From contig JAIXYN010000040.1 in NCBI GenBank assembly GCA_027490195.1, positions 1 to 64,000 on the forward strand: DNA of 64,000 bases, read 5' to 3'. Below the pieces are notes generated by a model, which was not told where the DNA came from, searched no databases, and saw nothing but the letters and a program-made list of their open reading frames with translations. The position numbers and the translations under genes are program-made. This document shows positions 1 to 64,000 of this stretch, one piece after another; position 1 is the first letter of the stretch; the number at the start of each line of letters is the position of its first letter. This stretch comes from Verrucomicrobiaceae bacterium. Lineage in GTDB: Bacteria; Verrucomicrobiota; Verrucomicrobiia; Verrucomicrobiales; Verrucomicrobiaceae.

Positions 1-171
1 CGCTACTTCACCGATGGCGTGGTGCTGGGCAGCAAGGAGTTTGTGGAAGGCGTCTTCGAGGCGCAGCGGGAACTGTTTGGGCCGAAGAGGAAAAAGGGTG
101 CCCGCCGCATGGCGGAATCGGACGCGCCCTTTTATACTTTGCGGCAGCTGCGCCTCAAGCCCCTGGGATGA
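1..171 (+). CDS. REP-associated tyrosine transposase (RAYT, Y1/IS200-like), C-terminal end only
   Basis: The gene enters from the left edge; only its last 56 residues are visible, in frame 1, ending at TGA 169-171. The tail starts RYFTDGVVLGSKEFVE and contains FGPKRKKGARRM and FYTLRQLRL, which I recognise as the conserved C-terminus of Y1 transposases of the RAYT group common in Verrucomicrobia and Planctomycetes. The catalytic HUH motif and tyrosine would lie upstream of the window and cannot be checked. RAYTs are single-copy, chromosomally resident relatives of IS200 transposases thought to mobilise short palindromic REP sequences. The hairpin- and inverted-repeat-rich spacers just downstream (382-1140, 3655-4174) fit that association, but which repeat it acts on is inference. 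Confidence 0.7.
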   Translation, partial: RYFTDGVVLGSKEFVEGVFEAQRELFGPKRKKGARRMAESDAPFYTLRQLRLKPLG

Positions 172-236
172 ATCAACCCGAGAAAAAACAGGACTAGCCA
201 GCAGGCGCTGCAAAGAGCGATTTGGATTCATTCGAG

Positions 237-380
237 TCACTGATCCGGTGCCGTCATCGGAAAATCCGCACTCGGCGCAGGCTGCCCGGCCATGATCGTT
301 TTCATCTTGGCAATCAGATCAGGATGCTCCGCCGCAAATTCCCGGCTTTCAGCAGGATCCTTCGGGAAAAAAACATGCGA
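237..380 (-). pseudogene. sulfatase C-terminal remnant
   Basis: Reading the minus strand toward a TGA at 239-237 gives a tail with FFPKDPAESREFAAEHPDL, then IAKMKTIM, PAPSADFP. This closely resembles the last about 45 residues of bacterial sulfatases (DPxExxDlAaeHPdivakm..im..a.tPs..FP). No sulfatase body precedes it: at about 380 the frame runs into the inverted terminal repeat of the element at 382-1140. The simplest reading is a sulfatase truncated by insertion or rearrangement, leaving only its 3' end. No start codon or upstream domain is present, so it should not be functional. The call rests on a short match by eye. Confidence 0.5.
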
Positions 381-470
381 GGCATGAACGGCACTTGATG
401 AAGGGAGGGCTTCGTGGATTTCGAGGGCGGGGTGGGGCGACTGAGATCAACGGGTGTGTGGCGGAGCAGC

Positions 471-618
471 ATGCAGACGCTGCTGGTGAGCTTGGTGTGT
501 CACGAGGGCACTGGGTTTGCTTCCCGATCTTATTGCGGGAAACCCAGGGCTACGCTCGCTGAGGCTCGCTTGCCCTAGGCTCAATTATGCCGCCCTTTCA
601 GGGCTCAAGAAGACCGAG
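471..618 (+). repeat. dispersed repeat core, copy 1
   Basis: 148 bp similar by eye over its whole length to 3715-3863. Shared blocks include GCAGACGCTGCTGGTGAGCT, a CTGGGTTTGCTTCCCG block, CGCTCGCTGAGGCTCGCTTG, and ATGCCGCCCTTTCAGGGCTC. Most differences fall in a short central stretch. The complementary CCCAGGGC and GCCCTAGG/GCCCTGGG segments could fold on each other. Confidence 0.65.
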
Positions 619-851
619 CCAGGATGGCCCAAGGATATGATATCATAGGTAGATGAAAACGAGTCTGGAAAGGACCACCTGCAGAGATAGCTTTGCGCTG
701 AAAAAGCATGATGGCTTGTGTGCAATGAAGTTCATTTGTCTGGCCGTCGTTGGGTGGGTGTGGCGACAGTCCGCCCGTCCATCAGCGTGCTGCAACGCAC
801 CACGGCGTACGAACGTCCTGGTGGTCGGGCGGTTTGGCGGAGATGGCGCTG

Positions 852-1109
852 GGCGATGAAATGCCTTGGACGCCAAACACGACCAACCTACAGCCCCGAG
901 CGCCGGGCCTTGCATCTGTTTGGGAACAGATTTCCGCTGCGTCCGGAATACAGGCCTGTTTTAAGTTGTGCGTGGTATGAATGAAGCGAGGCACTCTTTC
1001 GACGCCAAACAACCCCAACCAACGACCGGAGCAGCTCGCTCCCTGCCTGCTCCAGAGGAAATCTGCTGCCAGTGGAGAACAGACCTGTTTTCTACGAATC
1101 GTGGTATGA
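852..1109 (+). repeat. imperfect tandem repeat, two units of about 129 bp
   Basis: Units 852-980 and 981-1109 each contain a GACGCCAAACA block, a GATTTCC/AAATCTGC block and a conserved 30-bp end (951-980 and 1080-1109) of the form CAGRCCTGTTTT-N9-GYGGTATGA. The middles have diverged strongly. The same 30-bp end recurs at 4145-4174, and a degenerate relative lies at about 9017-9040. Confidence 0.5.
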
Positions 1110-1226
1110 AACTGCGTCTTGATCAAGTGCCATTCATGCACGGTATTTCCCTCTGTTTTCCAGAGAATGATTGATCAACACGACGGCTTTGAGGCCGTCT
1201 GGGAACGCTGTCTGCTGGCGATCAAC

Positions 1227-1964
1227 TCAGCGCCCAAACGCGAGCGCGAGTGCAGCATCTCTATGCGATGGATCCACGCTGTTGGTCATGCTGAGTCCGT
1301 GAAATATAGCCATCATCAGAGGAATGCACACAGCAGGAACTTGACGAAAAAGCTTGAGGCTGTTCTTGGGGCGTCCCCAGCCTCGTTGTATGGCCATGAT
1401 CGCCACCAAGTCGCCTGATTCGGTGGTGACCACGGCGTAGGGTGTGATCGTCAAGATGGAAGCGGGGAGTTCTGAACGGTAAACCACCCACTTGACTCCT
1501 TCTAAGTCGATCAGGTGAACAGCCGTGCAGGGTTCCTTTTTTGTTAGGACGAAACTGATGTTCGGGAAGTAGTGAATCGTTCCGATCTGACGTCCTTCGC
1601 CTCTGATCTCATAAAATCGGTGAGGGCTAGGGAGAATGAAGCCACCAAAAGCATCCAGAAAGTGAACTCCCACCTCCCGATCCTCCGAGATGAGTTGATA
1701 GATTGGGTTTCCGCCCAATGGCATTTTCGCGAAAACCTGCTTATTGGTTTCCTGCCCGCGCGCGTGCCCATCTAGACGGAGCCTGATGCTTTCATGAAAC
1801 ACGAAATCGAAGTCATCGAGAACCCTGGTGATCATTTCAGCCGGGCGATCGATCTGCGACCTGCTCAATTGAGACAGCACCTGCTTGAGAGTGGATTCTT
1901 TGCGGATGTCCATCAAGAAGGCTAATTGATACTTTCTAGAGCGCAATCCTCTCATGGCAGCCAA
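1227..1964 (-). CDS. conserved-looking hypothetical protein, 245 aa
   Basis: I do not recognise this protein. It has no signal peptide; the N-terminus is basic and mixed alpha, and the middle (about residues 75-190) is a run of short beta-prone strands such as IYQLISEDREVGVHF, IGTIHYFPNISFVL and ILTITPYAVVT. That pattern is loosely reminiscent of the LURP-one/tubby-like beta-barrel fold, but this is only an impression. It starts 35 bp after the end of the membrane-protein gene at 2000-2917 on the same strand, so the two are probably cotranscribed. Its 3' end abuts the repeat element ending at 1140. Confidence 0.6.
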   Translation of the reverse strand: MAAMRGLRSRKYQLAFLMDIRKESTLKQVLSQLSRSQIDRPAEMITRVLDDFDFVFHESIRLRLDGHARGQETNKQVFAKMPLGGNPIYQLISEDREVGVHFLDAFGGFILPSPHRFYEIRGEGRQIGTIHYFPNISFVLTKKEPCTAVHLIDLEGVKWVVYRSELPASILTITPYAVVTTESGDLVAIMAIQRGWGRPKNSLKLFRQVPAVCIPLMMAIFHGLSMTNSVDPSHRDAALALAFGR

Positions 1965-1999
1965 GCGCGCGCCGTCATGGAAAGCTGGTGGAGTTTGTT

Positions 2000-2917
2000 C
2001 TACTTTCCTGCTGGGGCAGGGATTTTTGTCGCGACGCTCTGGGGACTGGCGACAGCCTGTGAGGCGAGCTTGGCTGGTGCAGGAGGGCTGAAGTAGCTCT
2101 GCAAGAGAGATTTGCAGTCGTCGTCACCCTTGGCGCTGCCCGAACGGAAGGAAGCATTGCCTCCACCGCTCAGGTTCGCGGTGAGGGCGCGATCATAGGC
2201 AAGGACGCCGCGAATGCCGACGGCGACGGTGCGGGGTTGGACTCCGCTGTCGGCGGCAATGTCCATCGCAGTCGAGAGGGCGGCTTCGGCGATGTAGTCT
2301 TTTGCACCCACGCTGAACTTCCGCAGATCGGGCACATGGACGAGGAAGACGCAACGATCATTCGTGAGGTGGCAGTAGGTGAGGAACTCGCCTCCGGTGA
2401 GCGAGACAATGGCTGCGGACTTTCTGGCCTCGATCCCTCTTTGGCGCGCCACTTTCAGGCGTGAGGAGAGCTCGCCCGCCATTTCCTTGGCTTCCGGGGT
2501 GTTACCATGGGTGATCCCGTTCTTGCTGCCCATGATGAGCAGATTGGCCTGATGAAAGGCGTTGGAGCCTGGCTGCCGAGTCCGCTGCATGTCCTTCAGG
2601 GAGGACTGAATGACGGAGATGAGGCACCAGGCAGCAAAGGCGATGCCGAGACCCCACTTCACTTTGCCGATGAGGGAGAGATTGAGCTTGGGCGCGGGTG
2701 CTACAGCTACCGTCTGCTGGAAGTCGCTCTTCTTCCAAGTGCGCGCATAGAGAAAGATGAAAAGCGGGGAAAGCGCCCAGCCTACTTTACGAGCGAGGTC
2801 GAGATCGAATTTGTGGCCAGCCATGGGCATCAAGAACCGCGCGGCGATGATCGTAGCGAGCACAGTGACGCAGAAGACGACAAAACATAGCACAAGACGG
2901 GTGAACCAAACTTTCAT
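2000..2917 (-). CDS. hypothetical membrane protein, 305 aa
   Basis: No family is recognised. Hydrophobic segments at about residues 7-30 (LVLCFVVFCVTVLATIIAA), 46-60 and 87-105 predict two or three inner-membrane helices. The rest (about 110-280) is a soluble domain with a short GGEFLTYCHLTNDRCVFLVHV strand region, ending in an Ala/Pro-rich tail. The start is supported by the promoter-like sequence at 2924-2952, whose predicted transcription start falls at the ATG. It is followed by the 245-residue gene on the same strand, suggesting a two-gene unit of unknown role. Confidence 0.6.
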   Translation of the reverse strand: MKVWFTRLVLCFVVFCVTVLATIIAARFLMPMAGHKFDLDLARKVGWALSPLFIFLYARTWKKSDFQQTVAVAPAPKLNLSLIGKVKWGLGIAFAAWCLISVIQSSLKDMQRTRQPGSNAFHQANLLIMGSKNGITHGNTPEAKEMAGELSSRLKVARQRGIEARKSAAIVSLTGGEFLTYCHLTNDRCVFLVHVPDLRKFSVGAKDYIAEAALSTAMDIAADSGVQPRTVAVGIRGVLAYDRALTANLSGGGNASFRSGSAKGDDDCKSLLQSYFSPPAPAKLASQAVASPQSVATKIPAPAGK

Positions 2918-2923
2918 CCGGAA

Positions 2924-2952
2924 ATGTCCGGTCGAGTGTGGGTCACTGTCAA
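2924..2952 (-). promoter_or_regulatory. candidate promoter of the 2917-1227 pair
   Basis: On the minus strand, a perfect TTGACA (2952-2947) is followed by a 17-bp spacer and GGACAT (2929-2924). The -10 is weak, but +1 would fall at or next to the ATG at 2917, implying a leaderless mRNA. Confidence 0.35.
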
Positions 2953-3069
2953 TATTTTATTATAATTTCCATAAATAAGCCATCACGACTCGCTGGAAAT
3001 AGATAAATAAAACTCTGAAAAGATGCCATGGATTAATAGCATCCGTGCGCGCCAAATTCAGCCCGCATT

Positions 3070-3098
3070 TTGGCGTTCGTGAATCATCAAGCTAGGCA
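3070..3098 (+). promoter_or_regulatory. candidate promoter of the 3140 gene
   Basis: TTGGCG (3070-3075), 17-bp spacer, TAGGCA (3093-3098). It would start transcription near 3105, upstream of the ATG at 3140 and downstream of the alternative ATG at 3098, which supports the later start. Confidence 0.3.
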
Positions 3099-3139
3099 TG
3101 GCTGGTAACACTAAAACCGAAAACAACGAACCAACGAAC

Positions 3140-3598
3140 ATGAAAACACTCCTCTTCCTCTTCTGTATGCTCACAGGCATCAGCGCCACTGCGCAGAGCC
3201 TGCCTGTGAAAATATCCGCTGATAGTGTGATGCTCAAAAAGAGCGGTGAACTCCAAGTCTGGGCCTACAAGCTCAAAATCCAAAATACGGGCAAGGAGTT
3301 GACCAGTCTGGTGCTGAAACACCGCATTTTCCTCCACCATGAAACCGGTCCTCAAGGTGAGGCCCGGTCACCTCTGACCTTCATTGAGAAAAAGATTGAT
3401 GTTCCCCTGCTGAAAGCCGGAGCCACTGAAACGAACACCACCGATGGAATGGAGTTCGTGCTGGATCCCGCCCTCAAGGTCAGTGCGGAGAGAGACATCC
3501 TAAAAGGCATCTGGGTACGACTATTCACAGCGGATGGCAAAGAAGTCGGCTCCTTCGTCAAACCAGCCTCCCTCGCCAAAAAGCAGCCTTGGCAGTAG
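3140..3598 (+). CDS. small secreted protein of unknown function, 152 aa
   Basis: The ATG at 3140 is chosen because it begins a textbook Sec signal peptide, MKTLLFLFCMLTGISATAQ, with probable cleavage after Ala-Gln near residue 19. An in-frame ATG at 3098 would add a polar, non-signal extension. The mature part (about 130 residues) is mostly beta-prone, with LQVWAYKLKIQNTGKELTSL resembling an immunoglobulin-like strand pair, and looks like a single exported domain. No enzyme motif is visible. The gene stands alone between a divergent membrane-protein gene and a repeat element that begins 57 bp after the stop. Confidence 0.65.
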   Translation: MKTLLFLFCMLTGISATAQSLPVKISADSVMLKKSGELQVWAYKLKIQNTGKELTSLVLKHRIFLHHETGPQGEARSPLTFIEKKIDVPLLKAGATETNTTDGMEFVLDPALKVSAERDILKGIWVRLFTADGKEVGSFVKPASLAKKQPWQ

Positions 3599-3654
3599 TC
3601 CGCATTGCGCACAGTCACTCCTCCGATCGAGAAGCAAGATGCGAAAGATGCCGG

Positions 3655-3916
3655 GCATGAATGGCATTTGGTTATGGGAGGGCTTAAGGGAGCAACAGCG
3701 CGCGGCGGAGGTCCATGCAGACGCTGCTGGTGAGCTTGGTGTGTCACGAGTGCGCTGGGTTTGCTTCCCGGCATTGCTGGCTGTAAACCCAGGGCGGCGC
3801 TCGCTGAGGCTCGCTTGCCCTGGGCTACGTTATGCCGCCCTTTCAGGGCTCAAGAAGACCGAGAAAGGGGGGGCGCAAAGGTGCGAACCTGCAGCTTAAT
3901 TAAGTGCCATTCATGC
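3655..3916. repeat. inverted-repeat-bounded element, copy 2 (short form)
   Basis: The ends GCATGAATGGCATTT (3655-3669) and AAGTGCCATTCATGC (3902-3916) form an inverted repeat with 14 of 15 matches and correspond to the ends of copy 1 (382-1140). The interior core 3715-3863 matches 471-618. At 262 bp with no coding capacity of its own, it has the architecture of a MITE or REPIN-like element. No flanking target-site duplication is obvious to me. Confidence 0.55.
3715..3863 (+). repeat. dispersed repeat core, copy 2
   Basis: 149 bp matching 471-618 by eye; see that entry for the shared blocks. The CCCAGGGC...GCCCTGGG pair in this copy is fully complementary and would fold as a stem enclosing the CTCGCTGAGGCTCGC segment. 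Confidence 0.65.
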
Positions 3917-3953
3917 AGGACACTTAGTTGTTTGGAATGATACAACGATTCAT

Positions 3954-4158
3954 TGAAAACGGGTCTGCATCACATTCCAGCCAGAGAAAGCATTCTGCGT
4001 GAGATCGTATTCGAGCCGGGCAGAACTCGCGCCGGCATCGCTACGCGATGAGAGAGCAATCAGGGGGATGCGCCGGCATACGAGGGGTGTTGCTCAACCC
4101 CTCGCTACATGCTGGAATGGCTCCGCCATTCATCCGATCCTATGCAGACCTGTTTTCA
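3954..4158. repeat. 205-bp element with 17-bp inverted ends and internal hairpins
   Basis: TGAAAACGGGTCTGCAT (3954-3970) and ATGCAGACCTGTTTTCA (4142-4158) are inverted repeats with 16 of 17 matches. Inside are two clean hairpins: CGAGGGGT/ACCCCTCG (4081-4104) and GAATGGC-TCC-GCCATTC (4115-4131). The right end runs into the 30-bp conserved sequence (4145-4174) also seen at 951-980 and 1080-1109. With the copy-2 element it fills the 3599-4266 gap, where I see no gene. Confidence 0.5.
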
Positions 4159-4230
4159 TTTGATTGCGGTATGAGATCAGCCTGAAATGGAAATGGCAGC
4201 GCCGATATCTTTGTGAGGTTGTTCTCTCAG

Positions 4231-4246
4231 CGAACCAGTGTTTGGC
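4231..4246 (-). terminator. weak hairpin after lpxD
   Basis: A GGCCC-loop-GGGCC stem lies about 20 bp beyond the lpxD stop on the minus strand. There is no U-run, so termination function is uncertain. Confidence 0.25.
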
Positions 4247-4266
4247 CCTGTTTGGGCCCTGCGTGA

Positions 4267-5304
4267 TCAGGCTGACTTGCTGCCGGCAATTTGGGCGGCC
4301 AGTTCTTTCACCCGTGCCACGAGTTGGGGGAGGCGATTGATGCCGGCAAGACGGCGTTTTTCTTCACCCACGGGGATGGCGGGAAAGCCGAGATAGGTCT
4401 GGCCGCCGGGCAGGTCGCGAGTGACTCCGCAACGTGCGGCGAGGGTGCTCTGTGAACCGACATGCACATGGCCGGCGATGCCGACCTGGGCGGCAATGAC
4501 GACGTAATCTCCAATGATGGCACTGCCGGCAATGGCGGTGCAGGCAACGATGATGCAGTGTTTGCCGATGACGACGTTGTGACCGATCTGCACGAGGTTG
4601 TCGATCTTGGTCCCCTCCCCGATCCAGGTGCGGCCAAAGCGGGCGCGATCTATGGTGCTGCCAGCTCCGATCTCTACGTCATTGTCGATCTGCACGATGC
4701 CGGCTTGACGTACTTTGCGATGGCGGCCCTGACCAAATTCATAGCCGAAGCCATCGGCACCGATGACGGTGCCGGAATGGAGAAACACCTTTTCTCCGAG
4801 GATGCATTCGGCATGCACGGTAGAATTTGCATGGAGGCGGGACCCTTTGCCGATGATGACATTGCGGCCGACAAAACAACCGGGGCCAATCTCGACTTCA
4901 TCTCCGAGTTCCACACCGGATTCGATGACGGCATTGGGCCCGATGCACACATGAGCGGGATCAAATTTGACACCTTCGGCGACCACTGCGGACGGATGGA
5001 CTCCGGGGGCAAAGGGGGCAGGCTGGAAGCCATACGTTTCCACAATCTTCTCAAAGGAGCGTGAAGGATCTGAGACTGCGATGCAGGAGGCGTTCGGTGG
5101 GAATTCCGTCCAACCCAGGGGCACGAGGATGGCGCTGGCCTTCGTGTTCACCAGTCTCTCATTGTAACGTGGGTCGTGGAAAAAACTCAGGTCTCCAGCA
5201 ATGGCTTCTTTCAAGGATGCAAAACCTGTGATCTGCCCGGAGGGATCGCCGCACAAAACAGTTCCTCCGACCAGGGTGGCAAGATTGGAGAGCGCGATTT
5301 TCAT
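4267..5304 (-). CDS. lpxD: UDP-3-O-acylglucosamine N-acyltransferase LpxD
   Basis: Third step of lipid A synthesis: transfers a 3-hydroxyacyl chain from acyl-ACP to the 2-amino group of UDP-3-O-acylglucosamine, in the cytoplasm. At 345 residues it has the usual length. Residues 1-100 form the uridine-binding N-terminal domain (SLKEAIAGDLSFFHDPRYN). Residues about 101-300 are left-handed beta-helix hexapeptide repeats (IGPNAVIESGVELGDEVEIG), and the C-terminus is helical. The catalytic histidine is H242 in QIGHN; GADGFGYEF (about 182-190) is the conserved acyl-chain/substrate loop. It lies 74 bp downstream of homoserine dehydrogenase on the same strand rather than among other lipid A genes. 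It implies an LPS- or lipid A-containing outer membrane. Confidence 0.95.
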   Translation of the reverse strand: MKIALSNLATLVGGTVLCGDPSGQITGFASLKEAIAGDLSFFHDPRYNERLVNTKASAILVPLGWTEFPPNASCIAVSDPSRSFEKIVETYGFQPAPFAPGVHPSAVVAEGVKFDPAHVCIGPNAVIESGVELGDEVEIGPGCFVGRNVIIGKGSRLHANSTVHAECILGEKVFLHSGTVIGADGFGYEFGQGRHRKVRQAGIVQIDNDVEIGAGSTIDRARFGRTWIGEGTKIDNLVQIGHNVVIGKHCIIVACTAIAGSAIIGDYVVIAAQVGIAGHVHVGSQSTLAARCGVTRDLPGGQTYLGFPAIPVGEEKRRLAGINRLPQLVARVKELAAQIAGSKSA

Positions 5305-5378
5305 GAACGGTATAATCTCATTATTGGAGCCTCATTCCACGGCAATTTTTACCGGTGGAACATTTGTCACTCAAGCCA

Positions 5379-6701
5379 CTAACCCTGCAATGTTTCCACG
5401 CGCATCCAGCTTGGATCACAGCGGACACACTTGAGCTGACTGATGGCGGCCAGAGCCGACTTCATGTCGCCGAGACGTGCGTCGTGGATCATGAGCACGA
5501 GTGAAGTTTCGCCACTGGTGTCTTCAAGATCTTCCGGCTGAATCATGGAAGAAATGCCAATCCCACGCTCGCCCAGCGCTGTGGCGACTTGAGCCAGCAC
5601 ACCTGGAACGTCGTCAACGGTGAGCCGCAAATAGTAATGAGAGACGGTGTCATCCGCAGGCTTTGATTTGCCATAGAGACCATGCGGCACGAAACCGCTG
5701 TGGCGTGCTCCGTGCATCAAAACAGCGGCGGCTTCGCAAAGGTCGCTGATTACGCTGCTGCTGGTGGGGTCCTGACCGGCACCACGTCCGTAGAACAAGG
5801 TCTCGCCCACCACGTCACCATTCACGAGGACGGCATTGAAGGCACCGCTGACATTGGCCAGGACATGTGAAAGAGGAACCAAGGAGGGCTGTGTGCGCAC
5901 CTCGACGAGACCGTTTTCGTCGGCACGGATGACCGAAAGAAGCTTGATGGTGTAGCCCAGGCGCTCGGCAAAACGGAAATCCGTGATGTTCACGCGGTCC
6001 ACGCCTTCCACATGAACCTTGTCCTGTGGAATCCAGAATCCGTAGCTGAGGGAGGCGAGAATGATGGCTTTGTGAGCAGCATCCCAGCCGCTGACATCCA
6101 GCGTGGGATCTGCCTCGGCATAGCCTTTGTCCTGAGCCTCCTGCAAAGCAGCCGCATAGCTGAGGCCGGCCTGCGACATGCGCGTGAGGATGTAATTGCA
6201 GGTGCCATTGATGATGCCGTGAATGGAGCGGATATGATTTCCCACCAGCCCCTCCTGCAGCACCTGGATGATGGGAATCCCACCTGCGACGGCTGCTTCG
6301 AAATAGATCGGCACGCCGCATTCCTCGGCTAGGGCAAACAATTCCTTCCCGCGCTCTGCGAGCAGGGCCTTGTTGCCGGTCACGACGATTTTTTTGGCCC
6401 GCAGCGCGGCCGCCACGAGATCGTAAGCGATGGTTGTGCCACCGATCAGTTCGACGATCACGGGGATGGCCGGATCGTTGACCAGTTCCTTCCAGTCTGT
6501 GGTGAGCATGGCCGCAGGCACCTCGACATCCCGCGCGCGGTCAAGATCACGCACGGCGACTTTGGAAATATGAAGCTCGGCCCCGATGCGCTGACTGATG
6601 AGGGAGCGATTCTTTTGCAGATTCTTGAACACTCCCGCCCCGACGTTGCCTAAACCGGCCAAGCCTATGTGGATAATACGCGGAGAACTGACGTTGGACA
6701 T
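5379..6701 (-). CDS. hom: homoserine dehydrogenase
   Basis: Reduces aspartate semialdehyde to homoserine with NAD(P)H, the branch point to threonine, isoleucine and methionine. The 440-residue protein is the monofunctional form. The nucleotide-binding loop GLAGLGNVG (13-21) opens a Rossmann domain; the substrate and catalytic region includes GIINGTCNYILTRM and ADPTLDVSGWDAAHK. A C-terminal ACT domain (about 355-435, beginning YYLRLTVDDVPGVLAQVA) is the usual site for threonine feedback. The ATG at 6701 gives MSNVSSPRIIHIGLAGLG, a normal distance to the Rossmann loop. No aspartokinase or thrB/thrC lies beside it. Confidence 0.95.
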   Translation of the reverse strand: MSNVSSPRIIHIGLAGLGNVGAGVFKNLQKNRSLISQRIGAELHISKVAVRDLDRARDVEVPAAMLTTDWKELVNDPAIPVIVELIGGTTIAYDLVAAALRAKKIVVTGNKALLAERGKELFALAEECGVPIYFEAAVAGGIPIIQVLQEGLVGNHIRSIHGIINGTCNYILTRMSQAGLSYAAALQEAQDKGYAEADPTLDVSGWDAAHKAIILASLSYGFWIPQDKVHVEGVDRVNITDFRFAERLGYTIKLLSVIRADENGLVEVRTQPSLVPLSHVLANVSGAFNAVLVNGDVVGETLFYGRGAGQDPTSSSVISDLCEAAAVLMHGARHSGFVPHGLYGKSKPADDTVSHYYLRLTVDDVPGVLAQVATALGERGIGISSMIQPEDLEDTSGETSLVLMIHDARLGDMKSALAAISQLKCVRCDPSWMRVETLQG

Positions 6702-6863
6702 GGTGGATAAGAAGCCGGAATTGAGGGGCCGTAGTCATGGCGGAGACGCAGTGAACGCGCAAGCGAGAAGGCGGGGATTGAGAAACCCAGCAAAGCCCTT
6801 ACTTAAGACCGAGGAAAAGACTGAAAATGAAATCTTCGGATCTATTTTGAAACAAAAAAAACC

Positions 6864-6893
6864 TTGTTCAACCCGGGGTGGGACTGATAAATA
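6864..6893 (+). promoter_or_regulatory. candidate promoter of the small PEP-CTERM gene
   Basis: TTGTTC (6864-6869), 18-bp spacer, TAAATA (6888-6893), 14 bp before the ATG. The region is AT-rich compared with its surroundings; the boxes are imperfect. Confidence 0.25.
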
Positions 6894-6906
6894 TTTACTT
6901 AAATTC

Positions 6907-7146
6907 ATGTCATTTCGTTCCTTCATATACTGGTTGGTTTGCAGCATAGCTGCCGCGATCGCTGTGGGTGCGACCGAACCTGACACGGCAGCAACTTTGG
7001 ATCTATCCCTGCCTAAGACTGCCGTCAGCAATGTGGTCGCAGTACCGGAACCTAGCCGCGCGTTCCTGCTTTTTGCTGGTATCATGGCCATGGCGTTTAC
7101 CTACCGCCACGCGTGGCTGAGCTGGAAGCGCAGTGCTCAAGTCTGA
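6907..7146 (+). CDS. very small PEP-CTERM sorting-domain protein, 79 aa
   Basis: The ATG at 6907 begins a Sec-type signal (residues about 1-21, SFIYWLVCSIAAAIAVGA), followed by only about 25 mature residues. Then comes a PEP-CTERM-like tail: VPEPSR (about 46-51), a hydrophobic segment AFLLFAGIMAMAF, and a basic end YRHAWLSWKRSAQV. PEP-CTERM tails are recognised by exosortase, which cleaves near the PEP motif during export. The mature product would be a peptide of about 25-30 residues, far smaller than usual substrates. It lies between hom (divergent) and ggt. It may be a genuine peptide or the remnant of a larger surface protein. Confidence 0.6.
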   Translation: MSFRSFIYWLVCSIAAAIAVGATEPDTAATLDLSLPKTAVSNVVAVPEPSRAFLLFAGIMAMAFTYRHAWLSWKRSAQV

Positions 7147-7252
7147 GTCACCGAATCATCGCGCCGCAGATTGATTCATGAAAAAGAGCGCTGCGGGAGA
7201 GCGAAGTGCTTGGGATCTTGAGGTTGTTCTGGAAGGTGCGGCGCTTCCCAGA

Positions 7253-7268
7253 GTGAGCTAAAGCTCAC
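7253..7268. promoter_or_regulatory. perfect 6-bp inverted repeat upstream of ggt
   Basis: GTGAGC-TAAA-GCTCAC, about 80 bp before the ggt start and beyond the PEP-CTERM stop. There is no T-run, so it is more operator-like than terminator-like. Function unknown. Confidence 0.25.
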
Positions 7269-7313
7269 GAGTACTTTGGACCGCCTGCCCACCTGTTTGG
7301 GTGAGCTTTTTGA

Positions 7314-7342
7314 TTCGACGCATCTGATGCCTCGACTAGCAT
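7314..7342 (+). promoter_or_regulatory. candidate promoter of ggt
   Basis: TTCGAC (7314-7319), 17-bp spacer, TAGCAT (7337-7342). The predicted +1 coincides with the ATG at 7350, and no Shine-Dalgarno sequence is visible, consistent with a leaderless mRNA. Confidence 0.3.
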
Positions 7343-7349
7343 CGGCGAT

Positions 7350-9011
7350 ATGAAAGCATTGATCGCCCTTGTTCTGCTTGCCCCATCGGTTATGTTTGCC
7401 GCAGACGCCGCCTTTCCGAAACACGCCATCGCGACCGTGCACCCGCTGGCGACGGAGGCGGGCCAGAAGGCGTTTGAAAAAGGTGGCAACGCCATCGACG
7501 CGGCAATTGCGGCCGGATTGACGCTGGGTGTGGTGGATGGGCACAACTCGGGCATCGGCGGTGGCTGCTTCTTCGTCATTCACGCGGCGGATGGCACGGT
7601 CACGTGCATCGATGGCCGAGAGATGGCGCCGGCCAAGGCGCAGCGGGACATGTATGTGATCAACGGCAAGCTCGACGATGAGGCTAGCAAGACGGGGGCG
7701 CTCGCATCCGGGGTGCCTGGATATTTAAAGGCCTGCGAGACAGCCCAAAAGAAGCATGGCAAACTCAAGCTGGCCGATGTGCTGCTGCCTGCCGCTGAGA
7801 TCGCTGAAAAGGGGTTTTTGATTGATGAGGTGTATGCGCGGAAGCTTGCGGCTACAGCGGTGAAGCTCGCGAAATTTCCGGCGTCGGCCGCCATTTTCCT
7901 CAAGGATGGAAAGCCGCTGGCCAAGGGCGAGCTGCTGGTGCAAAGCGATCTGGCGACCACGTACCGGGCGGTGGCGAATAACGGGATCGGATGGTTCTAC
8001 GGTGGGGAGTTTGCAAAGAAGACCGGGGAGTGGATGGTGGCCAACGGGGGCCTGATGACGGCGCAGGATTTCGAGAACTACAAGGCACCGGAGCGGGAGG
8101 CGATCCGCTCGAAATACCGCGGGTATGATTTGATCACGATGCCGCCGCCGAGTTCGGGCGGGGTGCATGTGGCGCAGATGCTGAACATTCTTGAGCATTT
8201 TCCAATTCGCCATTTCCGCTCGAGCAGCCGGATTCATGTGATCACGGAAGCGATGAAACTGGCGTTCGCGGATCGTGCCTACTGGCTGGGCGATCCTGAT
8301 TTCGCGCCGGTGCCGAAGGGGCTGGTGGATCCTGCTTATGCTGCGGAGCTGGCCAAGAAGATTGACCTTGATCACGCCACAGCCGTTTCAGGGCACAACA
8401 TGCCGCCGCATTGGGAGGGGGATGTTTTTGGCAAGCACACGACCTTCCTCTGCACGGCGGACGCCGATGGCAACTGGGTGGCGCTGAATCAGACGATCAA
8501 CACTGGCTTCGGCAGCAAAGTGGTGATTCCGGGGACGGGTGTGCTGATGAACAATGAGATGGATGACTTTGCGGTGCAGCCTGGAACTCCGAATGCATTC
8601 AAGCTGGTGGGAGCGGAGGCCAATGCGGTGGCGCCGGGCAAGCGCCCACTTTCAAGCATGAGTCCGACGATTGTGCTGAAGGACGGCAAGCCAGTGATCG
8701 TGACCGGAGCGGCTGGCGGGCCCACGATCATCACGCAGGCGCTGCTGCTGCTGACGCACATCATTGATGACGGGATGCTGCCGGCGGAGGCGCTGGCGGA
8801 ACCGAGATTTCACCACCAGTGGAATCCGGATGAGTTGAAGATTGAGAAGGCCTTTGGCGAGGAGACGCTCTCGCGGGTGAAAGAGCTCGGGCACAAGCTG
8901 GCGGAGTCGGAGGGGTTTGGGGCGTGTCAGGCGATCTATTTTGATGCGGACAAGAACCTCTTTTTTCCTGCGAATGATCCGCGTGTGCCGGGCAAGGCGG
9001 ATGGGAAGTGA
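7350..9011 (+). CDS. ggt: gamma-glutamyltransferase (glutathione hydrolase)
   Basis: Exported N-terminal nucleophile hydrolase that cleaves or transfers the gamma-glutamyl group of glutathione and related peptides. The 553-residue precursor begins with a signal peptide, MKALIALVLLAPSVMFAADA. It should autocleave before the nucleophile Thr364 in GKHTTFLCTADADGNW, giving a large (about 340 aa) and a small (about 190 aa) subunit. Conserved features include GGNAIDAAIAA (45-55), GIGGGCFFVI (68-77), the NNEMDDF loop, and the PLSSMSPTIV and GAAGGPTI substrate-binding loops in the small subunit. Length and motif order are normal. Transcribed alone; it converges with the two-component genes. Confidence 0.93.
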   Translation: MKALIALVLLAPSVMFAADAAFPKHAIATVHPLATEAGQKAFEKGGNAIDAAIAAGLTLGVVDGHNSGIGGGCFFVIHAADGTVTCIDGREMAPAKAQRDMYVINGKLDDEASKTGALASGVPGYLKACETAQKKHGKLKLADVLLPAAEIAEKGFLIDEVYARKLAATAVKLAKFPASAAIFLKDGKPLAKGELLVQSDLATTYRAVANNGIGWFYGGEFAKKTGEWMVANGGLMTAQDFENYKAPEREAIRSKYRGYDLITMPPPSSGGVHVAQMLNILEHFPIRHFRSSSRIHVITEAMKLAFADRAYWLGDPDFAPVPKGLVDPAYAAELAKKIDLDHATAVSGHNMPPHWEGDVFGKHTTFLCTADADGNWVALNQTINTGFGSKVVIPGTGVLMNNEMDDFAVQPGTPNAFKLVGAEANAVAPGKRPLSSMSPTIVLKDGKPVIVTGAAGGPTIITQALLLLTHIIDDGMLPAEALAEPRFHHQWNPDELKIEKAFGEETLSRVKELGHKLAESEGFGACQAIYFDADKNLFFPANDPRVPGKADGK

Positions 9012-9145
9012 GGGTGCCCGTTTTCTGTAGCCTGGTATGAATGGCCTCAGTTAAAAAGAGCGGCGGCTGACGTGTGGTCGACGCTTCTGAGGATTGTAAA
9101 CTGGGAACTGAAAACTGAGAATTTTAAACTGGCCAGAGGAGGGCG

Positions 9146-9164
9146 GTGGGGTTCATGGCCCCAC
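9146..9164 (+). terminator. hairpin between convergent genes
   Basis: GTGGGG-TTCATGG-CCCCAC lies in the 195-bp gap between ggt and the response regulator, and is followed on the plus strand only by TTCTTCC. It could serve as a weak terminator for either side. Confidence 0.3.
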
Positions 9165-9205
9165 TTCTTCCACAAATGCTTCATCATACCATGAGGGAAG
9201 GAGGT

Positions 9206-10453
9206 TCACTCCTCGCGGAGTTTTCGGCGGAGGGTGGCACGGTTCATTTTCATGGCGGTGGCGAGGCGGGTGGGTTTGCCGTCGAAGCGCTTGAGCAGTG
9301 TGTCCAGCATGGAGGCTTCCACGGTTTCGAGCAGGGCATCGTAGGCAGGCATCGTTTCATCGGTGCCTGTGGTTTTTTGATCCAGCCAGGCGGAGATGGC
9401 ACGTTTCATTGTTTCTTCGAGATGATTGGATTCATCCGGCTTCACGATGCTGGCGGGCAGGTGATGCGGTAGAATCGTGCTGCCGCTGCAGACGGCGGCG
9501 GCGTGTGCTATGGCCGTTTTCAGTTCGCGAACGTTGCCCGGCCAGGCGTGGGCTTTGAGCGCCCCCAGCGCCTCAGCGGAGAGCACCTGCCCCGCCAGAA
9601 AGGACACTGCCAAAGCCGGAATGTCCGAGGTGCGCTCGCGCAAGGGGGGCAGCAGGACCTGAAGGACCGCGAGGGCGTAAAACAAGTCTTCACGCAGGTG
9701 GGGTGCGGCCTCCTGACTGGATGCGCTGAAGAGGCGGGCCTTGAGCATGCCTGAGCTGAGACGATGCATGAGTGCCGCCTGGAGGGGCTTTGACCATGCG
9801 CTGATTTCATCGAGAAAAAGGACTCCATCCCCTGCTCTGGTGATGGCTTGATCCAACGCGGCTTCGACACGATCTTCGGGCCATTCATCGGCGCGGAAGA
9901 TGATCAGCGGTTTTTCAGAACGAACACTGTGGCGATGAATGACCTGCGCGGCCAGGCTCTTGCCGCTGCCGGGGGGACCTTGCAGGAGAACGGGGGCGTC
10001 GTTGCCGCTGGCCTGGGCGATGACGGCAAAGGCACGCTGCATGGGCTCGCAGTTGCCGATCATGGTTGTGTCTGCGCGCTGCTCGGGCTTCACCGGCGCG
10101 AGGACTTCACGGATCGCGCGATGGATGTCGGCGAGATTGAGCGGCTTGAGGAAGTACTCGCGTGCGCCGAGACGGCGAGCCTCCAGCGCGGTATCGAGCG
10201 TGCCGTGGGCGGTGATGATCATCACCGGGGGCGGTTGTGGGAGAGACTGGATTTTTTCGAGGACTTTCAGACCGCTCATGTCTGGCAGGCCGACATCGAG
10301 AATGATGAGCGCGTAGGATTGTGCTGTGAGTTTGTCGATTCCCCCCTGCCCTGAAGCTGCCACGACGGCTGTGGCATCGAGACGGCGGACCACCGTCGAA
10401 AGTGCGGCGGCCAGGGCGTATTCGTCTTCGATGATGAGGATTGAGGGGGTCAT
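9206..10453 (-). CDS. NtrC-type response regulator lacking the GAFTGA loop
   Basis: 415 residues with three domains. The receiver (1-115) has phospho-acceptor D53 in ILDVGLPD and K103 in FLKPL. The AAA+ domain (about 130-360) has Walker A GPPGSGKS (159-166), Walker B VLFLDE (211-216) and WPGNVREL (304-311). A Fis-type DNA-binding helix pair ends the protein (FDGKPTRLATAMKMNRATL). The segment before Walker B is shortened to about 25 residues (RADEWPEDRVEAALDQAI), and the GAFTGA loop that contacts sigma-54 is absent, so classical sigma-54 activation is unlikely. The start overlaps the kinase stop by 4 bp, so the kinase is its obvious partner. Confidence 0.88.
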   Translation of the reverse strand: MTPSILIIEDEYALAAALSTVVRRLDATAVVAASGQGGIDKLTAQSYALIILDVGLPDMSGLKVLEKIQSLPQPPPVMIITAHGTLDTALEARRLGAREYFLKPLNLADIHRAIREVLAPVKPEQRADTTMIGNCEPMQRAFAVIAQASGNDAPVLLQGPPGSGKSLAAQVIHRHSVRSEKPLIIFRADEWPEDRVEAALDQAITRAGDGVLFLDEISAWSKPLQAALMHRLSSGMLKARLFSASSQEAAPHLREDLFYALAVLQVLLPPLRERTSDIPALAVSFLAGQVLSAEALGALKAHAWPGNVRELKTAIAHAAAVCSGSTILPHHLPASIVKPDESNHLEETMKRAISAWLDQKTTGTDETMPAYDALLETVEASMLDTLLKRFDGKPTRLATAMKMNRATLRRKLREE

Positions 10454-11547
10454 GCGGGAAGCAAGGGGAGCGACACGATGATCACTGCTCCACCCTTGGG
10501 TTCATTTTGCAAATTCATGCTGCCACCGTGTGCGGTGATGATGGTGGAGACAATGTTTAAGCCGACGCCCATGCCGCCTTCTTTTTCGGTGAAGAAGAGT
10601 TCGGTGCCATGGGCCAGCGCGGATTCGGAAAAGCCGGTGCCGGAGTCGGAGACGCGCAGTTCGAACGTTGTGCCGGTGACATGGCTGGAAATGCTGAGCA
10701 TGCCGCCGCGAGGCATGGCCTGAATGGCATTGATCATGAGGTTTCGCATGGCCTGAGCGAGGCGCTGTGAATCTCCCATGATCCAGATGGGAGCTGGGAG
10801 ATCGAGTTTGATTTCAACGCCGGCGTGGCGGGCCTGGGCTTCGATGTTTCTAGAGACGCCGCGAATGCATTCGGTGAGATCGAGCTTGGTGAGTTTGGGT
10901 GGGAGCGGGTTCGCGAGGTGGAGCCACTGATTCACGAGACCGGCGATGATTTCGGATTCGTTTTCGATGAGCTTGATCGCCTGGGCGTCTTCCTCATTCT
11001 GCGGGGTCATCAACTGCGCGTGAAGCTGAATGGAGGCGAGCGGGTTTTTGATGTCGTGGGCGAGGCTGGTGGCCACGCGGCCGAGCATGGCGAGGCGTTC
11101 GGATTGTGCGCGCTTGAGGCGCTCGCGGACGAGCAGCCAGCCCATGAGGCCGGAGATGAGCCAGAAGGCGATGAAGGCATTGAGTGTGGCGGGATCGCGG
11201 AGAGAGAGTGATGACACCACGGGCGTGCGGGTGAAGATCATGTCGTTCTTGTCGTCAAGGCGGATGGTGAGGCGGTCTTCGGTGTTTGCGGGCGCGGTGC
11301 CTGCAGCGCGAAACTCGATCTGCATGCCAAGGAGCTGTTCCAGATCCTGCGCGAGCTTGCCGCTGCGTGGGAGATTCATGCGGCGGACAAATTCGGCGTC
11401 CGCCTGTGCCAGAGCTTGGAAGAGGCGGTTGGACTCCTCGCGTTCGCGCTGACGCAGCCACGCGAGAAGCAGCAGAGATCCCGCGATGATGAAGGCGAGA
11501 AAGCCGAGGCCAAGTGTGAGGCGGAGCTTGTGAGGAGAGGCGGACAC
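10450..11547 (-). CDS. membrane sensor histidine kinase
   Basis: 365 residues. Helices at about 10-30 (LGLGFLAFIIAGSLLLLAWL) and 121-140 flank a small periplasmic sensor of about 90 residues. The dimerisation/phosphoacceptor helix has H164 in SLAHDIKNPLAS. The HATPase domain has the N box (AMRNLMINAIQAM), G1 box (VSDSGTGF), an F-box region (ELFFTEKEGGMGVGLNIV) and the C-terminal GGAVIIVSL. There is no HAMP or PAS domain. The start is GTG at 11547, three bases after the sulfatase stop, and the 3' end overlaps the regulator start by 4 bp. This is the transmitter of a two-component system that may sense something linked to sulfated substrates; that link is from position only. Confidence 0.92.
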   Translation of the reverse strand: MSASPHKLRLTLGLGFLAFIIAGSLLLLAWLRQREREESNRLFQALAQADAEFVRRMNLPRSGKLAQDLEQLLGMQIEFRAAGTAPANTEDRLTIRLDDKNDMIFTRTPVVSSLSLRDPATLNAFIAFWLISGLMGWLLVRERLKRAQSERLAMLGRVATSLAHDIKNPLASIQLHAQLMTPQNEEDAQAIKLIENESEIIAGLVNQWLHLANPLPPKLTKLDLTECIRGVSRNIEAQARHAGVEIKLDLPAPIWIMGDSQRLAQAMRNLMINAIQAMPRGGMLSISSHVTGTTFELRVSDSGTGFSESALAHGTELFFTEKEGGMGVGLNIVSTIITAHGGSMNLQNEPKGGAVIIVSLPLLPA

Positions 11548-11550
11548 TGC

Positions 11551-13029
11551 CTACGGTTCCGGCAGCGGAGTGCTTTTATCAATCGGCTTGTCTTCCCAGA
11601 TGGCCTCCTTGGTGGTGGAATCGTAGGTGAGGATGCGGCTTTTGCTGCCGGGGACGGGGGCTTTGTCGATCTTGGGCAGCCACTTAGCGAGCTCGGTTTT
11701 TTTGGCGGTATGCTGGGGGACTTTGGCGAGATTGGTCCACTCGTTGGGATCGTTCTTCATGTCGTAGAGTTCTTCGCTGCCGTCGGCGTAGCGGATGTAG
11801 CGCCAGTCCTGGGTGCGAATGGTGTGATTGCCCTGATTGTGGGTGGTGATAGCGGGCCACTCGCGGGGGGCGCTGGCGTCTTGAAACTGGGGCACGAGGC
11901 TGTGGCCTTCGAGGTCGGCGCGGGCGGGTAATTTGGCGAGGGCGAGGAGGGATGGGAAGATGTCGAGGAGTTCGACGGGGCTTGCGCAAACCTGACCGGG
12001 CTTGATGCCGGGGCCGGCGAAGATGAGGGGAACGCGGGTGCTGCGCTCCCAGAGGGTGTTTTTGCCGGTGATGAGTTTTTCGCCGAGATGCCAGCCGTGA
12101 TCTCCCCAGAGGACGACGATGGTGTTTTCCAAGCGACCGGTGGCTTCGAGCTCGTGCATGAGGCGGCCGACCTGGCTGTCCATGAAGCTGACGCAGGCGA
12201 GGTAGGCGCGCACGAGGGGACGCCATTCGTTGGATGCACGCAGGGTGCTGAGGCGTGGCTCGGGGAGCTTCCAGTGGAGGAAGTCGGCGAACTTGGGGAG
12301 GTCGGCACGATCGTCTTCTTTGACCGGGGGCATTTGGAGAGTGGCGTCGGGATAGAGATCAAACCACTTCTGCGAGGCATAGCAGGGAACGTGCGGGAGG
12401 CGGAAACCGGCAGCGATGAAGAAGGGCTTGTCTGCAGGGGCGCGCTTCAGGGCATCAATGGCGGAGTCGGCGATTTTCCAGTCGGCGTTGTCCTGGTCTT
12501 TCTCGGGGAAGACGCCCCAGTCCATGGCGGGATGGCGGTCCAGGCCGGGGAGATTGGCGATGGGGGTTTTGGGTTTCGGCATGGGGCCGCGATTGCCCCA
12601 TTCGTTGAACTCGGCTTTTTGATCGCCGCCGCGCATCGAGCCGTCGTGGTAGATTTTGCCGCTGTTGAAGGTGAAGTAACCGGCCTGCGTGAAGGTCTGA
12701 GGTAGGGTGATGTGTGTCTTTGTTTGTTGCACTTCGCGGATGCCGGGGGCGAGGCCGTAGATGCCGGTGCTGGAGGGGCGCAGGCCTGTGAGAAGCGAAC
12801 TGCGCGAAGGATTGCACAAGGGGGCCTGACAGTGGGCGCTGGCGAAGAGGGTGCCGCGCTTGGCGAGGGCGTCGATGGCCGGTGTCTTCACCTGCGGATG
12901 GCCGCCCATGCAGCCGATCCAGTCGTTTTGATCATCGATGGCGATGAAGAGGACGTTGGGGCGTGAGTCGGCGGCGTGAGCGGCAGAAAGGGTGAGCAGG
13001 AATGCGGTGCATAGACGGAGCAGCTTCAT
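11551..13029 (-). CDS. secreted sulfatase, iduronate-2-sulfatase-like
   Basis: Hydrolyses sulfate esters, probably of an exogenous polysaccharide, outside the cytoplasm. The ATG at 13029 is preferred because it starts a signal peptide (MKLLRLCTAFLLTLSAAHA); the in-frame extension to 13206 is not signal-like. In the 492-residue product, metal ligands D32 and D33 sit in FIAIDDQND. The formylglycine motif is C72-N-P-S-R in APLCNPSRSSLLTG, followed by RPSSTGIYG. Thus the nucleophile is the cysteine type, which needs an FGE maturase elsewhere. The IDDQNDWIGCMGGHPQVKTP opening is typical of the IDS-like subgroup. First gene of a sulfatase-kinase-regulator unit. Confidence 0.93.
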   Translation of the reverse strand: MKLLRLCTAFLLTLSAAHAADSRPNVLFIAIDDQNDWIGCMGGHPQVKTPAIDALAKRGTLFASAHCQAPLCNPSRSSLLTGLRPSSTGIYGLAPGIREVQQTKTHITLPQTFTQAGYFTFNSGKIYHDGSMRGGDQKAEFNEWGNRGPMPKPKTPIANLPGLDRHPAMDWGVFPEKDQDNADWKIADSAIDALKRAPADKPFFIAAGFRLPHVPCYASQKWFDLYPDATLQMPPVKEDDRADLPKFADFLHWKLPEPRLSTLRASNEWRPLVRAYLACVSFMDSQVGRLMHELEATGRLENTIVVLWGDHGWHLGEKLITGKNTLWERSTRVPLIFAGPGIKPGQVCASPVELLDIFPSLLALAKLPARADLEGHSLVPQFQDASAPREWPAITTHNQGNHTIRTQDWRYIRYADGSEELYDMKNDPNEWTNLAKVPQHTAKKTELAKWLPKIDKAPVPGSKSRILTYDSTTKEAIWEDKPIDKSTPLPEP

Positions 13030-13058
13030 GGTCGGCTTCAAACGAAAGCTGTGAATGC

Positions 13059-13089
13059 AATATAGCGCGTTTTTGTCCCTGCTATTCAA
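13059..13089 (-). promoter_or_regulatory. candidate promoter of the sulfatase operon
   Basis: Minus strand TTGAAT (13089-13084), 19-bp spacer, TATATT (13064-13059), about 30 bp before the ATG at 13029. Good -10, long spacer. Confidence 0.35.
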
Positions 13090-13214
13090 GCTCGTGAGAG
13101 AAGAATACGCCGCTTTCATCTTCGAGGCATGAACCTGCCACTGTGAGGCAGCGGTGGGTTCGCGCTTTTGGACCGTTTCTGAAAACCGGCGATATCGCTG
13201 GCGCAATCAGGTTT

Positions 13215-13345
13215 GGGTGTGGCGGAGGTTTGTGTCACCGCTACGCGGTTCCACGAGATTGGGAGAAATGGGTGATACGGTTCCGTGGGTTGGCACCCAC
13301 GGCTACAGTTGTGCCAGCCCTACGGGCTTTCGGAGAGAGAGTGCG
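13215..13345 (+). repeat. hairpin-rich dispersed repeat (REP-like)
   Basis: Contains TCACCGCTACGCGGTTCCAC, then a perfect hairpin CCGTGGGT-TGGC-ACCCACGG (13283-13302), then GTGCCAGCCCTACGGGCTTT. I recognise this style of sequence as a common intergenic repeat in Verrucomicrobia and Planctomycetes. It has no coding potential. It lies in the 13030-13807 gap, which I read as gene-free. Confidence 0.4.
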
Positions 13346-13445
13346 TGAGGCTTAGAGCATTTTAAATTCTGACGTGGCTGTCAGAAGACTCTGTTAAGTG
13401 CGATGGACATGATCCGTCAGTCTGGGGAGCTGAGGAAGCGCTGAT

Positions 13446-13467
13446 CGACAGACAGGAGTGTCTATCG
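13446..13467. repeat. hairpin CGACAGACA-GGAG-TGTCTATCG
   Basis: A nine-position stem with one mismatch and a GGAG loop. It is of a type (GACAGGAGTGTC) often dispersed between genes in this group of phyla. Confidence 0.35.
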
Positions 13468-13551
13468 TACTTCAATCCATCTGCGCAGGCGCATTTGAAG
13501 GCGGCATTGAGGTTACGTTATTATTTCAAACTCTCTATATCCTGCCATAAG

Positions 13552-13569
13552 ATGGTATGTACTTACCAT
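13552..13569. promoter_or_regulatory. palindrome ATGGTA-TGTACT-TACCAT
   Basis: Perfect 6-bp arms in an AT-richer part of the gene-free spacer. It could be an operator half-site pair; no adjacent gene starts here, so its role is unknown. Confidence 0.2.
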
Positions 13570-13611
13570 GACTATTCAGGAGAGGTGTTGAAACAACGCT
13601 TAGTTCATTTT

Positions 13612-13651
13612 AAAAAACATGGCAGCCAACGGGATTTCGGAGCCGCTGGCT
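13612..13651 (-). terminator. candidate terminator downstream of the DUF116/polyprenyl synthetase gene
   Basis: On the minus strand, AGCCAGCGG pairs with CCGTTGGCT (one mismatch), followed six bases later by six Ts. It lies about 160 bp after the gene's stop at 13808. Confidence 0.4.
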
Positions 13652-13712
13652 GGCGCAAATAGTTTTCCACACAGACCTTTTCGTGGTTACCAATGCCTGC
13701 TACTGCCCCGAT

Positions 13713-13734
13713 CCCGCACAGAGGACTGTGCGGG
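13713..13734. repeat. perfect 9-bp hairpin CCCGCACAG-AGGA-CTGTGCGGG
   Basis: Nine perfect base pairs and a 4-base loop, 74 bp after the DUF116/polyprenyl synthetase stop. No T-run follows. It could be a REP-type hairpin or an RNA-stabilising 3' structure. Confidence 0.4.
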
Positions 13735-13807
13735 CCACTTTGCTGGCACCCACGCGGCGCCCTTTGGATATTTCTATCCTTGAGCTTCCATGTTTTATTG
13801 GACCGCT

Positions 13808-15577
13808 CTATGGAGCCACGTTTGGCACGAGGTGTTCGGCGGCTTTGGCGGCTTCGGCGCGGAGCTCGGGATTGAGATTTTTCTGTTCGAATTCGCGGCA
13901 CCAGCCTTTGATTTCAAGCTCGTTGAAGATCTTGCCGATGACGCGTCGGAGGAGGCCTTTGAGGTTGGGGAGTTCGACTTCCTGGAGGGAGCGGATGGCG
14001 GCTTCTTTGTAGCTTTCGAGGAGGGTCATGGCCTTCTCATGGGCACCGCTGTCGAGGGCCCAGTCGCGGATGGTGGCGTTGTCGGGCTTGGTTTTGGCGA
14101 CGCCGTTCCAGAGGGCTTCCATCTGGTCTTTGACATCGCCTTTGCCTTTCTCGCGCAGGAGGGAGAGGACAATGCTGGGGCGCATGTTCCATTCGTTGCC
14201 GGCGGCGGAGTCTTCGCCGAGATCGTCGAGGTCATCGCGGATCTGGTAGGCGATGCCGAGGTTTTCGCTGTAGGTGTGAAGGGCGTCGGCGCATTCATCG
14301 AGCTGGCCGGCGAGGGCGGCACCAACCTTGAGGGCGACTTCAAAGGCGGGTGCGGTTTTACTGCGGAAGATTTCGAGCACCTGCGTGCTGCTGAGAGCGA
14401 CGGGATGACGTGTCCAGAGGAGTTCCGCGCCCTGACCGATGCAGAGTTCACGCTGGCCTTCGGCGGCGACGAGGATGGCGGCGCTGCGGATGTGCGCGGC
14501 GGCGTCATTGTCGGCGAGGAGGCGGTAGCCTTCACCGATGAGGAGGTCACCGATGTTCAGCGCGACGGGGATGCCGTGCTCGGTGTGGAGGGTGGTTTCG
14601 CCGTAGCGCTCAGCATCGCCGTCCTCGATGTCGTCATGAACGAGGGAGGCTTTGTGGAAGATTTCGACGGCGATAGCGGCTTTCTTGACTGTGTCAGAGA
14701 TCGGGCCTTCGGGGTCTTCGCGCAGGGCCTGATAGGCGGCGACGGTGAGGAAAGGACGCCAGCGTTTGCCGGCACGGGCGAGCCATTCGCGGGCGATGTC
14801 GTCGCTATGGCCGCGTGAGGGGCCCATGAGTGCGTTGAGGGAGTCCAGGGTGAACCAAGTCTTCACCTCGTCATGCAGCGCGTTCAGATTGAGGCGGCGG
14901 GTTTTGTCGTCGCTGGTGAGGTGGATGTAATCCCAGACCCAATCGATATCGACGAGGGTGTCGATGCAGTCGTCCTGCAGCAAGGGCACGGCAACGGCAG
15001 GAATGGCAGCGGCCTCGATGTAGGGGAAGGTACGCTCAAGCACGGCGAGGCAGGAAATGCCCACGATGGCCTCGATCTTGCCGGTCTGGATGAGGGACAT
15101 GACGATGGCGCTGCCTTCTGCCACGAGGACGGCGTAACCGAGCTTTTCAGCTTCGTTTTGGAAGTCCTGGATCGAGCAGAGGCCGCACTGCTTGCAGAGG
15201 AGGCCGAATTCATCAAAGGGGGCCGGGCATTTGCTTTCAACGCGGAGGCACTTCGGCATCAGCAGCAGACGCTTTTCAAACGGGACGGTGGCGAGTGATT
15301 CGCGCCAGGTTTCATTGGCGAGCAGCACGCCGACGTAGTCACGATGAATCTTGTCGATGGCGTGGATGGTGATGATTTTGTCCGTGTGCTCTTGCAGATC
15401 GGCCAAGGGCACCGGGGGGACGAGTTTTTGCTCTTCAGCGTAGGCACGCACCCAGCCCAGGATCTGATCACGCTCCGGCTTGGTCTGCGGAATGTTTTTC
15501 TTGGGCTGGCGGATACGGCGGTTCAGACCGGGAATGGGCGGCGGCAGGGCAGCAGAACGAACGACGGCAGCAGACAT
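13808..15577 (-). CDS. fusion of a DUF116 cysteine-rich domain with a trans-isoprenyl (polyprenyl) diphosphate synthase
   Basis: 589 residues, nearly twice the length of a normal prenyl synthase. Residues about 60-225 match DUF116 as I know it: a cysteine cluster C110, C117, C128, C131, C134 (in LLCKQCGLC) plus VGISCLAVLERTFPYIEA with C176, suggesting metal or Fe-S binding. Residues about 235-589 are an all-alpha prenyl synthase with GKRWRPFL (270-277), first Asp motif LVHDDIED (D315, D316) and second motif YQIRDDLDD (D448, D449, D452). The catalytic half should condense IPP with an allylic diphosphate. Chain length and the role of the fused domain are unknown. Confidence 0.85.
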   Translation of the reverse strand: MSAAVVRSAALPPPIPGLNRRIRQPKKNIPQTKPERDQILGWVRAYAEEQKLVPPVPLADLQEHTDKIITIHAIDKIHRDYVGVLLANETWRESLATVPFEKRLLLMPKCLRVESKCPAPFDEFGLLCKQCGLCSIQDFQNEAEKLGYAVLVAEGSAIVMSLIQTGKIEAIVGISCLAVLERTFPYIEAAAIPAVAVPLLQDDCIDTLVDIDWVWDYIHLTSDDKTRRLNLNALHDEVKTWFTLDSLNALMGPSRGHSDDIAREWLARAGKRWRPFLTVAAYQALREDPEGPISDTVKKAAIAVEIFHKASLVHDDIEDGDAERYGETTLHTEHGIPVALNIGDLLIGEGYRLLADNDAAAHIRSAAILVAAEGQRELCIGQGAELLWTRHPVALSSTQVLEIFRSKTAPAFEVALKVGAALAGQLDECADALHTYSENLGIAYQIRDDLDDLGEDSAAGNEWNMRPSIVLSLLREKGKGDVKDQMEALWNGVAKTKPDNATIRDWALDSGAHEKAMTLLESYKEAAIRSLQEVELPNLKGLLRRVIGKIFNELEIKGWCREFEQKNLNPELRAEAAKAAEHLVPNVAP

Positions 15578-15742
15578 GAGTGGAAAGGGAAAAGGGGCAG
15601 GATGCCGGATGAAAAGAGTTGGCGGTTTAACCGTGTAAGAAGGCCATAGTCTTGCAGATATTGCGCTAAAGTATGCGAATCTTGACCAGCGAGTGGGAAT
15701 GGATCGGCTGTAGAGTGTGCAGAAACTGCAGATCTCCCGACC

Positions 15743-16873
15743 TTAAACCACCGTGCCACGACCATTTTTAGGCGTGTTTTTCTTGGATTTGGACTCGGGC
15801 AGGCCCTCATCCTGAAGGATGGTATCCTGAGGAAGCGGCTCCGCCCCGTCTTCGCCTTTGGGGTCAGGCTCGGCAAAAGGGGTGGCCTTTTGGTAGAGCT
15901 TGAGGCGGGTGTCGAACTCGTCCTGCAGCTTTTTGCGGTCTGCTTCGGGCAGGTCTTTGTCGTCGTTGAGCAGGGTAATGCAGCGCTTCTGCCAGAGTTC
16001 GGCCTCTTTGAATTCGCCGTTGCGGGCGAGAGCAGCGGCCATGGTGTCGATCATCTCGTAAGGCTGTTCATCGCTTTGCACGACTTCTGCGACGAGTTTC
16101 AAGGCACGTCGAGCGAGCAGGACGGCGCTTTCGCCATTGTGGAGGTTGTCCTCCGGGCACGTGGCCAGGAACCAGGCAAGATTGTTGGCTGCCCAGGGGT
16201 CCTCGGAACGTGCGGCGCGGCGGTACCAGGCTCCGGCACGGCGGTAGTCCACAGGAAGGCCCTGGCCGGTGTAGTAGAGATTGGCCAGGCGCGTCATGGC
16301 GGGCACGAAGTCCTGCTGCGCGGCTTTGAGGTACCAGAGCGCCGCCTTGGACGAACTTTTGGCGATGCCATCGCCCCGTTCGAGTTTTGAGGCATAGGCA
16401 GTCTGTGAGGGGGGATTCCCCTGATCAGCGGCTTTCTTGAACCATTCCGCCGCTTTGGCCGTGTCTTTCTTCACGCCTTTGCCTTCCTCATACAAGGCGG
16501 CCAGACTGTGCTGCGAGAGGGCGAAGCCGAGCTCTGCCGAGCTGCGATACCACTCCGCTGCTTTGGCGAGATCCTTTTTCACCCCGTCACCGTCTTCATA
16601 GAGTGTACCCAGGACATACTGCGCACGCAGGTGCTTCTGCTTGGCCGCCTTCTCGACGGACTTCACCCCTTCTTCGATATTTTTCTTCAAGCCTTCGCCG
16701 GTGATCATGCGCAGCCCCAGTTCGAACTGCGCATCTGCATCACCGCGATCCGCCCAGTCTCGAAGATCCTTTTCATCGATGCGCTGGGTCTGCTGCGCCG
16801 TCAGAGTGGAAGCAGCAAAGAGCAAAGCAACGAGGAGGGCGGCAAGGAAGGGGGATGAGAACGCATGCTTCAT
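15743..16873 (-). CDS. exported Sel1-repeat (TPR-like) protein
   Basis: 376 residues with a signal peptide (KHAFSSPFLAALLVALLFAA, cleavage near TLTAQQ). Five or six Sel1-like repeats of about 36 residues span about 35-230, each with the pattern A..QLG.LYE.G.GVKKD..KAAEW (for example LGTLYEDGDGVKKDLAKAAE and LAALYEEGKGVKKDTAKAAE). A less regular helical stretch and an acidic, then Lys-rich C-terminus ending NGRGTVV follow. Sel1 repeats form alpha-solenoids that hold protein partners; the partner here is unknown. It lies upstream of the DUF116/polyprenyl synthetase gene on the same strand, 165 bp apart. Confidence 0.85.
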   Translation of the reverse strand: MKHAFSSPFLAALLVALLFAASTLTAQQTQRIDEKDLRDWADRGDADAQFELGLRMITGEGLKKNIEEGVKSVEKAAKQKHLRAQYVLGTLYEDGDGVKKDLAKAAEWYRSSAELGFALSQHSLAALYEEGKGVKKDTAKAAEWFKKAADQGNPPSQTAYASKLERGDGIAKSSSKAALWYLKAAQQDFVPAMTRLANLYYTGQGLPVDYRRAGAWYRRAARSEDPWAANNLAWFLATCPEDNLHNGESAVLLARRALKLVAEVVQSDEQPYEMIDTMAAALARNGEFKEAELWQKRCITLLNDDKDLPEADRKKLQDEFDTRLKLYQKATPFAEPDPKGEDGAEPLPQDTILQDEGLPESKSKKNTPKNGRGTVV

Positions 16874-17073
16874 GGCAGGAAATTACGTCTGGCCAGGGCC
16901 GTCTCAACCATCAAAATGCAAGTGTGCGGCAAAATGGCGAACCATTTACCCCCGTCAGCAGCAGGCAAGACGGCGGCAAAAGACAGACTCAAGGCGATGG
17001 CTCTGCACCTGAAAGAGTGAAAAACCGCCACCCATGTCAAGCCCATGCTACCTGTTTATCTTGAGCCGGCGTT

Positions 17074-17102
17074 TTGACAAAATGCCTCTTTCATGCGTAA
17101 AT
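17074..17102 (+). promoter_or_regulatory. candidate promoter of the structured RNA region
   Basis: Perfect TTGACA (17074-17079), 17-bp spacer, GTAAAT (17097-17102). Transcription would begin about 17109, at or just before the first hairpin of the folded region. Confidence 0.4.
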
Positions 17103-17360
17103 GGTGGTGCAGCCGAAGCTGCCATTCCTTCCAGAATGGTGGCGCGGGGGACCCAACAACCCTGAGTCGAAAGACCCAGGGCGGGGCGAAGGAAGGTGGG
17201 TAACCACCGACCAGTCCACTTCCAAGGACCAGTCCGACAGCTAACCTCGCAGGCGACATTGGAAGGGCGATCCTATGCCCGACGCGAGTGCGCCGGGACC
17301 ATGGTCTCCCCAGAACCACCGCACCCGCGAGTGGACGGGAAACTGTCCGCAGAACGGGGG
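17103..17360 (+). ncRNA. candidate structured RNA (or long folded 5' leader), unidentified
   Basis: Successive stems on the plus strand: GCAGC-CGAA-GCTGC (17109-17122); CCATTC-CTTCCA-GAATGG (17122-17139); CCCTGAGTC-GAAA-GACCCAGGG (17160-17181, one A·C); GGTGG-GTAA-CCACC (17195-17208); CTCGC(17246-17250)/GCGAG(17284-17288) enclosing GGGC/GCCC; and GTGGACGG-GAAA-CTGTCCGC (17331-17350, two G·U). Three stems are capped by GNRA loops (GAAA, GTAA, GAAA) only on this strand. A consensus-like promoter sits just upstream. A weak 6-bp pairing of 17103-17108 with 17553-17558 could close a larger RNA of about 455 nt. It does not show the conserved sequences of RNase P RNA, tmRNA or SRP RNA. The 3' end is unknown. 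The 17209-17571 remainder and 16874-17073 hold no credible gene. Confidence 0.4.
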
Positions 17361-17571
17361 CCTTCGAGACCCATACCCATGAACTGCCAAGAGAACCCAA
17401 GCCGCATCTCCGCAAGCTTGACCGATGAATCCGCCTGGTCCCCAGCGCCCGCATTCTCCCCGCTGAGCTGGCTTCACGTGATCTTCCAACCCGACTCCGA
17501 CCCAGCCTTCAACGCTGCGCCCGAGGAAAGCGCCACGCACTGCGCTGAATGAACCACCCACTAGCAACTCC

Positions 17572-18111
17572 ATGACTCAATCTGAAATCATCATGACTCA
17601 TCATCACTTCAAAGCCCCCTGGGGCCGCACTTTGCTCATCATTTCCATTCTCACGACCTTCGTGATGCTTGGGATTGCCATCTCGCTCACGAGTGGCAGG
17701 CAGACACCGGGATTCATCAGCCTGCCTGCATTTTTCCCACCTGCCCTGCCCGCTGCATTCGTGCTGCTGATTCCGCTAGGTGCACTGCCATTCATCATTC
17801 GCGGCTATGTCGTGACCAAGGACGGCATCCTCATCAAACGCCTGTGGTGGAATACGGTGCTGCCGTTTGACGAAATGAGCTCCGTGGAAGTGGAACCGCT
17901 CGCGCTTTGCCACAGCTTTCGCACCTGTGGCAATGGCGGCCTGTATTCCTTCACCGGCTACTACTGGAACAGGCAGCTGGGCCACTTTCGTGCCTACGTC
18001 ACGGATCTGAACCGCACCGTCATCGTGCGCATGAAGAACCGCACGGCCGTGCTCTCACCTGATGATCCCGAGGCTTTTGCCCGCGCCGCCACCGCTCATC
18101 TCCATGCCTGA
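17572..18111 (+). CDS. small membrane protein with a bacterial PH domain, 179 aa
   Basis: Two hydrophobic helices (about 20-40, LLIISILTTFVMLGIAISL; and 56-77, ALPAAFVLLIPLGALPFII) precede a soluble domain of about 95 residues. Its strand pattern (GYVVTKDGILIKRLWWNTVLPF, HFRAYVTDLNRTVIVRMKN, VLSPDDPEAFA) is typical of bacterial PH domains, which end in a helix after '.PDDPE.F...'. Another in-frame ATG at 17593 is possible. It lies 38 bp before the SPFH gene, so a membrane-microdomain role shared with that protein is likely but inferred. Confidence 0.7.
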   Translation: MTQSEIIMTHHHFKAPWGRTLLIISILTTFVMLGIAISLTSGRQTPGFISLPAFFPPALPAAFVLLIPLGALPFIIRGYVVTKDGILIKRLWWNTVLPFDEMSSVEVEPLALCHSFRTCGNGGLYSFTGYYWNRQLGHFRAYVTDLNRTVIVRMKNRTAVLSPDDPEAFARAATAHLHA

Positions 18112-18149
18112 ACCCAACTAAACACCTGAACCCTGAAATTTTTTCCAAC

Positions 18150-19931
18150 ATGAACTCCATTCTCTTATTTGCTTACGAGCATTGGCTCATCACGCTCTCA
18201 GTCGTCGGCATTGTCATTCTCTACTTTGTCTCCTGCGTTTACATTCCGGAGAGCAAAGTCGGTGTGGTCATCAAACGCTTTGCCTTCAGAAACCTGCCTC
18301 CCGGTGAAATCATCGCCCTCAATGGTGAAGCGGGTTACCAGGCCGACACGCTGGCCCCGGGCCTGCATTTCGGTTTCTGGATCGTGCAGTACCACATCGA
18401 GAAAGTGCCCATGGTCAGAGTCCCGCAGGGAGAGCTGGCTTTGATCGTCGCGAAAACCGGCGCCGCCATTCCACCCGGCCGCATCCTGGCGCGCACGGTG
18501 GATTGTGACCATTTCCAGGATGCCCGTGCCTTTCTCAAACACGGCGGTGAAAAAGGCCGGCAACTCGGTGTTATCACCGCAGGTTCGTATCGCATCAATC
18601 CTGCGCTCTTCACCATCATCACATCCGAAAATGCCCAGCAGCACGGACTTGAACCGCAGCTGCTGCGCATCCGCCATGTGGATCCCGATCTCGTCGGCAT
18701 CGTGACGACGCTGGATGGCATGCCCATAGAGCAAACCGAAATCGCTGGAGCCATCGTGCCCGGACATGACAACTTTCAAAATGCGCAGGCCTTCCTAGAT
18801 GAAGGTGGCCATCGTGGCCTGCAGGAGCAGGTGCTTCTCAGCGGCCAGTGGAACATCAATCCGTGGTTCGCGCAGATCGAGCAGGTGCCCATGTTTGAGA
18901 TTCCCATCGGCCATGTCGGTGTCGTGATCTCTTATGTCGGCAAGGCGCACCTGGACATCAGCGGACCTGAGTTCAAGCACGGCGACCTCGTTGACGTGGG
19001 CCACAAAGGTGTGTGGGGCAAACCGCTGCTCCCGGGCAAGCATCCTGTCAACACGCGCATCATGCGCGTGGAGTTGGTGCCGACCACCAACATTGTGCTG
19101 AACTGGGCCACGCGAACTGAGGCGCACCACTTTGATGCAAAGCTCAGCAGCATCACCGTGCGCTCGCGCGACGGCTTCGCCTTCAACCTCGATGTCTCAC
19201 AGATCATCCACATCGGCGCGAACGAAGCCCCCAAGGTCATCAGCCGCGCGGGATCGCTGCAAAACCTCATCGACCACGTGCTGCAGCCCATCGTTGGCAA
19301 CTACTTCCGCAACTCCGCGCAGGACTACACGGTGCTGGACTTCCTAAGCGCCCGCAGCCAGCGCCAGGGTGAGGCCGCCAGCCACATCGAAACCGCGCTG
19401 CATGAGTATGACGTGGAAGGGATCGATACGCTGATCGGCGACATCACACCGCCTGAATCGCTGATGAAAACGCAGACGGACCGCAAGCTGGCGGAAGAGA
19501 GCCGCAAAACCTATGAGATGCAGGAAGCTGCCGAGAAACAGCGCCAGCAGCTCGTGCGCCAGACCTCGCTGGCCGACATCCAAAACCAGGTGGTGAGCGC
19601 CGAGCAGGGCGTCAACATTGCCGAACTCCACGCCACGGCTGCCGTGAAGAAAAGCGAAGGTGAAGCCGCCTCCACCCGGCTGCGTGCGAGTGGTGAAGCG
19701 GAAGCCATCCGCGCCACGGGCCAGGCCAAGGCCGACGCCTATCAAGCTGGCGTGACCGCCCTTGGTTCCGATGTGTATGGCATGCTGCAAGCCTTCCAGA
19801 TCATCGCCGACAAAAACCTGCGCGTCGTCCCCGACGTGCTGGTGAACAGCGGGCCTAACAGCAGCGGCATCCTCGACGCACTCATGGCCATGCTCACCCA
19901 ACAGCGGGCGTCTCCGCCCAGCCTGAACTGA
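18150..19931 (+). CDS. SPFH/Band 7 (flotillin-like) membrane protein
   Basis: 593 residues. An N-terminal membrane segment (about 12-30, LITLSVVGIVILYFVSCVYI) is followed by two SPFH-like stretches. An internal duplication is visible: DCDHFQDARAFLKHGGEKG (about 112-130) and GHDNFQNAQAFLDEGGHRG (about 207-225) are each followed by a SYRINP/QWNINP segment. The canonical SPFH core is near 290-420 (ITVRSRDGFAFNLDVSQIIH). The C-terminal third is an Ala/Glu/Gln-rich coiled coil (MQEAAEKQRQQLVRQTSLAD...) that mediates oligomerisation in flotillins. Likely forms large assemblies in the inner membrane, with the PH-domain protein as neighbour. Confidence 0.85.
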   Translation: MNSILLFAYEHWLITLSVVGIVILYFVSCVYIPESKVGVVIKRFAFRNLPPGEIIALNGEAGYQADTLAPGLHFGFWIVQYHIEKVPMVRVPQGELALIVAKTGAAIPPGRILARTVDCDHFQDARAFLKHGGEKGRQLGVITAGSYRINPALFTIITSENAQQHGLEPQLLRIRHVDPDLVGIVTTLDGMPIEQTEIAGAIVPGHDNFQNAQAFLDEGGHRGLQEQVLLSGQWNINPWFAQIEQVPMFEIPIGHVGVVISYVGKAHLDISGPEFKHGDLVDVGHKGVWGKPLLPGKHPVNTRIMRVELVPTTNIVLNWATRTEAHHFDAKLSSITVRSRDGFAFNLDVSQIIHIGANEAPKVISRAGSLQNLIDHVLQPIVGNYFRNSAQDYTVLDFLSARSQRQGEAASHIETALHEYDVEGIDTLIGDITPPESLMKTQTDRKLAEESRKTYEMQEAAEKQRQQLVRQTSLADIQNQVVSAEQGVNIAELHATAAVKKSEGEAASTRLRASGEAEAIRATGQAKADAYQAGVTALGSDVYGMLQAFQIIADKNLRVVPDVLVNSGPNSSGILDALMAMLTQQRASPPSLN

Positions 19932-19944
19932 GTGCGATACAGCG

Positions 19945-19977
19945 GGCGGATTGTGGCATGAAGCGCCACGATCCGCC
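19945..19977 (+). terminator. strong hairpin after the SPFH gene
   Basis: GGCGGATTGTGGC and GCCACGATCCGCC form a 13-pair stem (one T·G) with a 7-base loop, 13 bp after the stop codon. Only a short TT follows, so termination may be partial or the structure may protect the mRNA end. Confidence 0.45.
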
Positions 19978-20052
19978 TTCGCAGGCAAGGCACTTGAGAA
20001 CGAATCTGCACACACACGTTGGCTTTTTCAATTAGCTGTGATACCAGACCGA

Positions 20053-20514
20053 ATGAAAAAGCTTTCCGTCTTCGCTTTGATTCTCGGTTGCAGCCTTGGC
20101 CTTCTGTCTCTTTCCAGCTGCAGTGACGCCAGTTACATCACACCCGAGATGACGTTTGCGTATGAGGATTTCGGCACCGACGCCATCGCGAGCCGCCTGC
20201 TGGGCCCCCGAGGGAAGGACATGCAGATCGTGGTGCGCTTTGGCACCACTCGGACCACGCCGAAACCTGGCGGCCCCGATCTACGGTTTGTCAGCACCCA
20301 ACAGGCCATGTACTTCCTGCGCAGCAACGTGCACAAACTGCCCAAAACGCCGGAAAATGCGGAGCTGCGCCAGCGTCTCCAGGCGACCTATAGCCGCCTG
20401 TATGACGTTTATTCGTCCAAACGCAGTTCATTTCTCTCCGCGCCCTCCTCCAGCTATGGCAGGGACGGCATGAACCGTGCGCTCATGATGCCGCCGATGC
20501 CACCCTCAATCTGA
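20053..20514 (+). CDS. hypothetical lipoprotein, 153 aa
   Basis: The ATG at 20053 gives a lipoprotein signal: MKKLSVFALILGCSLGLL followed by the lipobox LSSC (Cys about residue 22). An upstream in-frame ATG at 19951 would place the signal internally and is rejected. The mature 130 residues show no family I recognise; they include MQIVVRFGTTRTTPKPGGPD and a helical region near 85-105, then a Ser-rich, Met/Pro-rich end (MMPPMPPS). It is predicted to be anchored to a membrane by lipid. It may share a transcript with the SPFH gene, though the hairpin between them argues for some separation. Confidence 0.65.
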   Translation: MKKLSVFALILGCSLGLLSLSSCSDASYITPEMTFAYEDFGTDAIASRLLGPRGKDMQIVVRFGTTRTTPKPGGPDLRFVSTQQAMYFLRSNVHKLPKTPENAELRQRLQATYSRLYDVYSSKRSSFLSAPSSSYGRDGMNRALMMPPMPPSI

Positions 20515-20525
20515 GCGCAGCGCAT

Positions 20526-20554
20526 TTGACAAGGCCGCCGCTGCCAGCCAGACT
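20526..20554 (+). promoter_or_regulatory. promoter of tRNA-Gly
   Basis: TTGACA (20526-20531), 17-bp spacer, CAGACT (20549-20554), 22 bp before the mature tRNA 5' end. The -35 is perfect. Confidence 0.5.
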
Positions 20555-20576
20555 GCACAACTGGCTCGAATGAGTC

Positions 20577-20650
20577 GCGGGTGTAGCTCAATGGTAGAGC
20601 AGGTGCTTCCCAAGCATCATACGTCAGTTCGATTCTGATCACCCGCTCCA
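20577..20650 (+). tRNA. tRNA-Gly, anticodon CCC
   Basis: The acceptor stem GCGGGTG pairs with CACCCGC; the D arm is GCTC...GAGC; the anticodon stem GGTGC/GCATC encloses loop TTCCCAA (anticodon CCC, reading GGG). The T arm GTCAG-TTCGATT-CTGAT follows. The discriminator base is T, and CCA is encoded. All arms fold with normal lengths. Confidence 0.93.
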
Positions 20651-20676
20651 TGACCGCACATGGTTGAAGCGGAGGG

Positions 20677-20695
20677 AGCAGATCGAACATCTGCT
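20677..20695. terminator. hairpin between tRNA-Gly and ilvA
   Basis: AGCAGAT-CGAAC-ATCTGCT, seven perfect pairs, 27 bp after the tRNA. There is no U-run; possible processing or termination signal for the convergent units. Confidence 0.3.
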
Positions 20696-20764
20696 GGAGC
20701 AATTCACTTCGGGCCACCCCATGCTCGGTGAGACGCGATGTTTTCTCCCGGGAGGATGTGAGAT

Positions 20765-22345
20765 TCATGCTGTCATGCGCGCCATCACGGCGTCATCGAC
20801 CGGTTTGCAAGAGCGATAGCCTTCGCCGTGCTCGGGGAGTTCGGCGAGGAAGGCGGTGCGGGCTTCGGCGGTTTTGAAATCGAGGCCGATGAGGGCGCGG
20901 CCGATGCGCTCGCCGGACTGGCGATAATTGAAATAGCAGAGGCTGGCGCGATCGCGGATGAGGCGGGAGAGGAAGTCGTGGAGAGCTCCGGAGCGCTCGT
21001 AGAAGTCGAGACGGAGGAAGACGGGATGGGCGAGGAGATCGCGGCGCAGCGGAATGGCGCGGAAAGCGACATCCACGGCTCCGGTTAGGTCTTCCCAAGG
21101 ATAGCCGCCGGCGTCCAATCGTGCGGGGAGTGCGGCCAGCTTTTCAACATTTTCCGATGTGACGGTAAAGACGGGCCATGCCTCATCGGTGCGATGCAGG
21201 CCGTATTGGAAATCGGCGATGTTGAGACCTTCAAAACAAGAATCTAGCAGCGCGAGCATGGCGCCGGGGCGCTCTGGAATGCGCACACGCAGGGCACGCG
21301 AGGCGGTGCTGCTGGAGCCTTCGGACTGGGCGATGAGGCCGAGCTGGAGGAAGTCGATGTTGGCACCTGTGATGACGATGAGGACTTTTTTGCCTGCGAG
21401 TGCAGCGCGGTCTTTGAGCACTGCGGCGAGGCCCATGGCACCCGATGGTTCTGAGATGCAGCGAAGAGTTTCCCAGAGCACCCGAATGGCGGCGCTGACT
21501 TCGGCATTGGTGATGGTGGCGACTCGATCTAAAGACTGCTGACAGATGCCGAAGGGGAGTGTGCCGGCTTTGCGCACGGCGGTGCCGTCGCAGAAGATGT
21601 CGAGGTCGTGAAGTTCGACCGGTTTGCCTGCTGCGAGAGCCGCTTGCATGGAAGCCTGGCCAATGCCTTCCACACCGACGGCCTCCATGTTCGGCCAGTA
21701 AGTTTTGAGCCAGCAGGAAAACGCCGAGGCCATGCCGCCGCCGCCGATTTGAAGGAAGGCGGCATCGAAGGGGCCGTGGCCGGAGAGCACGACTTCATCT
21801 GCGAGTGTCCCCTGCCCTGCCATGACTTTGAGGTCATCATACGCGTGCACATAGGTCGCGCCGCTGCTGCGTTCGTCTTCACGCGCGGAGGTCACGGCTT
21901 CGTCATAGCTGTCGCCAGCGAGCATGATACGGACGAATTCGCCGCCATGATGGAGCACGGCGTTTTGTTTCACCTTGGGTGTGGAGCGCGGCATGTAGAT
22001 GCGGGCGTGAATGCCGAGTGTTTTGGCGGCAAGGGCCACGCCTTGCGCGTGATTGCCTGCGGATGCGGTGACCACGCCTTTGGCGCGCTGCTCCGGTGTG
22101 AGCTCGGTCATGGCGTTGCAGGCACCGCGCCACTTGTAGCATTTCACGGGGGAGAGATCTTCGCGCTTCACCCAAATCTCAGGGCCGGGCTCGGAGCCGG
22201 GCAGGATGAGACGCTCCATCGGCGTGGGCTGGCCGAAGCGATAGACGCGTTCGCGGGCAAACAAGATTTCCTGCCGCAAACGGCGATCCAGAGGCAAATT
22301 TTCTCGTTCCATTCGTGGAGGGATACATTCCCGCCCTGCATGCAT
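20765..22345 (-). CDS. ilvA: threonine dehydratase, biosynthetic type
   Basis: PLP enzyme that deaminates threonine to 2-oxobutanoate, the first step to isoleucine. About 526 residues, the long form. The catalytic domain (to about 340) has the PLP lysine in KCYKWRGACNAM (normally SFKLRGA), the phosphate-binding SAGNHAQGVALAA, and the glycine loop GGGGMASA. The C-terminal 190 residues form two ACT-like modules (RIPERPGAMLALLDSCFEGL and LRLDFYERSGALHDFLSRL) that normally bind isoleucine or valine. Start: ATG 22345 has AGAGGAA about 12 bp upstream; TTG 22351 and ATG 22312 are alternatives. The Cys-Tyr change next to the lysine is a modest deviation. Confidence 0.88.
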   Translation of the reverse strand: MHAGRECIPPRMERENLPLDRRLRQEILFARERVYRFGQPTPMERLILPGSEPGPEIWVKREDLSPVKCYKWRGACNAMTELTPEQRAKGVVTASAGNHAQGVALAAKTLGIHARIYMPRSTPKVKQNAVLHHGGEFVRIMLAGDSYDEAVTSAREDERSSGATYVHAYDDLKVMAGQGTLADEVVLSGHGPFDAAFLQIGGGGMASAFSCWLKTYWPNMEAVGVEGIGQASMQAALAAGKPVELHDLDIFCDGTAVRKAGTLPFGICQQSLDRVATITNAEVSAAIRVLWETLRCISEPSGAMGLAAVLKDRAALAGKKVLIVITGANIDFLQLGLIAQSEGSSSTASRALRVRIPERPGAMLALLDSCFEGLNIADFQYGLHRTDEAWPVFTVTSENVEKLAALPARLDAGGYPWEDLTGAVDVAFRAIPLRRDLLAHPVFLRLDFYERSGALHDFLSRLIRDRASLCYFNYRQSGERIGRALIGLDFKTAEARTAFLAELPEHGEGYRSCKPVDDAVMARMTA

Positions 22346-22442
22346 GGGCAAGAGGTTTCCTCTTTGCAGATGATGAAGGCTGACAGACGGCGAGATCGAT
22401 GATGTAGGATCGCGCGGAGGAGTGAGTGCTCGCGAAGTGCTG

Positions 22443-22457
22443 CGGACTGGAAGTCCG
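22443..22457. repeat. hairpin CGGACT-GGA-AGTCCG
   Basis: Perfect 6-bp stem in the ilvA/aldo-keto reductase spacer, inside a GTGCTGCGGACTGGAAGTCC context of a kind I associate with dispersed intergenic repeats in this bacterial group. Confidence 0.4.
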
Positions 22458-22534
22458 TGCTCCTGGGGCGCTTTCAGACTTGGGCGCGAATTTCAGCCAT
22501 GAATGTCCTTAACTGAGTGCCAATCGCGACGCTG

Positions 22535-23569
22535 CTATTTGGTTGGGAACGGATTGCGCTCGTCGAAGCCGGCCTGATGCCAGTAGGGGTAGATCTTTGG
22601 CTTCTCGCTGGCGGCATCGAGTTTGGCTACCTGTTCGGTGGTGAGGTTCCAGCCGACGGCGCCGAGGTTCTGGCGGAGCTGTTCCTCATTGCGGGCACCG
22701 ATGATGAGGGACGAAACGGTGGGACGTTGGAGGAGCCAGTTCAGGGCGACCTGTGGCACCGTCTTGCCGGTTTCTGCCGCCACTTCATCCAGAGCATCGA
22801 CGACTTTGTAGAGGTGTTCGTCTTCCACCTGTGGCCCCATTGCCTGACTGAGCTTGTGGTTGAGACGGCTTGTTTCAGGACGGGGCTGATTGCGGCGGAG
22901 CTTGCCAGTAAGGCGGCCCCAGCCGAGGGGACTCCAGACGACAGCACCGACTCTTTGATCGACGCCGAGGGGCATGAGCTCCCATTCGTATTCACGACCG
23001 ACGAGCGAGTAGTACGTCTGATTGGCGACGTATTTGGTGAGGCCAAATTTGTCGGCATGCGCGAGTGATTTCATGAGGTGCCAGCCGGAGAAATTCGACA
23101 CGCCGATGTAGCGGATTTTTCCTGCGCGCACGAGATCGTCCAAGGTGCCGAGGACTTCCTCGACCGGGGTCATGGCGTCGAAGCCGTGGAGCTGGTAGAG
23201 GTCGATGTAGTCGGTGCCAAGGCGCTTGAGGCTGTTTTCCACAGAGCGGATGAGATGCCAGCGGGATGAGCCGACGTTGTTCGGGCCTTCGCCCATGCGG
23301 AAGGTGCCCTTGGTGGAGATGAGCACCTGATCGCGACGGCCTTTGATGGCCTGACCAAGGATTTCTTCCGCGAGGCCGTTCGAGTAGATGTCAGCCGAGT
23401 CAAACATAGTGAGCCCGTGCTCCAGGCAGATGTCGATGAGGCGTGAGGCTTCGGCGACATCGGACGCGCCCCATTCTTTGAAGAATTCTGTGCCGCCGCC
23501 AAAGGTGCCGGTGCCGAGGGTGAGCGCGGGAACCTTGAAGCCTGAGCCGCCAAGTTGTCTGTATTCCAT
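22535..23569 (-). CDS. aldo/keto reductase
   Basis: NADPH-dependent oxidoreductase with a TIM barrel, 344 residues. The catalytic tetrad is visible: D57 and Y62 (MFDSADIYSNG), K87 (VLISTKGTF) and H128 (LYQLHGFD). The start MEYRQLGGSGFKVPALTLGT is the standard first strand. YVANQTYYSLVGREYEWELMP and the LIIGARNEEQL cofactor loop near the C-terminus place it in the sugar-aldehyde/YajO-like group. The substrate is not predictable. Monocistronic on the minus strand, between the sialidase and ilvA. Confidence 0.92.
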   Translation of the reverse strand: MEYRQLGGSGFKVPALTLGTGTFGGGTEFFKEWGASDVAEASRLIDICLEHGLTMFDSADIYSNGLAEEILGQAIKGRRDQVLISTKGTFRMGEGPNNVGSSRWHLIRSVENSLKRLGTDYIDLYQLHGFDAMTPVEEVLGTLDDLVRAGKIRYIGVSNFSGWHLMKSLAHADKFGLTKYVANQTYYSLVGREYEWELMPLGVDQRVGAVVWSPLGWGRLTGKLRRNQPRPETSRLNHKLSQAMGPQVEDEHLYKVVDALDEVAAETGKTVPQVALNWLLQRPTVSSLIIGARNEEQLRQNLGAVGWNLTTEQVAKLDAASEKPKIYPYWHQAGFDERNPFPTK

Positions 23570-23627
23570 AAGAGTGTGAGTTGGGTAGAGTTTGTGAAAG
23601 GTGGAGGGATTTACGAAATGAGATACT

Positions 23628-23649
23628 GCAGGTTTTTAAAAACACCTGC
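23628..23649 (-). terminator. hairpin downstream of the sialidase gene
   Basis: GCAGGT...ACCTGC arms with complementary T/A runs between them, about 150 bp after the sialidase stop and upstream of the aldo/keto reductase. Possible terminator or separator; otherwise the 225-bp spacer holds nothing I can identify. Confidence 0.3.
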
Positions 23650-23794
23650 GGCAAACTCAATGGAGTGCAAGCGCGCCTAGAAGACCGACGACAGATCCAA
23701 GAGAGAGCAGAGGAGGTTTGGGCGCAGCTTCGACTGCATGATTACGGCTAAGGCCGGGAGATGGCGACGAACTACCCACATGGCAGGGAAGCCA

Positions 23795-25003
23795 TCACTG
23801 GGGCGATGTCAGCCACTCCAGATTGAAACGGGCCAGAGTCAGGCGGCCACCGGCAAAGTGGGCCAGCGCTGAACCGTCCCCGCTGCGGCCGTAGAAGCAG
23901 AGGATGGTGCCGCTCTTGGTGACGGCGATGTCTGAATACATGCTGGCTCCGGGTTCAATGCTTTTGTTTACCGGCCAGGTTTTGCCTTCATCGCGGCTGA
24001 TCTTTACGCTGACATTTTTGCGGTCGCGATTTTTGCCGGGCTCGGCTTTGCCCTTCGCTTTCTCCAGGTTATGCGGATTGGAGAAGAGGATGAGGCTTTG
24101 GCCAGCGTGGTCATAGCGCACGATGCCCCCCATGCAGATGGGTTCGAGAAGAGCATCGTCAAACCTCGGAGTGCTCCAGTTTGTAGCGCCGTCTTTGCTG
24201 ACGGTGACGAGTCGGCGGTGGGCCTTGGATTCGCTGCGCACGTTGAGCATGACGCTGCCGTCGTTGAGTTCGATGGCGGCGGTTTCGTTCGGGTTGATCC
24301 ATTCTTCAGTGCAAGGCACGGCGATGTCGCCTGCCTTCCATGTTTTGCCCTGATCATCGCTGAAGATGGTGGCGGTGACGCTCGGGCGATGGGCATTGCC
24401 ACCGGTGCCGGTGGAGAGCCAGACGGGGACGACGAGGCGGCCGTTCTTGAGCTGGATGCTGTGGTCCGGGCCGGTGGCCAGCACCTTCCAGTCGTAGTCT
24501 TTTTTGAAGGCGGCAAAAGCGGAGGTGATTTCGGTGGGCTTGCTCCAGGTGAGGCCATCGTCTTCGCTTCGCTGGTAAAAGCAGCGCTCGTATTCAAGGC
24601 AGAAGAGCATGTGCACCGTGCCGTCCTTGTCGGCGATGAGCACGGGGTTGTTGTAGGTGACGTCGTTGGGATCGACGTTCTTCATCTTGAGGGCGAAGGG
24701 GTTCTTTGCCTTCGGCCCTTCGACGTTGGCGATGCTCTGCGGTGGGCTCCATGTCTTGCCTTCATCGGTACTGCGGCGGAGCAGGATGCGAATGTCGTCC
24801 CAGTCGCTGACACCGGCGGCACGCTTGCGGGCTTCACACCAGGTGAGCACGGTCCCTTTTGCGGTGACCACGATGCCGGGGATGTGGTAGAGCTGGTAGG
24901 CGGGATCATCGCCGACGATGAAGAGGTCTTGTTTTTCGAAGAAGGGCGAGGCTGCAAACAGCGACGAGACGACAAGCAGGAGTGAGAGGATAGTTGATTT
25001 CAT
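23795..25003 (-). CDS. exported sialidase-like BNR/Asp-box glycosidase
   Basis: About 402 residues from ATG 25003, which begins a signal peptide (MKSTILSLLLVVSSLFAA). The upstream in-frame extension lacks a signal and overlaps the preceding gene. A six-bladed propeller is indicated by five Asp-box motifs: STDEGKTW, SEDDGLTW, FSDDQGKTW, SKDGATNW, SRDEGKTW. The sialidase (F/Y)RIP motif appears as YHIPG (39-43), so the first catalytic arginine is replaced by His; this weakens a strict sialidase call. WCEARKR and WLSTGTGG are typical of exo-alpha-sialidase family annotations. It sits 40 bp after the RraA-like gene, probably in one operon. Confidence 0.85.
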   Translation of the reverse strand: MKSTILSLLLVVSSLFAASPFFEKQDLFIVGDDPAYQLYHIPGIVVTAKGTVLTWCEARKRAAGVSDWDDIRILLRRSTDEGKTWSPPQSIANVEGPKAKNPFALKMKNVDPNDVTYNNPVLIADKDGTVHMLFCLEYERCFYQRSEDDGLTWSKPTEITSAFAAFKKDYDWKVLATGPDHSIQLKNGRLVVPVWLSTGTGGNAHRPSVTATIFSDDQGKTWKAGDIAVPCTEEWINPNETAAIELNDGSVMLNVRSESKAHRRLVTVSKDGATNWSTPRFDDALLEPICMGGIVRYDHAGQSLILFSNPHNLEKAKGKAEPGKNRDRKNVSVKISRDEGKTWPVNKSIEPGASMYSDIAVTKSGTILCFYGRSGDGSALAHFAGGRLTLARFNLEWLTSPQ

Positions 25004-25043
25004 AAAGTTGCGTCTGGGTAAAATGTGAAACAAAGCCCTGGAT

Positions 25044-25844
25044 TCACCATTCTCCTTCGCGTTGGAATTTGGCTTTGGTATTTTCGCCGAACTGAGCACC
25101 GGCGGCGGCGAGATTGGCTAGAACTTCTTCGCTGCTGAGACCGGCGCTGCCACGAGCGGCAGGGATGACCGTCATGCATTCGTTGGAGTCCATGAAGCGG
25201 GAGGCTTCGAGGATTTGTGGCTGAGCCTCGGGCTCGATGACGAGGAAGCCGTGCTTGTCGGCGTGAATGAGATCACCGGGGGTGACTTTGCGGCCAAAGA
25301 CTTCGACTTCGCAGTTCCAGCGCACGGGATGGACGTGTGCATGACCGACGCAGAAACGACGGGCCAGGGCTTTGAATCCGGCGTTGGTCATTTCATCGAC
25401 ATCGCGGATCGCGCCATCGACGATGGTGCCCACGCAGCCGAGAGCGCGGTGCATGTTGCTGTTCACCTCGCCCCAGAAGGAGCCGATAGTGCGGGGTTTG
25501 TCGAGATCCTGCACGCAGACGATCTTGGGACCTGAGATGCTGGCGACGTAGCGGCGGTACTCGTTCCATGCGTTCGCATTGGCTTCGCGATGCGCCTTGT
25601 TGCTTGGCTCCACCACGACAGTGACGGCATAGCCAACCATCGGTCCCATCTGCGGCATGAAGTCGCGGGTTTCTTCGAGATTGAAGCCATCGGCGGCGGG
25701 GTCGCGCTTGGTGATCTGCTCCCAGCCATTGTAGATGGTGGGCGTGTTCCAGCGTTTGAGTTGAAGGAGGTCGGAATGAGGAAGCATGAGATGCGAAGGG
25801 TGGGACATCATGAACGGTGCGACACATGAAATCTCTGTGGTCAT
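25044..25844 (-). CDS. RraA-like protein (4-hydroxy-4-methyl-2-oxoglutarate aldolase family)
   Basis: 266 residues. The family signature is clear: VGTIVDGAIRDVDEM (the DGxxRD catalytic Arg-Asp pair) and VTPGDLIHADKHGFLVI near the C-terminus. Members are often mislabelled demethylmenaquinone methyltransferase; true activities include HMG/oxaloacetate aldolases and RNase E inhibition. Here, next to a sialidase and a sugar-type regulator, a catabolic aldolase or lyase for a keto or hydroxy acid is most plausible. Start 25844 leaves 29 bp to the divergent regulator; ATGs at 25811 and 25808 are alternatives. No strong Shine-Dalgarno separates them. Confidence 0.85.
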   Translation of the reverse strand: MTTEISCVAPFMMSHPSHLMLPHSDLLQLKRWNTPTIYNGWEQITKRDPAADGFNLEETRDFMPQMGPMVGYAVTVVVEPSNKAHREANANAWNEYRRYVASISGPKIVCVQDLDKPRTIGSFWGEVNSNMHRALGCVGTIVDGAIRDVDEMTNAGFKALARRFCVGHAHVHPVRWNCEVEVFGRKVTPGDLIHADKHGFLVIEPEAQPQILEASRFMDSNECMTVIPAARGSAGLSSEEVLANLAAAGAQFGENTKAKFQREGEW

Positions 25845-25873
25845 TTCAGCTTACCACGGCATGATGAAGACTT

Positions 25874-26938
25874 ATGCTTGCTGTACCAACCAGGCCTTCG
25901 CTCATCACTCACAGCGCCGACTTTTTACGCGAGGCCCTGCTGCGCGGTGAGTGGCAGGAGGTGCTGCCGTCGGAGCGCATGCTTTGCATTCGAATGCGCA
26001 TCAGCCGACCCACGCTGCGGGCGGTGCTAGCGCAGTTGGAGCGGGAAGGTGTCATTGGCGCGGTGGTGAACAAACGAAGGCAGATTCTTGCCATGTCACA
26101 AACACGCGGCAAGGCCGTGGTTTCACGTGTGATCGCGCTGCTGACGCCGGTGCCGCAGCAGGCGATGCCACCCTTTGTGCTGTTTTGGGTGGATGCGCTG
26201 CGTGAGCTGCTGGCGGAGGCTGGGTATCAACTCGAAGTGCATGCGAGCCCGCATTGCTTCACCGCCAAACCTGCGGGTGGGCTGAAGAAACTCACACAGC
26301 GTGTACCTGCCGCAGCGTGGGTGATGTTTCGTTCTACGCCGGTGATGCAGAGATGGTTTGTCGATCAGCAACTGCCAGCCGTGATCGCGGGATCGTGCGT
26401 TGATGACATGGAACTCCCTTCCGTGGATCTGGATTATCGGGCGACGTGCCGGCATGCGGCGACGATGTTGATGCAGAAAGGGCACCGTCGCATCGCCCTG
26501 CTGCTGCCAGCCTCAGCGCATGGTGGAGATACTGACAGCGCCCAGGGTTTTCACGAGGCCTTTGCCACAAGTGAGTCCAGAGGCATCGTGGTACAACATC
26601 ATGAAACGGCGGAGCAGGTGATTGAGAGCCTGAATGAGGCGCTGAAACGGAAGCCTGCACCGACGGCATTTCTGGTGGCGCGATCGATTCACACGCTGAC
26701 GGTGGTGACGCATCTACTGCGGCTCGGCCACAAGCTGCCGCGTGATATTGCCATCGTGTCGCGTGATGACGATGCGTTTCTTGATCATGTGGTGCCGAAG
26801 GTGACGCGCTACTCTGCGGATGCGGCAAAGTTTGCGAAGCGGCTTGCCAAGCTGGTGCTGGAGTTGGCGCAGACTGGGCACACGAGTACCAAGCCGGTAC
26901 GTTTGATGCCGAATCTGCGGCGTGGGGAAACGGTGTGA
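25874..26938 (+). CDS. GntR-type winged-helix regulator with LacI-like ligand domain
   Basis: 354 residues. The N-terminal winged helix (about 15-75) has LREALLRGEWQEVLPSERML and RISRPTLRAVLAQLEREGVIG, the GntR recognition pattern. Residues about 85-350 are a periplasmic-binding-protein-like sensor as in LacI/GalR: VIAGSCVDDMELPSVDLDYR, MLMQKGHRRIALLLPASAHG and DIAIVSRDDDAFLDHVVPKV. Divergent by 29 bp from the RraA-sialidase pair, which it very likely controls together with itself in response to a sugar or sugar acid. Confidence 0.88.
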   Translation: MLAVPTRPSLITHSADFLREALLRGEWQEVLPSERMLCIRMRISRPTLRAVLAQLEREGVIGAVVNKRRQILAMSQTRGKAVVSRVIALLTPVPQQAMPPFVLFWVDALRELLAEAGYQLEVHASPHCFTAKPAGGLKKLTQRVPAAAWVMFRSTPVMQRWFVDQQLPAVIAGSCVDDMELPSVDLDYRATCRHAATMLMQKGHRRIALLLPASAHGGDTDSAQGFHEAFATSESRGIVVQHHETAEQVIESLNEALKRKPAPTAFLVARSIHTLTVVTHLLRLGHKLPRDIAIVSRDDDAFLDHVVPKVTRYSADAAKFAKRLAKLVLELAQTGHTSTKPVRLMPNLRRGETV

Positions 26939-26991
26939 AGCATGCGGCGTAGGGGCGAGGACGAGCATGCGGCGAAGGGTGTTTGCCGCCC

Positions 26992-27048
26992 CCCTCTCCC
27001 CCAAAGAGAAACATTCGTTGTCGTAATGTGTCAGGGGCGGGGAGAGGG
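26992..27048. terminator. 10-bp inverted repeat between convergent genes
   Basis: CCCTCTCCCC (26992-27001) and GGGGAGAGGG (27039-27048) are perfectly complementary with a 37-base loop, lying between the regulator and holB ends. Possible bidirectional terminator or dispersed repeat. Confidence 0.3.
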
Positions 27049-27101
27049 AGACCCGCATTTCCTGCGTCGGACTTATCGGATACGAATTTATCTAAAATGC
27101 A

Positions 27102-28097
27102 TTACGCGCCGAAGGCTTCGATGAAGCAGACTTCGAGGGCGAGTCCTTCGTTGACGTTGGTGTGCAGATGGCTTTCGAGCTGGCGCAGGACGCGGATGCG
27201 TTTGGCGACGTCACCGGGCTGCCATTTGGCGGCGAGGGCAGCGGTGGCTTCTTGAAATTTGGGCAGGTCGAGGTGCTCCGCTCCGGCCTGCTGGCGGGCG
27301 ACATCGCCCATCCATGAGAGGAGGAGTTCCATGAGGGAGGTGCGCTGCTGGAGGTAGTCGGCTTCGATCTGGGCTTCGACTTGTTCTTCGCGCTGCTTGA
27401 GCCAGGCGCCGTCAGTGGTCTTGGCGTAATGGTCCTGCTCGCGTTCGAAGTCGGCTTCCTGCTCCTTTTTAATGGCCTCGTGAAGCGCTTCGAGAATTTC
27501 TTCGAAGTCTTTTTTTAATGAGAGCGCGGCCGAAATGCTGCCGCCGTCTTTTTTGGACATCTGCTTGAGCACGTAGAGCAGCTTGCCCTCGTGCTCGGTG
27601 AAGATGCGCGCGCCATCGGGAGGCATCAGCGCGACTTCGAGTACGCGAGACTGGATGGTGGGCAGAAGCTGCTGAGGCTGGGTGCTGAGGAGCAGCAGCA
27701 GCGTGTTCGGCGGCGGTTCTTCGAGTGTTTTGAGGAAAGCGTTTTGCGCCTGGGGATTCATGCGCTCGGCATCGACGATGACCGCGAGCTTCCAACCGTT
27801 GGGAGCGGCGGTGCGGTGAATCATCTTTTCCAAATAGCGGATGGTGCCGGGGTCGTCGCCGTCGTCGCCGATGGTGATGCGGCGTGATTTGCTCTGCGGG
27901 CGCAAGACGATGGCCCCCTGCCCTTCCCAAGCTTCGAGCGTGCCTATTTTCGTGCCGACCATGAGATCGAGTACCTTGGCGGCGAAGACTTCGTGCTGCG
28001 CCTCTTTGGGACCAGTGATCAGGTAGGCGTGACCGAGGCGGCCGTTGTCACGGGCGCGGGCGAGGAGCTCAAGGGCATGTTCACTCTTAAACGGCAT
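27102..28097 (-). CDS. holB: DNA polymerase III delta-prime-like clamp-loader subunit
   Basis: 331 residues. The start MPFKSEHALELLARARDNGRLGHAYLITGPKEAQHEVFA matches the AAA+ clamp-loader fold with a degenerate P-loop, as expected for delta-prime. FLKTLEEPPPNTLLLLLSTQ and LLPTIQSRVLEV (the SRC motif as SRV) are diagnostic. The cysteine zinc module common in other clamp-loader subunits is not seen. The mid-region has a long Glu/Gln-rich helix (about 195-260), unusual for the family. Its start overlaps the end of tmk by 11 bp, the classic tmk-holB arrangement. Confidence 0.85.
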   Translation of the reverse strand: MPFKSEHALELLARARDNGRLGHAYLITGPKEAQHEVFAAKVLDLMVGTKIGTLEAWEGQGAIVLRPQSKSRRITIGDDGDDPGTIRYLEKMIHRTAAPNGWKLAVIVDAERMNPQAQNAFLKTLEEPPPNTLLLLLSTQPQQLLPTIQSRVLEVALMPPDGARIFTEHEGKLLYVLKQMSKKDGGSISAALSLKKDFEEILEALHEAIKKEQEADFEREQDHYAKTTDGAWLKQREEQVEAQIEADYLQQRTSLMELLLSWMGDVARQQAGAEHLDLPKFQEATAALAAKWQPGDVAKRIRVLRQLESHLHTNVNEGLALEVCFIEAFGA

Positions 28098-28722
28098 GGG
28101 ATTGCGCGGTGATGACCTGCCAGATGTTTTCGTGCACGGCTTCAGGCGTGGCCGAAGCGTCGATGATTTTCACGCGTGCCGGGTCTGCCTGAGCGACGTC
28201 GAGATAACCCTGGCGGACTTTTTCGAAGAATGACTGAGGCTGGCTTTCCATGCGGTCTAGCTCACGACCGCTCTGATGGATGCGCTGCCAAGCGGTGGCG
28301 CTGTCCATGTCGAGCACGAGGGTGAGCTGCGGCAAGGTGCCGCCGATGGCGAAATGATTGATGGCGCGCACGCTTTCAAGCGAGAGGCCGCGGGCGATGC
28401 CCTGATAGACGGTGGTGGAATCGAGGAAGCGATCGAGAATGACGAAGGTGCCGGATTCAAGCAAAGGCCTGATTTTTTCGCGGACGAGTTGGGCACGGCT
28501 TGCGGCGAAGAGGAGCAGCTCGGTCTCAGGGGTCATGGCCGCACCTGCTTTGGAGTGCTGAAGGAGATGACGGATGCTTTCGCCAAGCTCGGTGCCGCCG
28601 GGCTCACGCAGGACTACGACACTGCGCCCCGCGGCTTCGAGCCGCGCACGAAGCAGAGCGATCTGCGTGGATTTGCCGCAGCCTTCAGAGCCTTCGAAAG
28701 AGAGAAGGAAACCTGCGCTCAT
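28087..28722 (-). CDS. tmk: thymidylate kinase
   Basis: Phosphorylates dTMP to dTDP. 211 residues from ATG 28722. The P-loop LSFEGSEGCGKST is at about 7-19; the DR(F/Y) motif is ILDRFLDST, followed by SLESVRAINHFAIGG and TLVLDMDSATAWQRI. The start is chosen because GGGAG stands 7 bases upstream within the end of guaA and the ATG follows the guaA stop by four bases; the in-frame start at 28740 would overlap guaA. Third gene of the guaB-guaA-tmk-holB run. Confidence 0.93.
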   Translation of the reverse strand: MSAGFLLSFEGSEGCGKSTQIALLRARLEAAGRSVVVLREPGGTELGESIRHLLQHSKAGAAMTPETELLLFAASRAQLVREKIRPLLESGTFVILDRFLDSTTVYQGIARGLSLESVRAINHFAIGGTLPQLTLVLDMDSATAWQRIHQSGRELDRMESQPQSFFEKVRQGYLDVAQADPARVKIIDASATPEAVHENIWQVITAQSHAV

Positions 28723-28726
28723 GACA

Positions 28727-30247
28727 TCACTCCCACTCAATGCTAGCGGGCGGCTTGGTGCTGATGTCGTAGAGCACGCGGTTCACCCCTTTGACGCTGT
28801 TGAGGATCTTGTTGGAGGCATTGCGCAGCACGGAGTAGGGCAGCTCGACCCAGTCGGCGGTCATTGCGTCTTCGCTGATGACGGCACGCAAGGAGATGGC
28901 CTGCTCATAGCTGCGCTCGTCACCTTTGACGCCGACGGTTTTGACGGGAAGCAGCGCGGCGTAGGCCTGCCAGGTGCGCTCATACCAGCCACTGCGGCGA
29001 AGCTCAGCAATGAAGATGGAATCTGCATGCTGGGTGGTGGCCACGCGCTCGGGGGTGATCTCACCGGGGATACGAACGGCAAGTCCTGGGCCAGGGAATG
29101 GATGACGCCACAGGGCCTGATGCGGGATGCCGAGGCTGGCACCGAGGGCGCGGACTTCGTCTTTGAAGAGTTCGGCGAGCGGTTCGAGCACTTTGCCCTG
29201 CGCCTTGAGTTCCATGATCTTATCGACGCGGTTGTGATGCGTCTTGATCTTGCTGGCGATGGAGCCGCTGGTGGCGCTTTCGATGACGTCAGGGTAGAGC
29301 GTGCCTTGCGCGAGAAGCTCGACGTTGTCGGCGACCTTCCAGAATTCTTCGACAAAGAGCGTGCCGATGATGCGGCGCTTTTGCTCAGGATCGGTGACGC
29401 CTTTGAGCGCACCGAGGAAGATGGCGCTGGCGTCGATCTGCTCGATGGGGACACCGACTTCTTCAAAGAGCTGCTTCACTTCCGCGCCTTCATTGAGACG
29501 CATCATGCCGGTGTCGATGAAGATGCAGCGGACTTTGACTCCAGCCTTGGCAAGCAGGACGGCGAGCACGGTGCTGTCCACGCCACCGGAGACGCCGCAG
29601 ATCACTTCGCGGTTGCCGACTTCGGCTTTGATGCGCTCCAGCATCTGGGCTTTGAATTCCTGGATGTCGAACTTGGCGAGAACCGCGCCGCTACGCGTGA
29701 GGAAGTTCTTGAGGATGGCGGTGCCTTCGTGCGAATGCGTGACCTCCGGGTGAAACTGGATGCCCCAGCAGCGGTCCGACCACTTCAGAGCCACAGGAAC
29801 GGCGTCTTCATTGGTGGCGATGATCTGGGCTGTGCTGGCGAGGTTTGCACAGGTGTCGCTGTGACTCATCCAGACCTGGGACTCGTGGGAGATGCCGTTG
29901 AAGAGGTCTGTGTGGTCGGTGACAACAAGCTTGGCGGGGCCGTATTCACGGGTGACGCCGGGCTTGACGGTGCCGCCGTGCTTGATGTTGAGCAACTGCA
30001 TGCCGTAGCACACGCCGAGCACGGGAACGCCGAAAGACATGAGCTTGTCGTAATCGACATCCGGCGCATCAGCGTCAGAAGTGCTGCGCGGACCGCCGGA
30101 AAGGATGATGGCGCCGGGACTCTTGAGATTGGCGAGTTCAGCCGGGGGATACAGGTGCGAGACAAAGCCCAGCTCCCGAACGCGGCGAACGATGAGCTGA
30201 GAATACTGGGAGCCGTAATCGAGAACGGCGACTTCTTGGGCGGTCAT
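28727..30247 (-). CDS. guaA: GMP synthase (glutamine-hydrolysing)
   Basis: Converts XMP to GMP using ATP and glutamine-derived ammonia. 506 residues with normal domain order: class I glutamine amidotransferase (1-190) with C80 in LGVCYGMQLL and the His-Glu pair in WGIQFHPEVTHS; ATP pyrophosphatase with VCGVSGGVDST; C-terminal dimerisation domain ending SIEWE. It follows guaB by 49 bp on the same strand, so the two steps from IMP to GMP are cotranscribed. Confidence 0.97.
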   Translation of the reverse strand: MTAQEVAVLDYGSQYSQLIVRRVRELGFVSHLYPPAELANLKSPGAIILSGGPRSTSDADAPDVDYDKLMSFGVPVLGVCYGMQLLNIKHGGTVKPGVTREYGPAKLVVTDHTDLFNGISHESQVWMSHSDTCANLASTAQIIATNEDAVPVALKWSDRCWGIQFHPEVTHSHEGTAILKNFLTRSGAVLAKFDIQEFKAQMLERIKAEVGNREVICGVSGGVDSTVLAVLLAKAGVKVRCIFIDTGMMRLNEGAEVKQLFEEVGVPIEQIDASAIFLGALKGVTDPEQKRRIIGTLFVEEFWKVADNVELLAQGTLYPDVIESATSGSIASKIKTHHNRVDKIMELKAQGKVLEPLAELFKDEVRALGASLGIPHQALWRHPFPGPGLAVRIPGEITPERVATTQHADSIFIAELRRSGWYERTWQAYAALLPVKTVGVKGDERSYEQAISLRAVISEDAMTADWVELPYSVLRNASNKILNSVKGVNRVLYDISTKPPASIEWE

Positions 30248-30296
30248 GAGAAAGGGGACGAAAATGCGGAATGACGAAAGACGAATGCCGGAGAAA

Positions 30297-31754
30297 TCAA
30301 TGCGGCTCGTAGTTCACCGGTTCTTCAGTGATAACGACGTCGTGAGGGTGGCTTTCCTTGAGGCCACCGGCGGTGATGCGAACGAAGCGGGCTTTAGAGC
30401 GCAGTTCGTCGAGGGTGTTGGCACCGACGTAGCCCATGCCTGAGCGGAGACCGCCGATGAGCTGGAAGACGACGTCTGCGAGGGGGCCTTTGTAGGGCAC
30501 GCGGGCTTCCACGCCTTCGGGGACGAGCTTGCCGGAGGAGTTCTGGCCGTAGCGGTCCCCTGCCCCTTTGCGCATGGCTTTGAGGCTGCCCATGCCGCGG
30601 TATTCCTTGAAGGTGCGGCCCTGCCATTTGACCATGTTGCCGGGGCTTTCAGCCGTACCAGCAAGCAAGGAGCCTAGCATGACGAAGTCGGCACCTGCGG
30701 CGAGGGCTTTGACGATGTCTCCGGAGTAACGAATGCCGCCATCTGCGATGACGGTGACGCCTGCGGCACGGCAGACTTCAGCCACTTCCTGGACGGCGGT
30801 GAACTGCGGCATGCCTACACCGGAAATAATGCGCGTGGTGCAGATGGAGCCGGGACCGACGCCGACTTTGACAGCGGAAGCGCCGGCTTTGACGAGATCG
30901 CGTGCGCCTTCGGCGGTGACGACGTTGCCAGCGACGATGGGCATGCTGGAACCGAGGGCCTCACGCAGGCGGGCGATGACCTGCATGACGCGGCTGGTAT
31001 GGCCGGTGGCGGCGTCAATGAAGACGGCATCAGCACCAGCAGCCTGCATGGCGAGACCACGCTCCACACAGTCCTCACCCACGCCGACGGCGGCACCTAC
31101 GCGGAGCTGGCCGTTGGCGTCTTTGGCGGCATTGGTAAACATCTGGCGCTTCACAATGTCCTGCTTGGTGATGAGGCCGGCGAGCTGGCCGTTGGAGTCA
31201 ACCAGCGGGAGCTTTTCAATGCGGTGCGTGTAGAGGATTTTCAGCGCATCCTCAAAGCTGGTCTGTGGCGTGCCGACAGAGAGCTTTTCACGCGGTGTCA
31301 TGATGGCGGAGACGGGGGTGCTTTCGTCTTCGATGTACCACATGTCACGGCTGGTGACCATGCCGGCCAGTTTGCCCTGCGCATCCACCACTGGGAAGCC
31401 GCTGACGCCTTTTTCATGCATCAAACGCTGCACTTCGCCCAAGCGTGTCTCAGGGGAGACCGTGTGCGGCTGCTGGATGACGGTGTTTTCGGAGCGCTTC
31501 ACCCGCGCCACATGCTCAGCCTGCTGGTCGATGGGGCAATTCCGGTGAATGACCCCGAGGCCGCCCTCACGAGCCAGGGCAATGGCGAGTTCGGATTCCG
31601 TGACGGTGTCCATGGCCGACGAGAGAATCGGCACATTGAGGCCGATGGCGGCCAATTTAGTGGAAACATTGACATCTCCAGGCAAAACCTGGCTCAATCC
31701 GGGAAGGACAAGGACGTCGTCGAAACTTAAAGCAAGAGATGGTAGATCACCCAT
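30297..31754 (-). CDS. guaB: IMP dehydrogenase
   Basis: Oxidises IMP to XMP with NAD+, the committed step of GMP synthesis. 485 residues: a TIM barrel interrupted by two CBS domains (about 95-205; [20 protein letters not shown] and [20 protein letters not shown]). The catalytic Cys305 lies in [36 protein letters not shown] and the [11 protein letters not shown] flap follow. It starts 57 bp after the end of cassette protein D on the same strand, with no obvious terminator or strong promoter in that gap. Confidence 0.97.
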
Positions 31755-31811
31755 ACGCCATTCAAGCGACGATCAGGCGGCTGTCATGTAGAAAATTACG
31801 CGCTTCCAAAA

Positions 31812-32534
31812 TCACACACCAGGCTTGTAACTGCGAGCTTTGCTGGTGAAAGGATCGATCTGAATAGTGTAGAAGTTTTTAGGGAGATTGCCTGCACCGA
31901 CAACCCCACCCTGATCGGTCACAATCGTAAAATAACTCTGATTAAGCGCCTGATAACCCAGCTGTGCGAACGGAACACCTGCCGATACCGGTAACACTTT
32001 GCGACAGGAGCCATCGGTCATAAAACGAAGAGCCATGAAAGTGGCATCCTTCACACCCGAGTACCCATTGGGTTTTCCTTCAGCAGTGTCTTTTGGGCCG
32101 TCACCTTGAAGCAAGGGTGACAAAGCCTGATCTGCCACCAGCATTGTTCCAGAGGGAAGCTTTATCAAATTACCTTGAGGAACCAGCCTCTCCGAGGTTG
32201 TAGCCGCCGCTCCAGTGCCCTGAACAGCTTGGTCGACTCTGAAAAGCATGCATGCGCGATAACTCGGATTACCGCCAAACTCATCACCGTATTTGAAGAA
32301 ACGTATTTCAATAGGTTTGTTGCTGGACGATGCCAACTGCTGCGCCTCAGATATCATGCCCATCATGGTATCGCCGGCAGACGACAAGCGATAGGCGTTG
32401 AGGACGCCGTTGAGAGACGGAGCCGCCATCACTAATAGCATCGAAACCATCGCGAGAACAATCAGCATTTCGATAAGGCTGAATGCCAAGGAGCACTTCC
32501 TTCGAGGCAGGGGCTTGGGATCAAGAAATAACAT
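31812..32534 (-). CDS. Verru_Chthon cassette protein D (prepilin-like)
   Basis: 240 residues. A short leader with basic residues (PLPRRKCSLA) precedes FSLIEMLIVLAMVSMLLVM, the type IV prepilin/pseudopilin N-terminal helix. Processing would fall between A and F, so position -1 is Ala rather than the usual Gly; Glu+5 is present. The C-terminal part is beta-prone with a conserved-looking LRFMTDGSCRKV and a KARSYKPGV end. I recognise the set as the TIGRFAM-named four-gene cassette from Verrucomicrobium and Chthoniobacter. Last gene of the A-B-C-D run, 21 bp after C. Confidence 0.8.
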   Translation of the reverse strand: MLFLDPKPLPRRKCSLAFSLIEMLIVLAMVSMLLVMAAPSLNGVLNAYRLSSAGDTMMGMISEAQQLASSSNKPIEIRFFKYGDEFGGNPSYRACMLFRVDQAVQGTGAAATTSERLVPQGNLIKLPSGTMLVADQALSPLLQGDGPKDTAEGKPNGYSGVKDATFMALRFMTDGSCRKVLPVSAGVPFAQLGYQALNQSYFTIVTDQGGVVGAGNLPKNFYTIQIDPFTSKARSYKPGV

Positions 32535-32555
32535 GGTGTGAATAAGGCAAAAGTT

Positions 32556-33815
32556 CTAACTGCTCCACCGGGACTGCTTCATGGCAATCGTAGCCGTGAA
32601 GACACGATAGTTAATACGCTTGGACAAAAGCAACTGGTCAAGGGTGCCCAACTGCCCGTCCGTTGAGCCAATTTCTTTGGAGAAGTCGCTGGCGTTCTGA
32701 AACATATTGCCAATCTGCTGAGAAATCTCACTCCTGATGCTGCTGTTTTCCGGACGCGAGAGAAACTCCCCCGACCGTTCGTCCATTGCGATCATTGTCA
32801 CCTGCACCAGCGGCGGAAGCAAATGACGCGTTCCTTGGGAGCCAAAAACAGGATTGGGGACCGCGCCAGGATTCGTCTCAAGGACCGAGTCATAAAGATA
32901 AAGAGGGGCACAAGCTGTTGGTGAAGAGGTCGCGGTTCCGTTGTCCGTTTCCGAGCGAGGAGAGATCACCAAGGCAAGAATGTTCTCCGCGACGGGACGT
33001 GTCGGGGCACTCCTTATATTGCTCGGCGTAGAGCCTTCATTATCCTGCACTCTGTTAGACTGATCTAGCACGTCCTGAAACCACATGCGCGAATTAGCAG
33101 CAACCGTCTTGGTACGGTCCACGGGATCAATCAAGCGGAATGCTGGGGCGTAAATACGGTTCTTCTCTGCCGAGGGGCTGTACTGAATCAGGCGAAACCG
33201 TGACCGCACTGGAACCACGTTGCTGGTATTTAGAAATTGCGGCCGGTAAGGCGTGTCATCTCCCCATTCGACAAAGTATCCCCGGGCACAAAGGAGGTTG
33301 ACGAGACTCTCGGTATTTGCGGTGGCCTGCGGCCCGCCCCCCCCACCGCTTCCCGAAGCGGGAGCCTGCTGGGTCAGTTCAGTCACTCCCAGCGGTGCCT
33401 GGAAAAACACAGCATGCCCGGGATAAAGCCCGCCGCCGCCGCCTGAGGTAAATAACTGGTTCGTTGGTCCGCTGACAAACTGCAATTCTGACTGACGGAA
33501 GTAGGAGCGTGCCGACTTAATAGCCTGCTGCGTCTGATCCTGACCGAGGCTGTCATAACGCATTTCAGAATACGTGTTGAGCGTGGCCTGGCTGAGATTG
33601 CGTGAAATGAGATCAAATGCGAGGCGGGCCTCCCTAAACTGGCTCACCTTTGAACTCGTCCTGACCCAGCCACGCTGCACGATTCCAACGAGCTGGGTGA
33701 CAAGCATCATTAAAATCACCAGGAAGGTGACGGAAACGAGCATTTCCACCAGAGTGAAAGCCGCCCGTCTGGCTGTAGTCCGGGATGATATGGGGGAAGT
33801 CATGGCACAGTTCAT
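32556..33815 (-). CDS. Verru_Chthon cassette protein C (prepilin-like)
   Basis: 419 residues. N-terminus with RRAAFTLVEMLVSVTFLVIL: prepilin cleavage motif with Ala at -1 and Glu at +5, then a hydrophobic helix. The mid-region (VQRGWVRTSSKVSQFREARLAFDLISRNLSQATL) resembles the minor pseudopilin GspJ. The gene starts with ATG overlapping the stop of B by four bases (ATGA), so translation is probably coupled. The C-terminal end (YRVFTATIAMKQSRWSS) contains no transmembrane segment. A minor pilin-like tip subunit is the plausible role. Confidence 0.8.
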   Translation of the reverse strand: MNCAMTSPISSRTTARRAAFTLVEMLVSVTFLVILMMLVTQLVGIVQRGWVRTSSKVSQFREARLAFDLISRNLSQATLNTYSEMRYDSLGQDQTQQAIKSARSYFRQSELQFVSGPTNQLFTSGGGGGLYPGHAVFFQAPLGVTELTQQAPASGSGGGGGPQATANTESLVNLLCARGYFVEWGDDTPYRPQFLNTSNVVPVRSRFRLIQYSPSAEKNRIYAPAFRLIDPVDRTKTVAANSRMWFQDVLDQSNRVQDNEGSTPSNIRSAPTRPVAENILALVISPRSETDNGTATSSPTACAPLYLYDSVLETNPGAVPNPVFGSQGTRHLLPPLVQVTMIAMDERSGEFLSRPENSSIRSEISQQIGNMFQNASDFSKEIGSTDGQLGTLDQLLLSKRINYRVFTATIAMKQSRWSS

Positions 33816-34342
33816 CGTTTGTCGCTCAGGTTACCGCGAGTCCGGGAAATTAAGTCATAGAAGGTGACGTAAGTGGCCGGGGATGCCTGGGAAAAATTGA
33901 AGGAAGGGTTGGAAGTAGAAGCCACGCGTCCCATCACACGGATCAAATTATTCTGCGCCGTGGTGTCGGTAGGAAGATGGGCATCAAAAAAGGAAAAAGC
34001 GGCGACGTAAACAATCTGAGAGGAATCCTTGGTGACGGGTGCCGCCTGTAAGTCGTAATAACGTGTTTCCGAGCCGACGAAATTTTGGGTGCCGGACGCT
34101 GAGGAAGAAGACTTGTTACGATTTAGGGATGCCCAGGTGCTGCCCTCGAGATCGCGCATGATCTGCTCGATGATATAACTTGAGTCCGTCATCTGGGAGG
34201 TTTTTCGGGAAAGCTCCATTCCTTGTGGGATCAAACCCAAAAGGGTGATGACGGCCAAGGCGCAGATAGCCATCGCCAAGGTCACCTCGACGAGTGAGAA
34301 GCCTGAAGGAGGGGAGGCAGTGCCGGAAAGATGTTTTCGCAT
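33812..34342 (-). CDS. Verru_Chthon cassette protein B (prepilin-like)
   Basis: 176 residues from ATG 34342, chosen because GAGG lies 9 bases upstream; a TTG at 34372 is an alternative that would overlap the end of A. The leader MRKHLSGTASPPSG precedes FSLVEVTLAMAICALAVITL, a canonical prepilin site with Gly -1 and Glu +5, resembling GspI-like minor pseudopilins (QGMELSRKTSQMTDSSYIIEQIM). Its stop overlaps the start of C. Confidence 0.8.
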   Translation of the reverse strand: MRKHLSGTASPPSGFSLVEVTLAMAICALAVITLLGLIPQGMELSRKTSQMTDSSYIIEQIMRDLEGSTWASLNRNKSSSSASGTQNFVGSETRYYDLQAAPVTKDSSQIVYVAAFSFFDAHLPTDTTAQNNLIRVMGRVASTSNPSFNFSQASPATYVTFYDLISRTRGNLSDKR

Positions 34343-34368
34343 GGGAATTATCCTCAGTTCGTGTTTGC

Positions 34369-37300
34369 TCAAGGACTGAACCTTTTGGTCTCGAGTATCC
34401 TGAAACGGTAATAGTTGTCCAGACTCGGGGCAGTGAGACCCTCAGCAGCATGATCAGGCACGCGGTTGCTGGAATCGTTCAAATCCACGTACCTCTCAAC
34501 CAGCATCGAGCCGCGGTACTCGCTCGTTACAGCATCTTTGGCGGGATCAAAAACGTCAGGGGCGCTCGAACGTGTCTTCTTGACCATCTGGGACCGGACA
34601 TGCACACGGAAAGTATTGCTGCGGGTTGTGATACGGCTGTACAAATTCGAATAGGGACGTTCGCGGACGTTGTCCGCAGTGACGCGGCAGTCACGCCAGA
34701 AGTTCTCCATGGCCTGGGGGCGCGAACTAGCGCTCAGGCGCGGATTGGCGTTGTTGCCTCCGACGTTCACCTGGCCGCTGCGGAATTCTGGGATCAGGTG
34801 GACCTCACAGATCTGGCTGGGAGTGCGGAAGAGACCGCGGGTGCGGACAGGCAGCTGGGTGTCGCACCTGAACCTTTCATCGAACTGCCGCAAGGTCTCG
34901 TACACATTGATGTTGCGATGCCAGAATTTCTGATCTGCCTGCTCATTCCAGAAGGCCCCTTGCTGGGTCATATCAATGACGTTGGACCCAGGATTTCGGA
35001 ACACGTACGACTTGGCCAGATGAATATCAATATTCGGAACAGCTGTGATCATTTCCGCCTTCATCAAGGCATGCAGGCCAGTGGCGCGTGTGATGTTAGT
35101 GAAAGGCATGATCTGATAGTTCAGATTGATCCGGCCAGCGGTGGAAAGGGGCTCGCTGATAGCATAGGGCTCTACGACGGGCATGGTGAACATTTCCAGA
35201 AGATAGTGGTCTCGGGGATTATGCTCGCCGGGATGATTGGTCAGGCTGGCAGGAGGAGTCGTGACGCGAACGTGCGGGCGAAAAAGCAACGTTTGCCAAG
35301 GACGAAACTCACTAGCTTGGGCCGACAGAGAGCCTCTCATCGGGTTGGGGTTAGCACCGGCACTGCCGCCGAAAACCGCCGTGGGCAGCGAGCCAAACAT
35401 AACCGGAGATGAGATCAAGCGGTTCGGGGTCATGTAGATGCCGCTGCGCCAGTCATCCGACTGCTTCCATGAGTCCCAGAAGTAACCACCGCGGAAGTAG
35501 TAGAAACGACCGGCCCTTAGCTCCTCTCTTCCAGCATAAAAATTCCCTTCATCCGGCTTGTTGATGTAAGGACCTTCCCGCGCATCCCCGACTCCGGTGT
35601 CAAAGTCCCCAAAAGCATTGGCGGCAGCCGCCCAGTCAATGTGGCCGGGAAAATCAGGCAGGCGTCGGTTGTAATTGTCATCTGCGGGCCCCATGAGATT
35701 GCGAGTCTGTGCGCTGCGAATGTAGCCGTCCACCCCACCTACCAGCATCAGTTCTTGCCGCGCCGCCGGGAGATCACTGGTGTCCGTAGGGTTGGTGGCC
35801 AGCCTTGCCCTGCCATCCCCCCCCAAGCCATAGAAATTGGTGAAGCTATGAGCCTGGCGGACCGCCGCCGGCCCGAATTCCCAGCTCGGGTGCGGTCGCC
35901 ACATGGTGGACGGAACTTCCATGCGTGCAGCGATGATCCGGTAATCTCCCACGGTCGGCACAAACGAACGAATGACATCTGCAAAGCCATCCACCACCAA
36001 TCCAACTCCTTGGGCCCCGCCGGGAGCGGCAGGTTCTCTGGCAGCGGCATTGTCAAGCCGACCACGGCACGCCTGACGCAAACTAGGGCTGGCTCCGGGG
36101 ATGATATCATTCTGAGTCACCAAGCCGGGGGTGACTGAATAGAGGTTCTCATTGGGCTGGCCGAAACCTGTATTGACCTGCCCCCTCCAACGCATCAGGG
36201 CACCATTGGCGTTGTAACACCACCAGTGTGGCCCGGGCACTGCGCGCCAGTACCTAATTCGGCCGAATGAATCAACCTCTTGGTAATAGCTGGTATTGGG
36301 GTGTCTTCTCGCTGCCCCCAAGTTGGTGGCGCGCAGTTGCTGGTGCTTCTGACTGCCGGCAAGCACTGGAACCGGAATGTTGGGGTTGGCCCCTCGGGAC
36401 ATGTTGATTCTGATCGTTTGAATGGGCGTCGCGTTATCCCAGTTGTGGGTGTCGTAGATTTTGATCACAAAGTCCCCGCTCGGAAACTCCAGCCTCATGG
36501 GCCCTGTGTTGTCCACCGTCAGGAAGTTGCTGGTGAAGGTGTAGTCAGTCAGGGAATTGTGTCCGCTTGTGTTACCACTGTTGTAGACCCTTCCGTTGAG
36601 GGAATCTGAGTCCATGCTGACATTTCCCGCACCGGCGATTGCCCGTGTGAGCTTTCCACCCATGATTGTGGAAGGACCGGCGTGACCTCCTGATGGGCGC
36701 GTGCCGTTGGCTCCCCCCTCGTAGAGATCACCTTGATCTTTGATGACAAGGCGGCCTGAAGTATCAAACAGGCGCTGACGGTTGCCCTTCGCATCCGTGA
36801 GGAAAATCTGATTCACCCAATTCCCATCCAGTTCGAGGGTGTATTCCGGACGAATTTTCGTCCAGCCCAGGCTCGGGCAGAAAGCTTCCAGCATGACGAC
36901 GGCCTGCACGCGGCTCTGACCGGGCAGCAGGGGGGTGTCCACCTCGAGCGTTGTGTTCCAAAACTTCGGGTCGTAACCCGGGTGGCGGGAAGGGTGGCGG
37001 GCGGGATCGCCTGATGCAAGTGTGCCGTAGAGCAATCCAGTGGCAGAACTGTCGCGCTTCGACAAAGGCGGAAAATTGGAGTACCAAACGGCTGTTGCTC
37101 CCGTCCCGCGAGGAAGCATGCTCATGTTTGGATAAGCAATCGCATTGGTGACGCTTTGAGGCTGTCCGTTCGGTGCCAGAGTCAGCGGCTCAACATACGG
37201 AGCAGTGCCACCACCTCCGCTGAGATCTTCTGGACCATAATTCAAGCGGAACAGCGGGTCTGGATCGCCATCCGCAGTGCAGATGAAATTGAATCCGACC

Positions 37301-39378
37301 TCTGACAAGGTGATGGCACGGCCAAAGCCTTTGTACTTTTGCTGCCACATGGCAGGGGTGACCTGGCCATGGCCCGGAACCACACCACCATCGTCGCTAC
37401 GGTTTTTGTCCACCGCGTCGATCCGCGAGGGGGGGCCGCTGATGCGCTGGTTGGTGAAGGTTTTAAAGGTGCTGGCCATGTTATCCCTGGTAATATAGAG
37501 GTCCGTGCCTGACTTCCCAGATGCGCTGAGGCCGTCCCTATTCTGGCGGGCAAGAATTCCGTCATAAAGGTTGGTGCAGCGGATGTAATCGAAGAACTGC
37601 ATCGCGAGCTGGTTAACGTTGTCGGAGCCATACTTCTGAAGGAAGTTCGTCGAAGCGCCCAGGGTCGAGGTGGACGGCCAGACACGAGTGGACATTTGCG
37701 CGGTGAGGTAGTTTAGCAGGGTCTGATTGCGCTGGATTTGCACATCGTAGTCAGGGTCATGGGCCTTTCTACGCCGGAAAATATAGCTACGGGACTGCGA
37801 GAGCGTCTCCGAACTGCTCTTGAGCGAGGAGGAAAGGGCGATGGCGGTGTCGAAATTCGTGCGGCGCTCACTTCCAGTGGAGTCATCCTCATCCACAGGC
37901 CAGATGCTGATGCGAGGTGTCCCGAAGATGGAGAAGTCCGGCGCACGGCTGCTGGCGGTAAGGAAAAAGCGGGAGCGCTCCAAGGTCTGGCGGTCGAATA
38001 GCACGCGGCTGTTGAGTCCAGCAATCGTCTGGTAGGCGGGCTGACGTCCCTTGTCAGTGTCATAGTCAGTGGTTGACATAGTGTCCTTGAATATCATCTC
38101 ATCCACAGACGCGAAGAGACGCTTTCCCTGTGCGGCGCTGAAATTGATGATCTGGGCTTCGGGAAGATTCTCGCCCATGGTCGAAGATAGGTCGTCGTTG
38201 ACGAAAGGCCGCGTTCCTGAGTGAGAACCGCCTCCCGAAAGTTTTGGAAGCAACGAATAAATGGACTCCTTGGTGTTCACGATGTTGGTGAGGCTCATGC
38301 CGGAGTCGGGGAGCAACGGATCAAGACGAAGATTGGGGGCGAGCACGGAACTGAGGGCCACCGTGGCCGGATGGCCTGGATAGCGCTGGAACTCCCCGGT
38401 GGCGGCAGGGAAATATGCCCAGCGACGGTCACGCTCATGGTAGTAAAAGGGAGTCCCGGAATAAGTGGGTTCGCCCGCAGTGTTGACGTTGATTTTACAG
38501 GACTCATCATCCGTCCAGAACGCCACCCGTCCAACGATGGGATTTGTGGCTGTCGGAGTCACGGAAGAGCTGCTGACAAATTGGTTGGTGGCATTGAGGA
38601 CTCCCAAGGTGCCATCTTGCAGCACATAGAGCCACTCCACAGGCATGGGGAGCCTGAGCTGGTCACTCTGTGAACTATCGACGTCCAGAGGGGTCACCAC
38701 ATCCACATAAGGCTGTCCGCTAGTAGAGTTTGTCTTAGAATACCAAAAGCCTTCGATCTGGCTGGTTTGTGCACCACGTGACGGCGGATTATCTGGAGTG
38801 AACTGAGTTTGTGAAGTCGTCAGTGTGTTCTGGGCAGAGCGGGGATCGATGATGGGGAAATAAATGGCCGTTTGGTTGGCAGTTCCGCCAGTGCCCGAGC
38901 CGATGGCGGGACGAATGACCGGCTCGTTCAGATCCACGTAGCGGGCTATCATGGCTTGGGTGTTCCAGTTGGTAGGCACCATCTGGTCGGCAGCCAGAAG
39001 AACGCCTTCACCGCTCGCGCCTGCGGCAGTGACTTTCATCTGGGAACTGGAATAGAGCTTGTAAGCCTCCTTGAAGGATCCGTCTGGATTGTAAACACGC
39101 ACCATACCCGGCTGGGTGGCATGGAAGGTGCCTGCATTGGGCTGTCCCTGCATGTTCTGGCCGTTTTGGATCTGAGCCTGCACCAAGTAGGACGCCATGT
39201 CCGCAAGCTGCTTGGCGTTGCGGCCAGCGATGTAATTATTAGTAGCCTTGTACTCTGTCTGGGAGAGAGAAAACATGGCAACAATCAGCAGGGACATCAA
39301 AGCCACGACAGAAATGACGATGATGAGCGCCACGGCTTTTTGGCGCCTGCGATGTCTGGAAATCAGGTGGTCTTGCAT
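34369..39378 (-). CDS. Verru_Chthon cassette protein A (large PilX/GspK-like protein)
   Basis: 1669 residues. The N-terminus has a basic leader (SRHRRRQKA) and helix VALIIVISVVALMSLLIVAMFSLS, followed by a PilX-like stretch (QTEYKATNNYIAGRNAKQLADMA). PilX and GspK proteins cap pilus-like fibres. The remaining about 1600 residues are an extracytoplasmic Asn/Thr/Tyr-rich region with no repeats, including RVAFWTDDESCKINVNTAGEP, a motif reminiscent of GspK family segments containing 'KlNiNtA'. Translation of B probably follows by coupling. It begins 130 bp after the giant gene's stop, behind its own candidate promoter. Confidence 0.82.
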   Translation of the reverse strand: MQDHLISRHRRRQKAVALIIVISVVALMSLLIVAMFSLSQTEYKATNNYIAGRNAKQLADMASYLVQAQIQNGQNMQGQPNAGTFHATQPGMVRVYNPDGSFKEAYKLYSSSQMKVTAAGASGEGVLLAADQMVPTNWNTQAMIARYVDLNEPVIRPAIGSGTGGTANQTAIYFPIIDPRSAQNTLTTSQTQFTPDNPPSRGAQTSQIEGFWYSKTNSTSGQPYVDVVTPLDVDSSQSDQLRLPMPVEWLYVLQDGTLGVLNATNQFVSSSSVTPTATNPIVGRVAFWTDDESCKINVNTAGEPTYSGTPFYYHERDRRWAYFPAATGEFQRYPGHPATVALSSVLAPNLRLDPLLPDSGMSLTNIVNTKESIYSLLPKLSGGGSHSGTRPFVNDDLSSTMGENLPEAQIINFSAAQGKRLFASVDEMIFKDTMSTTDYDTDKGRQPAYQTIAGLNSRVLFDRQTLERSRFFLTASSRAPDFSIFGTPRISIWPVDEDDSTGSERRTNFDTAIALSSSLKSSSETLSQSRSYIFRRRKAHDPDYDVQIQRNQTLLNYLTAQMSTRVWPSTSTLGASTNFLQKYGSDNVNQLAMQFFDYIRCTNLYDGILARQNRDGLSASGKSGTDLYITRDNMASTFKTFTNQRISGPPSRIDAVDKNRSDDGGVVPGHGQVTPAMWQQKYKGFGRAITLSEVGFNFICTADGDPDPLFRLNYGPEDLSGGGGTAPYVEPLTLAPNGQPQSVTNAIAYPNMSMLPRGTGATAVWYSNFPPLSKRDSSATGLLYGTLASGDPARHPSRHPGYDPKFWNTTLEVDTPLLPGQSRVQAVVMLEAFCPSLGWTKIRPEYTLELDGNWVNQIFLTDAKGNRQRLFDTSGRLVIKDQGDLYEGGANGTRPSGGHAGPSTIMGGKLTRAIAGAGNVSMDSDSLNGRVYNSGNTSGHNSLTDYTFTSNFLTVDNTGPMRLEFPSGDFVIKIYDTHNWDNATPIQTIRINMSRGANPNIPVPVLAGSQKHQQLRATNLGAARRHPNTSYYQEVDSFGRIRYWRAVPGPHWWCYNANGALMRWRGQVNTGFGQPNENLYSVTPGLVTQNDIIPGASPSLRQACRGRLDNAAAREPAAPGGAQGVGLVVDGFADVIRSFVPTVGDYRIIAARMEVPSTMWRPHPSWEFGPAAVRQAHSFTNFYGLGGDGRARLATNPTDTSDLPAARQELMLVGGVDGYIRSAQTRNLMGPADDNYNRRLPDFPGHIDWAAAANAFGDFDTGVGDAREGPYINKPDEGNFYAGREELRAGRFYYFRGGYFWDSWKQSDDWRSGIYMTPNRLISSPVMFGSLPTAVFGGSAGANPNPMRGSLSAQASEFRPWQTLLFRPHVRVTTPPASLTNHPGEHNPRDHYLLEMFTMPVVEPYAISEPLSTAGRINLNYQIMPFTNITRATGLHALMKAEMITAVPNIDIHLAKSYVFRNPGSNVIDMTQQGAFWNEQADQKFWHRNINVYETLRQFDERFRCDTQLPVRTRGLFRTPSQICEVHLIPEFRSGQVNVGGNNANPRLSASSRPQAMENFWRDCRVTADNVRERPYSNLYSRITTRSNTFRVHVRSQMVKKTRSSAPDVFDPAKDAVTSEYRGSMLVERYVDLNDSSNRVPDHAAEGLTAPSLDNYYRFRILETKRFSP

Positions 39379-39393
39379 GCGAATTTTGGATTA

Positions 39394-39423
39394 ATTATCT
39401 CGATGTTAAGGAGTCGACATCAA
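39394..39423 (-). promoter_or_regulatory. candidate promoter of the Verru_Chthon cassette
   Basis: Minus strand TTGATG (39423-39418), 18-bp spacer, GATAAT (39399-39394). The ATG of protein A is at 39378, leaving a leader of about 9 nt without a Shine-Dalgarno sequence. Confidence 0.4.
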
Positions 39424-39507
39424 AATCACAAGTGTATTTATCATGTAATCACCTGAAACGGTTGATAATCGATTCCAGCCATGACGCCGCTGGTGCAGAC
39501 TCCGGCT

Positions 39508-42500
39508 TCAGGCAAGCTTCGAAAGCGGCTGCCGACGCCGGCGGCCGAACAAGGCGATCATTCCCAGCAGCAACAGCGCCAGACGACCGGGCTCAGGCAC
39601 GGCGACAGCGATCACCCCGGTGGTGTAGAGTGCCCCGATATCCCAGAAGAGGCCACTTCCAAGCGTCGGAAGGTCAATGTTATTCACATATTGCGTGGAA
39701 GGATTCAAGCCATTGAAGAAGGTGGCGTTGTTCGTCAGCCCTGACCAGTCAATGAGCTTCCACTGGTCGCCAGCAACAAAGGAAACGGAAGAAATACCGG
39801 ATGTGCCGAGCTTGAGTGTGCTTCCCGTGAGGTTGACTGTTCCCGTGCCACCCAGCACCAGGCGGTCTGCCTCTGTGCCTGTGATGCCGAAATCACGAGC
39901 AAAAAGGGTCAGCAAAAGGTCTCCTCCAAAATTGAGGGAACCGCCATTCAAGTTGATGCGGAAAGATTCTCCCGATGTGCCGCCCGTGCTGCCGACCGCC
40001 AGTGTGGAACCAGTGGCGAAAGTCACGTTGTTAGAAGCTCCAGGCGCAATGATTCCCGCGCCTGTCACGCTAGCACCAGACGCAACCTGCACAGAGCCGG
40101 AGCCTGTGGCACTGCCGGTGGCATTGATGACTTGGAGCGTTCCGGCGGACACCGTCGTACCACCAGAATAGGTGTTACCAGCAGAGTTGCTGAGTGTGAC
40201 CGTACCGCTGCCCGTCTTCAACAAGGAGAGGAGATCATTGGTAGGCGCTGTATCGGCCGGGGTTGCCTGACTGATGAGTCCGGCGATTTCCAAGCCCCTG
40301 CTGGCGTTGGCAGTGGTGTCGAGCGTCAAGGTTTTGGTCTCACGCACACCTGCGACCAAGTTTTGAAGTGTCACGTTGCCCGTCAGGGTGACCGCAGTGG
40401 CAGAGGTGATCTTGGTGGTGCCAATACCGTTAGCGTTGACATCAATATTCTGGGAAATTCCTGTAGCGACGCTCAGGGTGACGTCGGGGTTCACGGTATC
40501 GCGCAGCCAATGAACAGGGTCGGCGGCGCTGTTCACATTGCTAGCGGTGGGTGATGCAACGTAATAGGTTGAACTGCCGAAGCTGAGTTGAACGGCTCCC
40601 GTGCTTACGGGTGCTTGCGTAAGAGTCACCAAGCCATAAGTGAAATCCACGCTATTGTTGGAGACGTTCTGATTCGCATTGCCACTCAGAGTGACAGTAT
40701 TGCCGCTGATCGCCGTGACGGTCTGCCCCAGAAGCGTCGATCCGACAATCAAATTGGCAGGCACAAACAATACAGTCACCGAGGAGCTTGAGACAGATGC
40801 GCTCATAACATCCACAGGGGAGGAAAATGTGGAGACAGCCTCAACTTTGGTGCCGGCCTGGATGCCAGAGCCGGTGACCGACATTTCAGCAGCAAGCTGC
40901 GAAGCGCTGGCAACAGCCACCGTCAGGGCCGTGTTGCCTTGGGTGGTCTGCACAGAGCTAAGCACCGGGCCCACAGAAACCTGGGTTCCATAGCGCATGT
41001 TGGAGGCAGTGCTGAAGTCGGCGTCACGAACCAGGTTCATGGTGCCATCAGGATTGATCTGAACAATGCGATAAACGCCATTCCTCTCAGCATAGGCTGC
41101 CTCATCCTTGATAAGGATGCGTTTGTTGACGTCGGCTGCGGTGAAGGCGTAGGAGCCAATGGTCGCCTGAATATTGTAGAACGCGCCCGGCCCAGTGTTG
41201 TTATACTGACCACTTCCAAAGAGTGTGCCATTGCCATCGGCAACAAAAGTTCCGCCCAGCGCGGACAGGTTGTCCACATTGAAGCCCACGGCCCTTTCCA
41301 CTCCCAGCACGGAGGCACCGGAGGTGACAAAATCCACATTGGTGAGAGAGAAAGAGGCGTCACCCAACTCGATCACGTTGCTCGCAGAACCCAGCACCCC
41401 ATTGGCGGAAGCCACGAGGGTACCATGTCGCACGATGATAGCACCATCCAATCCGGGGCCACTGGTGCCCGTGCTGGAACCGAAATTATTACTGACATTC
41501 GAAAGCGTGACCGTGCCGCCGCCAATCATTGTCACACCTCCAGCGCCGGTCATCTGCCCGACAACACTGACAGCCTGACCCGCTGCCGTGCTGAGGATGG
41601 TGTTGAGACCAGGTCCACGGTTCAACGTGGTGACACCATTGATGGCGATGATCCCGGCTTCGGATACTCTCAGGACAGAGATGCCATCATAGTTAACCCC
41701 ACCAAAGACGAGGTTGTTGTTCAACGCAGAACCTTTGTAGTCGAGGACCAGAGCGAGCGCTGAGCTGCTGGTGTCTGTGGTTGTGCCCACGCTAACTAGG
41801 GATGCGCCCGGACCGAAGGCACCGTTCACCAAGCCACGCAGGGTGCCTTCTGCCAAAGAAGTACCGCCGGTGTAAGTGTTGCTGGCGTTCAATTCTAGAA
41901 TACCAAGCCCTGCCTTGACCAAGATGCCTCCGTTAGTGCCATCGATAACGCCATTGAGGCGTGCACCTGCAACGGCACCAGCTCCAGAGCCTGCAGCAGC
42001 CCCCAGTTGCTCCGCAGTTCCCTCCACCACCTCAATCATCCGGTACTTTCCTCCCAGGTTGACAGCATTGGCGAAGTCGATCCGGCGACCGGTGTCTCTG
42101 GCCCCAAAGATCAGGGAATCATTGTCGAGGACAAAACCACCTGACCCCCATGTCAACTGGCCGCTGGCACCACCGATGTTGACGACTCGATTGGCTTCGT
42201 AAGCAGCAAAACCACCGCTGGCCGCCCAGTCCACCTGCCCAGCAGAAGTGCCCAAGGCTCGCACAAAGTCACCTGAGTTCAAGCCGAGCCCGAGCACACC
42301 GCCACGAAGGCGGAGACGGCTGGCATTCGGCAACGCGGCAGCATTGTCCAGACGCAGGACGCCGCCCAGGATGAAGGTGGCCCCCGTGTAAGTATTGGCC
42401 TGCCCTAGGACTGTGGTGCCGTCTCCCGAATGCACCAGATTCACGATCCTTGATGAATTGCTGTTGTTGCTGATGACGGACGAGATCGCAAGCGATGCAA

Positions 42501-45500
42501 GCGGGTTCCAGTTGTGGATGATGAGGTCCGCGCTAGTCCCATCCGAATTGTTCAGCGCGCTCGTGAGGGCACCGCCACTGATGCTGTTGGCATGATTGCC
42601 CGCATGGGTGGTCTGCAATATCGCGCCGCCGTTGAGAGTCAGCAGATCTGTGATGGTGATGCTGCTGGATGCCACGGCCGGCACATAGAAGCGAGCGTTG
42701 GTGGTATTCACGTTCTGGAACGCGTTGCTAAGCGTCAGGGTGCCCGCGACCGAATCGATCGCAGTGATTGTGGTGCCATCAGCAAGGCCACTGCCCCGAA
42801 TGACCTGCCCCACCTGAAGACGCCTGGTTGAAACATTGCTGATGACATTGCTACCCTGGACCGAATTGGCCAGCAATTCGTTGCCGCTGTTGAAGAAGCG
42901 GATCGTGTTTGCCGCAGCGTTTGAGCGAGTAGCTCCGCTGAAAGAGTCGAAGAACAGGGTTCCATCCATCACGTGCATGCTGCCAGTCCATGCTGAAGGG
43001 TCTGGCTGGATGGTGTGTGCGGCCGTGCCCCCAATCGAAATATTGTCAGAGGCAACCACCGAGAACAGGCCTCCGTTGAAGTCCACATAGGCGAAGTAGT
43101 TGACCCCAGGATTGAGTGTGTCCAAAGACGTCTGGTAAACGGCGCGGGGAATGATGGTCTGCACGTCACGCAGGAATTCGCCGCCCAAGCGAATGTTCGC
43201 ACTGCCAGTACCAGACGGATTCTCACTGAAAAGGACCGTGCTGCCACGCTCAAAAGCAACAGCCACAGGATTGGTCAGATCTTGCAGCACCAAATCGGTG
43301 TTGAAGCTGCCAAAGCTGGAAACCCGAACGACCGAAGCTCCCTCCTTGGACTGGAAAGCGCCAAGCATGTTTTGTGTCGTGGCCCGGCGCGAAGATCCAA
43401 TGACTTCGAATGTGCCCCCGCCCACAGTCAGACCACCGATGTCACTGCGGACAAACTGGTCGTCTTGAACCACGCGCACACGCAGGGTGCCGTCATAAAC
43501 TTCCAGGCGGTCGAGGCCATAACCACCGGCTGAGGTGGAGAGGAATTCCAACACACCGGCACCACGCTTGATCACACCGTAGCTGTCTGGAGCGGCGGGA
43601 GTGACGTAGTTGCCGCCCATGACCAAGGTGGTGCGGGCATTGCCTACATCCCAGACCGCGTCTGAATTCATGGTGAACCCACGATCAGTCATGGAGTTGA
43701 AGCCATTGTATTGAAGAATGCCGCCGTTGAAAACCAAGTTTCCGGGGCTGTTGCGAGAGGCTCCAAGTGCTCCTGCTGCGCCTGCAAAAGACAGCGTGGA
43801 GGAGCCGCCACTTACCGCAGACTTGCTGAGCACCGCCTGAGTCGGACTGAGAATAGCCGCCACGGTCGTTCCTTCAGGGATTCCCAGGCCGCTGACGGCC
43901 TGGCCGACGCTGAGGCTGGCCGTTGATGCGAGATTGATGGTCGCCTGCCCCAGCACCAGCGTCACATTTTGAGTACCACCCACAGTGGCGGGCAAATTGT
44001 TAACAAAACCAAACGTCAGCCCCTGGGCACCCGTAGCGGTGACGGCATTGGAGATCTGGAGTGTAGTCGAGTCAATGATCTGGGTGATAACGCTGCCGGC
44101 CGGAATGCCGCCACCACTGACGGTCTGTCCGAGAAACAGACCCAGCGTGCTGGTGACAGACACGATGGCACCGGATGCCATGCCGCCATTGAACGAAGAG
44201 ATTAGCGGAGCTGGAGCGGCTCCAAAGCTGAGCAAGGTATTGGTTGTGGCAGTCGCATTCTGATCGACCACGATCTGGTTGTTGTTCAGGATGGCGAGAA
44301 TTTTGGTGCCAGTAGGGAAACCGCCGCCGGTCACCGTTTGCCCTATGGAAAGCCCGGCCGTGCTGTTGCTGTTGTTAAGCGTGATGGTGGCGCTATCCAA
44401 CGTGAGAGCTGCCACACTTCTGAAGTCTTCCAGCAGCGCAACATTGTTCCCAAACGTGTAATTCGCTCCCGTCGTTGTGATGTTGGAGCCGTTCAGGAGC
44501 GTCACTGTGCTCTGCGCACCGTTGATTCCAGTCACATAGGAGCCGCCGAAACTGATCAGAGTGCCGTTGTTCGATTGAGTCGCACTGGTGCTGATGCTCA
44601 CTTGGTTGGTGGCGCTGTTGATGCCGGTGATGGTGGCACCAATCGGTATGCCCGTACCAACCACAGGTGTTCCCACCTGAAGACCGGCAGTGCTCGCCAC
44701 AGTGATCGAACTGAATCCGGCGATCGTGTTGGAACTCACCGTGACAACCGCAGGCAGACCGGCACCGGAAACAGTCTGGCCAAAGGTGATTCCGCTAAGA
44801 TCACTAAACGTCGGAGGGCTCAGCACATTACCAAGCGTCTGGTTAAACGCGCTGAGCGCCGCGCCCGAGGCGGCACCGGTCACCCCGAGCTGACGGACAG
44901 TCAAAACTCCTGCATTGATCGTGGTGGCACCTGTGAAAGTATTCAAGCCCGACAAGACCAAGCTGCCATCACCATTCTTATCGAGACCATTGTTGTGAGA
45001 GAAGGACAGATCGACCGTGCTGGCGCCAGAGCCTGTCACTGCGTTACTTAGGACAATGTTACCCGTCTGATTGACCGGATCCGTGATGGTGATGGAACTG
45101 ATGGTCGCACCAATCGGAATATTGCCAGTGCTGCTAGAGACGCCCAGACCGACGTTGAGTCCGGCAATGCTGATACCCGAAATCGTGGTGCTACCGCCCG
45201 TGGCGGTCACGGCTCGGGTGGAGGGCGGCGTGCGGTTGGCGATGACTGCCGAGATTTCCATCGTGGCGGCAGTGTTGTTTTGGCGGATATAAAGGTCCGC
45301 ATTGGTTCCAAAGCCGCCGGACAAAGTTCCCGACCCGGTGATGAGGGCAGAGTCCGTGCCCATGTTTGGGGTGACCAGTATCCCGCCGGAAAGGATCGAA
45401 TTGTCCCCCACCAAAGTCACCGTCATGGAATTGCTACCCACTGTATTGTCAGGAGCATTGAAACGCAGGGTGTTCGTACTGCGGTTCGTCTGGGTGCTGG

Positions 45501-48500
45501 CACCTGTGATGGTCATGTTGCCGCCGTTATTAAGACTTGTCGGCAGCACCCAATCATTGGCCGCGTTGCTGTTAATGTAGCCAGTGAACTTGCTGATAAG
45601 ACCGTCCTGGGCAAGCACCACCGAATTATTGGAACTCAACTGCCCTGTGGTGGTTCCCGAGAAGATGGTGTTGCCGCTGCTGCCAAAAGTGTATGTTTGA
45701 CCAGATGCATTGGCTGTGGCGGGCTGGCTGAGCACCAGTTGGGTTCCATTGAGGATTCCCACAATCGTGGTGTTGGCGGCAATGCCCGTTCCGGAGATGG
45801 TCTGGCCGATCATGCGACCGGCGGTTGTGTTGGTGCCCGGGAGGGTAAGCGTCGTGCTATTGAATGTGATGTTGCCTGAGGCGGCGGTGGTAACTTCTGT
45901 CGCAGAATTAAATGTCAGTGCATTGGTAGCGGTGACCGTCGCATTATTGGACAGGGTGATGGTGCTGCCATTGGCATTGATCGAGGTAATCGTCACGCCT
46001 CCTGGAATGCCCGTGCCACTCACGGACTGGCCAAAGGTAAGCCTTGCGTTGGAGATCACGGTGCCTGTGCTTGTGTCGTTGGTCGAGCTGACAGCTGCCC
46101 AGTCAGAATCCCCCACATAGGCCCAGCCGCCCAAGATGCCGTTCACATTGAGATTGTCAGTGCTGGCAATGTTGTCAGCGCTAAAGCGAAGCGACGCGCC
46201 GGTATTGCGAGTGATCGAGTTCATGCGCAGCACACCCGTGCTATTCGTCTGGTCGATGCGGTTGCTGCCGCCGCCAATGGTGGCCGCAGCAATGATCTCC
46301 AGGATTGTACCTGACCCATTTCTCATGGCCAGCGTGGCACCGAGACGCCCGCCACCGAGGGTGACTCGTCCAGTGTCAGCAAGACGGCTGCCGCTGCCGT
46401 TCGCATAATCAAGAATGAGCGTGCCCGCCTGCACGCTGTGATCCGGCGACATGCTGCTGATGGTGTTGCGGGTAAAGCTGTCAGCCTGGCCGCTCAAAAT
46501 CAGAGTGCCGTCGCCGAACTGGGTGATGGCACCTCCGCCGCCGAAAATGCCCTTGATTTCGAGCGAGGCTCCCTGGCCAATCAGCACGCTGGAATTGCCG
46601 GTCGCAAACAATGCGCCAGCCCAAGAACTGGTTCCGGTCGTCGCGGCCAGGGTGCCGCCTGCCAGGTAGATCGCATCCGCAGTACTGTAGGTGACATTGC
46701 GGAAGTCCAGGGTGGCATTAGCACCGCCGGGGATGGAAGTGCCGTTGTTGTTACCCCCAGCGACAACGATGCCTGCCTGGCCCGCCGCCCCGAGAGCACC
46801 GTCCGCAGTCACTGCGAGGATGCCCGCATTGACACGCACTTCTCCGGTGAAGGAGCTGGCAGCAGACAGCACCCAAGTTCCCAGACCGTTTTTCACCAGC
46901 GAGGTGGAGCCGCCCGTGCCATCTCCAAGAGAGAGGGCGAAAACGTTGTTGCCCGTGTTGTAGCCGCTCAGCGTCAGCGTGCGGTCGCCGCTGCCAGTGA
47001 AGCCGACAGCAGGAGAGAAGCCGGCCTGACCGAAATTCATCCTCGCCGCCGTCCGGGTGCCGTCTGCCACGATGGTGGCCGCAGAATCTCCCACTCCCAT
47101 GGTGAACGACCTGTCCGTGAAGGTAGGGGTGTTGCTGACAAACCGTAGCACCGCGTTGTCCAACACCAAATTGGCTGCGGCGTTGGAAGCAGAGCCGATG
47201 CTGCTGCTGAAACCACCGCTATTGAGGCTATTCACCACCAAGCCGCCGCCCTGCACGACCGTGGCCCCGCTGTAGCTGTTTGAAGTCCCCAAAGAGAGCA
47301 TTCCAAGACCTGTTTTGGCCAGAGACAACTGCGTGGCACTGTTCAGGCCGTCCACCAGCGCTCCCTGGAAGCTCTGGTTAACATCCGTGTTGATCGTCAA
47401 CGTGGCAGGGGCTGTTCCATCATTCGTCACAGTGCCGACGCCAGTGATGGCCGAGAAGGTGGCATCAAAGCCATTCAGGTTGAAAACACCGGTGGCCAGA
47501 TTGATCGAAATGCCTGCGGTCGTGACCAGCGCGGTGGCGCTTTCCAGCCGGATCTCACCTGCCTGCTGATAAAGCTTCCCGCTGAACGTGTTGGTTCCGC
47601 CCAAACGCAGCAAGCCGCTGTTGAGTGCGATGTCTCCCGTCAGCGTGTTGTTGCCGGAGAGAACGATGGCGGAGCCATTCAGACGGATATAGCCGATGGT
47701 GTTGTTGCCGGTGAGTTTGATGGCATTGAAGTCACCGTAGGTCAGGCTGGCATTGGTTCCGCCGCCGGAGGTGGCTTTTGACAATTGAAGTGTCGTTCCA
47801 TTGACAATGGCTGCGATCGTTGTGCCTTCGGCGATATTATTGCCGGAAACTCTGGACCCGACCTCCAGCCCAGCCGTGCTGCTTACCACCACCTGGGTGC
47901 TGCCCGAGGAGAAAGTGGAGGCCAACTGGCCGGTGGTGTCAAGCTGTACCCCTTCGGTTTCCAGCCCTCCGGACAAATCATGGTCTCCTGCAATGGTGAG
48001 GATGCCACGATTGTTGCCGAGGCCACCCGATGTCGCACTCAAGATCAACCGTCCGGATGCACCGCTGATGAGATTCGCAGAGCTTAGGGTCACAACGCTG
48101 TTGTCAGCGACCCGGATACGCCCGTCTGCGGCCCCGAGCGTGATGCCGCGATTGGCGTCGTTCATCTCCATGGTGGCGTCCACCTGCAAAGTGCCGCCAT
48201 TGAGCACCAGTTGGTCAGCACGGAAGCTCGAAGGGTTAGCACCCAAGTCCGTTTCCCTCGTGATGCGCAGGACTCCCTCATTCACATAAGTCCTGCCAGA
48301 GTAGGTGTTCATCTGTCGGAAAGTGATGGAAGTTCCATTTTGTGTCTGCAGCGGTGCATTGGACAGCACGAACTGGCTGCTACTCAACACGCTGGCCACC
48401 ACGGTGCCGGCGGCGATGCCGGGGCCAGTCACCAATGCCCCGACCTGCATGTCGGTGGTGTTGGCACCGCCGCTCATCGTTACAGTGCTTTGACCAGTGG

Positions 48501-51500
48501 TGTAAGAGCCTGTGCGGCTGAAGCCAGGGTTTAACTGCAACGTTCCCTGCCCAGACTTGGCCAGATTCATCTCAAAGGCTCCGTTGTTGACCAGAAGGCT
48601 CGTGATGGTGGTCGTGCCTCCGGTGATGTGAGTGATCAGATCGTAGCCGGAAGTCGCACCTGCCGTCACCATGCCGCCCGCAACCGTGGAACTGCCAATA
48701 TTGATCATCCCGCCGGTGCTGATGGTCAGCGTGTTTCCGTTATTGATCGTGGTGCCAAAGCCACGCAGGTTCACGGAATTGACCGTGGGTGAGTTGATCG
48801 TCTGCGCTGAAGTCAGCCTGACGTTGCTGCCGCCGGCGTAGGTCGTGCTGATAGTTGCATTTTGAGTCGATGCAGCCGAGTTGACCGCCGTGACGCCAGC
48901 GGTTGCATTGTAGGTGGCAAACTCACTGCCGACCACAGCCCAGCCACCGATGATGCCTCCGGACAGAGTGGGAGCACTGGTGAACATCACCTTCGAGGCA
49001 CCTGTGTTGCCGAGAGCAAAAGTGTCCTCAAAATTCACCATCGAACCTGCCTGACGAGAAAGCCCAGCAAAGGTAATCGTGTTTGACGCAGCATTAGAAA
49101 TAGTCGTGCTGATCGCATTGGCACCCCCTGTGAGCGTGAGTTGCCCGAGAGACTCGGAGAAAGCCTCTACTCCAGTCCCGAAACTGCGGTAAAGGAAGCG
49201 TCCGCCATTGAGATTAAGCGCCGTGCTGTCTCCGATGCGATTGTTGTTGATACCGCCGCTGTTCTGGATCTCAAGCCCCTGGCCGTTGCTGTTACCAAAA
49301 AGGGAGTTACCCACTCCAGATATGTTGATGGCGGTTGGTGCACCCAAACTACCATTCAGTCCTAAAACGAGCAGGTTCCCCCCCACTAGGTTGACGTTGC
49401 CGTTGATCACCATGGTGTTGTTCACAGTCACCAGCGCACCGTTGGTCACATTGTCGCCGGTGCCGCGGACGTTGAGGGAGCCGTTTTCCAGCACCACACG
49501 TCCCAAGCTCACCTGGGTCAAAGTCTGCACCCCGCGGATGTCGAAGTTCCCACCGGCGACTCGGAAGTCAAAAGGGACGAGCCCGCCAATGTAGCCGAAG
49601 GTGCTTGGATTAAAGGAAGTGACTCCCGGTGCCTCCAAAACTGCAACACCATTCGTGGCATGGCCGCCAAAGCCGAGGAAATCTCCTCCCACAACCGTGC
49701 TGATGGTCGGCGCGGCAGAAAGGGTGAATGTGTTCGCGCTGTTGATCGACTGAATCTTGGTTCCCGCAGCAATGCCCACACCATACACATACATGCCGGC
49801 GGTCAGGTTGGTTGTCGTGCCGCCGGAGGACAGGGTGACGAGCGCGTTGCCGCTGGTGTAATTACCAAAATTGAAGGAGCTCGCTGATCCAAGGCTCAAA
49901 TTCACAGTCGTACCGCCTTCACGCACCATCCTGCCGCCAAGCATGAGCCGGTTGAAGGAGTAGGCCGCTGTGAAGTCACGGAAACTGAGTGTGCCGTTGT
50001 TGAAGATGAGACGGGAGCCATTTCCATTGCCGCCAAATCCAGTGGTGTTCGTGAGGGCAAGTGTGGCACCGCTGTTGATCGTCGTTGTACCAGAGTAAGT
50101 GATGTTTCCGCCGGAGAGCACCTGCTCCCCTGTACCGGCCACCACCAAGTTCAGCACGCCGGTGCCGGCGTTGTTGGCACGGTCGCGCATGATGCCGTTA
50201 AAGCTGCGGCTGCCGCTGGTCAGGAGTGTCAGCGTGCTGTTAGCGCTGAGCGATTCACCTTCAAGATTTTCCACCACGCCACCGCCGGTAGAGTCTGCGA
50301 GCCCCGCCACCGTCTCATTGTTGCCGACCATCTTGAAATAGGCGTTGTTGTTGGCGGCACCATCGAAACGAATCACTGTCCCGTCGGCGATCTGCTCATT
50401 GCCACCCAGTTGCACCACGGCGGTGTTGTTGTCAGCACCGGTTACCCGGCCCAGGCCACGGCTGACTCCGCCAATGGTGAGGCCGCCGACAATGGTGCCG
50501 TTGACGACGTCTCTACCATATACCGTCAAAGACGTGCCGGTATTGGTGGCGGCAGTGGAGAGAATGAAGGTAGTGGCATTGATGACGGAGGCGACCGTAG
50601 CGCCGTTAGGAATGTTAACGCCAGAAATCGGCATGCCGGGATAGAAGCCAGCGGTGCTGGTCGTCGCGGCGACAGTGCCGCCCGCGCTGGCGACGATGGC
50701 GGCACCGCCATTGCTGGCAGTCGCATTGGCAGACAGAGTGAACTGGGTGCCATTTGCATTCAGGGCTGCCACCGTGGCGCCCACGGGGATACCTGTACCG
50801 CTGACGGGCATACCCACATAGAAACCGGCTGTGGTGCCCGAATTTAGCGTGACCAGAGTGCTGCCGGTATTGACTGAAGCAGAAAAACTCTGCGTGTTTG
50901 CGGCAATGGAGGCGGAGGCGTTGTTGGCGGTCGCATTGGCTGAGAGAGTGAACGATATGCCGTTCGCATTGATGGCCGTAATGGTGGCTCCGACCGGGAT
51001 ACCCGTGCCGCTCACCGGCATGCCCACAAAGAAATTGGAAGTATTGCCGCTGTTCAGTGTGACGTTGTTGCTTCCATTGAAGATGCTGGCACTGACATTC
51101 TGAGCCACAAGCGTTCTGGCGATGCTACCTGCGCTGGCAGTGCCTGAAACGCTGTTGGTCGCCGCAGCGGAAAGCGTGAACTGAGTAGCGCCTTGTATCG
51201 AAGTAACCGTGGCACCGTTCGGAATGGCAGAATTTCCAAAGATGGCCATGCCTACGCGCAGTGCAGTGGTGTCTCCACTGGCCAGCCTCACCGTGCTGGA
51301 TCCGCTGAATGTTTGAATGTTCAAAGGGCTGGAAACCACAGCGCTGGCTGACTTGGCAAGCACCAGGTTGGGGTTACCGGCGTCACTGAAGCCACGATTG
51401 GTGACCCAGGTGTCTCCGCTGTAGGTATTGGCGGTGATTCCAGAGAGAGTCAGACGCCCGCCACCCATCACGGTGAGACCAAGGCCGGAGCTGGCCTGGG

Positions 51501-54500
51501 AAATGGGGCCGGCAATATCCACCCGCCCAGCTGCGCCTCCAGCTCCAATGATGACCTGAAGATTGCTGGCGAGCTGGACCGGAACAGCCAGCACGTCCAC
51601 TTGGTTGAGGGACTGCACTTTGCTCAGCACAGCAGAGCCATAGGCACCATTGTTGAGGATCAGCCGCCCGTTGCCGACCCCCTGCGTGACCGTGAACCCA
51701 TTGGTGTTGTTGGTGTCCCCCACAAAGACCTTACCGGTTACTTTATCACCATTGAGGGCCACTTGCACCTGGGAGGCGATATTGGTGTTGAGGGTGGTGA
51801 TGCTGCTGATGGCATTCGGCGATTCCTGCGGCTGCCAGCTGGTGGCAGCCCCCCAGGAGGACGAGCCCGTGAGGTTGTAGTTGTAAAGCCGGACGGCGAT
51901 GTCGCCTGGTTTGGTGAGAATGACGAGAATGCCGTCCGTGGCAAACCTGCTCACGTCGTAAACCAGCGCGCCTGAGAGGGTGGGGAGATTCAGATTTCCA
52001 CCGCCCGTGCCGCCATTGCGGTAATTGGTGCCAACATCCATCGTCGATTCCACTGAGAGCGAGGTCCAGTCGCCGATATCAATGTAGTCGCCGCTGGCAG
52101 CCGCAGCGAAGTAAGCGCCGGACAGGGTGATCTGGCTGCGATTGAGTTCGAGCACTCCGTTCACTGTGATGGCATCATGGCTGCCAATACCAGTGCCGTT
52201 CCAAGTGGAGAGCCTCTGGTCGCGATAACCACCGATCGTGTCATAGAAACCCACGAGCAGGTTGGAGAGAATGCCAAGGTCATTGCCAGTGCGTCCGTTG
52301 ATCGTGAAACTGGCAGCAGAATTGTCCTGCAGCGTCAGATTGCCATTGAAGACCATGGACCCCACGGCGGTGCCAAAGCTGCCGCCTGGTGTCAGCGTGG
52401 CTCCACTGGTGAAGAGGTGGTTGGTGACGCCAGCGGTGCCATTCACGATGCCCACGCCAGAGAGAGTGGCACCCGAGTTGACGGTGATGCCACCCGCACC
52501 TGCTCCGCCCGTGGTATGTGTGGCAGACGTGCCTACCTGAAGGTTGCCACCATTGACGGTGGTGGAGCCGGTGTAGGTGTTGACAGCACCAATCACCCAC
52601 GATCCAGATCCGTTTTTCACCACGGAGGTCACCCCACCGCTGTCAGCGACGACATTGCTGAGCGTGTTGGCACCCGTATTGGTTCCCGAAAGGCTCAATG
52701 TGCGGTCACCGCTTTGCCCGTTGAAGCCAATGCTGCCTGAATTGGTGAAATTCACGGCACCGGTTCCGGAGGCTTCGATGGTGCCACCTGAGGTGCCGAC
52801 GCTGAACAGCCTGTCCGTGGACTGGGCAGCTCCTGTGTAGCGCAAGGTGCCTCCATCCAAGACAAGATTGGCAGCCGAGTTGCTGCTCGCACCGATGCCG
52901 CTGTTCGCCCCGCCATTGCCAAGAGAAGAAGTCTGGAGCACGCCGAGATTGATCGTGGTGGTACCGGTGTAGGTATTGCCAGCCGCACCCAGCACCCAAG
53001 TGCTCGTGCCGTTCTTCACCAGCGAGATGGTGCCGCTGCCGTTGGCGATGAGGGGATTGAAGGTGTTCAACAAGGCCGCGTCCGCGCTGCCGCCGAGCGT
53101 CAAAGCACGAGCACCGGCGCCGTTGACCACGATTGATCCGGTATTCGAGAACACCAGCGCTCCCGTTCCGGATGAGTCCAGCACGCCACCGTTGACTCCA
53201 AGGGTCAGAAGACGGTTCGTGCTTGTCCCGCTACCGTTATAACTGAGTGTGCCGCCATTGAATACCAGCGAGGCCGCGTTGGTGGTAGCGTTGGAAGCAT
53301 CACCACGACCGATGCCGCTGGCGACACCAATGTCGTTGAGGTTGTCAGTGCGCAAGACGCCGCCAGCGAGAGTGACCACACCGGTGTTAAAGTTGCCTGC
53401 CCCGAGATCATAGTCATCAGGGGTCAGTCCATCACCGATGGTCGGCGCAACACTCAGGGTGAAGCTCGTGTTGGAATTAATCGCTGTAATGTAAGCACCC
53501 AATGGGATGCCTTCGCCTATGACAGCCTGGCCCACAACGAGGCGGGAGGTGTCGCTGGAGGTGACCAGTGTATTACCAGCGGTGGCGATGCCTGTCACAC
53601 CAGCGAGGACGCCGTTGTTCGGTGCCATAACCCAAGTGCCGGTGCCGCTCATGGTCAACGCTGTCGCGCCACCGCTGTCGCCGATCACCGGCACAAAGGT
53701 GTTCGTTTGGGCGGAGGTGGCCGTCAGGGCCAGGGTGCGCTCACCGCTGCCCAGGTAGGCCAGTGCACCAGTGTTGGTGAAGTTGAGAGCGCCGGTTCCG
53801 CGATTGTCGATGGTGATCGTGTTGCGCCCCAGGGTGAACAAACGGTCCGTGCTGACGGCTCCGCCACGGTAATCCAGCGTCGCTGCGTTAGTTCCGGCGC
53901 TGCTTCCAAACACCAAATTCGAGGCGAGCGAGGAGGATGCCCCCACGGCACTGGCAGTGCTGCCATTGGCGAGGATGTCGGCGCGCAAGGTACCTGAGGC
54001 CACGGTGGTGACGCCGCTGAAGGTGTTGGCTCCCTGGAGATAAAGGGTGCCGCCGCCCGTCACGTTGAGATTGATGCCCGTGGTGGACTCGCTGATCGCG
54101 CCGCCGACGGTGAACACGCCAGCCGTGCTGGCGATGTTCCAAGTCTGGCTGGCGAGGAGGCGGACGTTGACATTGGCATTGATCGAGTGCGCGGCGGAGC
54201 CAGCTTGCACATTGAGTCCGCCAGCATTGATGGAAATCCGGTAGCTGTTGGCACCGGAATTGTTGATCGAAACGGAATTACCCGCAGCGGTGGTGCCGGT
54301 GCCAGTGAAGTTCAGCGTGCGGAGCTGCATGTTGGCACCCAAATTGACCGCCAGCCTGCTGGTATTGGCAGAGTTGGCGGTGAAGAAGTAGTCATCCAAC
54401 CCTCCGAGCGCTGTTGCGTTTGCGCCGCCTCCAGGCAAGGAAGTCCAGTTGGTTAGAGCGTCTGAAATATTGCTCGTGCCACCTGTCCAATACCATGAGT

Positions 54501-57500
54501 TGGTGACGTCATTGGTAATCGTTAAGTTTGCGGTGCTGGCCGTGCTGCCCAAAGCGATTGTGTAGTTGTTGGCGAAGGTAAGCGCATTGTTGTTCACAGT
54601 GCCGGTGGTTGCTGCGCTGATTATGATTGAGTTGGCGGTGACGATGCTCACCGTGGCACCATTGGCAACGCCAGCGCCCGTGATGCTCATGCCAGCGACG
54701 ATGCCGGCAGTGCCCCCCGGCATGGAGATCGTCGAGGTGCCATTGGTGTTACCAGTCAGAGTTTGGAGTCCAATAATGAGTCCGGTGCTAGTCAGACTGA
54801 GATTCCCTGGATTGGTCAGAGAACCCGTCGTTGACGAAAGAAACGTGTAGGTTCCAGCCGTGAGACTGGTGGCCGTGGAAACCGGCGCGAGCGCTATCTC
54901 CACTGGACCGGCGATATTGATGCCGCGGGTGACATTGATGCGGTCGATTTGCGTAACTCCGCCCGAATTGATGTCCAGCAGGAGATTGGCCACCGTGCTG
55001 CTGCCGGAGCCCAAAGTCAGACCCGTGGCCGGTCCTGTGGCATTTTGCTGGATGGTGAAGGTGCCAATGGCGTTGTTAGCCATGCTGAGCGTGGCGCCTG
55101 CGTTCACCGTCAAAGAAGCTCCGGCTCCAGTCACCGAGGTCAGACCTGCAAAGTAGTTCCCTTGGACGTTCAAAGTACCGTTGTTGACCGTGATCGCCGT
55201 ATTGCCCAAACCCGGAGCGGTCGTGGAACTCGCAGGCTGGTTAAGCACCAACGTCCCGGCACTGATGGTGGTGGTGCCCGTGTAGTTGCTGTTGCCACTC
55301 AGTGTCCAAGTACCGGTGCCAGTCTTGGTCAAGGTGCCGGTGGTGATATCTATCGGACCAGCGATTGAGCCGCTGCCGGTTCCCTGCAACGTGAGGTTAT
55401 TGCCAGCTCCCGTGACGCTGGCACCACCGTAAACGACATTGGCATTGGTCAAGGCAGTCGAAGCATTGCCATCGAGGGTGACACTGGTGCCGCTGACTGC
55501 GATGACACGCCGACCCAACAGTGTGGAGCCCACCACCAAGGTGCTCGGAGCCGTGGCACGCAGAGTCACATTCGGAGAGGTCGTAAGACTGGACGCAATA
55601 CCCACGGTGCTGCCAAACGGCACCGAAGTGCCGGCTACGACCTGGTTGGCAGTGCCGGAGAGCGAGACCGCCGTGCCATTGATCGCGATGACTGTTTGCC
55701 CAAACATCGTGGTCCCCACGACCAAATTGGAAGGAACAGAAGCCAGAGTCACCCCAGCAAAACTGGATGCATTACCGGTCCCTGTCGGGGCTGAACCGTT
55801 GAAGATAGCAGTGCCACCGGTGAACGAGATCGTCGGGGCTGTGGTATAGCCGGTACCGGTGTTGGTTATCGTGATGCCGACGACCTGCCCGCTGCTGTTG
55901 AGCACGGCCGTTGCGGCGGCACCTGCGCCACCGCCGCCAGTGATGCTCACATTGGGAGCCGCCGAATAGGTGGTGGTGTTCGGCGCGATCGTGAAATTGG
56001 CAGCCGTGAGACCGCTGCCGCTACTGTTGACTGTGACCGTCGTGCTGGCCGCCGAATTGGTTAGCACGAGAGGCGTGGTTCCTGAGGCGTCGATAACACC
56101 GGCACCGGTGAGGTTAATGACCCGAGTGGTGGTGTTGCGGGTAGCGTCCTGGCCGATGAAACGCAGCGTTCCGTTCAGATTGACGTTCGAGAACAAGGCC
56201 ACATTCCCCATTGAGCTGGCTGCGGCATCCGCCAGGGTATTGACCTCCAAAACGCCGCCCGTAACATTGGTGCTACCCCGGTAGTTGTTCAGGCCGGTCA
56301 AGGTCTGGGTGCCGGTGCCAGTCTTGACCAAGCTCAAGGCATTGGTGCTGTTGGCGATCGTCCCGGCAAAGGTGGCCTGGGTCAGATTGGATGCGCCCAC
56401 AGTCAAAGTGGCCGCCGAACCGGAATTGGTCACCAGACCTGCACCAGCGAGCGATCCCACGGTTTCGGAGAAACCTGCGAGATCAAGCGTGCCGCCCGTA
56501 GTGCCGGTCAGGGTGTTGCCTGCCGCGACGACCACGTCGGAGTTGTCAGGGATCACTCCCGCAGCCCCCAATCTCAGCATGCCCCCCGTGATGGTCGTGC
56601 TGCCGGTGTAGTTGTTGCCGGTGTTGGAAAAGATCGCCGTGCCAGCGCCTGCGATCACGATGCCGGATCCCGCCCCGCTGGTGATCTGACCGTTGAGGTA
56701 AGCTGTGACAAAGGGGCTGGCGATCGTCATGGTGCGAGCCGCAGTACCGAGGTTCATCACCCCCGTGAGGAAGAGGCTGTTCGCAGCGGAAGTGCCTCCA
56801 AACGTGAAATTGCCGTTCACCGTGATCGCATTCGCAAGCCAGGTGGTGTAGTTGAGGTTGTTGGTAGCGGTGGTCGTCGCAAGGGAAGACAATGCGAAAC
56901 CGGTGTCTCCGATACCAGATGCAACCAGCGAGCCGCTGGGAACGCCCGTGCCGGTGACTGGCTGGCCCACAGTCGTGAGACGTCCGTTGGTTCCGGTCAG
57001 CGTGACAGCCGACGAACCGTTCGTCGTGCCTGAACTGATAACTGTGAAGCCGCCAGCTAGGATCGTGGTGCCATCTCCCAGCGCAAGCGCTCCTGTGCCG
57101 ATCGCGCTGCTGGCGATGTTCAGCGCCCCTGCAGTCAGGGAGGTGTTGCCATTACCCAAAATCAAGGTGCCAGCAGACAGATTCAAGCCCGTGGTGAAGG
57201 TGCTGAGGCCGGTGAGCGAAAGTGCTCCTGCACCGGATTTGGTGATCACGCCGCCAGCACTCGTAATCGGGACGCTGATAGCCAGGCCAACCGGCGCGGA
57301 ACCGGTCACATTGATGACAGGGGCGGCATTGGTCAGTTGAAGTGCGCTAAGCGCGACAGCGCCACTGCTGATGGTCGGAGTCACCGCCCAGTTGTCATTG
57401 TTCGAGGTGATGGCATTGGCCGCCGCGAGCACCACAGTGCTGGAGGCTGTGGGGGTGCCGAAGCTGAACGTAGGCGCACTGGTGCCGCCATTGCCGTTGA

Positions 57501-60500
57501 AGGTCAAACTTGCAAAGGTGTTCTGCACTGACGTGCCATAGTTGGGCAATGTGAAAGTTCCTGTGCCGGAAAGGGTGATGTTGCTAGTAGTGGCGATCTG
57601 ACCGGTATTCGTGTTCGCAAAGTTCAGCGCACCTCCGTTGATCCGGATGTCGCCCGGGATGAGCTGGGTACCAGAAACACTGGTGGAAAGCTGCAGGATA
57701 CCCTGATTAACAATCGTCGTTCCAGTGTAGTCATTCAGCAGGTTGGTGATGTTGCTGCCTTGGTTGAAGCTTAGCGTGAGGCCTGAGTTGTTGGCGGTCG
57801 CCGCCTGGGACAGGGTGATTTGTGTGCCAGAGTTCACCGTTTGGATCGTGGTCCCAACAGGGATGCCAGTGCCAGCCACCTTCATTCCGGCTGTGAGCCC
57901 AGCGGTGCTGGCGAGTGAGACTAAGGTAGAAAGGTTGTTCGTGGAACCTGATCCCACATTCAACCAGCTCACCCCCGTGGGCGCGAGGGAATAGCTCAAT
58001 GTATTCGTGCCTGTAGCACTGGCGTTCTGGCTGATCGTGATCTGCGTCGGACTGTCGATGGATACGATCGTCGATCCCCCGGCAATGCCTGTGCCACTCA
58101 CAGCCTGCCCCACCTGAAGACCATTCGTATTTGCCAAAGTCACTACTGAGCTGCCACTGATTGTGTTCGTTGAGTAGGAAACAGCAGCCCCCATCACCAC
58201 GGTTCCACCGCCAGATTTTACAAAGCCAATGCTTCCAGTGATCTTCGTGTTGAAAGTGTTGCTTCCCCCGTTGGCCCAGAAGAAAAGATCTGTGCTGCCA
58301 GACGTGATGGCAGACGCGACATCGCCGCGATTAAACGTCACGCCTGTCGTAGTCAGCAGGCCACCACTTGCAATTGTCAAGGTGGCCGCAGTTCCAGCCG
58401 AACCAAAGGTCTCGGTCGTTCCGTTGGTGAGGCGCCATGAGTTAATCGTCCTGCTCGCTGCCAAAGTGCGGGAGTTATTGCTCTCATTCACATTCGCAGT
58501 GGCAGCAGCAGTAGTGAAGTCGCTGCTGGCATAACTAGCATAACCAGCACCCGTATTACTTAGCTGACTGACCCCGAGGCTGTCCTTGTAACTAGCGAAC
58601 TCAGACCCGCCGACCACCGCCCAACCGCCGATGATGCCATTGACCAGGCTGCTCTGGCTGAAAGCAGTACCATTGACCTGGCCGAGGAAAACCTGCGGCT
58701 GAGCACCGGCCGTGGCGGTATTGGTAGTGCCCCCCAATGTCAGACCGGAACCGGCCACAAAATTGATTACACCACCATTGGCAGCGACGCGGTTGAGGTC
58801 GGAAAGGGTGAGCGCGTAGCCACCCGTGGTGGCACCGCCAAGCTCGTTGATGGTGAGCGCCGAAGAGCCTTGGCCCAAGGTCACCGCACCAATGGTCTGA
58901 GCATCGAGCGACTGGCGGCCATTAATGGTCAATGAGCCGCCATTCAGAGTGATGGGAGCCGAGGCACTGATGCGCGTGGTGTTGTTGTTCAGCCCCTGGT
59001 TGTCGAGCAACAGCGTCGAGTAGCCAACCGTGATGGCACTGGTGTTGGCGAGCGCCCCTCCATCACGCAGATTCAATGTGCCACCGAAAACACTCGTCGC
59101 TCCGGTGTATGTGCTGGTGCCGGTGAGGATCAAGGTGGCTGCCCCCGACTTGGTGAAGGACAAGGCACCGCCCGAGTTGGTGATGACACCCCCAAAGGTG
59201 GAGTTTGTGCCACTGCTGGTGACAAGCGTGGCGGGTGAGGCTCCCGTATTCGTGATGGTGCCTCCGCTGCCCGAGATAGCGACCGTGGTGCCGCCGACAT
59301 TGGCTGTCGCGTTGTTGGAAATCGCCCCCACGGCGAGATTGCCGCCCTTCACATCCAAGATGCCTCCATTGACACGCAGGTCATAGACGGTCGGAGTGAT
59401 GGTTCCAGGCGTGACCAGCAGGGTATTGGCTCCGGCTCCCAGTTCCAAGGTGCCTGCGTTCAGCGTGGTCGTTCCAGTGATGTAGCTAGCGCGATTAAGA
59501 GTGAGTTTGCCCGCACTGGACTTGGTGAGGCCCTGAGAGCCTCCAGAGAGGTAGCTGTTCACCACCAGATCTCCCACGTTGTGGAAGATCAGTTGATTGT
59601 TAGCTCCGGGTGCCAGCACGCCGCCGCGGATGCCATTGTTGTTTGCCAGCGAGAGGATACCGCCGGAGTTGACTGTGAGTGTGTGCAGTCCACCTGCCGC
59701 ATTGTAGAGGCTGCCGGCGGGATTCACCGTCGAGGAAAGTGTGGCCGCTCCCATGAAAATGCCGCTACCGCCGTCAAGCACCAGGCTGTTGATGGTCGAG
59801 TTCGCGGTCAGGTTCTGCAGCGCGGTAAGGCGCACGTTGGAATTCGGGCTGACAGCAGCAAATGGTGCGATCTGCGGCTGGGTGCCCAAGGTGGACGCCT
59901 GCTCCGCGGCAGTCAACAATCTGAAGCCGTTGCCAGCAGTGCCACCCACCGTGCCAGCGCTGCCGATGTAGGTAACGAAACCTGTGCCATTACCAGTGAG
60001 GGAAACATCCCCAATGATGTCCGGGCGGATATTCATCGTCGTGGAACCCACAGCGCCATTGGCGCCGATCAAACTGGGCGAAGAACCAACACCTGCGGTC
60101 GCAACCACCGCAAAATTAGCAATTCCGTTCCCAGCAGTCCCTCCCAAAGAGGTACCACGCAACAGCAAGGCTCCTCCCAAAGCACCACTGTTGGCGATGC
60201 CGTTCATGGAGTTGAAATTCAGAATGCTTGAGGCGCCGACGCCCGCGCCCGGTGTGATTGTCAGCACGCCGCTGCCATTCTGAATGTTAACTGTTCCCAA
60301 GTTTTCGGCCAGCGCTGCAGATGCCGGACCAGTGACGTTGATGAAACCACCCTGGATGTTTGTCGTGCGATTTGTGGAAGTGGTGCTGAGATCACTGTAT
60401 CTGCCAGGAACCGAAGTAATGTCCACCCCGAGGCGGTTTGAGACATTGTTGGTGCTATTGTCGATGTTCAGGACACCACCGCTGTTCACCGCGTAGGTGC

Positions 60501-63500
60501 GGAAATTCAAGGAGTTGCTGCTCCCCGAGTTCAGAGTCACGGCGCCCTGGCTGATGGCGAACGTGTCAGAGACCCCCGAGGAGGCGCTGTTGCCAGAGAG
60601 ATTCCAGGTGCCTGTGCCAATCTTGACGACCGAGAGACGTCCATTGGTGAACGGCGTGCTGAAGGTGCCGGAGAAAGTGCTGCTTGTGTTGTCGGAACCC
60701 GTGACCACCGTGCCGCCTGATCCAAGACTGTAGTTCGTGATGGAACCGGAGCCAGTGACAGAACCGACCACGCCCGCGAGCCCGCGAGCATCAAGGGACG
60801 TGCTAGCCGCCAGCACCACCTGTGAATTGCCGATGAACGCGCCATTTTGCGCGAAGGCGAGTGCCCCCGAGTTGACATAGGTGCCGCCGGAGTAGGCGCT
60901 CTGACCACCGATACCGAGCACCCCAGCCCCTGATTTGATGATGAAGCCGTTGTTCATCGCGGCATTCAGCGCAAGCCCGATCTGACCCGTGAGACCCATC
61001 TGGCCAGGCATCACGGTAGAAGCGGCCACATTGAAGTTTTGCCCCGCGCTGATGTCCAAGAAGCCGTTTAGCACCGGAATGGCGCTGCCATTGTCCAGGC
61101 TGGAGGCTGTAATGATGCCGCCCACCGTCACGCTGCCAGACAAAGCCGAAGTGGCATTCTGGGAAAGCGTGTAGCCCAGCCCGGAACCGCTGGAAATGGT
61201 GGAGCCAGGAGCGATGCCAAGACCACTCACAGGGGTGCCAGCGGCCAGGGCGCTGGCGCTCGGCGCGATCGTGAAGGTCAGCGCGGCACTGCCTGCGGTG
61301 GTGCTGGCGCTGTTTTGAATCGTGACCGTGCCGCTCGCCGTGGCGTTTGCAGACATGGTATAATTGGTTGCGTTGGAATTGCTTGAGATGGTGGTCCCTG
61401 TCGGTATGCCAGCACCACCGATGGAAGTGCCCGGTGCGATCGTCGCTCCCGGAGCGACCGAGAACACCAGTTGATTGGAATTGGCCGTGGTGGTGGCGGT
61501 GAGAGGACGGACGGCAACCACCGAAAGCGTGCCACCTCCAGTCATGACAGCCGGACCTGTGACCCCACCATCATACGTGAATGCGAGACTAGAGATGGTG
61601 TTATTGAAGTTGTTGAGGTTCAGCAAACCACCGCCGTTCATGGTCACAGCTGCCGATGAAGCTATCTGGTTGCTTTGCTGCAGGAAAACCGACGCATTGC
61701 CGATCGGCAGTGAATCGGCACCGCTGTTGTTGCCGCCAGAAATGATCAAATTGCCCGGAATCGCAGGCCCCGAAGAAGAGTTGAGGTTCACGATCACGCC
61801 GTTGACATAGGTGGTGCCAGTGTAGGTGTTTGCGGCCGTGAGATTGATGTTCGGCGCAGTCTGATTGGCACCTGCGACCTGACTCAAACCGTCGAGGATG
61901 ACGTTCATGGTCGTGTTGTTGTTGGCGATCACGGAGTTCACTGTCATCACGTTCTGCCCGTTGTAGATGAACAGTTCGCTCTGTCCCGCTCCGGCGGTCA
62001 GGACGCCCCGCAAGGCGGTGGAGCCAATGGTGCGGCCCGTGTTGTCAAAGCCCCCAAGAATACCGCCGCTAGTCACGGTCAGAATGTCTGATGCACTGCT
62101 AAAATTGAGATTCACCGCGCCATTGTTCATCGAGAGGCTGTTGATCGTGGCTCCGCCGGCAGCAAGGGTCACCGTGGTGCCCGACGAACCGCCCAACGCG
62201 CCAAGACGCACGTTGGTGGTCGCTAAGGATGTTCCTGTGGCAATGGCCTGCCCGTTAGTGAACACAGTGGTGTAGTTGCCCGCCGAACGTATTCCCGAAG
62301 CTGTCTCATAAGTGGCGAACTCCGCATTGGTGGAACCGCCCGCGACCGAATCCACGCCGAGTGCCACGGCCCAGCCACCCAGAATACCGTTCGTCAGAGT
62401 CGGGGCGCTGGTGAAGAGAATACGCCCATTGTCACCTGGAGTGCTGCCAAATGTCACCGTGGCGCCGGTAGCACGTGTGCCAAGGCTGGCAAAGGTGATC
62501 TGTGCCGTGCCATTGGTCGGTTGGGCGGCGATAAATGATGAGCCACCTGCAAGCGTGAGCGCACCGAGGTTGATCGCTCCACTGGCACCTGCACGCGACT
62601 GGTAAAGGAACCCGCCGCCATTGAGTGTCATGCCAGCCGTGCTGAGCAAGCGTCCCGCCTGCGCCTGGCTCACCGTGTCATTCCAGACCAAACCGGCCCG
62701 GCGGATGGTGATCGAATTGGCCGCCTGGAAAGTGCCCGCATCCTGAAGCACCGTGGAGCCCCCTTGAAGTGTGAGGGAACCGGTCATCGTGTTGGCCGAG
62801 TTCACGGTCCATGCAGCCGCACCGTCACGAACCAGATTGATCACGCCAGTGCCTGAACTGATGTTCCCCGCCCACGTGCTGGCGGTCTGGATGCCGACAC
62901 GCAAGACGGCGGCCGTGGCGTTGGAGTTAATCACGGTTCCTCCCGTGCCGGAAAGAAGGCCAGCGCTGCTCAGGTTGGCCAAGGACTGGTTTCTGCCAAC
63001 GAGATCAAGCGTGGCTCCATTATTCACCTGCATGACCTGGCCGCTCGGCCCAGATCCCGAACCGCCTGCCGCAGGCGCAGTCGTGAACGAGGTGAATAAG
63101 GTCTGCGCAGCGCCGCTGTTGAGTTGCAGGGTGCCACCATTGATGGTCGTGTTGCCAAGATAAGTCGCCTGAGATTGCAGGTTCAAGGTGCCGCCAGCCG
63201 CCTTGGTCAACCCAGAAACGGTGTAAAGTCTGGGTGCGACGTTCAGCGTCGAAGCGCCAGTCACATGGAAAATAAACTCGCGGCTGAAGGTGTTAGCGGC
63301 TGCCAGAACTCCGCCTCCAGTGATGCTGGCATTGGCCGTGGCCAGCACGCCGCCGCTGTTCAACAGCAAGGTGCTGCCGCTAGCGATCGCCAAGGTGCCG
63401 CCAGTGAAGGTGAAGGAGTTCAAAGTGGTGACCGCATTTGCAGTAGCGGTCGTAGTGCCCGTCGTGAAATACACGTTAGGATTGCCTGCAGGCAGCGAGT

Positions 63501-64000
63501 CATTGACCGCATCCGTGCCTGGGGTCAGCTTGATGAGGCCGGCATTGCTTGCTCCAGCAGCTGAGATCGCCGCGAAACTCACCCCAGTGCCGCTAGGTCC
63601 GGTGTCATCCACCAAGAGCCAAGGCAAGATGGCCCGGTTTGGAGATGTGAAGGCGATGGACGTGGAAGCAGCAATGGTCTGGTTGGCGTTGGCGGAAAGA
63701 GTGATAGCACTGCCATTGATGCCAGTGATCCTAGCCCCAAGCAGGGTGGAGCCGACCACCAACCCCGCAGGTGCACCGCCAGAAATCGTGACCGAAGCGC
63801 TGGCAGTAGAACTGGTGAGCACCGTCACATTGCCAACACTGCCAGCCTCACCAATGGTGGTGGGAGCAGTCGTCTGGAAGTTGATGGTGGAGGTGTTCGC
63901 GCCGTTGAAAGTGCCGCCAAGGCCGAGGCCAGCCACCAGGCCCGTCCCCGTGCCTGAACGCACCACCGTACCGCTGCCAGTGATCAAAATTTGAGCTGCC
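39508..64000 (-). CDS. giant autotransporter-type beta-strand-repeat protein with C-terminal PEP-CTERM signal (5' end outside window)
   Basis: The frame is open from the right edge (entering as ...AAQILITGSG) to TGA 39510-39508, over 8,160 residues without a stop. Composition is extreme: Gly, Thr, Ser, Asn, Ala, almost no Cys. Dozens of autotransporter-associated beta-strand repeats occur, of the form GTGTWTLSGNNTYTG-T-T-INAGTL, predicted to build a long right-handed beta-helix. A second module, VG..VSGTGIP.GT.I..I....I.LS..AT, occurs about 25 times. The last residues VAVPEPGRLALLLLG, then FGRRRRQPLSKLA, form a textbook PEP-CTERM tail for exosortase. Unit boundaries at about 54510 and 51895 suggest concatenation (see findings). 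It should be an exported surface or matrix protein; the signal peptide must lie beyond the window. It precedes the Verru_Chthon A-D genes on the same strand. Confidence 0.9.
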   Translation of the reverse strand, partial: AAQILITGSGTVVRSGTGTGLVAGLGLGGTFNGANTSTINFQTTAPTTIGEAGSVGNVTVLTSSTASASVTISGGAPAGLVVGSTLLGARITGINGSAITLSANANQTIAASTSIAFTSPNRAILPWLLVDDTGPSGTGVSFAAISAAGASNAGLIKLTPGTDAVNDSLPAGNPNVYFTTGTTTATANAVTTLNSFTFTGGTLAIASGSTLLLNSGGVLATANASITGGGVLAAANTFSREFIFHVTGASTLNVAPRLYTVSGLTKAAGGTLNLQSQATYLGNTTINGGTLQLNSGAAQTLFTSFTTAPAAGGSGSGPSGQVMQVNNGATLDLVGRNQSLANLSSAGLLSGTGGTVINSNATAAVLRVGIQTASTWAGNISSGTGVINLVRDGAAAWTVNSANTMTGSLTLQGGSTVLQDAGTFQAANSITIRRAGLVWNDTVSQAQAGRLLSTAGMTLNGGGFLYQSRAGASGAINLGALTLAGGSSFIAAQPTNGTAQITFASLGTRATGATVTFGSTPGDNGRILFTSAPTLTNGILGGWAVALGVDSVAGGSTNAEFATYETASGIRSAGNYTTVFTNGQAIATGTSLATTNVRLGALGGSSGTTVTLAAGGATINSLSMNNGAVNLNFSSASDILTVTSGGILGGFDNTGRTIGSTALRGVLTAGAGQSELFIYNGQNVMTVNSVIANNNTTMNVILDGLSQVAGANQTAPNINLTAANTYTGTTYVNGVIVNLNSSSGPAIPGNLIISGGNNSGADSLPIGNASVFLQQSNQIASSAAVTMNGGGLLNLNNFNNTISSLAFTYDGGVTGPAVMTGGGTLSVVAVRPLTATTTANSNQLVFSVAPGATIAPGTSIGGAGIPTGTTISSNSNATNYTMSANATASGTVTIQNSASTTAGSAALTFTIAPSASALAAGTPVSGLGIAPGSTISSGSGLGYTLSQNATSALSGSVTVGGIITASSLDNGSAIPVLNGFLDISAGQNFNVAASTVMPGQMGLTGQIGLALNAAMNNGFIIKSGAGVLGIGGQSAYSGGTYVNSGALAFAQNGAFIGNSQVVLAASTSLDARGLAGVVGSVTGSGSITNYSLGSGGTVVTGSDNTSSTFSGTFSTPFTNGRLSVVKIGTGTWNLSGNSASSGVSDTFAISQGAVTLNSGSSNSLNFRTYAVNSGGVLNIDNSTNNVSNRLGVDITSVPGRYSDLSTTSTNRTTNIQGGFINVTGPASAALAENLGTVNIQNGSGVLTITPGAGVGASSILNFNSMNGIANSGALGGALLLRGTSLGGTAGNGIANFAVVATAGVGSSPSLIGANGAVGSTTMNIRPDIIGDVSLTGNGTGFVTYIGSAGTVGGTAGNGFRLLTAAEQASTLGTQPQIAPFAAVSPNSNVRLTALQNLTANSTINSLVLDGGSGIFMGAATLSSTVNPAGSLYNAAGGLHTLTVNSGGILSLANNNGIRGGVLAPGANNQLIFHNVGDLVVNSYLSGGSQGLTKSSAGKLTLNRASYITGTTTLNAGTLELGAGANTLLVTPGTITPTVYDLRVNGGILDVKGGNLAVGAISNNATANVGGTTVAISGSGGTITNTGASPATLVTSSGTNSTFGGVITNSGGALSFTKSGAATLILTGTSTYTGATSVFGGTLNLRDGGALANTSAITVGYSTLLLDNQGLNNNTTRISASAPITLNGGSLTINGRQSLDAQTIGAVTLGQGSSALTINELGGATTGGYALTLSDLNRVAANGGVINFVAGSGLTLGGTTNTATAGAQPQVFLGQVNGTAFSQSSLVNGIIGGWAVVGGSEFASYKDSLGVSQLSNTGAGYASYASSDFTTAAATANVNESNNSRTLAASRTINSWRLTNGTTETFGSAGTAATLTIASGGLLTTTGVTFNRGDVASAITSGSTDLFFWANGGSNTFNTKITGSIGFVKSGGGTVVMGAAVSYSTNTISGSSVVTLANTNGLQVGQAVSGTGIAGGSTIVSIDSPTQITISQNASATGTNTLSYSLAPTGVSWLNVGSGSTNNLSTLVSLASTAGLTAGMKVAGTGIPVGTTIQTVNSGTQITLSQAATANNSGLTLSFNQGSNITNLLNDYTGTTIVNQGILQLSTSVSGTQLIPGDIRINGGALNFANTNTGQIATTSNITLSGTGTFTLPNYGTSVQNTFASLTFNGNGGTSAPTFSFGTPTASSTVVLAAANAITSNNDNWAVTPTISSGAVALSALQLTNAAPVINVTGSAPVGLAISVPITSAGGVITKSGAGALSLTGLSTFTTGLNLSAGTLILGNGNTSLTAGALNIASSAIGTGALALGDGTTILAGGFTVISSGTTNGSSAVTLTGTNGRLTTVGQPVTGTGVPSGSLVASGIGDTGFALSSLATTTATNNLNYTTWLANAITVNGNFTFGGTSAANSLFLTGVMNLGTAARTMTIASPFVTAYLNGQITSGAGSGIVIAGAGTAIFSNTGNNYTGSTTITGGMLRLGAAGVIPDNSDVVVAAGNTLTGTTGGTLDLAGFSETVGSLAGAGLVTNSGSAATLTVGASNLTQATFAGTIANSTNALSLVKTGTGTQTLTGLNNYRGSTNVTGGVLEVNTLADAAASSMGNVALFSNVNLNGTLRFIGQDATRNTTTRVINLTGAGVIDASGTTPLVLTNSAASTTVTVNSSGSGLTAANFTIAPNTTTYSAAPNVSITGGGGAGAAATAVLNSSGQVVGITITNTGTGYTTAPTISFTGGTAIFNGSAPTGTGNASSFAGVTLASVPSNLVVGTTMFGQTVIAINGTAVSLSGTANQVVAGTSVPFGSTVGIASSLTTSPNVTLRATAPSTLVVGSTLLGRRVIAVSGTSVTLDGNASTALTNANVVYGGASVTGAGNNLTLQGTGSGSIAGPIDITTGTLTKTGTGTWTLSGNSNYTGTTTISAGTLVLNQPASSTTAPGLGNTAITVNNGTLNVQGNYFAGLTSVTGAGASLTVNAGATLSMANNAIGTFTIQQNATGPATGLTLGSGSSTVANLLLDINSGGVTQIDRINVTRGINIAGPVEIALAPVSTATSLTAGTYTFLSSTTGSLTNPGNLSLTSTGLIIGLQTLTGNTNGTSTISMPGGTAGIVAGMSITGAGVANGATVSIVTANSIIISAATTGTVNNNALTFANNYTIALGSTASTANLTITNDVTNSWYWTGGTSNISDALTNWTSLPGGGANATALGGLDDYFFTANSANTSRLAVNLGANMQLRTLNFTGTGTTAAGNSVSINNSGANSYRISINAGGLNVQAGSAAHSINANVNVRLLASQTWNIASTAGVFTVGGAISESTTGINLNVTGGGTLYLQGANTFSGVTTVASGTLRADILANGSTASAVGASSSLASNLVFGSSAGTNAATLDYRGGAVSTDRLFTLGRNTITIDNRGTGALNFTNTGALAYLGSGERTLALTATSAQTNTFVPVIGDSGGATALTMSGTGTWVMAPNNGVLAGVTGIATAGNTLVTSSDTSRLVVGQAVIGEGIPLGAYITAINSNTSFTLSVAPTIGDGLTPDDYDLGAGNFNTGVVTLAGGVLRTDNLNDIGVASGIGRGDASNATTNAASLVFNGGTLSYNGSGTSTNRLLTLGVNGGVLDSSGTGALVFSNTGSIVVNGAGARALTLGGSADAALLNTFNPLIANGSGTISLVKNGTSTWVLGAAGNTYTGTTTINLGVLQTSSLGNGGANSGIGASSNSAANLVLDGGTLRYTGAAQSTDRLFSVGTSGGTIEASGTGAVNFTNSGSIGFNGQSGDRTLSLSGTNTGANTLSNVVADSGGVTSVVKNGSGSWVIGAVNTYTGSTTVNGGNLQVGTSATHTTGGAGAGGITVNSGATLSGVGIVNGTAGVTNHLFTSGATLTPGGSFGTAVGSMVFNGNLTLQDNSAASFTINGRTGNDLGILSNLLVGFYDTIGGYRDQRLSTWNGTGIGSHDAITVNGVLELNRSQITLSGAYFAAAASGDYIDIGDWTSLSVESTMDVGTNYRNGGTGGGNLNLPTLSGALVYDVSRFATDGILVILTKPGDIAVRLYNYNLTGSSSWGAATSWQPQESPNAISSITTLNTNIASQVQVALNGDKVTGKVFVGDTNNTNGFTVTQGVGNGRLILNNGAYGSAVLSKVQSLNQVDVLAVPVQLASNLQVIIGAGGAAGRVDIAGPISQASSGLGLTVMGGGRLTLSGITANTYSGDTWVTNRGFSDAGNPNLVLAKSASAVVSSPLNIQTFSGSSTVRLASGDTTALRVGMAIFGNSAIPNGATVTSIQGATQFTLSAAATNSVSGTASAGSIARTLVAQNVSASIFNGSNNVTLNSGNTSNFFVGMPVSGTGIPVGATITAINANGISFTLSANATANNASASIAANTQSFSASVNTGSTLVTLNSGTTAGFYVGMPVSGTGIPVGATVAALNANGTQFTLSANATASNGGAAIVASAGGTVAATTSTAGFYPGMPISGVNIPNGATVASVINATTFILSTAATNTGTSLTVYGRDVVNGTIVGGLTIGGVSRGLGRVTGADNNTAVVQLGGNEQIADGTVIRFDGAANNNAYFKMVGNNETVAGLADSTGGGVVENLEGESLSANSTLTLLTSGSRSFNGIMRDRANNAGTGVLNLVVAGTGEQVLSGGNITYSGTTTINSGATLALTNTTGFGGNGNGSRLIFNNGTLSFRDFTAAYSFNRLMLGGRMVREGGTTVNLSLGSASSFNFGNYTSGNALVTLSSGGTTTNLTAGMYVYGVGIAAGTKIQSINSANTFTLSAAPTISTVVGGDFLGFGGHATNGVAVLEAPGVTSFNPSTFGYIGGLVPFDFRVAGGNFDIRGVQTLTQVSLGRVVLENGSLNVRGTGDNVTNGALVTVNNTMVINGNVNLVGGNLLVLGLNGSLGAPTAINISGVGNSLFGNSNGQGLEIQNSGGINNNRIGDSTALNLNGGRFLYRSFGTGVEAFSESLGQLTLTGGANAISTTISNAASNTITFAGLSRQAGSMVNFEDTFALGNTGASKVMFTSAPTLSGGIIGGWAVVGSEFATYNATAGVTAVNSAASTQNATISTTYAGGSNVRLTSAQTINSPTVNSVNLRGFGTTINNGNTLTISTGGMINIGSSTVAGGMVTAGATSGYDLITHITGGTTTITSLLVNNGAFEMNLAKSGQGTLQLNPGFSRTGSYTTGQSTVTMSGGANTTDMQVGALVTGPGIAAGTVVASVLSSSQFVLSNAPLQTQNGTSITFRQMNTYSGRTYVNEGVLRITRETDLGANPSSFRADQLVLNGGTLQVDATMEMNDANRGITLGAADGRIRVADNSVVTLSSANLISGASGRLILSATSGGLGNNRGILTIAGDHDLSGGLETEGVQLDTTGQLASTFSSGSTQVVVSSTAGLEVGSRVSGNNIAEGTTIAAIVNGTTLQLSKATSGGGTNASLTYGDFNAIKLTGNNTIGYIRLNGSAIVLSGNNTLTGDIALNSGLLRLGGTNTFSGKLYQQAGEIRLESATALVTTAGISINLATGVFNLNGFDATFSAITGVGTVTNDGTAPATLTINTDVNQSFQGALVDGLNSATQLSLAKTGLGMLSLGTSNSYSGATVVQGGGLVVNSLNSGGFSSSIGSASNAAANLVLDNAVLRFVSNTPTFTDRSFTMGVGDSAATIVADGTRTAARMNFGQAGFSPAVGFTGSGDRTLTLSGYNTGNNVFALSLGDGTGGSTSLVKNGLGTWVLSAASSFTGEVRVNAGILAVTADGALGAAGQAGIVVAGGNNNGTSIPGGANATLDFRNVTYSTADAIYLAGGTLAATTGTSSWAGALFATGNSSVLIGQGASLEIKGIFGGGGAITQFGDGTLILSGQADSFTRNTISSMSPDHSVQAGTLILDYANGSGSRLADTGRVTLGGGRLGATLAMRNGSGTILEIIAAATIGGGSNRIDQTNSTGVLRMNSITRNTGASLRFSADNIASTDNLNVNGILGGWAYVGDSDWAAVSSTNDTSTGTVISNARLTFGQSVSGTGIPGGVTITSINANGSTITLSNNATVTATNALTFNSATEVTTAASGNITFNSTTLTLPGTNTTAGRMIGQTISGTGIAANTTIVGILNGTQLVLSQPATANASGQTYTFGSSGNTIFSGTTTGQLSSNNSVVLAQDGLISKFTGYINSNAANDWVLPTSLNNGGNMTITGASTQTNRSTNTLRFNAPDNTVGSNSMTVTLVGDNSILSGGILVTPNMGTDSALITGSGTLSGGFGTNADLYIRQNNTAATMEISAVIANRTPPSTRAVTATGGSTTISGISIAGLNVGLGVSSSTGNIPIGATISSITITDPVNQTGNIVLSNAVTGSGASTVDLSFSHNNGLDKNGDGSLVLSGLNTFTGATTINAGVLTVRQLGVTGAASGAALSAFNQTLGNVLSPPTFSDLSGITFGQTVSGAGLPAVVTVSSNTIAGFSSITVASTAGLQVGTPVVGTGIPIGATITGINSATNQVSISTSATQSNNGTLISFGGSYVTGINGAQSTVTLLNGSNITTTGANYTFGNNVALLEDFRSVAALTLDSATITLNNSNSTAGLSIGQTVTGGGFPTGTKILAILNNNQIVVDQNATATTNTLLSFGAAPAPLISSFNGGMASGAIVSVTSTLGLFLGQTVSGGGIPAGSVITQIIDSTTLQISNAVTATGAQGLTFGFVNNLPATVGGTQNVTLVLGQATINLASTASLSVGQAVSGLGIPEGTTVAAILSPTQAVLSKSAVSGGSSTLSFAGAAGALGASRNSPGNLVFNGGILQYNGFNSMTDRGFTMNSDAVWDVGNARTTLVMGGNYVTPAAPDSYGVIKRGAGVLEFLSTSAGGYGLDRLEVYDGTLRVRVVQDDQFVRSDIGGLTVGGGTFEVIGSSRRATTQNMLGAFQSKEGASVVRVSSFGSFNTDLVLQDLTNPVAVAFERGSTVLFSENPSGTGSANIRLGGEFLRDVQTIIPRAVYQTSLDTLNPGVNYFAYVDFNGGLFSVVASDNISIGGTAAHTIQPDPSAWTGSMHVMDGTLFFDSFSGATRSNAAANTIRFFNSGNELLANSVQGSNVISNVSTRRLQVGQVIRGSGLADGTTITAIDSVAGTLTLSNAFQNVNTTNARFYVPAVASSSITITDLLTLNGGAILQTTHAGNHANSISGGALTSALNNSDGTSADLIIHNWNPLASLAISSVISNNSNSSRIVNLVHSGDGTTVLGQANTYTGATFILGGVLRLDNAAALPNASRLRLRGGVLGLGLNSGDFVRALGTSAGQVDWAASGGFAAYEANRVVNIGGASGQLTWGSGGFVLDNDSLIFGARDTGRRIDFANAVNLGGKYRMIEVVEGTAEQLGAAAGSGAGAVAGARLNGVIDGTNGGILVKAGLGILELNASNTYTGGTSLAEGTLRGLVNGAFGPGASLVSVGTTTDTSSSALALVLDYKGSALNNNLVFGGVNYDGISVLRVSEAGIIAINGVTTLNRGPGLNTILSTAAGQAVSVVGQMTGAGGVTMIGGGTVTLSNVSNNFGSSTGTSGPGLDGAIIVRHGTLVASANGVLGSASNVIELGDASFSLTNVDFVTSGASVLGVERAVGFNVDNLSALGGTFVADGNGTLFGSGQYNNTGPGAFYNIQATIGSYAFTAADVNKRILIKDEAAYAERNGVYRIVQINPDGTMNLVRDADFSTASNMRYGTQVSVGPVLSSVQTTQGNTALTVAVASASQLAAEMSVTGSGIQAGTKVEAVSTFSSPVDVMSASVSSSSVTVLFVPANLIVGSTLLGQTVTAISGNTVTLSGNANQNVSNNSVDFTYGLVTLTQAPVSTGAVQLSFGSSTYYVASPTASNVNSAADPVHWLRDTVNPDVTLSVATGISQNIDVNANGIGTTKITSATAVTLTGNVTLQNLVAGVRETKTLTLDTTANASRGLEIAGLISQATPADTAPTNDLLSLLKTGSGTVTLSNSAGNTYSGGTTVSAGTLQVINATGSATGSGSVQVASGASVTGAGIIAPGASNNVTFATGSTLAVGSTGGTSGESFRINLNGGSLNFGGDLLLTLFARDFGITGTEADRLVLGGTGTVNLTGSTLKLGTSGISSVSFVAGDQWKLIDWSGLTNNATFFNGLNPSTQYVNNIDLPTLGSGLFWDIGALYTTGVIAVAVPEPGRLALLLLGMIALFGRRRRQPLSKLA

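Follow-up and report, generated by a model that had tools for sequence, protein, structure and literature searches.

The structured RNA at 17101-17270 (+) of the window (the whole 64,000-nt stretch of DNA that was analysed) is, by its covariance-model match, the aptamer of a known riboswitch class, the c-di-AMP (ydaO/yuaA) class, and not a new family. The less familiar part is its target and a conserved expression platform. The aptamer stands in the leader of an operon that encodes a small ORF (ORF1), a bPH_5 protein and an SPFH protein. We lean towards the reading that this leader is a translational OFF riboswitch for c-di-AMP, in which a downstream strand (S) would pair with a strand (B) just 5′ of the first start codon. 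The aptamer, its covariation, the covariation of the S-B helix and the link to the SPFH operon are supported by comparison of sequences from relatives. The ligand would presumably lower the expression of the PH and SPFH genes.

When the whole window was compared with Rfam by cmscan, RF00379 was matched at 17101-17270 (+) over its full model (1-134 of 134), scoring 45.5 bits where the cut-off is 38 (E 2.3e-7). The one other match above cut-off was a tRNA at 20577-20647. A permissive Rfam scan of 16874-17700 gave no other RNA family at its own cut-off. The first-pass annotation had taken this region for a candidate new structured RNA that might act in cis, as a leader for PH and SPFH. The structure is borne out by the match and by the covariation described below, and the leader by a riboswitch upstream of the operon. 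In contrast, the RNA is not new, because the covariance search returned a known family, matched along its entire length with a score that exceeds the curators' cut-off, an outcome that the annotation had itself set against novelty. Several stems do lie within 17110-17350 (+), and three hairpins in one orientation are closed by GNRA loops (GAAA 17169-17172, GUAA 17200-17203 and GAAA 17339-17342). These many stems and loops are what spoke for a new RNA or a ribozyme. However, the loops cap hairpins of the riboswitch or its platform, and nothing suggests a ribozyme; the RF00379 match rules out a new RNA class or ribozyme, and we give that proposal practically no credence. A repeat element was also rejected, since the region has no inverted repeats, has two short direct repeats of two copies each, and is single copy in the genome. 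Folding energy stood out little (z -1.84 for 17074-17571, 498 nt in length, and z -2.15 for 17110-17270) and was set aside as too weak to lean on.

The window's own genome (6.98 Mb) contains one RF00379 match, that of the window, and one diadenylate cyclase domain (PF02457). Of the 68 genomes sampled from this family, 64 contain the domain; in G011 (91% complete), the riboswitch is present and a cyclase match is absent. The window aptamer presumably binds c-di-AMP. A variant aptamer, with the same fold and a different ligand, is very improbable. It would suit the moderate scores of the group (37.8-60.8 bits) and the fact that the usual K+ transporter target is missing here, but it sits poorly with a full-model match above cut-off, with core strands that are invariant in 26 leaders, with the other members in the phylum, which mostly precede K+ transport genes, and with the cyclase in the genome.

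Among the 68 family genomes, RF00379 was found in 28, in 27 of them above cut-off; stricter filters were used, with which weak matches are lost. An alignment (A2) was made of 26 leaders, each spanning the aptamer and the sequence up to the first start codon. Because the contigs of L014 and L016 stop before a first gene, these two were left out of A2 and of the S-B counts given below. The tested structure was drawn from the window's own sequence and consisted of the aptamer, the pseudoknot and one platform hairpin. Standard pairs were found in 92.7% of 1299 cells in these homologous leaders, against 35.4-48.8% when the partners were slid by 1-3 columns, a control that favours the drawn structure because the structure was taken from one of the aligned sequences. 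Covariation in relatives, a check that the first-pass annotation had suggested, was found: two-sided changes occurred at 16 pairs (shuffled mean 11.4), as many as in 1 of 500 shuffles, and the covariation score was 0.280 versus 0.150 in shuffles, none of 500 being as high.

The 10-pair aptamer hairpin at 17118-17143 (+) (17118-17127 with 17134-17143, loop CUUCCA) was paired in 99.6% of cells and had two-sided changes at 6 of 10 pairs. Its loop CUUCC (17128-17132) is invariant in all 26 leaders although the stem varies freely, and may possibly make a contact. The 5′ strand of the core helix (17144-17149, +), whose partner is 17245-17250, was paired in 94.2% of cells, and five of its six pairs are invariant. 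Crystal structures of the class show a pseudoknot in which a hairpin loop pairs with the 3′ tail. In the window, the loop strand CUUCCAA (17219-17225, +) can form 7 pairs with 17259-17265, paired in 96.2% of cells; the support for this pseudoknot is conservation, because zero two-sided changes were found in it.

Upstream of the aptamer, the first-pass annotation had described a consensus promoter. Its -35-like box, TTGACA at 17074-17079 (+), stands: 25 of 28 relatives, all but L014, L016 and L018, carry it no more than 45 nt upstream of the aptamer. The -10 part does not fare as well. The hexamer 17 nt past TTGACA is GTAAAT (17097-17102, +), a poor match to TATAAT (3/6), and the consensus scanner reported no promoter. 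Of the 25 TTGACA-bearing relatives, 16 have GTNAAT at this spacing. Transcription is likely to start just 5′ of the aptamer. A terminator-like hairpin at 17068-17086 (GGCGTTTTGACAAAATGCC) overlies the -35 box; shuffles average one such site.

The region had also been said to hold no credible ORF. However, the ATG at 17379 opens a frame of 57 aa (ORF1, 17379-17552, +) at a position that in many relatives is occupied by a zinc-ribbon gene. By position and by comparison with relatives, this frame is the zinc-ribbon counterpart, apparently decayed here; it had no Pfam match. When the proteins at this place in four relatives were tested against DUF6487 (cut-off 24), one passed with 27.7 and three fell below (23.7, 20.2 and 19). 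CxxC motifs numbered two or more in the ORF1 of 12 of the 26 leaders and one in 3, and were missing from 11, namely the window's own, six close relatives (L017, L019 and L021-L024), L004-L006 and L015. Pairwise dN/dS of ORF1 was 0-0.36 in five CxxC-bearing pairs and higher, 0.37-1.05, in six pairs of the window's own group, which suggests relaxed constraint in this group. Furthermore, ORF1 ends early in L009 and L029, and the SPFH copy of G040 (L040) has an internal stop; these are signs that the operon is decaying in some lineages.

ORF1 is followed by the bPH_5 gene (PF10882) at 17593-18111 (+). The start at 17593 is preferred over that at 17572 because the sequence MTHHHFKAPWG is common to relatives. 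Next is the SPFH/Band_7 gene at 18150-19931 (+), which encodes 593 aa (PF01145, 91.2 bits) and whose product is 99% identical to the SPFH proteins of two MAGs, one from Prosthecobacter (L102) and one from Verrucomicrobiaceae (L082), as befits a verrucomicrobiote. A lipoprotein-like ORF with no Pfam match lies after SPFH at 19951-20514 (+). Elsewhere in the window, a single 589-aa ORF at 13808-15577 (-) combines DUF116 with a polyprenyl synthetase domain.

The segment between the aptamer and ORF1 contains a platform hairpin at 17278-17297 (+), which has 8 positions with one mismatch, is paired in 80.8% of cells and has two-sided changes at 4 of 8 pairs. It is followed by strand S (UGGUCUCCC, 17302-17310, +), identified by duplex folding, RNAalifold and relatives, by a GNRA hairpin at 17333-17348 (+), missing in L026, L027 and L029, and by strand B (GAGACC, 17366-17371, +) just 5′ of the start codon (ATG 17379). 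Because strand B is misaligned in A2, S-B pairing could not be counted there and was counted by duplex folding in scripts. A helix of 6-11 pairs was found in 26 of 26 leaders, and in 7 of them the AUG lies inside the helix. Where S reads GGUCUC, B reads GAGACC in most leaders (with a bulge in L024), and where S reads GGUUUC, B reads GAAACC in most (a wobble in L012, a shifted helix in L025 and L028). These changes are compensatory. The mean energy of native S-B pairs was -10.97 kcal/mol versus -9.60 kcal/mol when partners were swapped, and none of 5000 permutations was as good; within the 19 type I leaders the figure was 1 of 2000 permutations, and for the 14 distinct ones among them 11 of 2000. 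These permutation figures overstate the case because the sequences are related.

A helix that would hide the ribosome site is found beyond the 26 family leaders, in 11 leaders of two other families. In these (f2 and f82, all but L118), a strand after the aptamer pairs with sequence that precedes the first ORF, less cleanly in L121 and L123 than in the others. The letters of these helices differ between species, and the native mean energy was -14.3 versus -11.3 kcal/mol when swapped (3 of 5000 permutations). In L106, a Pedosphaera MAG where the SPFH start comes soon after the aptamer, GGUCUCC was seen by eye opposite GGAG before the ATG. In L120 (family f81), no convincing helix was seen near the SPFH start, which is 344 nt away. 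At K+ transporter loci, we judged one of seven decoded cases convincing (L069; the other six include L062, L072, L074, L075 and L079).

RNAalifold applied to A2 paired S not with B but with part of the aptamer core (strand A, 17146-17155, +), a possible alternative partner that inspection by eye had suggested as well. The A-S pairing was possible in 99.1% of 234 cells versus 47.4-70.1% when slid. A2 held zero two-sided changes for A-S, however, and shuffles scored equally for covariation. In energy, shuffled sequences seldom equalled the native one (3/100 or less) for 4 of 21 distinct leaders, and the other 17 stood at 20-81/100. Because A-S is pairable in nearly all cells but shows no covariation and is mostly not above shuffles, we regard this pairing as plausible and propose it tentatively. 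When five core pairs were enforced in a model that leaves out pseudoknots, S-B became more probable: its mean probability was 0.48 instead of 0.25, 15 rather than 5 of 26 leaders exceeded 0.5, and the window's own leader rose from 0.41 to 0.95. A coupling of the S-B helix to the aptamer is thereby supported in part. In the same model with the core enforced, S-B stayed below 0.05 in 9 of 26 leaders and dropped in L027, while the start region was on average hardly less open (0.57, from 0.62).

We propose that the transcript, which probably begins just 5′ of the aptamer, would act as follows. At low c-di-AMP, S could pair with core strand A, and the start region of the first gene would be open. 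When c-di-AMP is bound, the aptamer core and the pseudoknot would be stabilised and A would be occupied. S would then pair with B just 5′ of the ORF1 start, ribosome entry would be hindered and the operon would go down. OFF behaviour of this class is reported in the available parts of PMC6488665 and PMC9337991. In the window's own lineage, ORF1 might serve mainly as a translated leader that controls PH and SPFH through translational coupling or Rho polarity. The decay of ORF1 counts against our best explanation here, because the regulated start is then not that of an intact gene.

This decay also bears on another possibility, that the aptamer belongs to the class and its control was lost or relaxed in this lineage together with ORF1. 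CxxC is gone from the window's ORF1 and from those of six close relatives, and dN/dS reaches the 0.37-1.05 range given above in six pairs. However, the same relatives retain the aptamer, S, B, the start codon and the next gene, and we consider loss of control improbable. Less improbable, though still unlikely, is a c-di-AMP riboswitch that acts at transcription, either because an untranslated C-rich ORF1 region is exposed to Rho or through a terminator that was not recognised. The stretch from ORF1 to PH is 40% C and 21% G, the ORF1 protein is decayed while its frame is still open, and termination is the mode demonstrated in Bacillus thuringiensis, as given in the available parts of PMC6488665. 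Against this, the scan reported no terminator-like site past the aptamer, and S-B covaries at the ribosome site, also where SPFH is the first gene. Translational OFF control remains the reading towards which we lean. Control of translation by this class is not new in principle, because the ydaO class is listed among those whose organisation can act on the RBS, at least in the portion of a review that was available (PMC10907184).

The link between riboswitch and operon was then followed across taxa. In the family sample, PH and/or SPFH lie downstream at 26 of 28 riboswitch loci, where the riboswitch is in leader position, and the remaining two loci end at contig ends. A close SPFH orthologue (at least 72% identity) is found in 25 of 68 genomes, and in all 25 it lies just downstream of RF00379. 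The other 43 genomes include 40 without RF00379; the exceptions are G047 and, at contig ends, G001 and G066. In G047 (L110, G047:C126:85500-93000), the riboswitch and PH are kept and a lipoprotein-like ORF comes next; no SPFH match was found in the whole genome. No RF00379 was found near the distant SPFH paralogues (54-56% identity) of G003, G009 and G066 (L111-L113).

A set of named genomes provided 28 loci, 26 of which were scanned for RF00379 (L101 and L102 were left out). Because many are the same contigs, the named loci and the family loci are not independent. In one batch of 16 loci, every SPFH gene has RF00379 ahead of it. In a second batch, with ten scanned, it precedes SPFH in L096, L097 and L106, and was absent in L098, L103, L104, L105, L107 and L109, which are labelled as other phyla (only 199 nt upstream were available for L104); upstream sequence was lacking for L108. 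In L097, a zinc-ribbon-like ORF of 92 aa lies between the riboswitch and SPFH.

Of 386 genomes sampled from the order, 41 contained RF00379, and 13 of these lie outside the window's family. SPFH followed the riboswitch in 10 of these 13 by tblastn, on which the SPFH calls for L115-L124 rest without a Pfam scan. At L119 and L122, the ORFs that follow RF00379 are SPFH-like but truncated, with about 96 and 107 aa. The downstream ORF of L118 resembles a KimA-type permease.

In the phylum sample (387 genomes, stricter filters), RF00379 was found in 24 genomes, in 23 above cut-off. Two loci of the window's own family were excluded, and at the other 22 the target was taken to be the longest ORF with an ATG start no more than 900 nt downstream. 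Transport proteins were AA_permease_2 at 8 loci, which we take to be KimA-like K+ transporters, K_trans at 3, TrkH at 3, KdpA at 1 and a Na+/H+ exchanger at 1. SPFH was found at 4 (2 by Pfam and 2, L078 and L080, by tblastn and not Pfam-scanned), citrate synthase at 1 and a porin at 1. The last two, L061 with citrate synthase and L071 with a BBP2 porin gene, have to our knowledge unusual targets for c-di-AMP riboswitches. The phylum mostly deploys the riboswitch as expected, and SPFH is the dominant target in the window's own order. For this order, in which close relatives are named Prosthecobacter, Brevifollis and Verrucomicrobium, we are evenly divided on a wider reading, namely that the c-di-AMP riboswitch mainly serves an SPFH membrane-scaffold operon, through a platform that hides the start site in at least three families. 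If this were true, the zinc-ribbon ORF would be a regulated leader gene.

Bacterial SPFH proteins are widespread membrane scaffolds with poorly known roles. Because riboswitch control indicates the conditions under which a gene is needed, SPFH operons would join the osmotic and K+ response of Verrucomicrobiota if this riboswitch answers to c-di-AMP. The platform would also provide a set of seemingly translation-acting c-di-AMP riboswitches, which could be compared with the terminator type. In the open literature searched, whose coverage was incomplete and in part limited to portions of texts, SPFH was not found as a target of c-di-AMP riboswitches; flotillin does co-occur with c-di-AMP and riboswitch. 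Verrucomicrobia are among the named hosts of the class in the available parts of PMC6488665, which cites Block 2010 and Nelson 2013.

The SPFH protein of the window resembles QmcA and other SPFH/Band_7 proteins in its Band_7 domain, with a weak sequence match to QmcA in the PDB (E 7.6e-4). Unlike QmcA, it has 593 aa and is encoded beside bPH_5 and a zinc ribbon. The RNA resembles the ydaO/yuaA leader (RF00379) in its match to the full model, core helix, pseudoknot, hairpins, leader position and the cyclase in the genome. Known targets of the class are K+ and amino acid transporters, cell wall genes and osmotic genes, according to the portion of a review that was available (PMC7266159). In contrast, the copy in the window precedes a zinc ribbon/bPH_5/SPFH operon, and a ribosome-site helix is seen here, with no terminator seen past the aptamer. 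Finally, the kdpFABC riboswitch of Bacillus thuringiensis, as described in the available parts of PMC6488665, has the same class of aptamer, and OFF control is proposed for both; however, that riboswitch uses an intrinsic terminator, whereas the platform in the window sits at the start codon.
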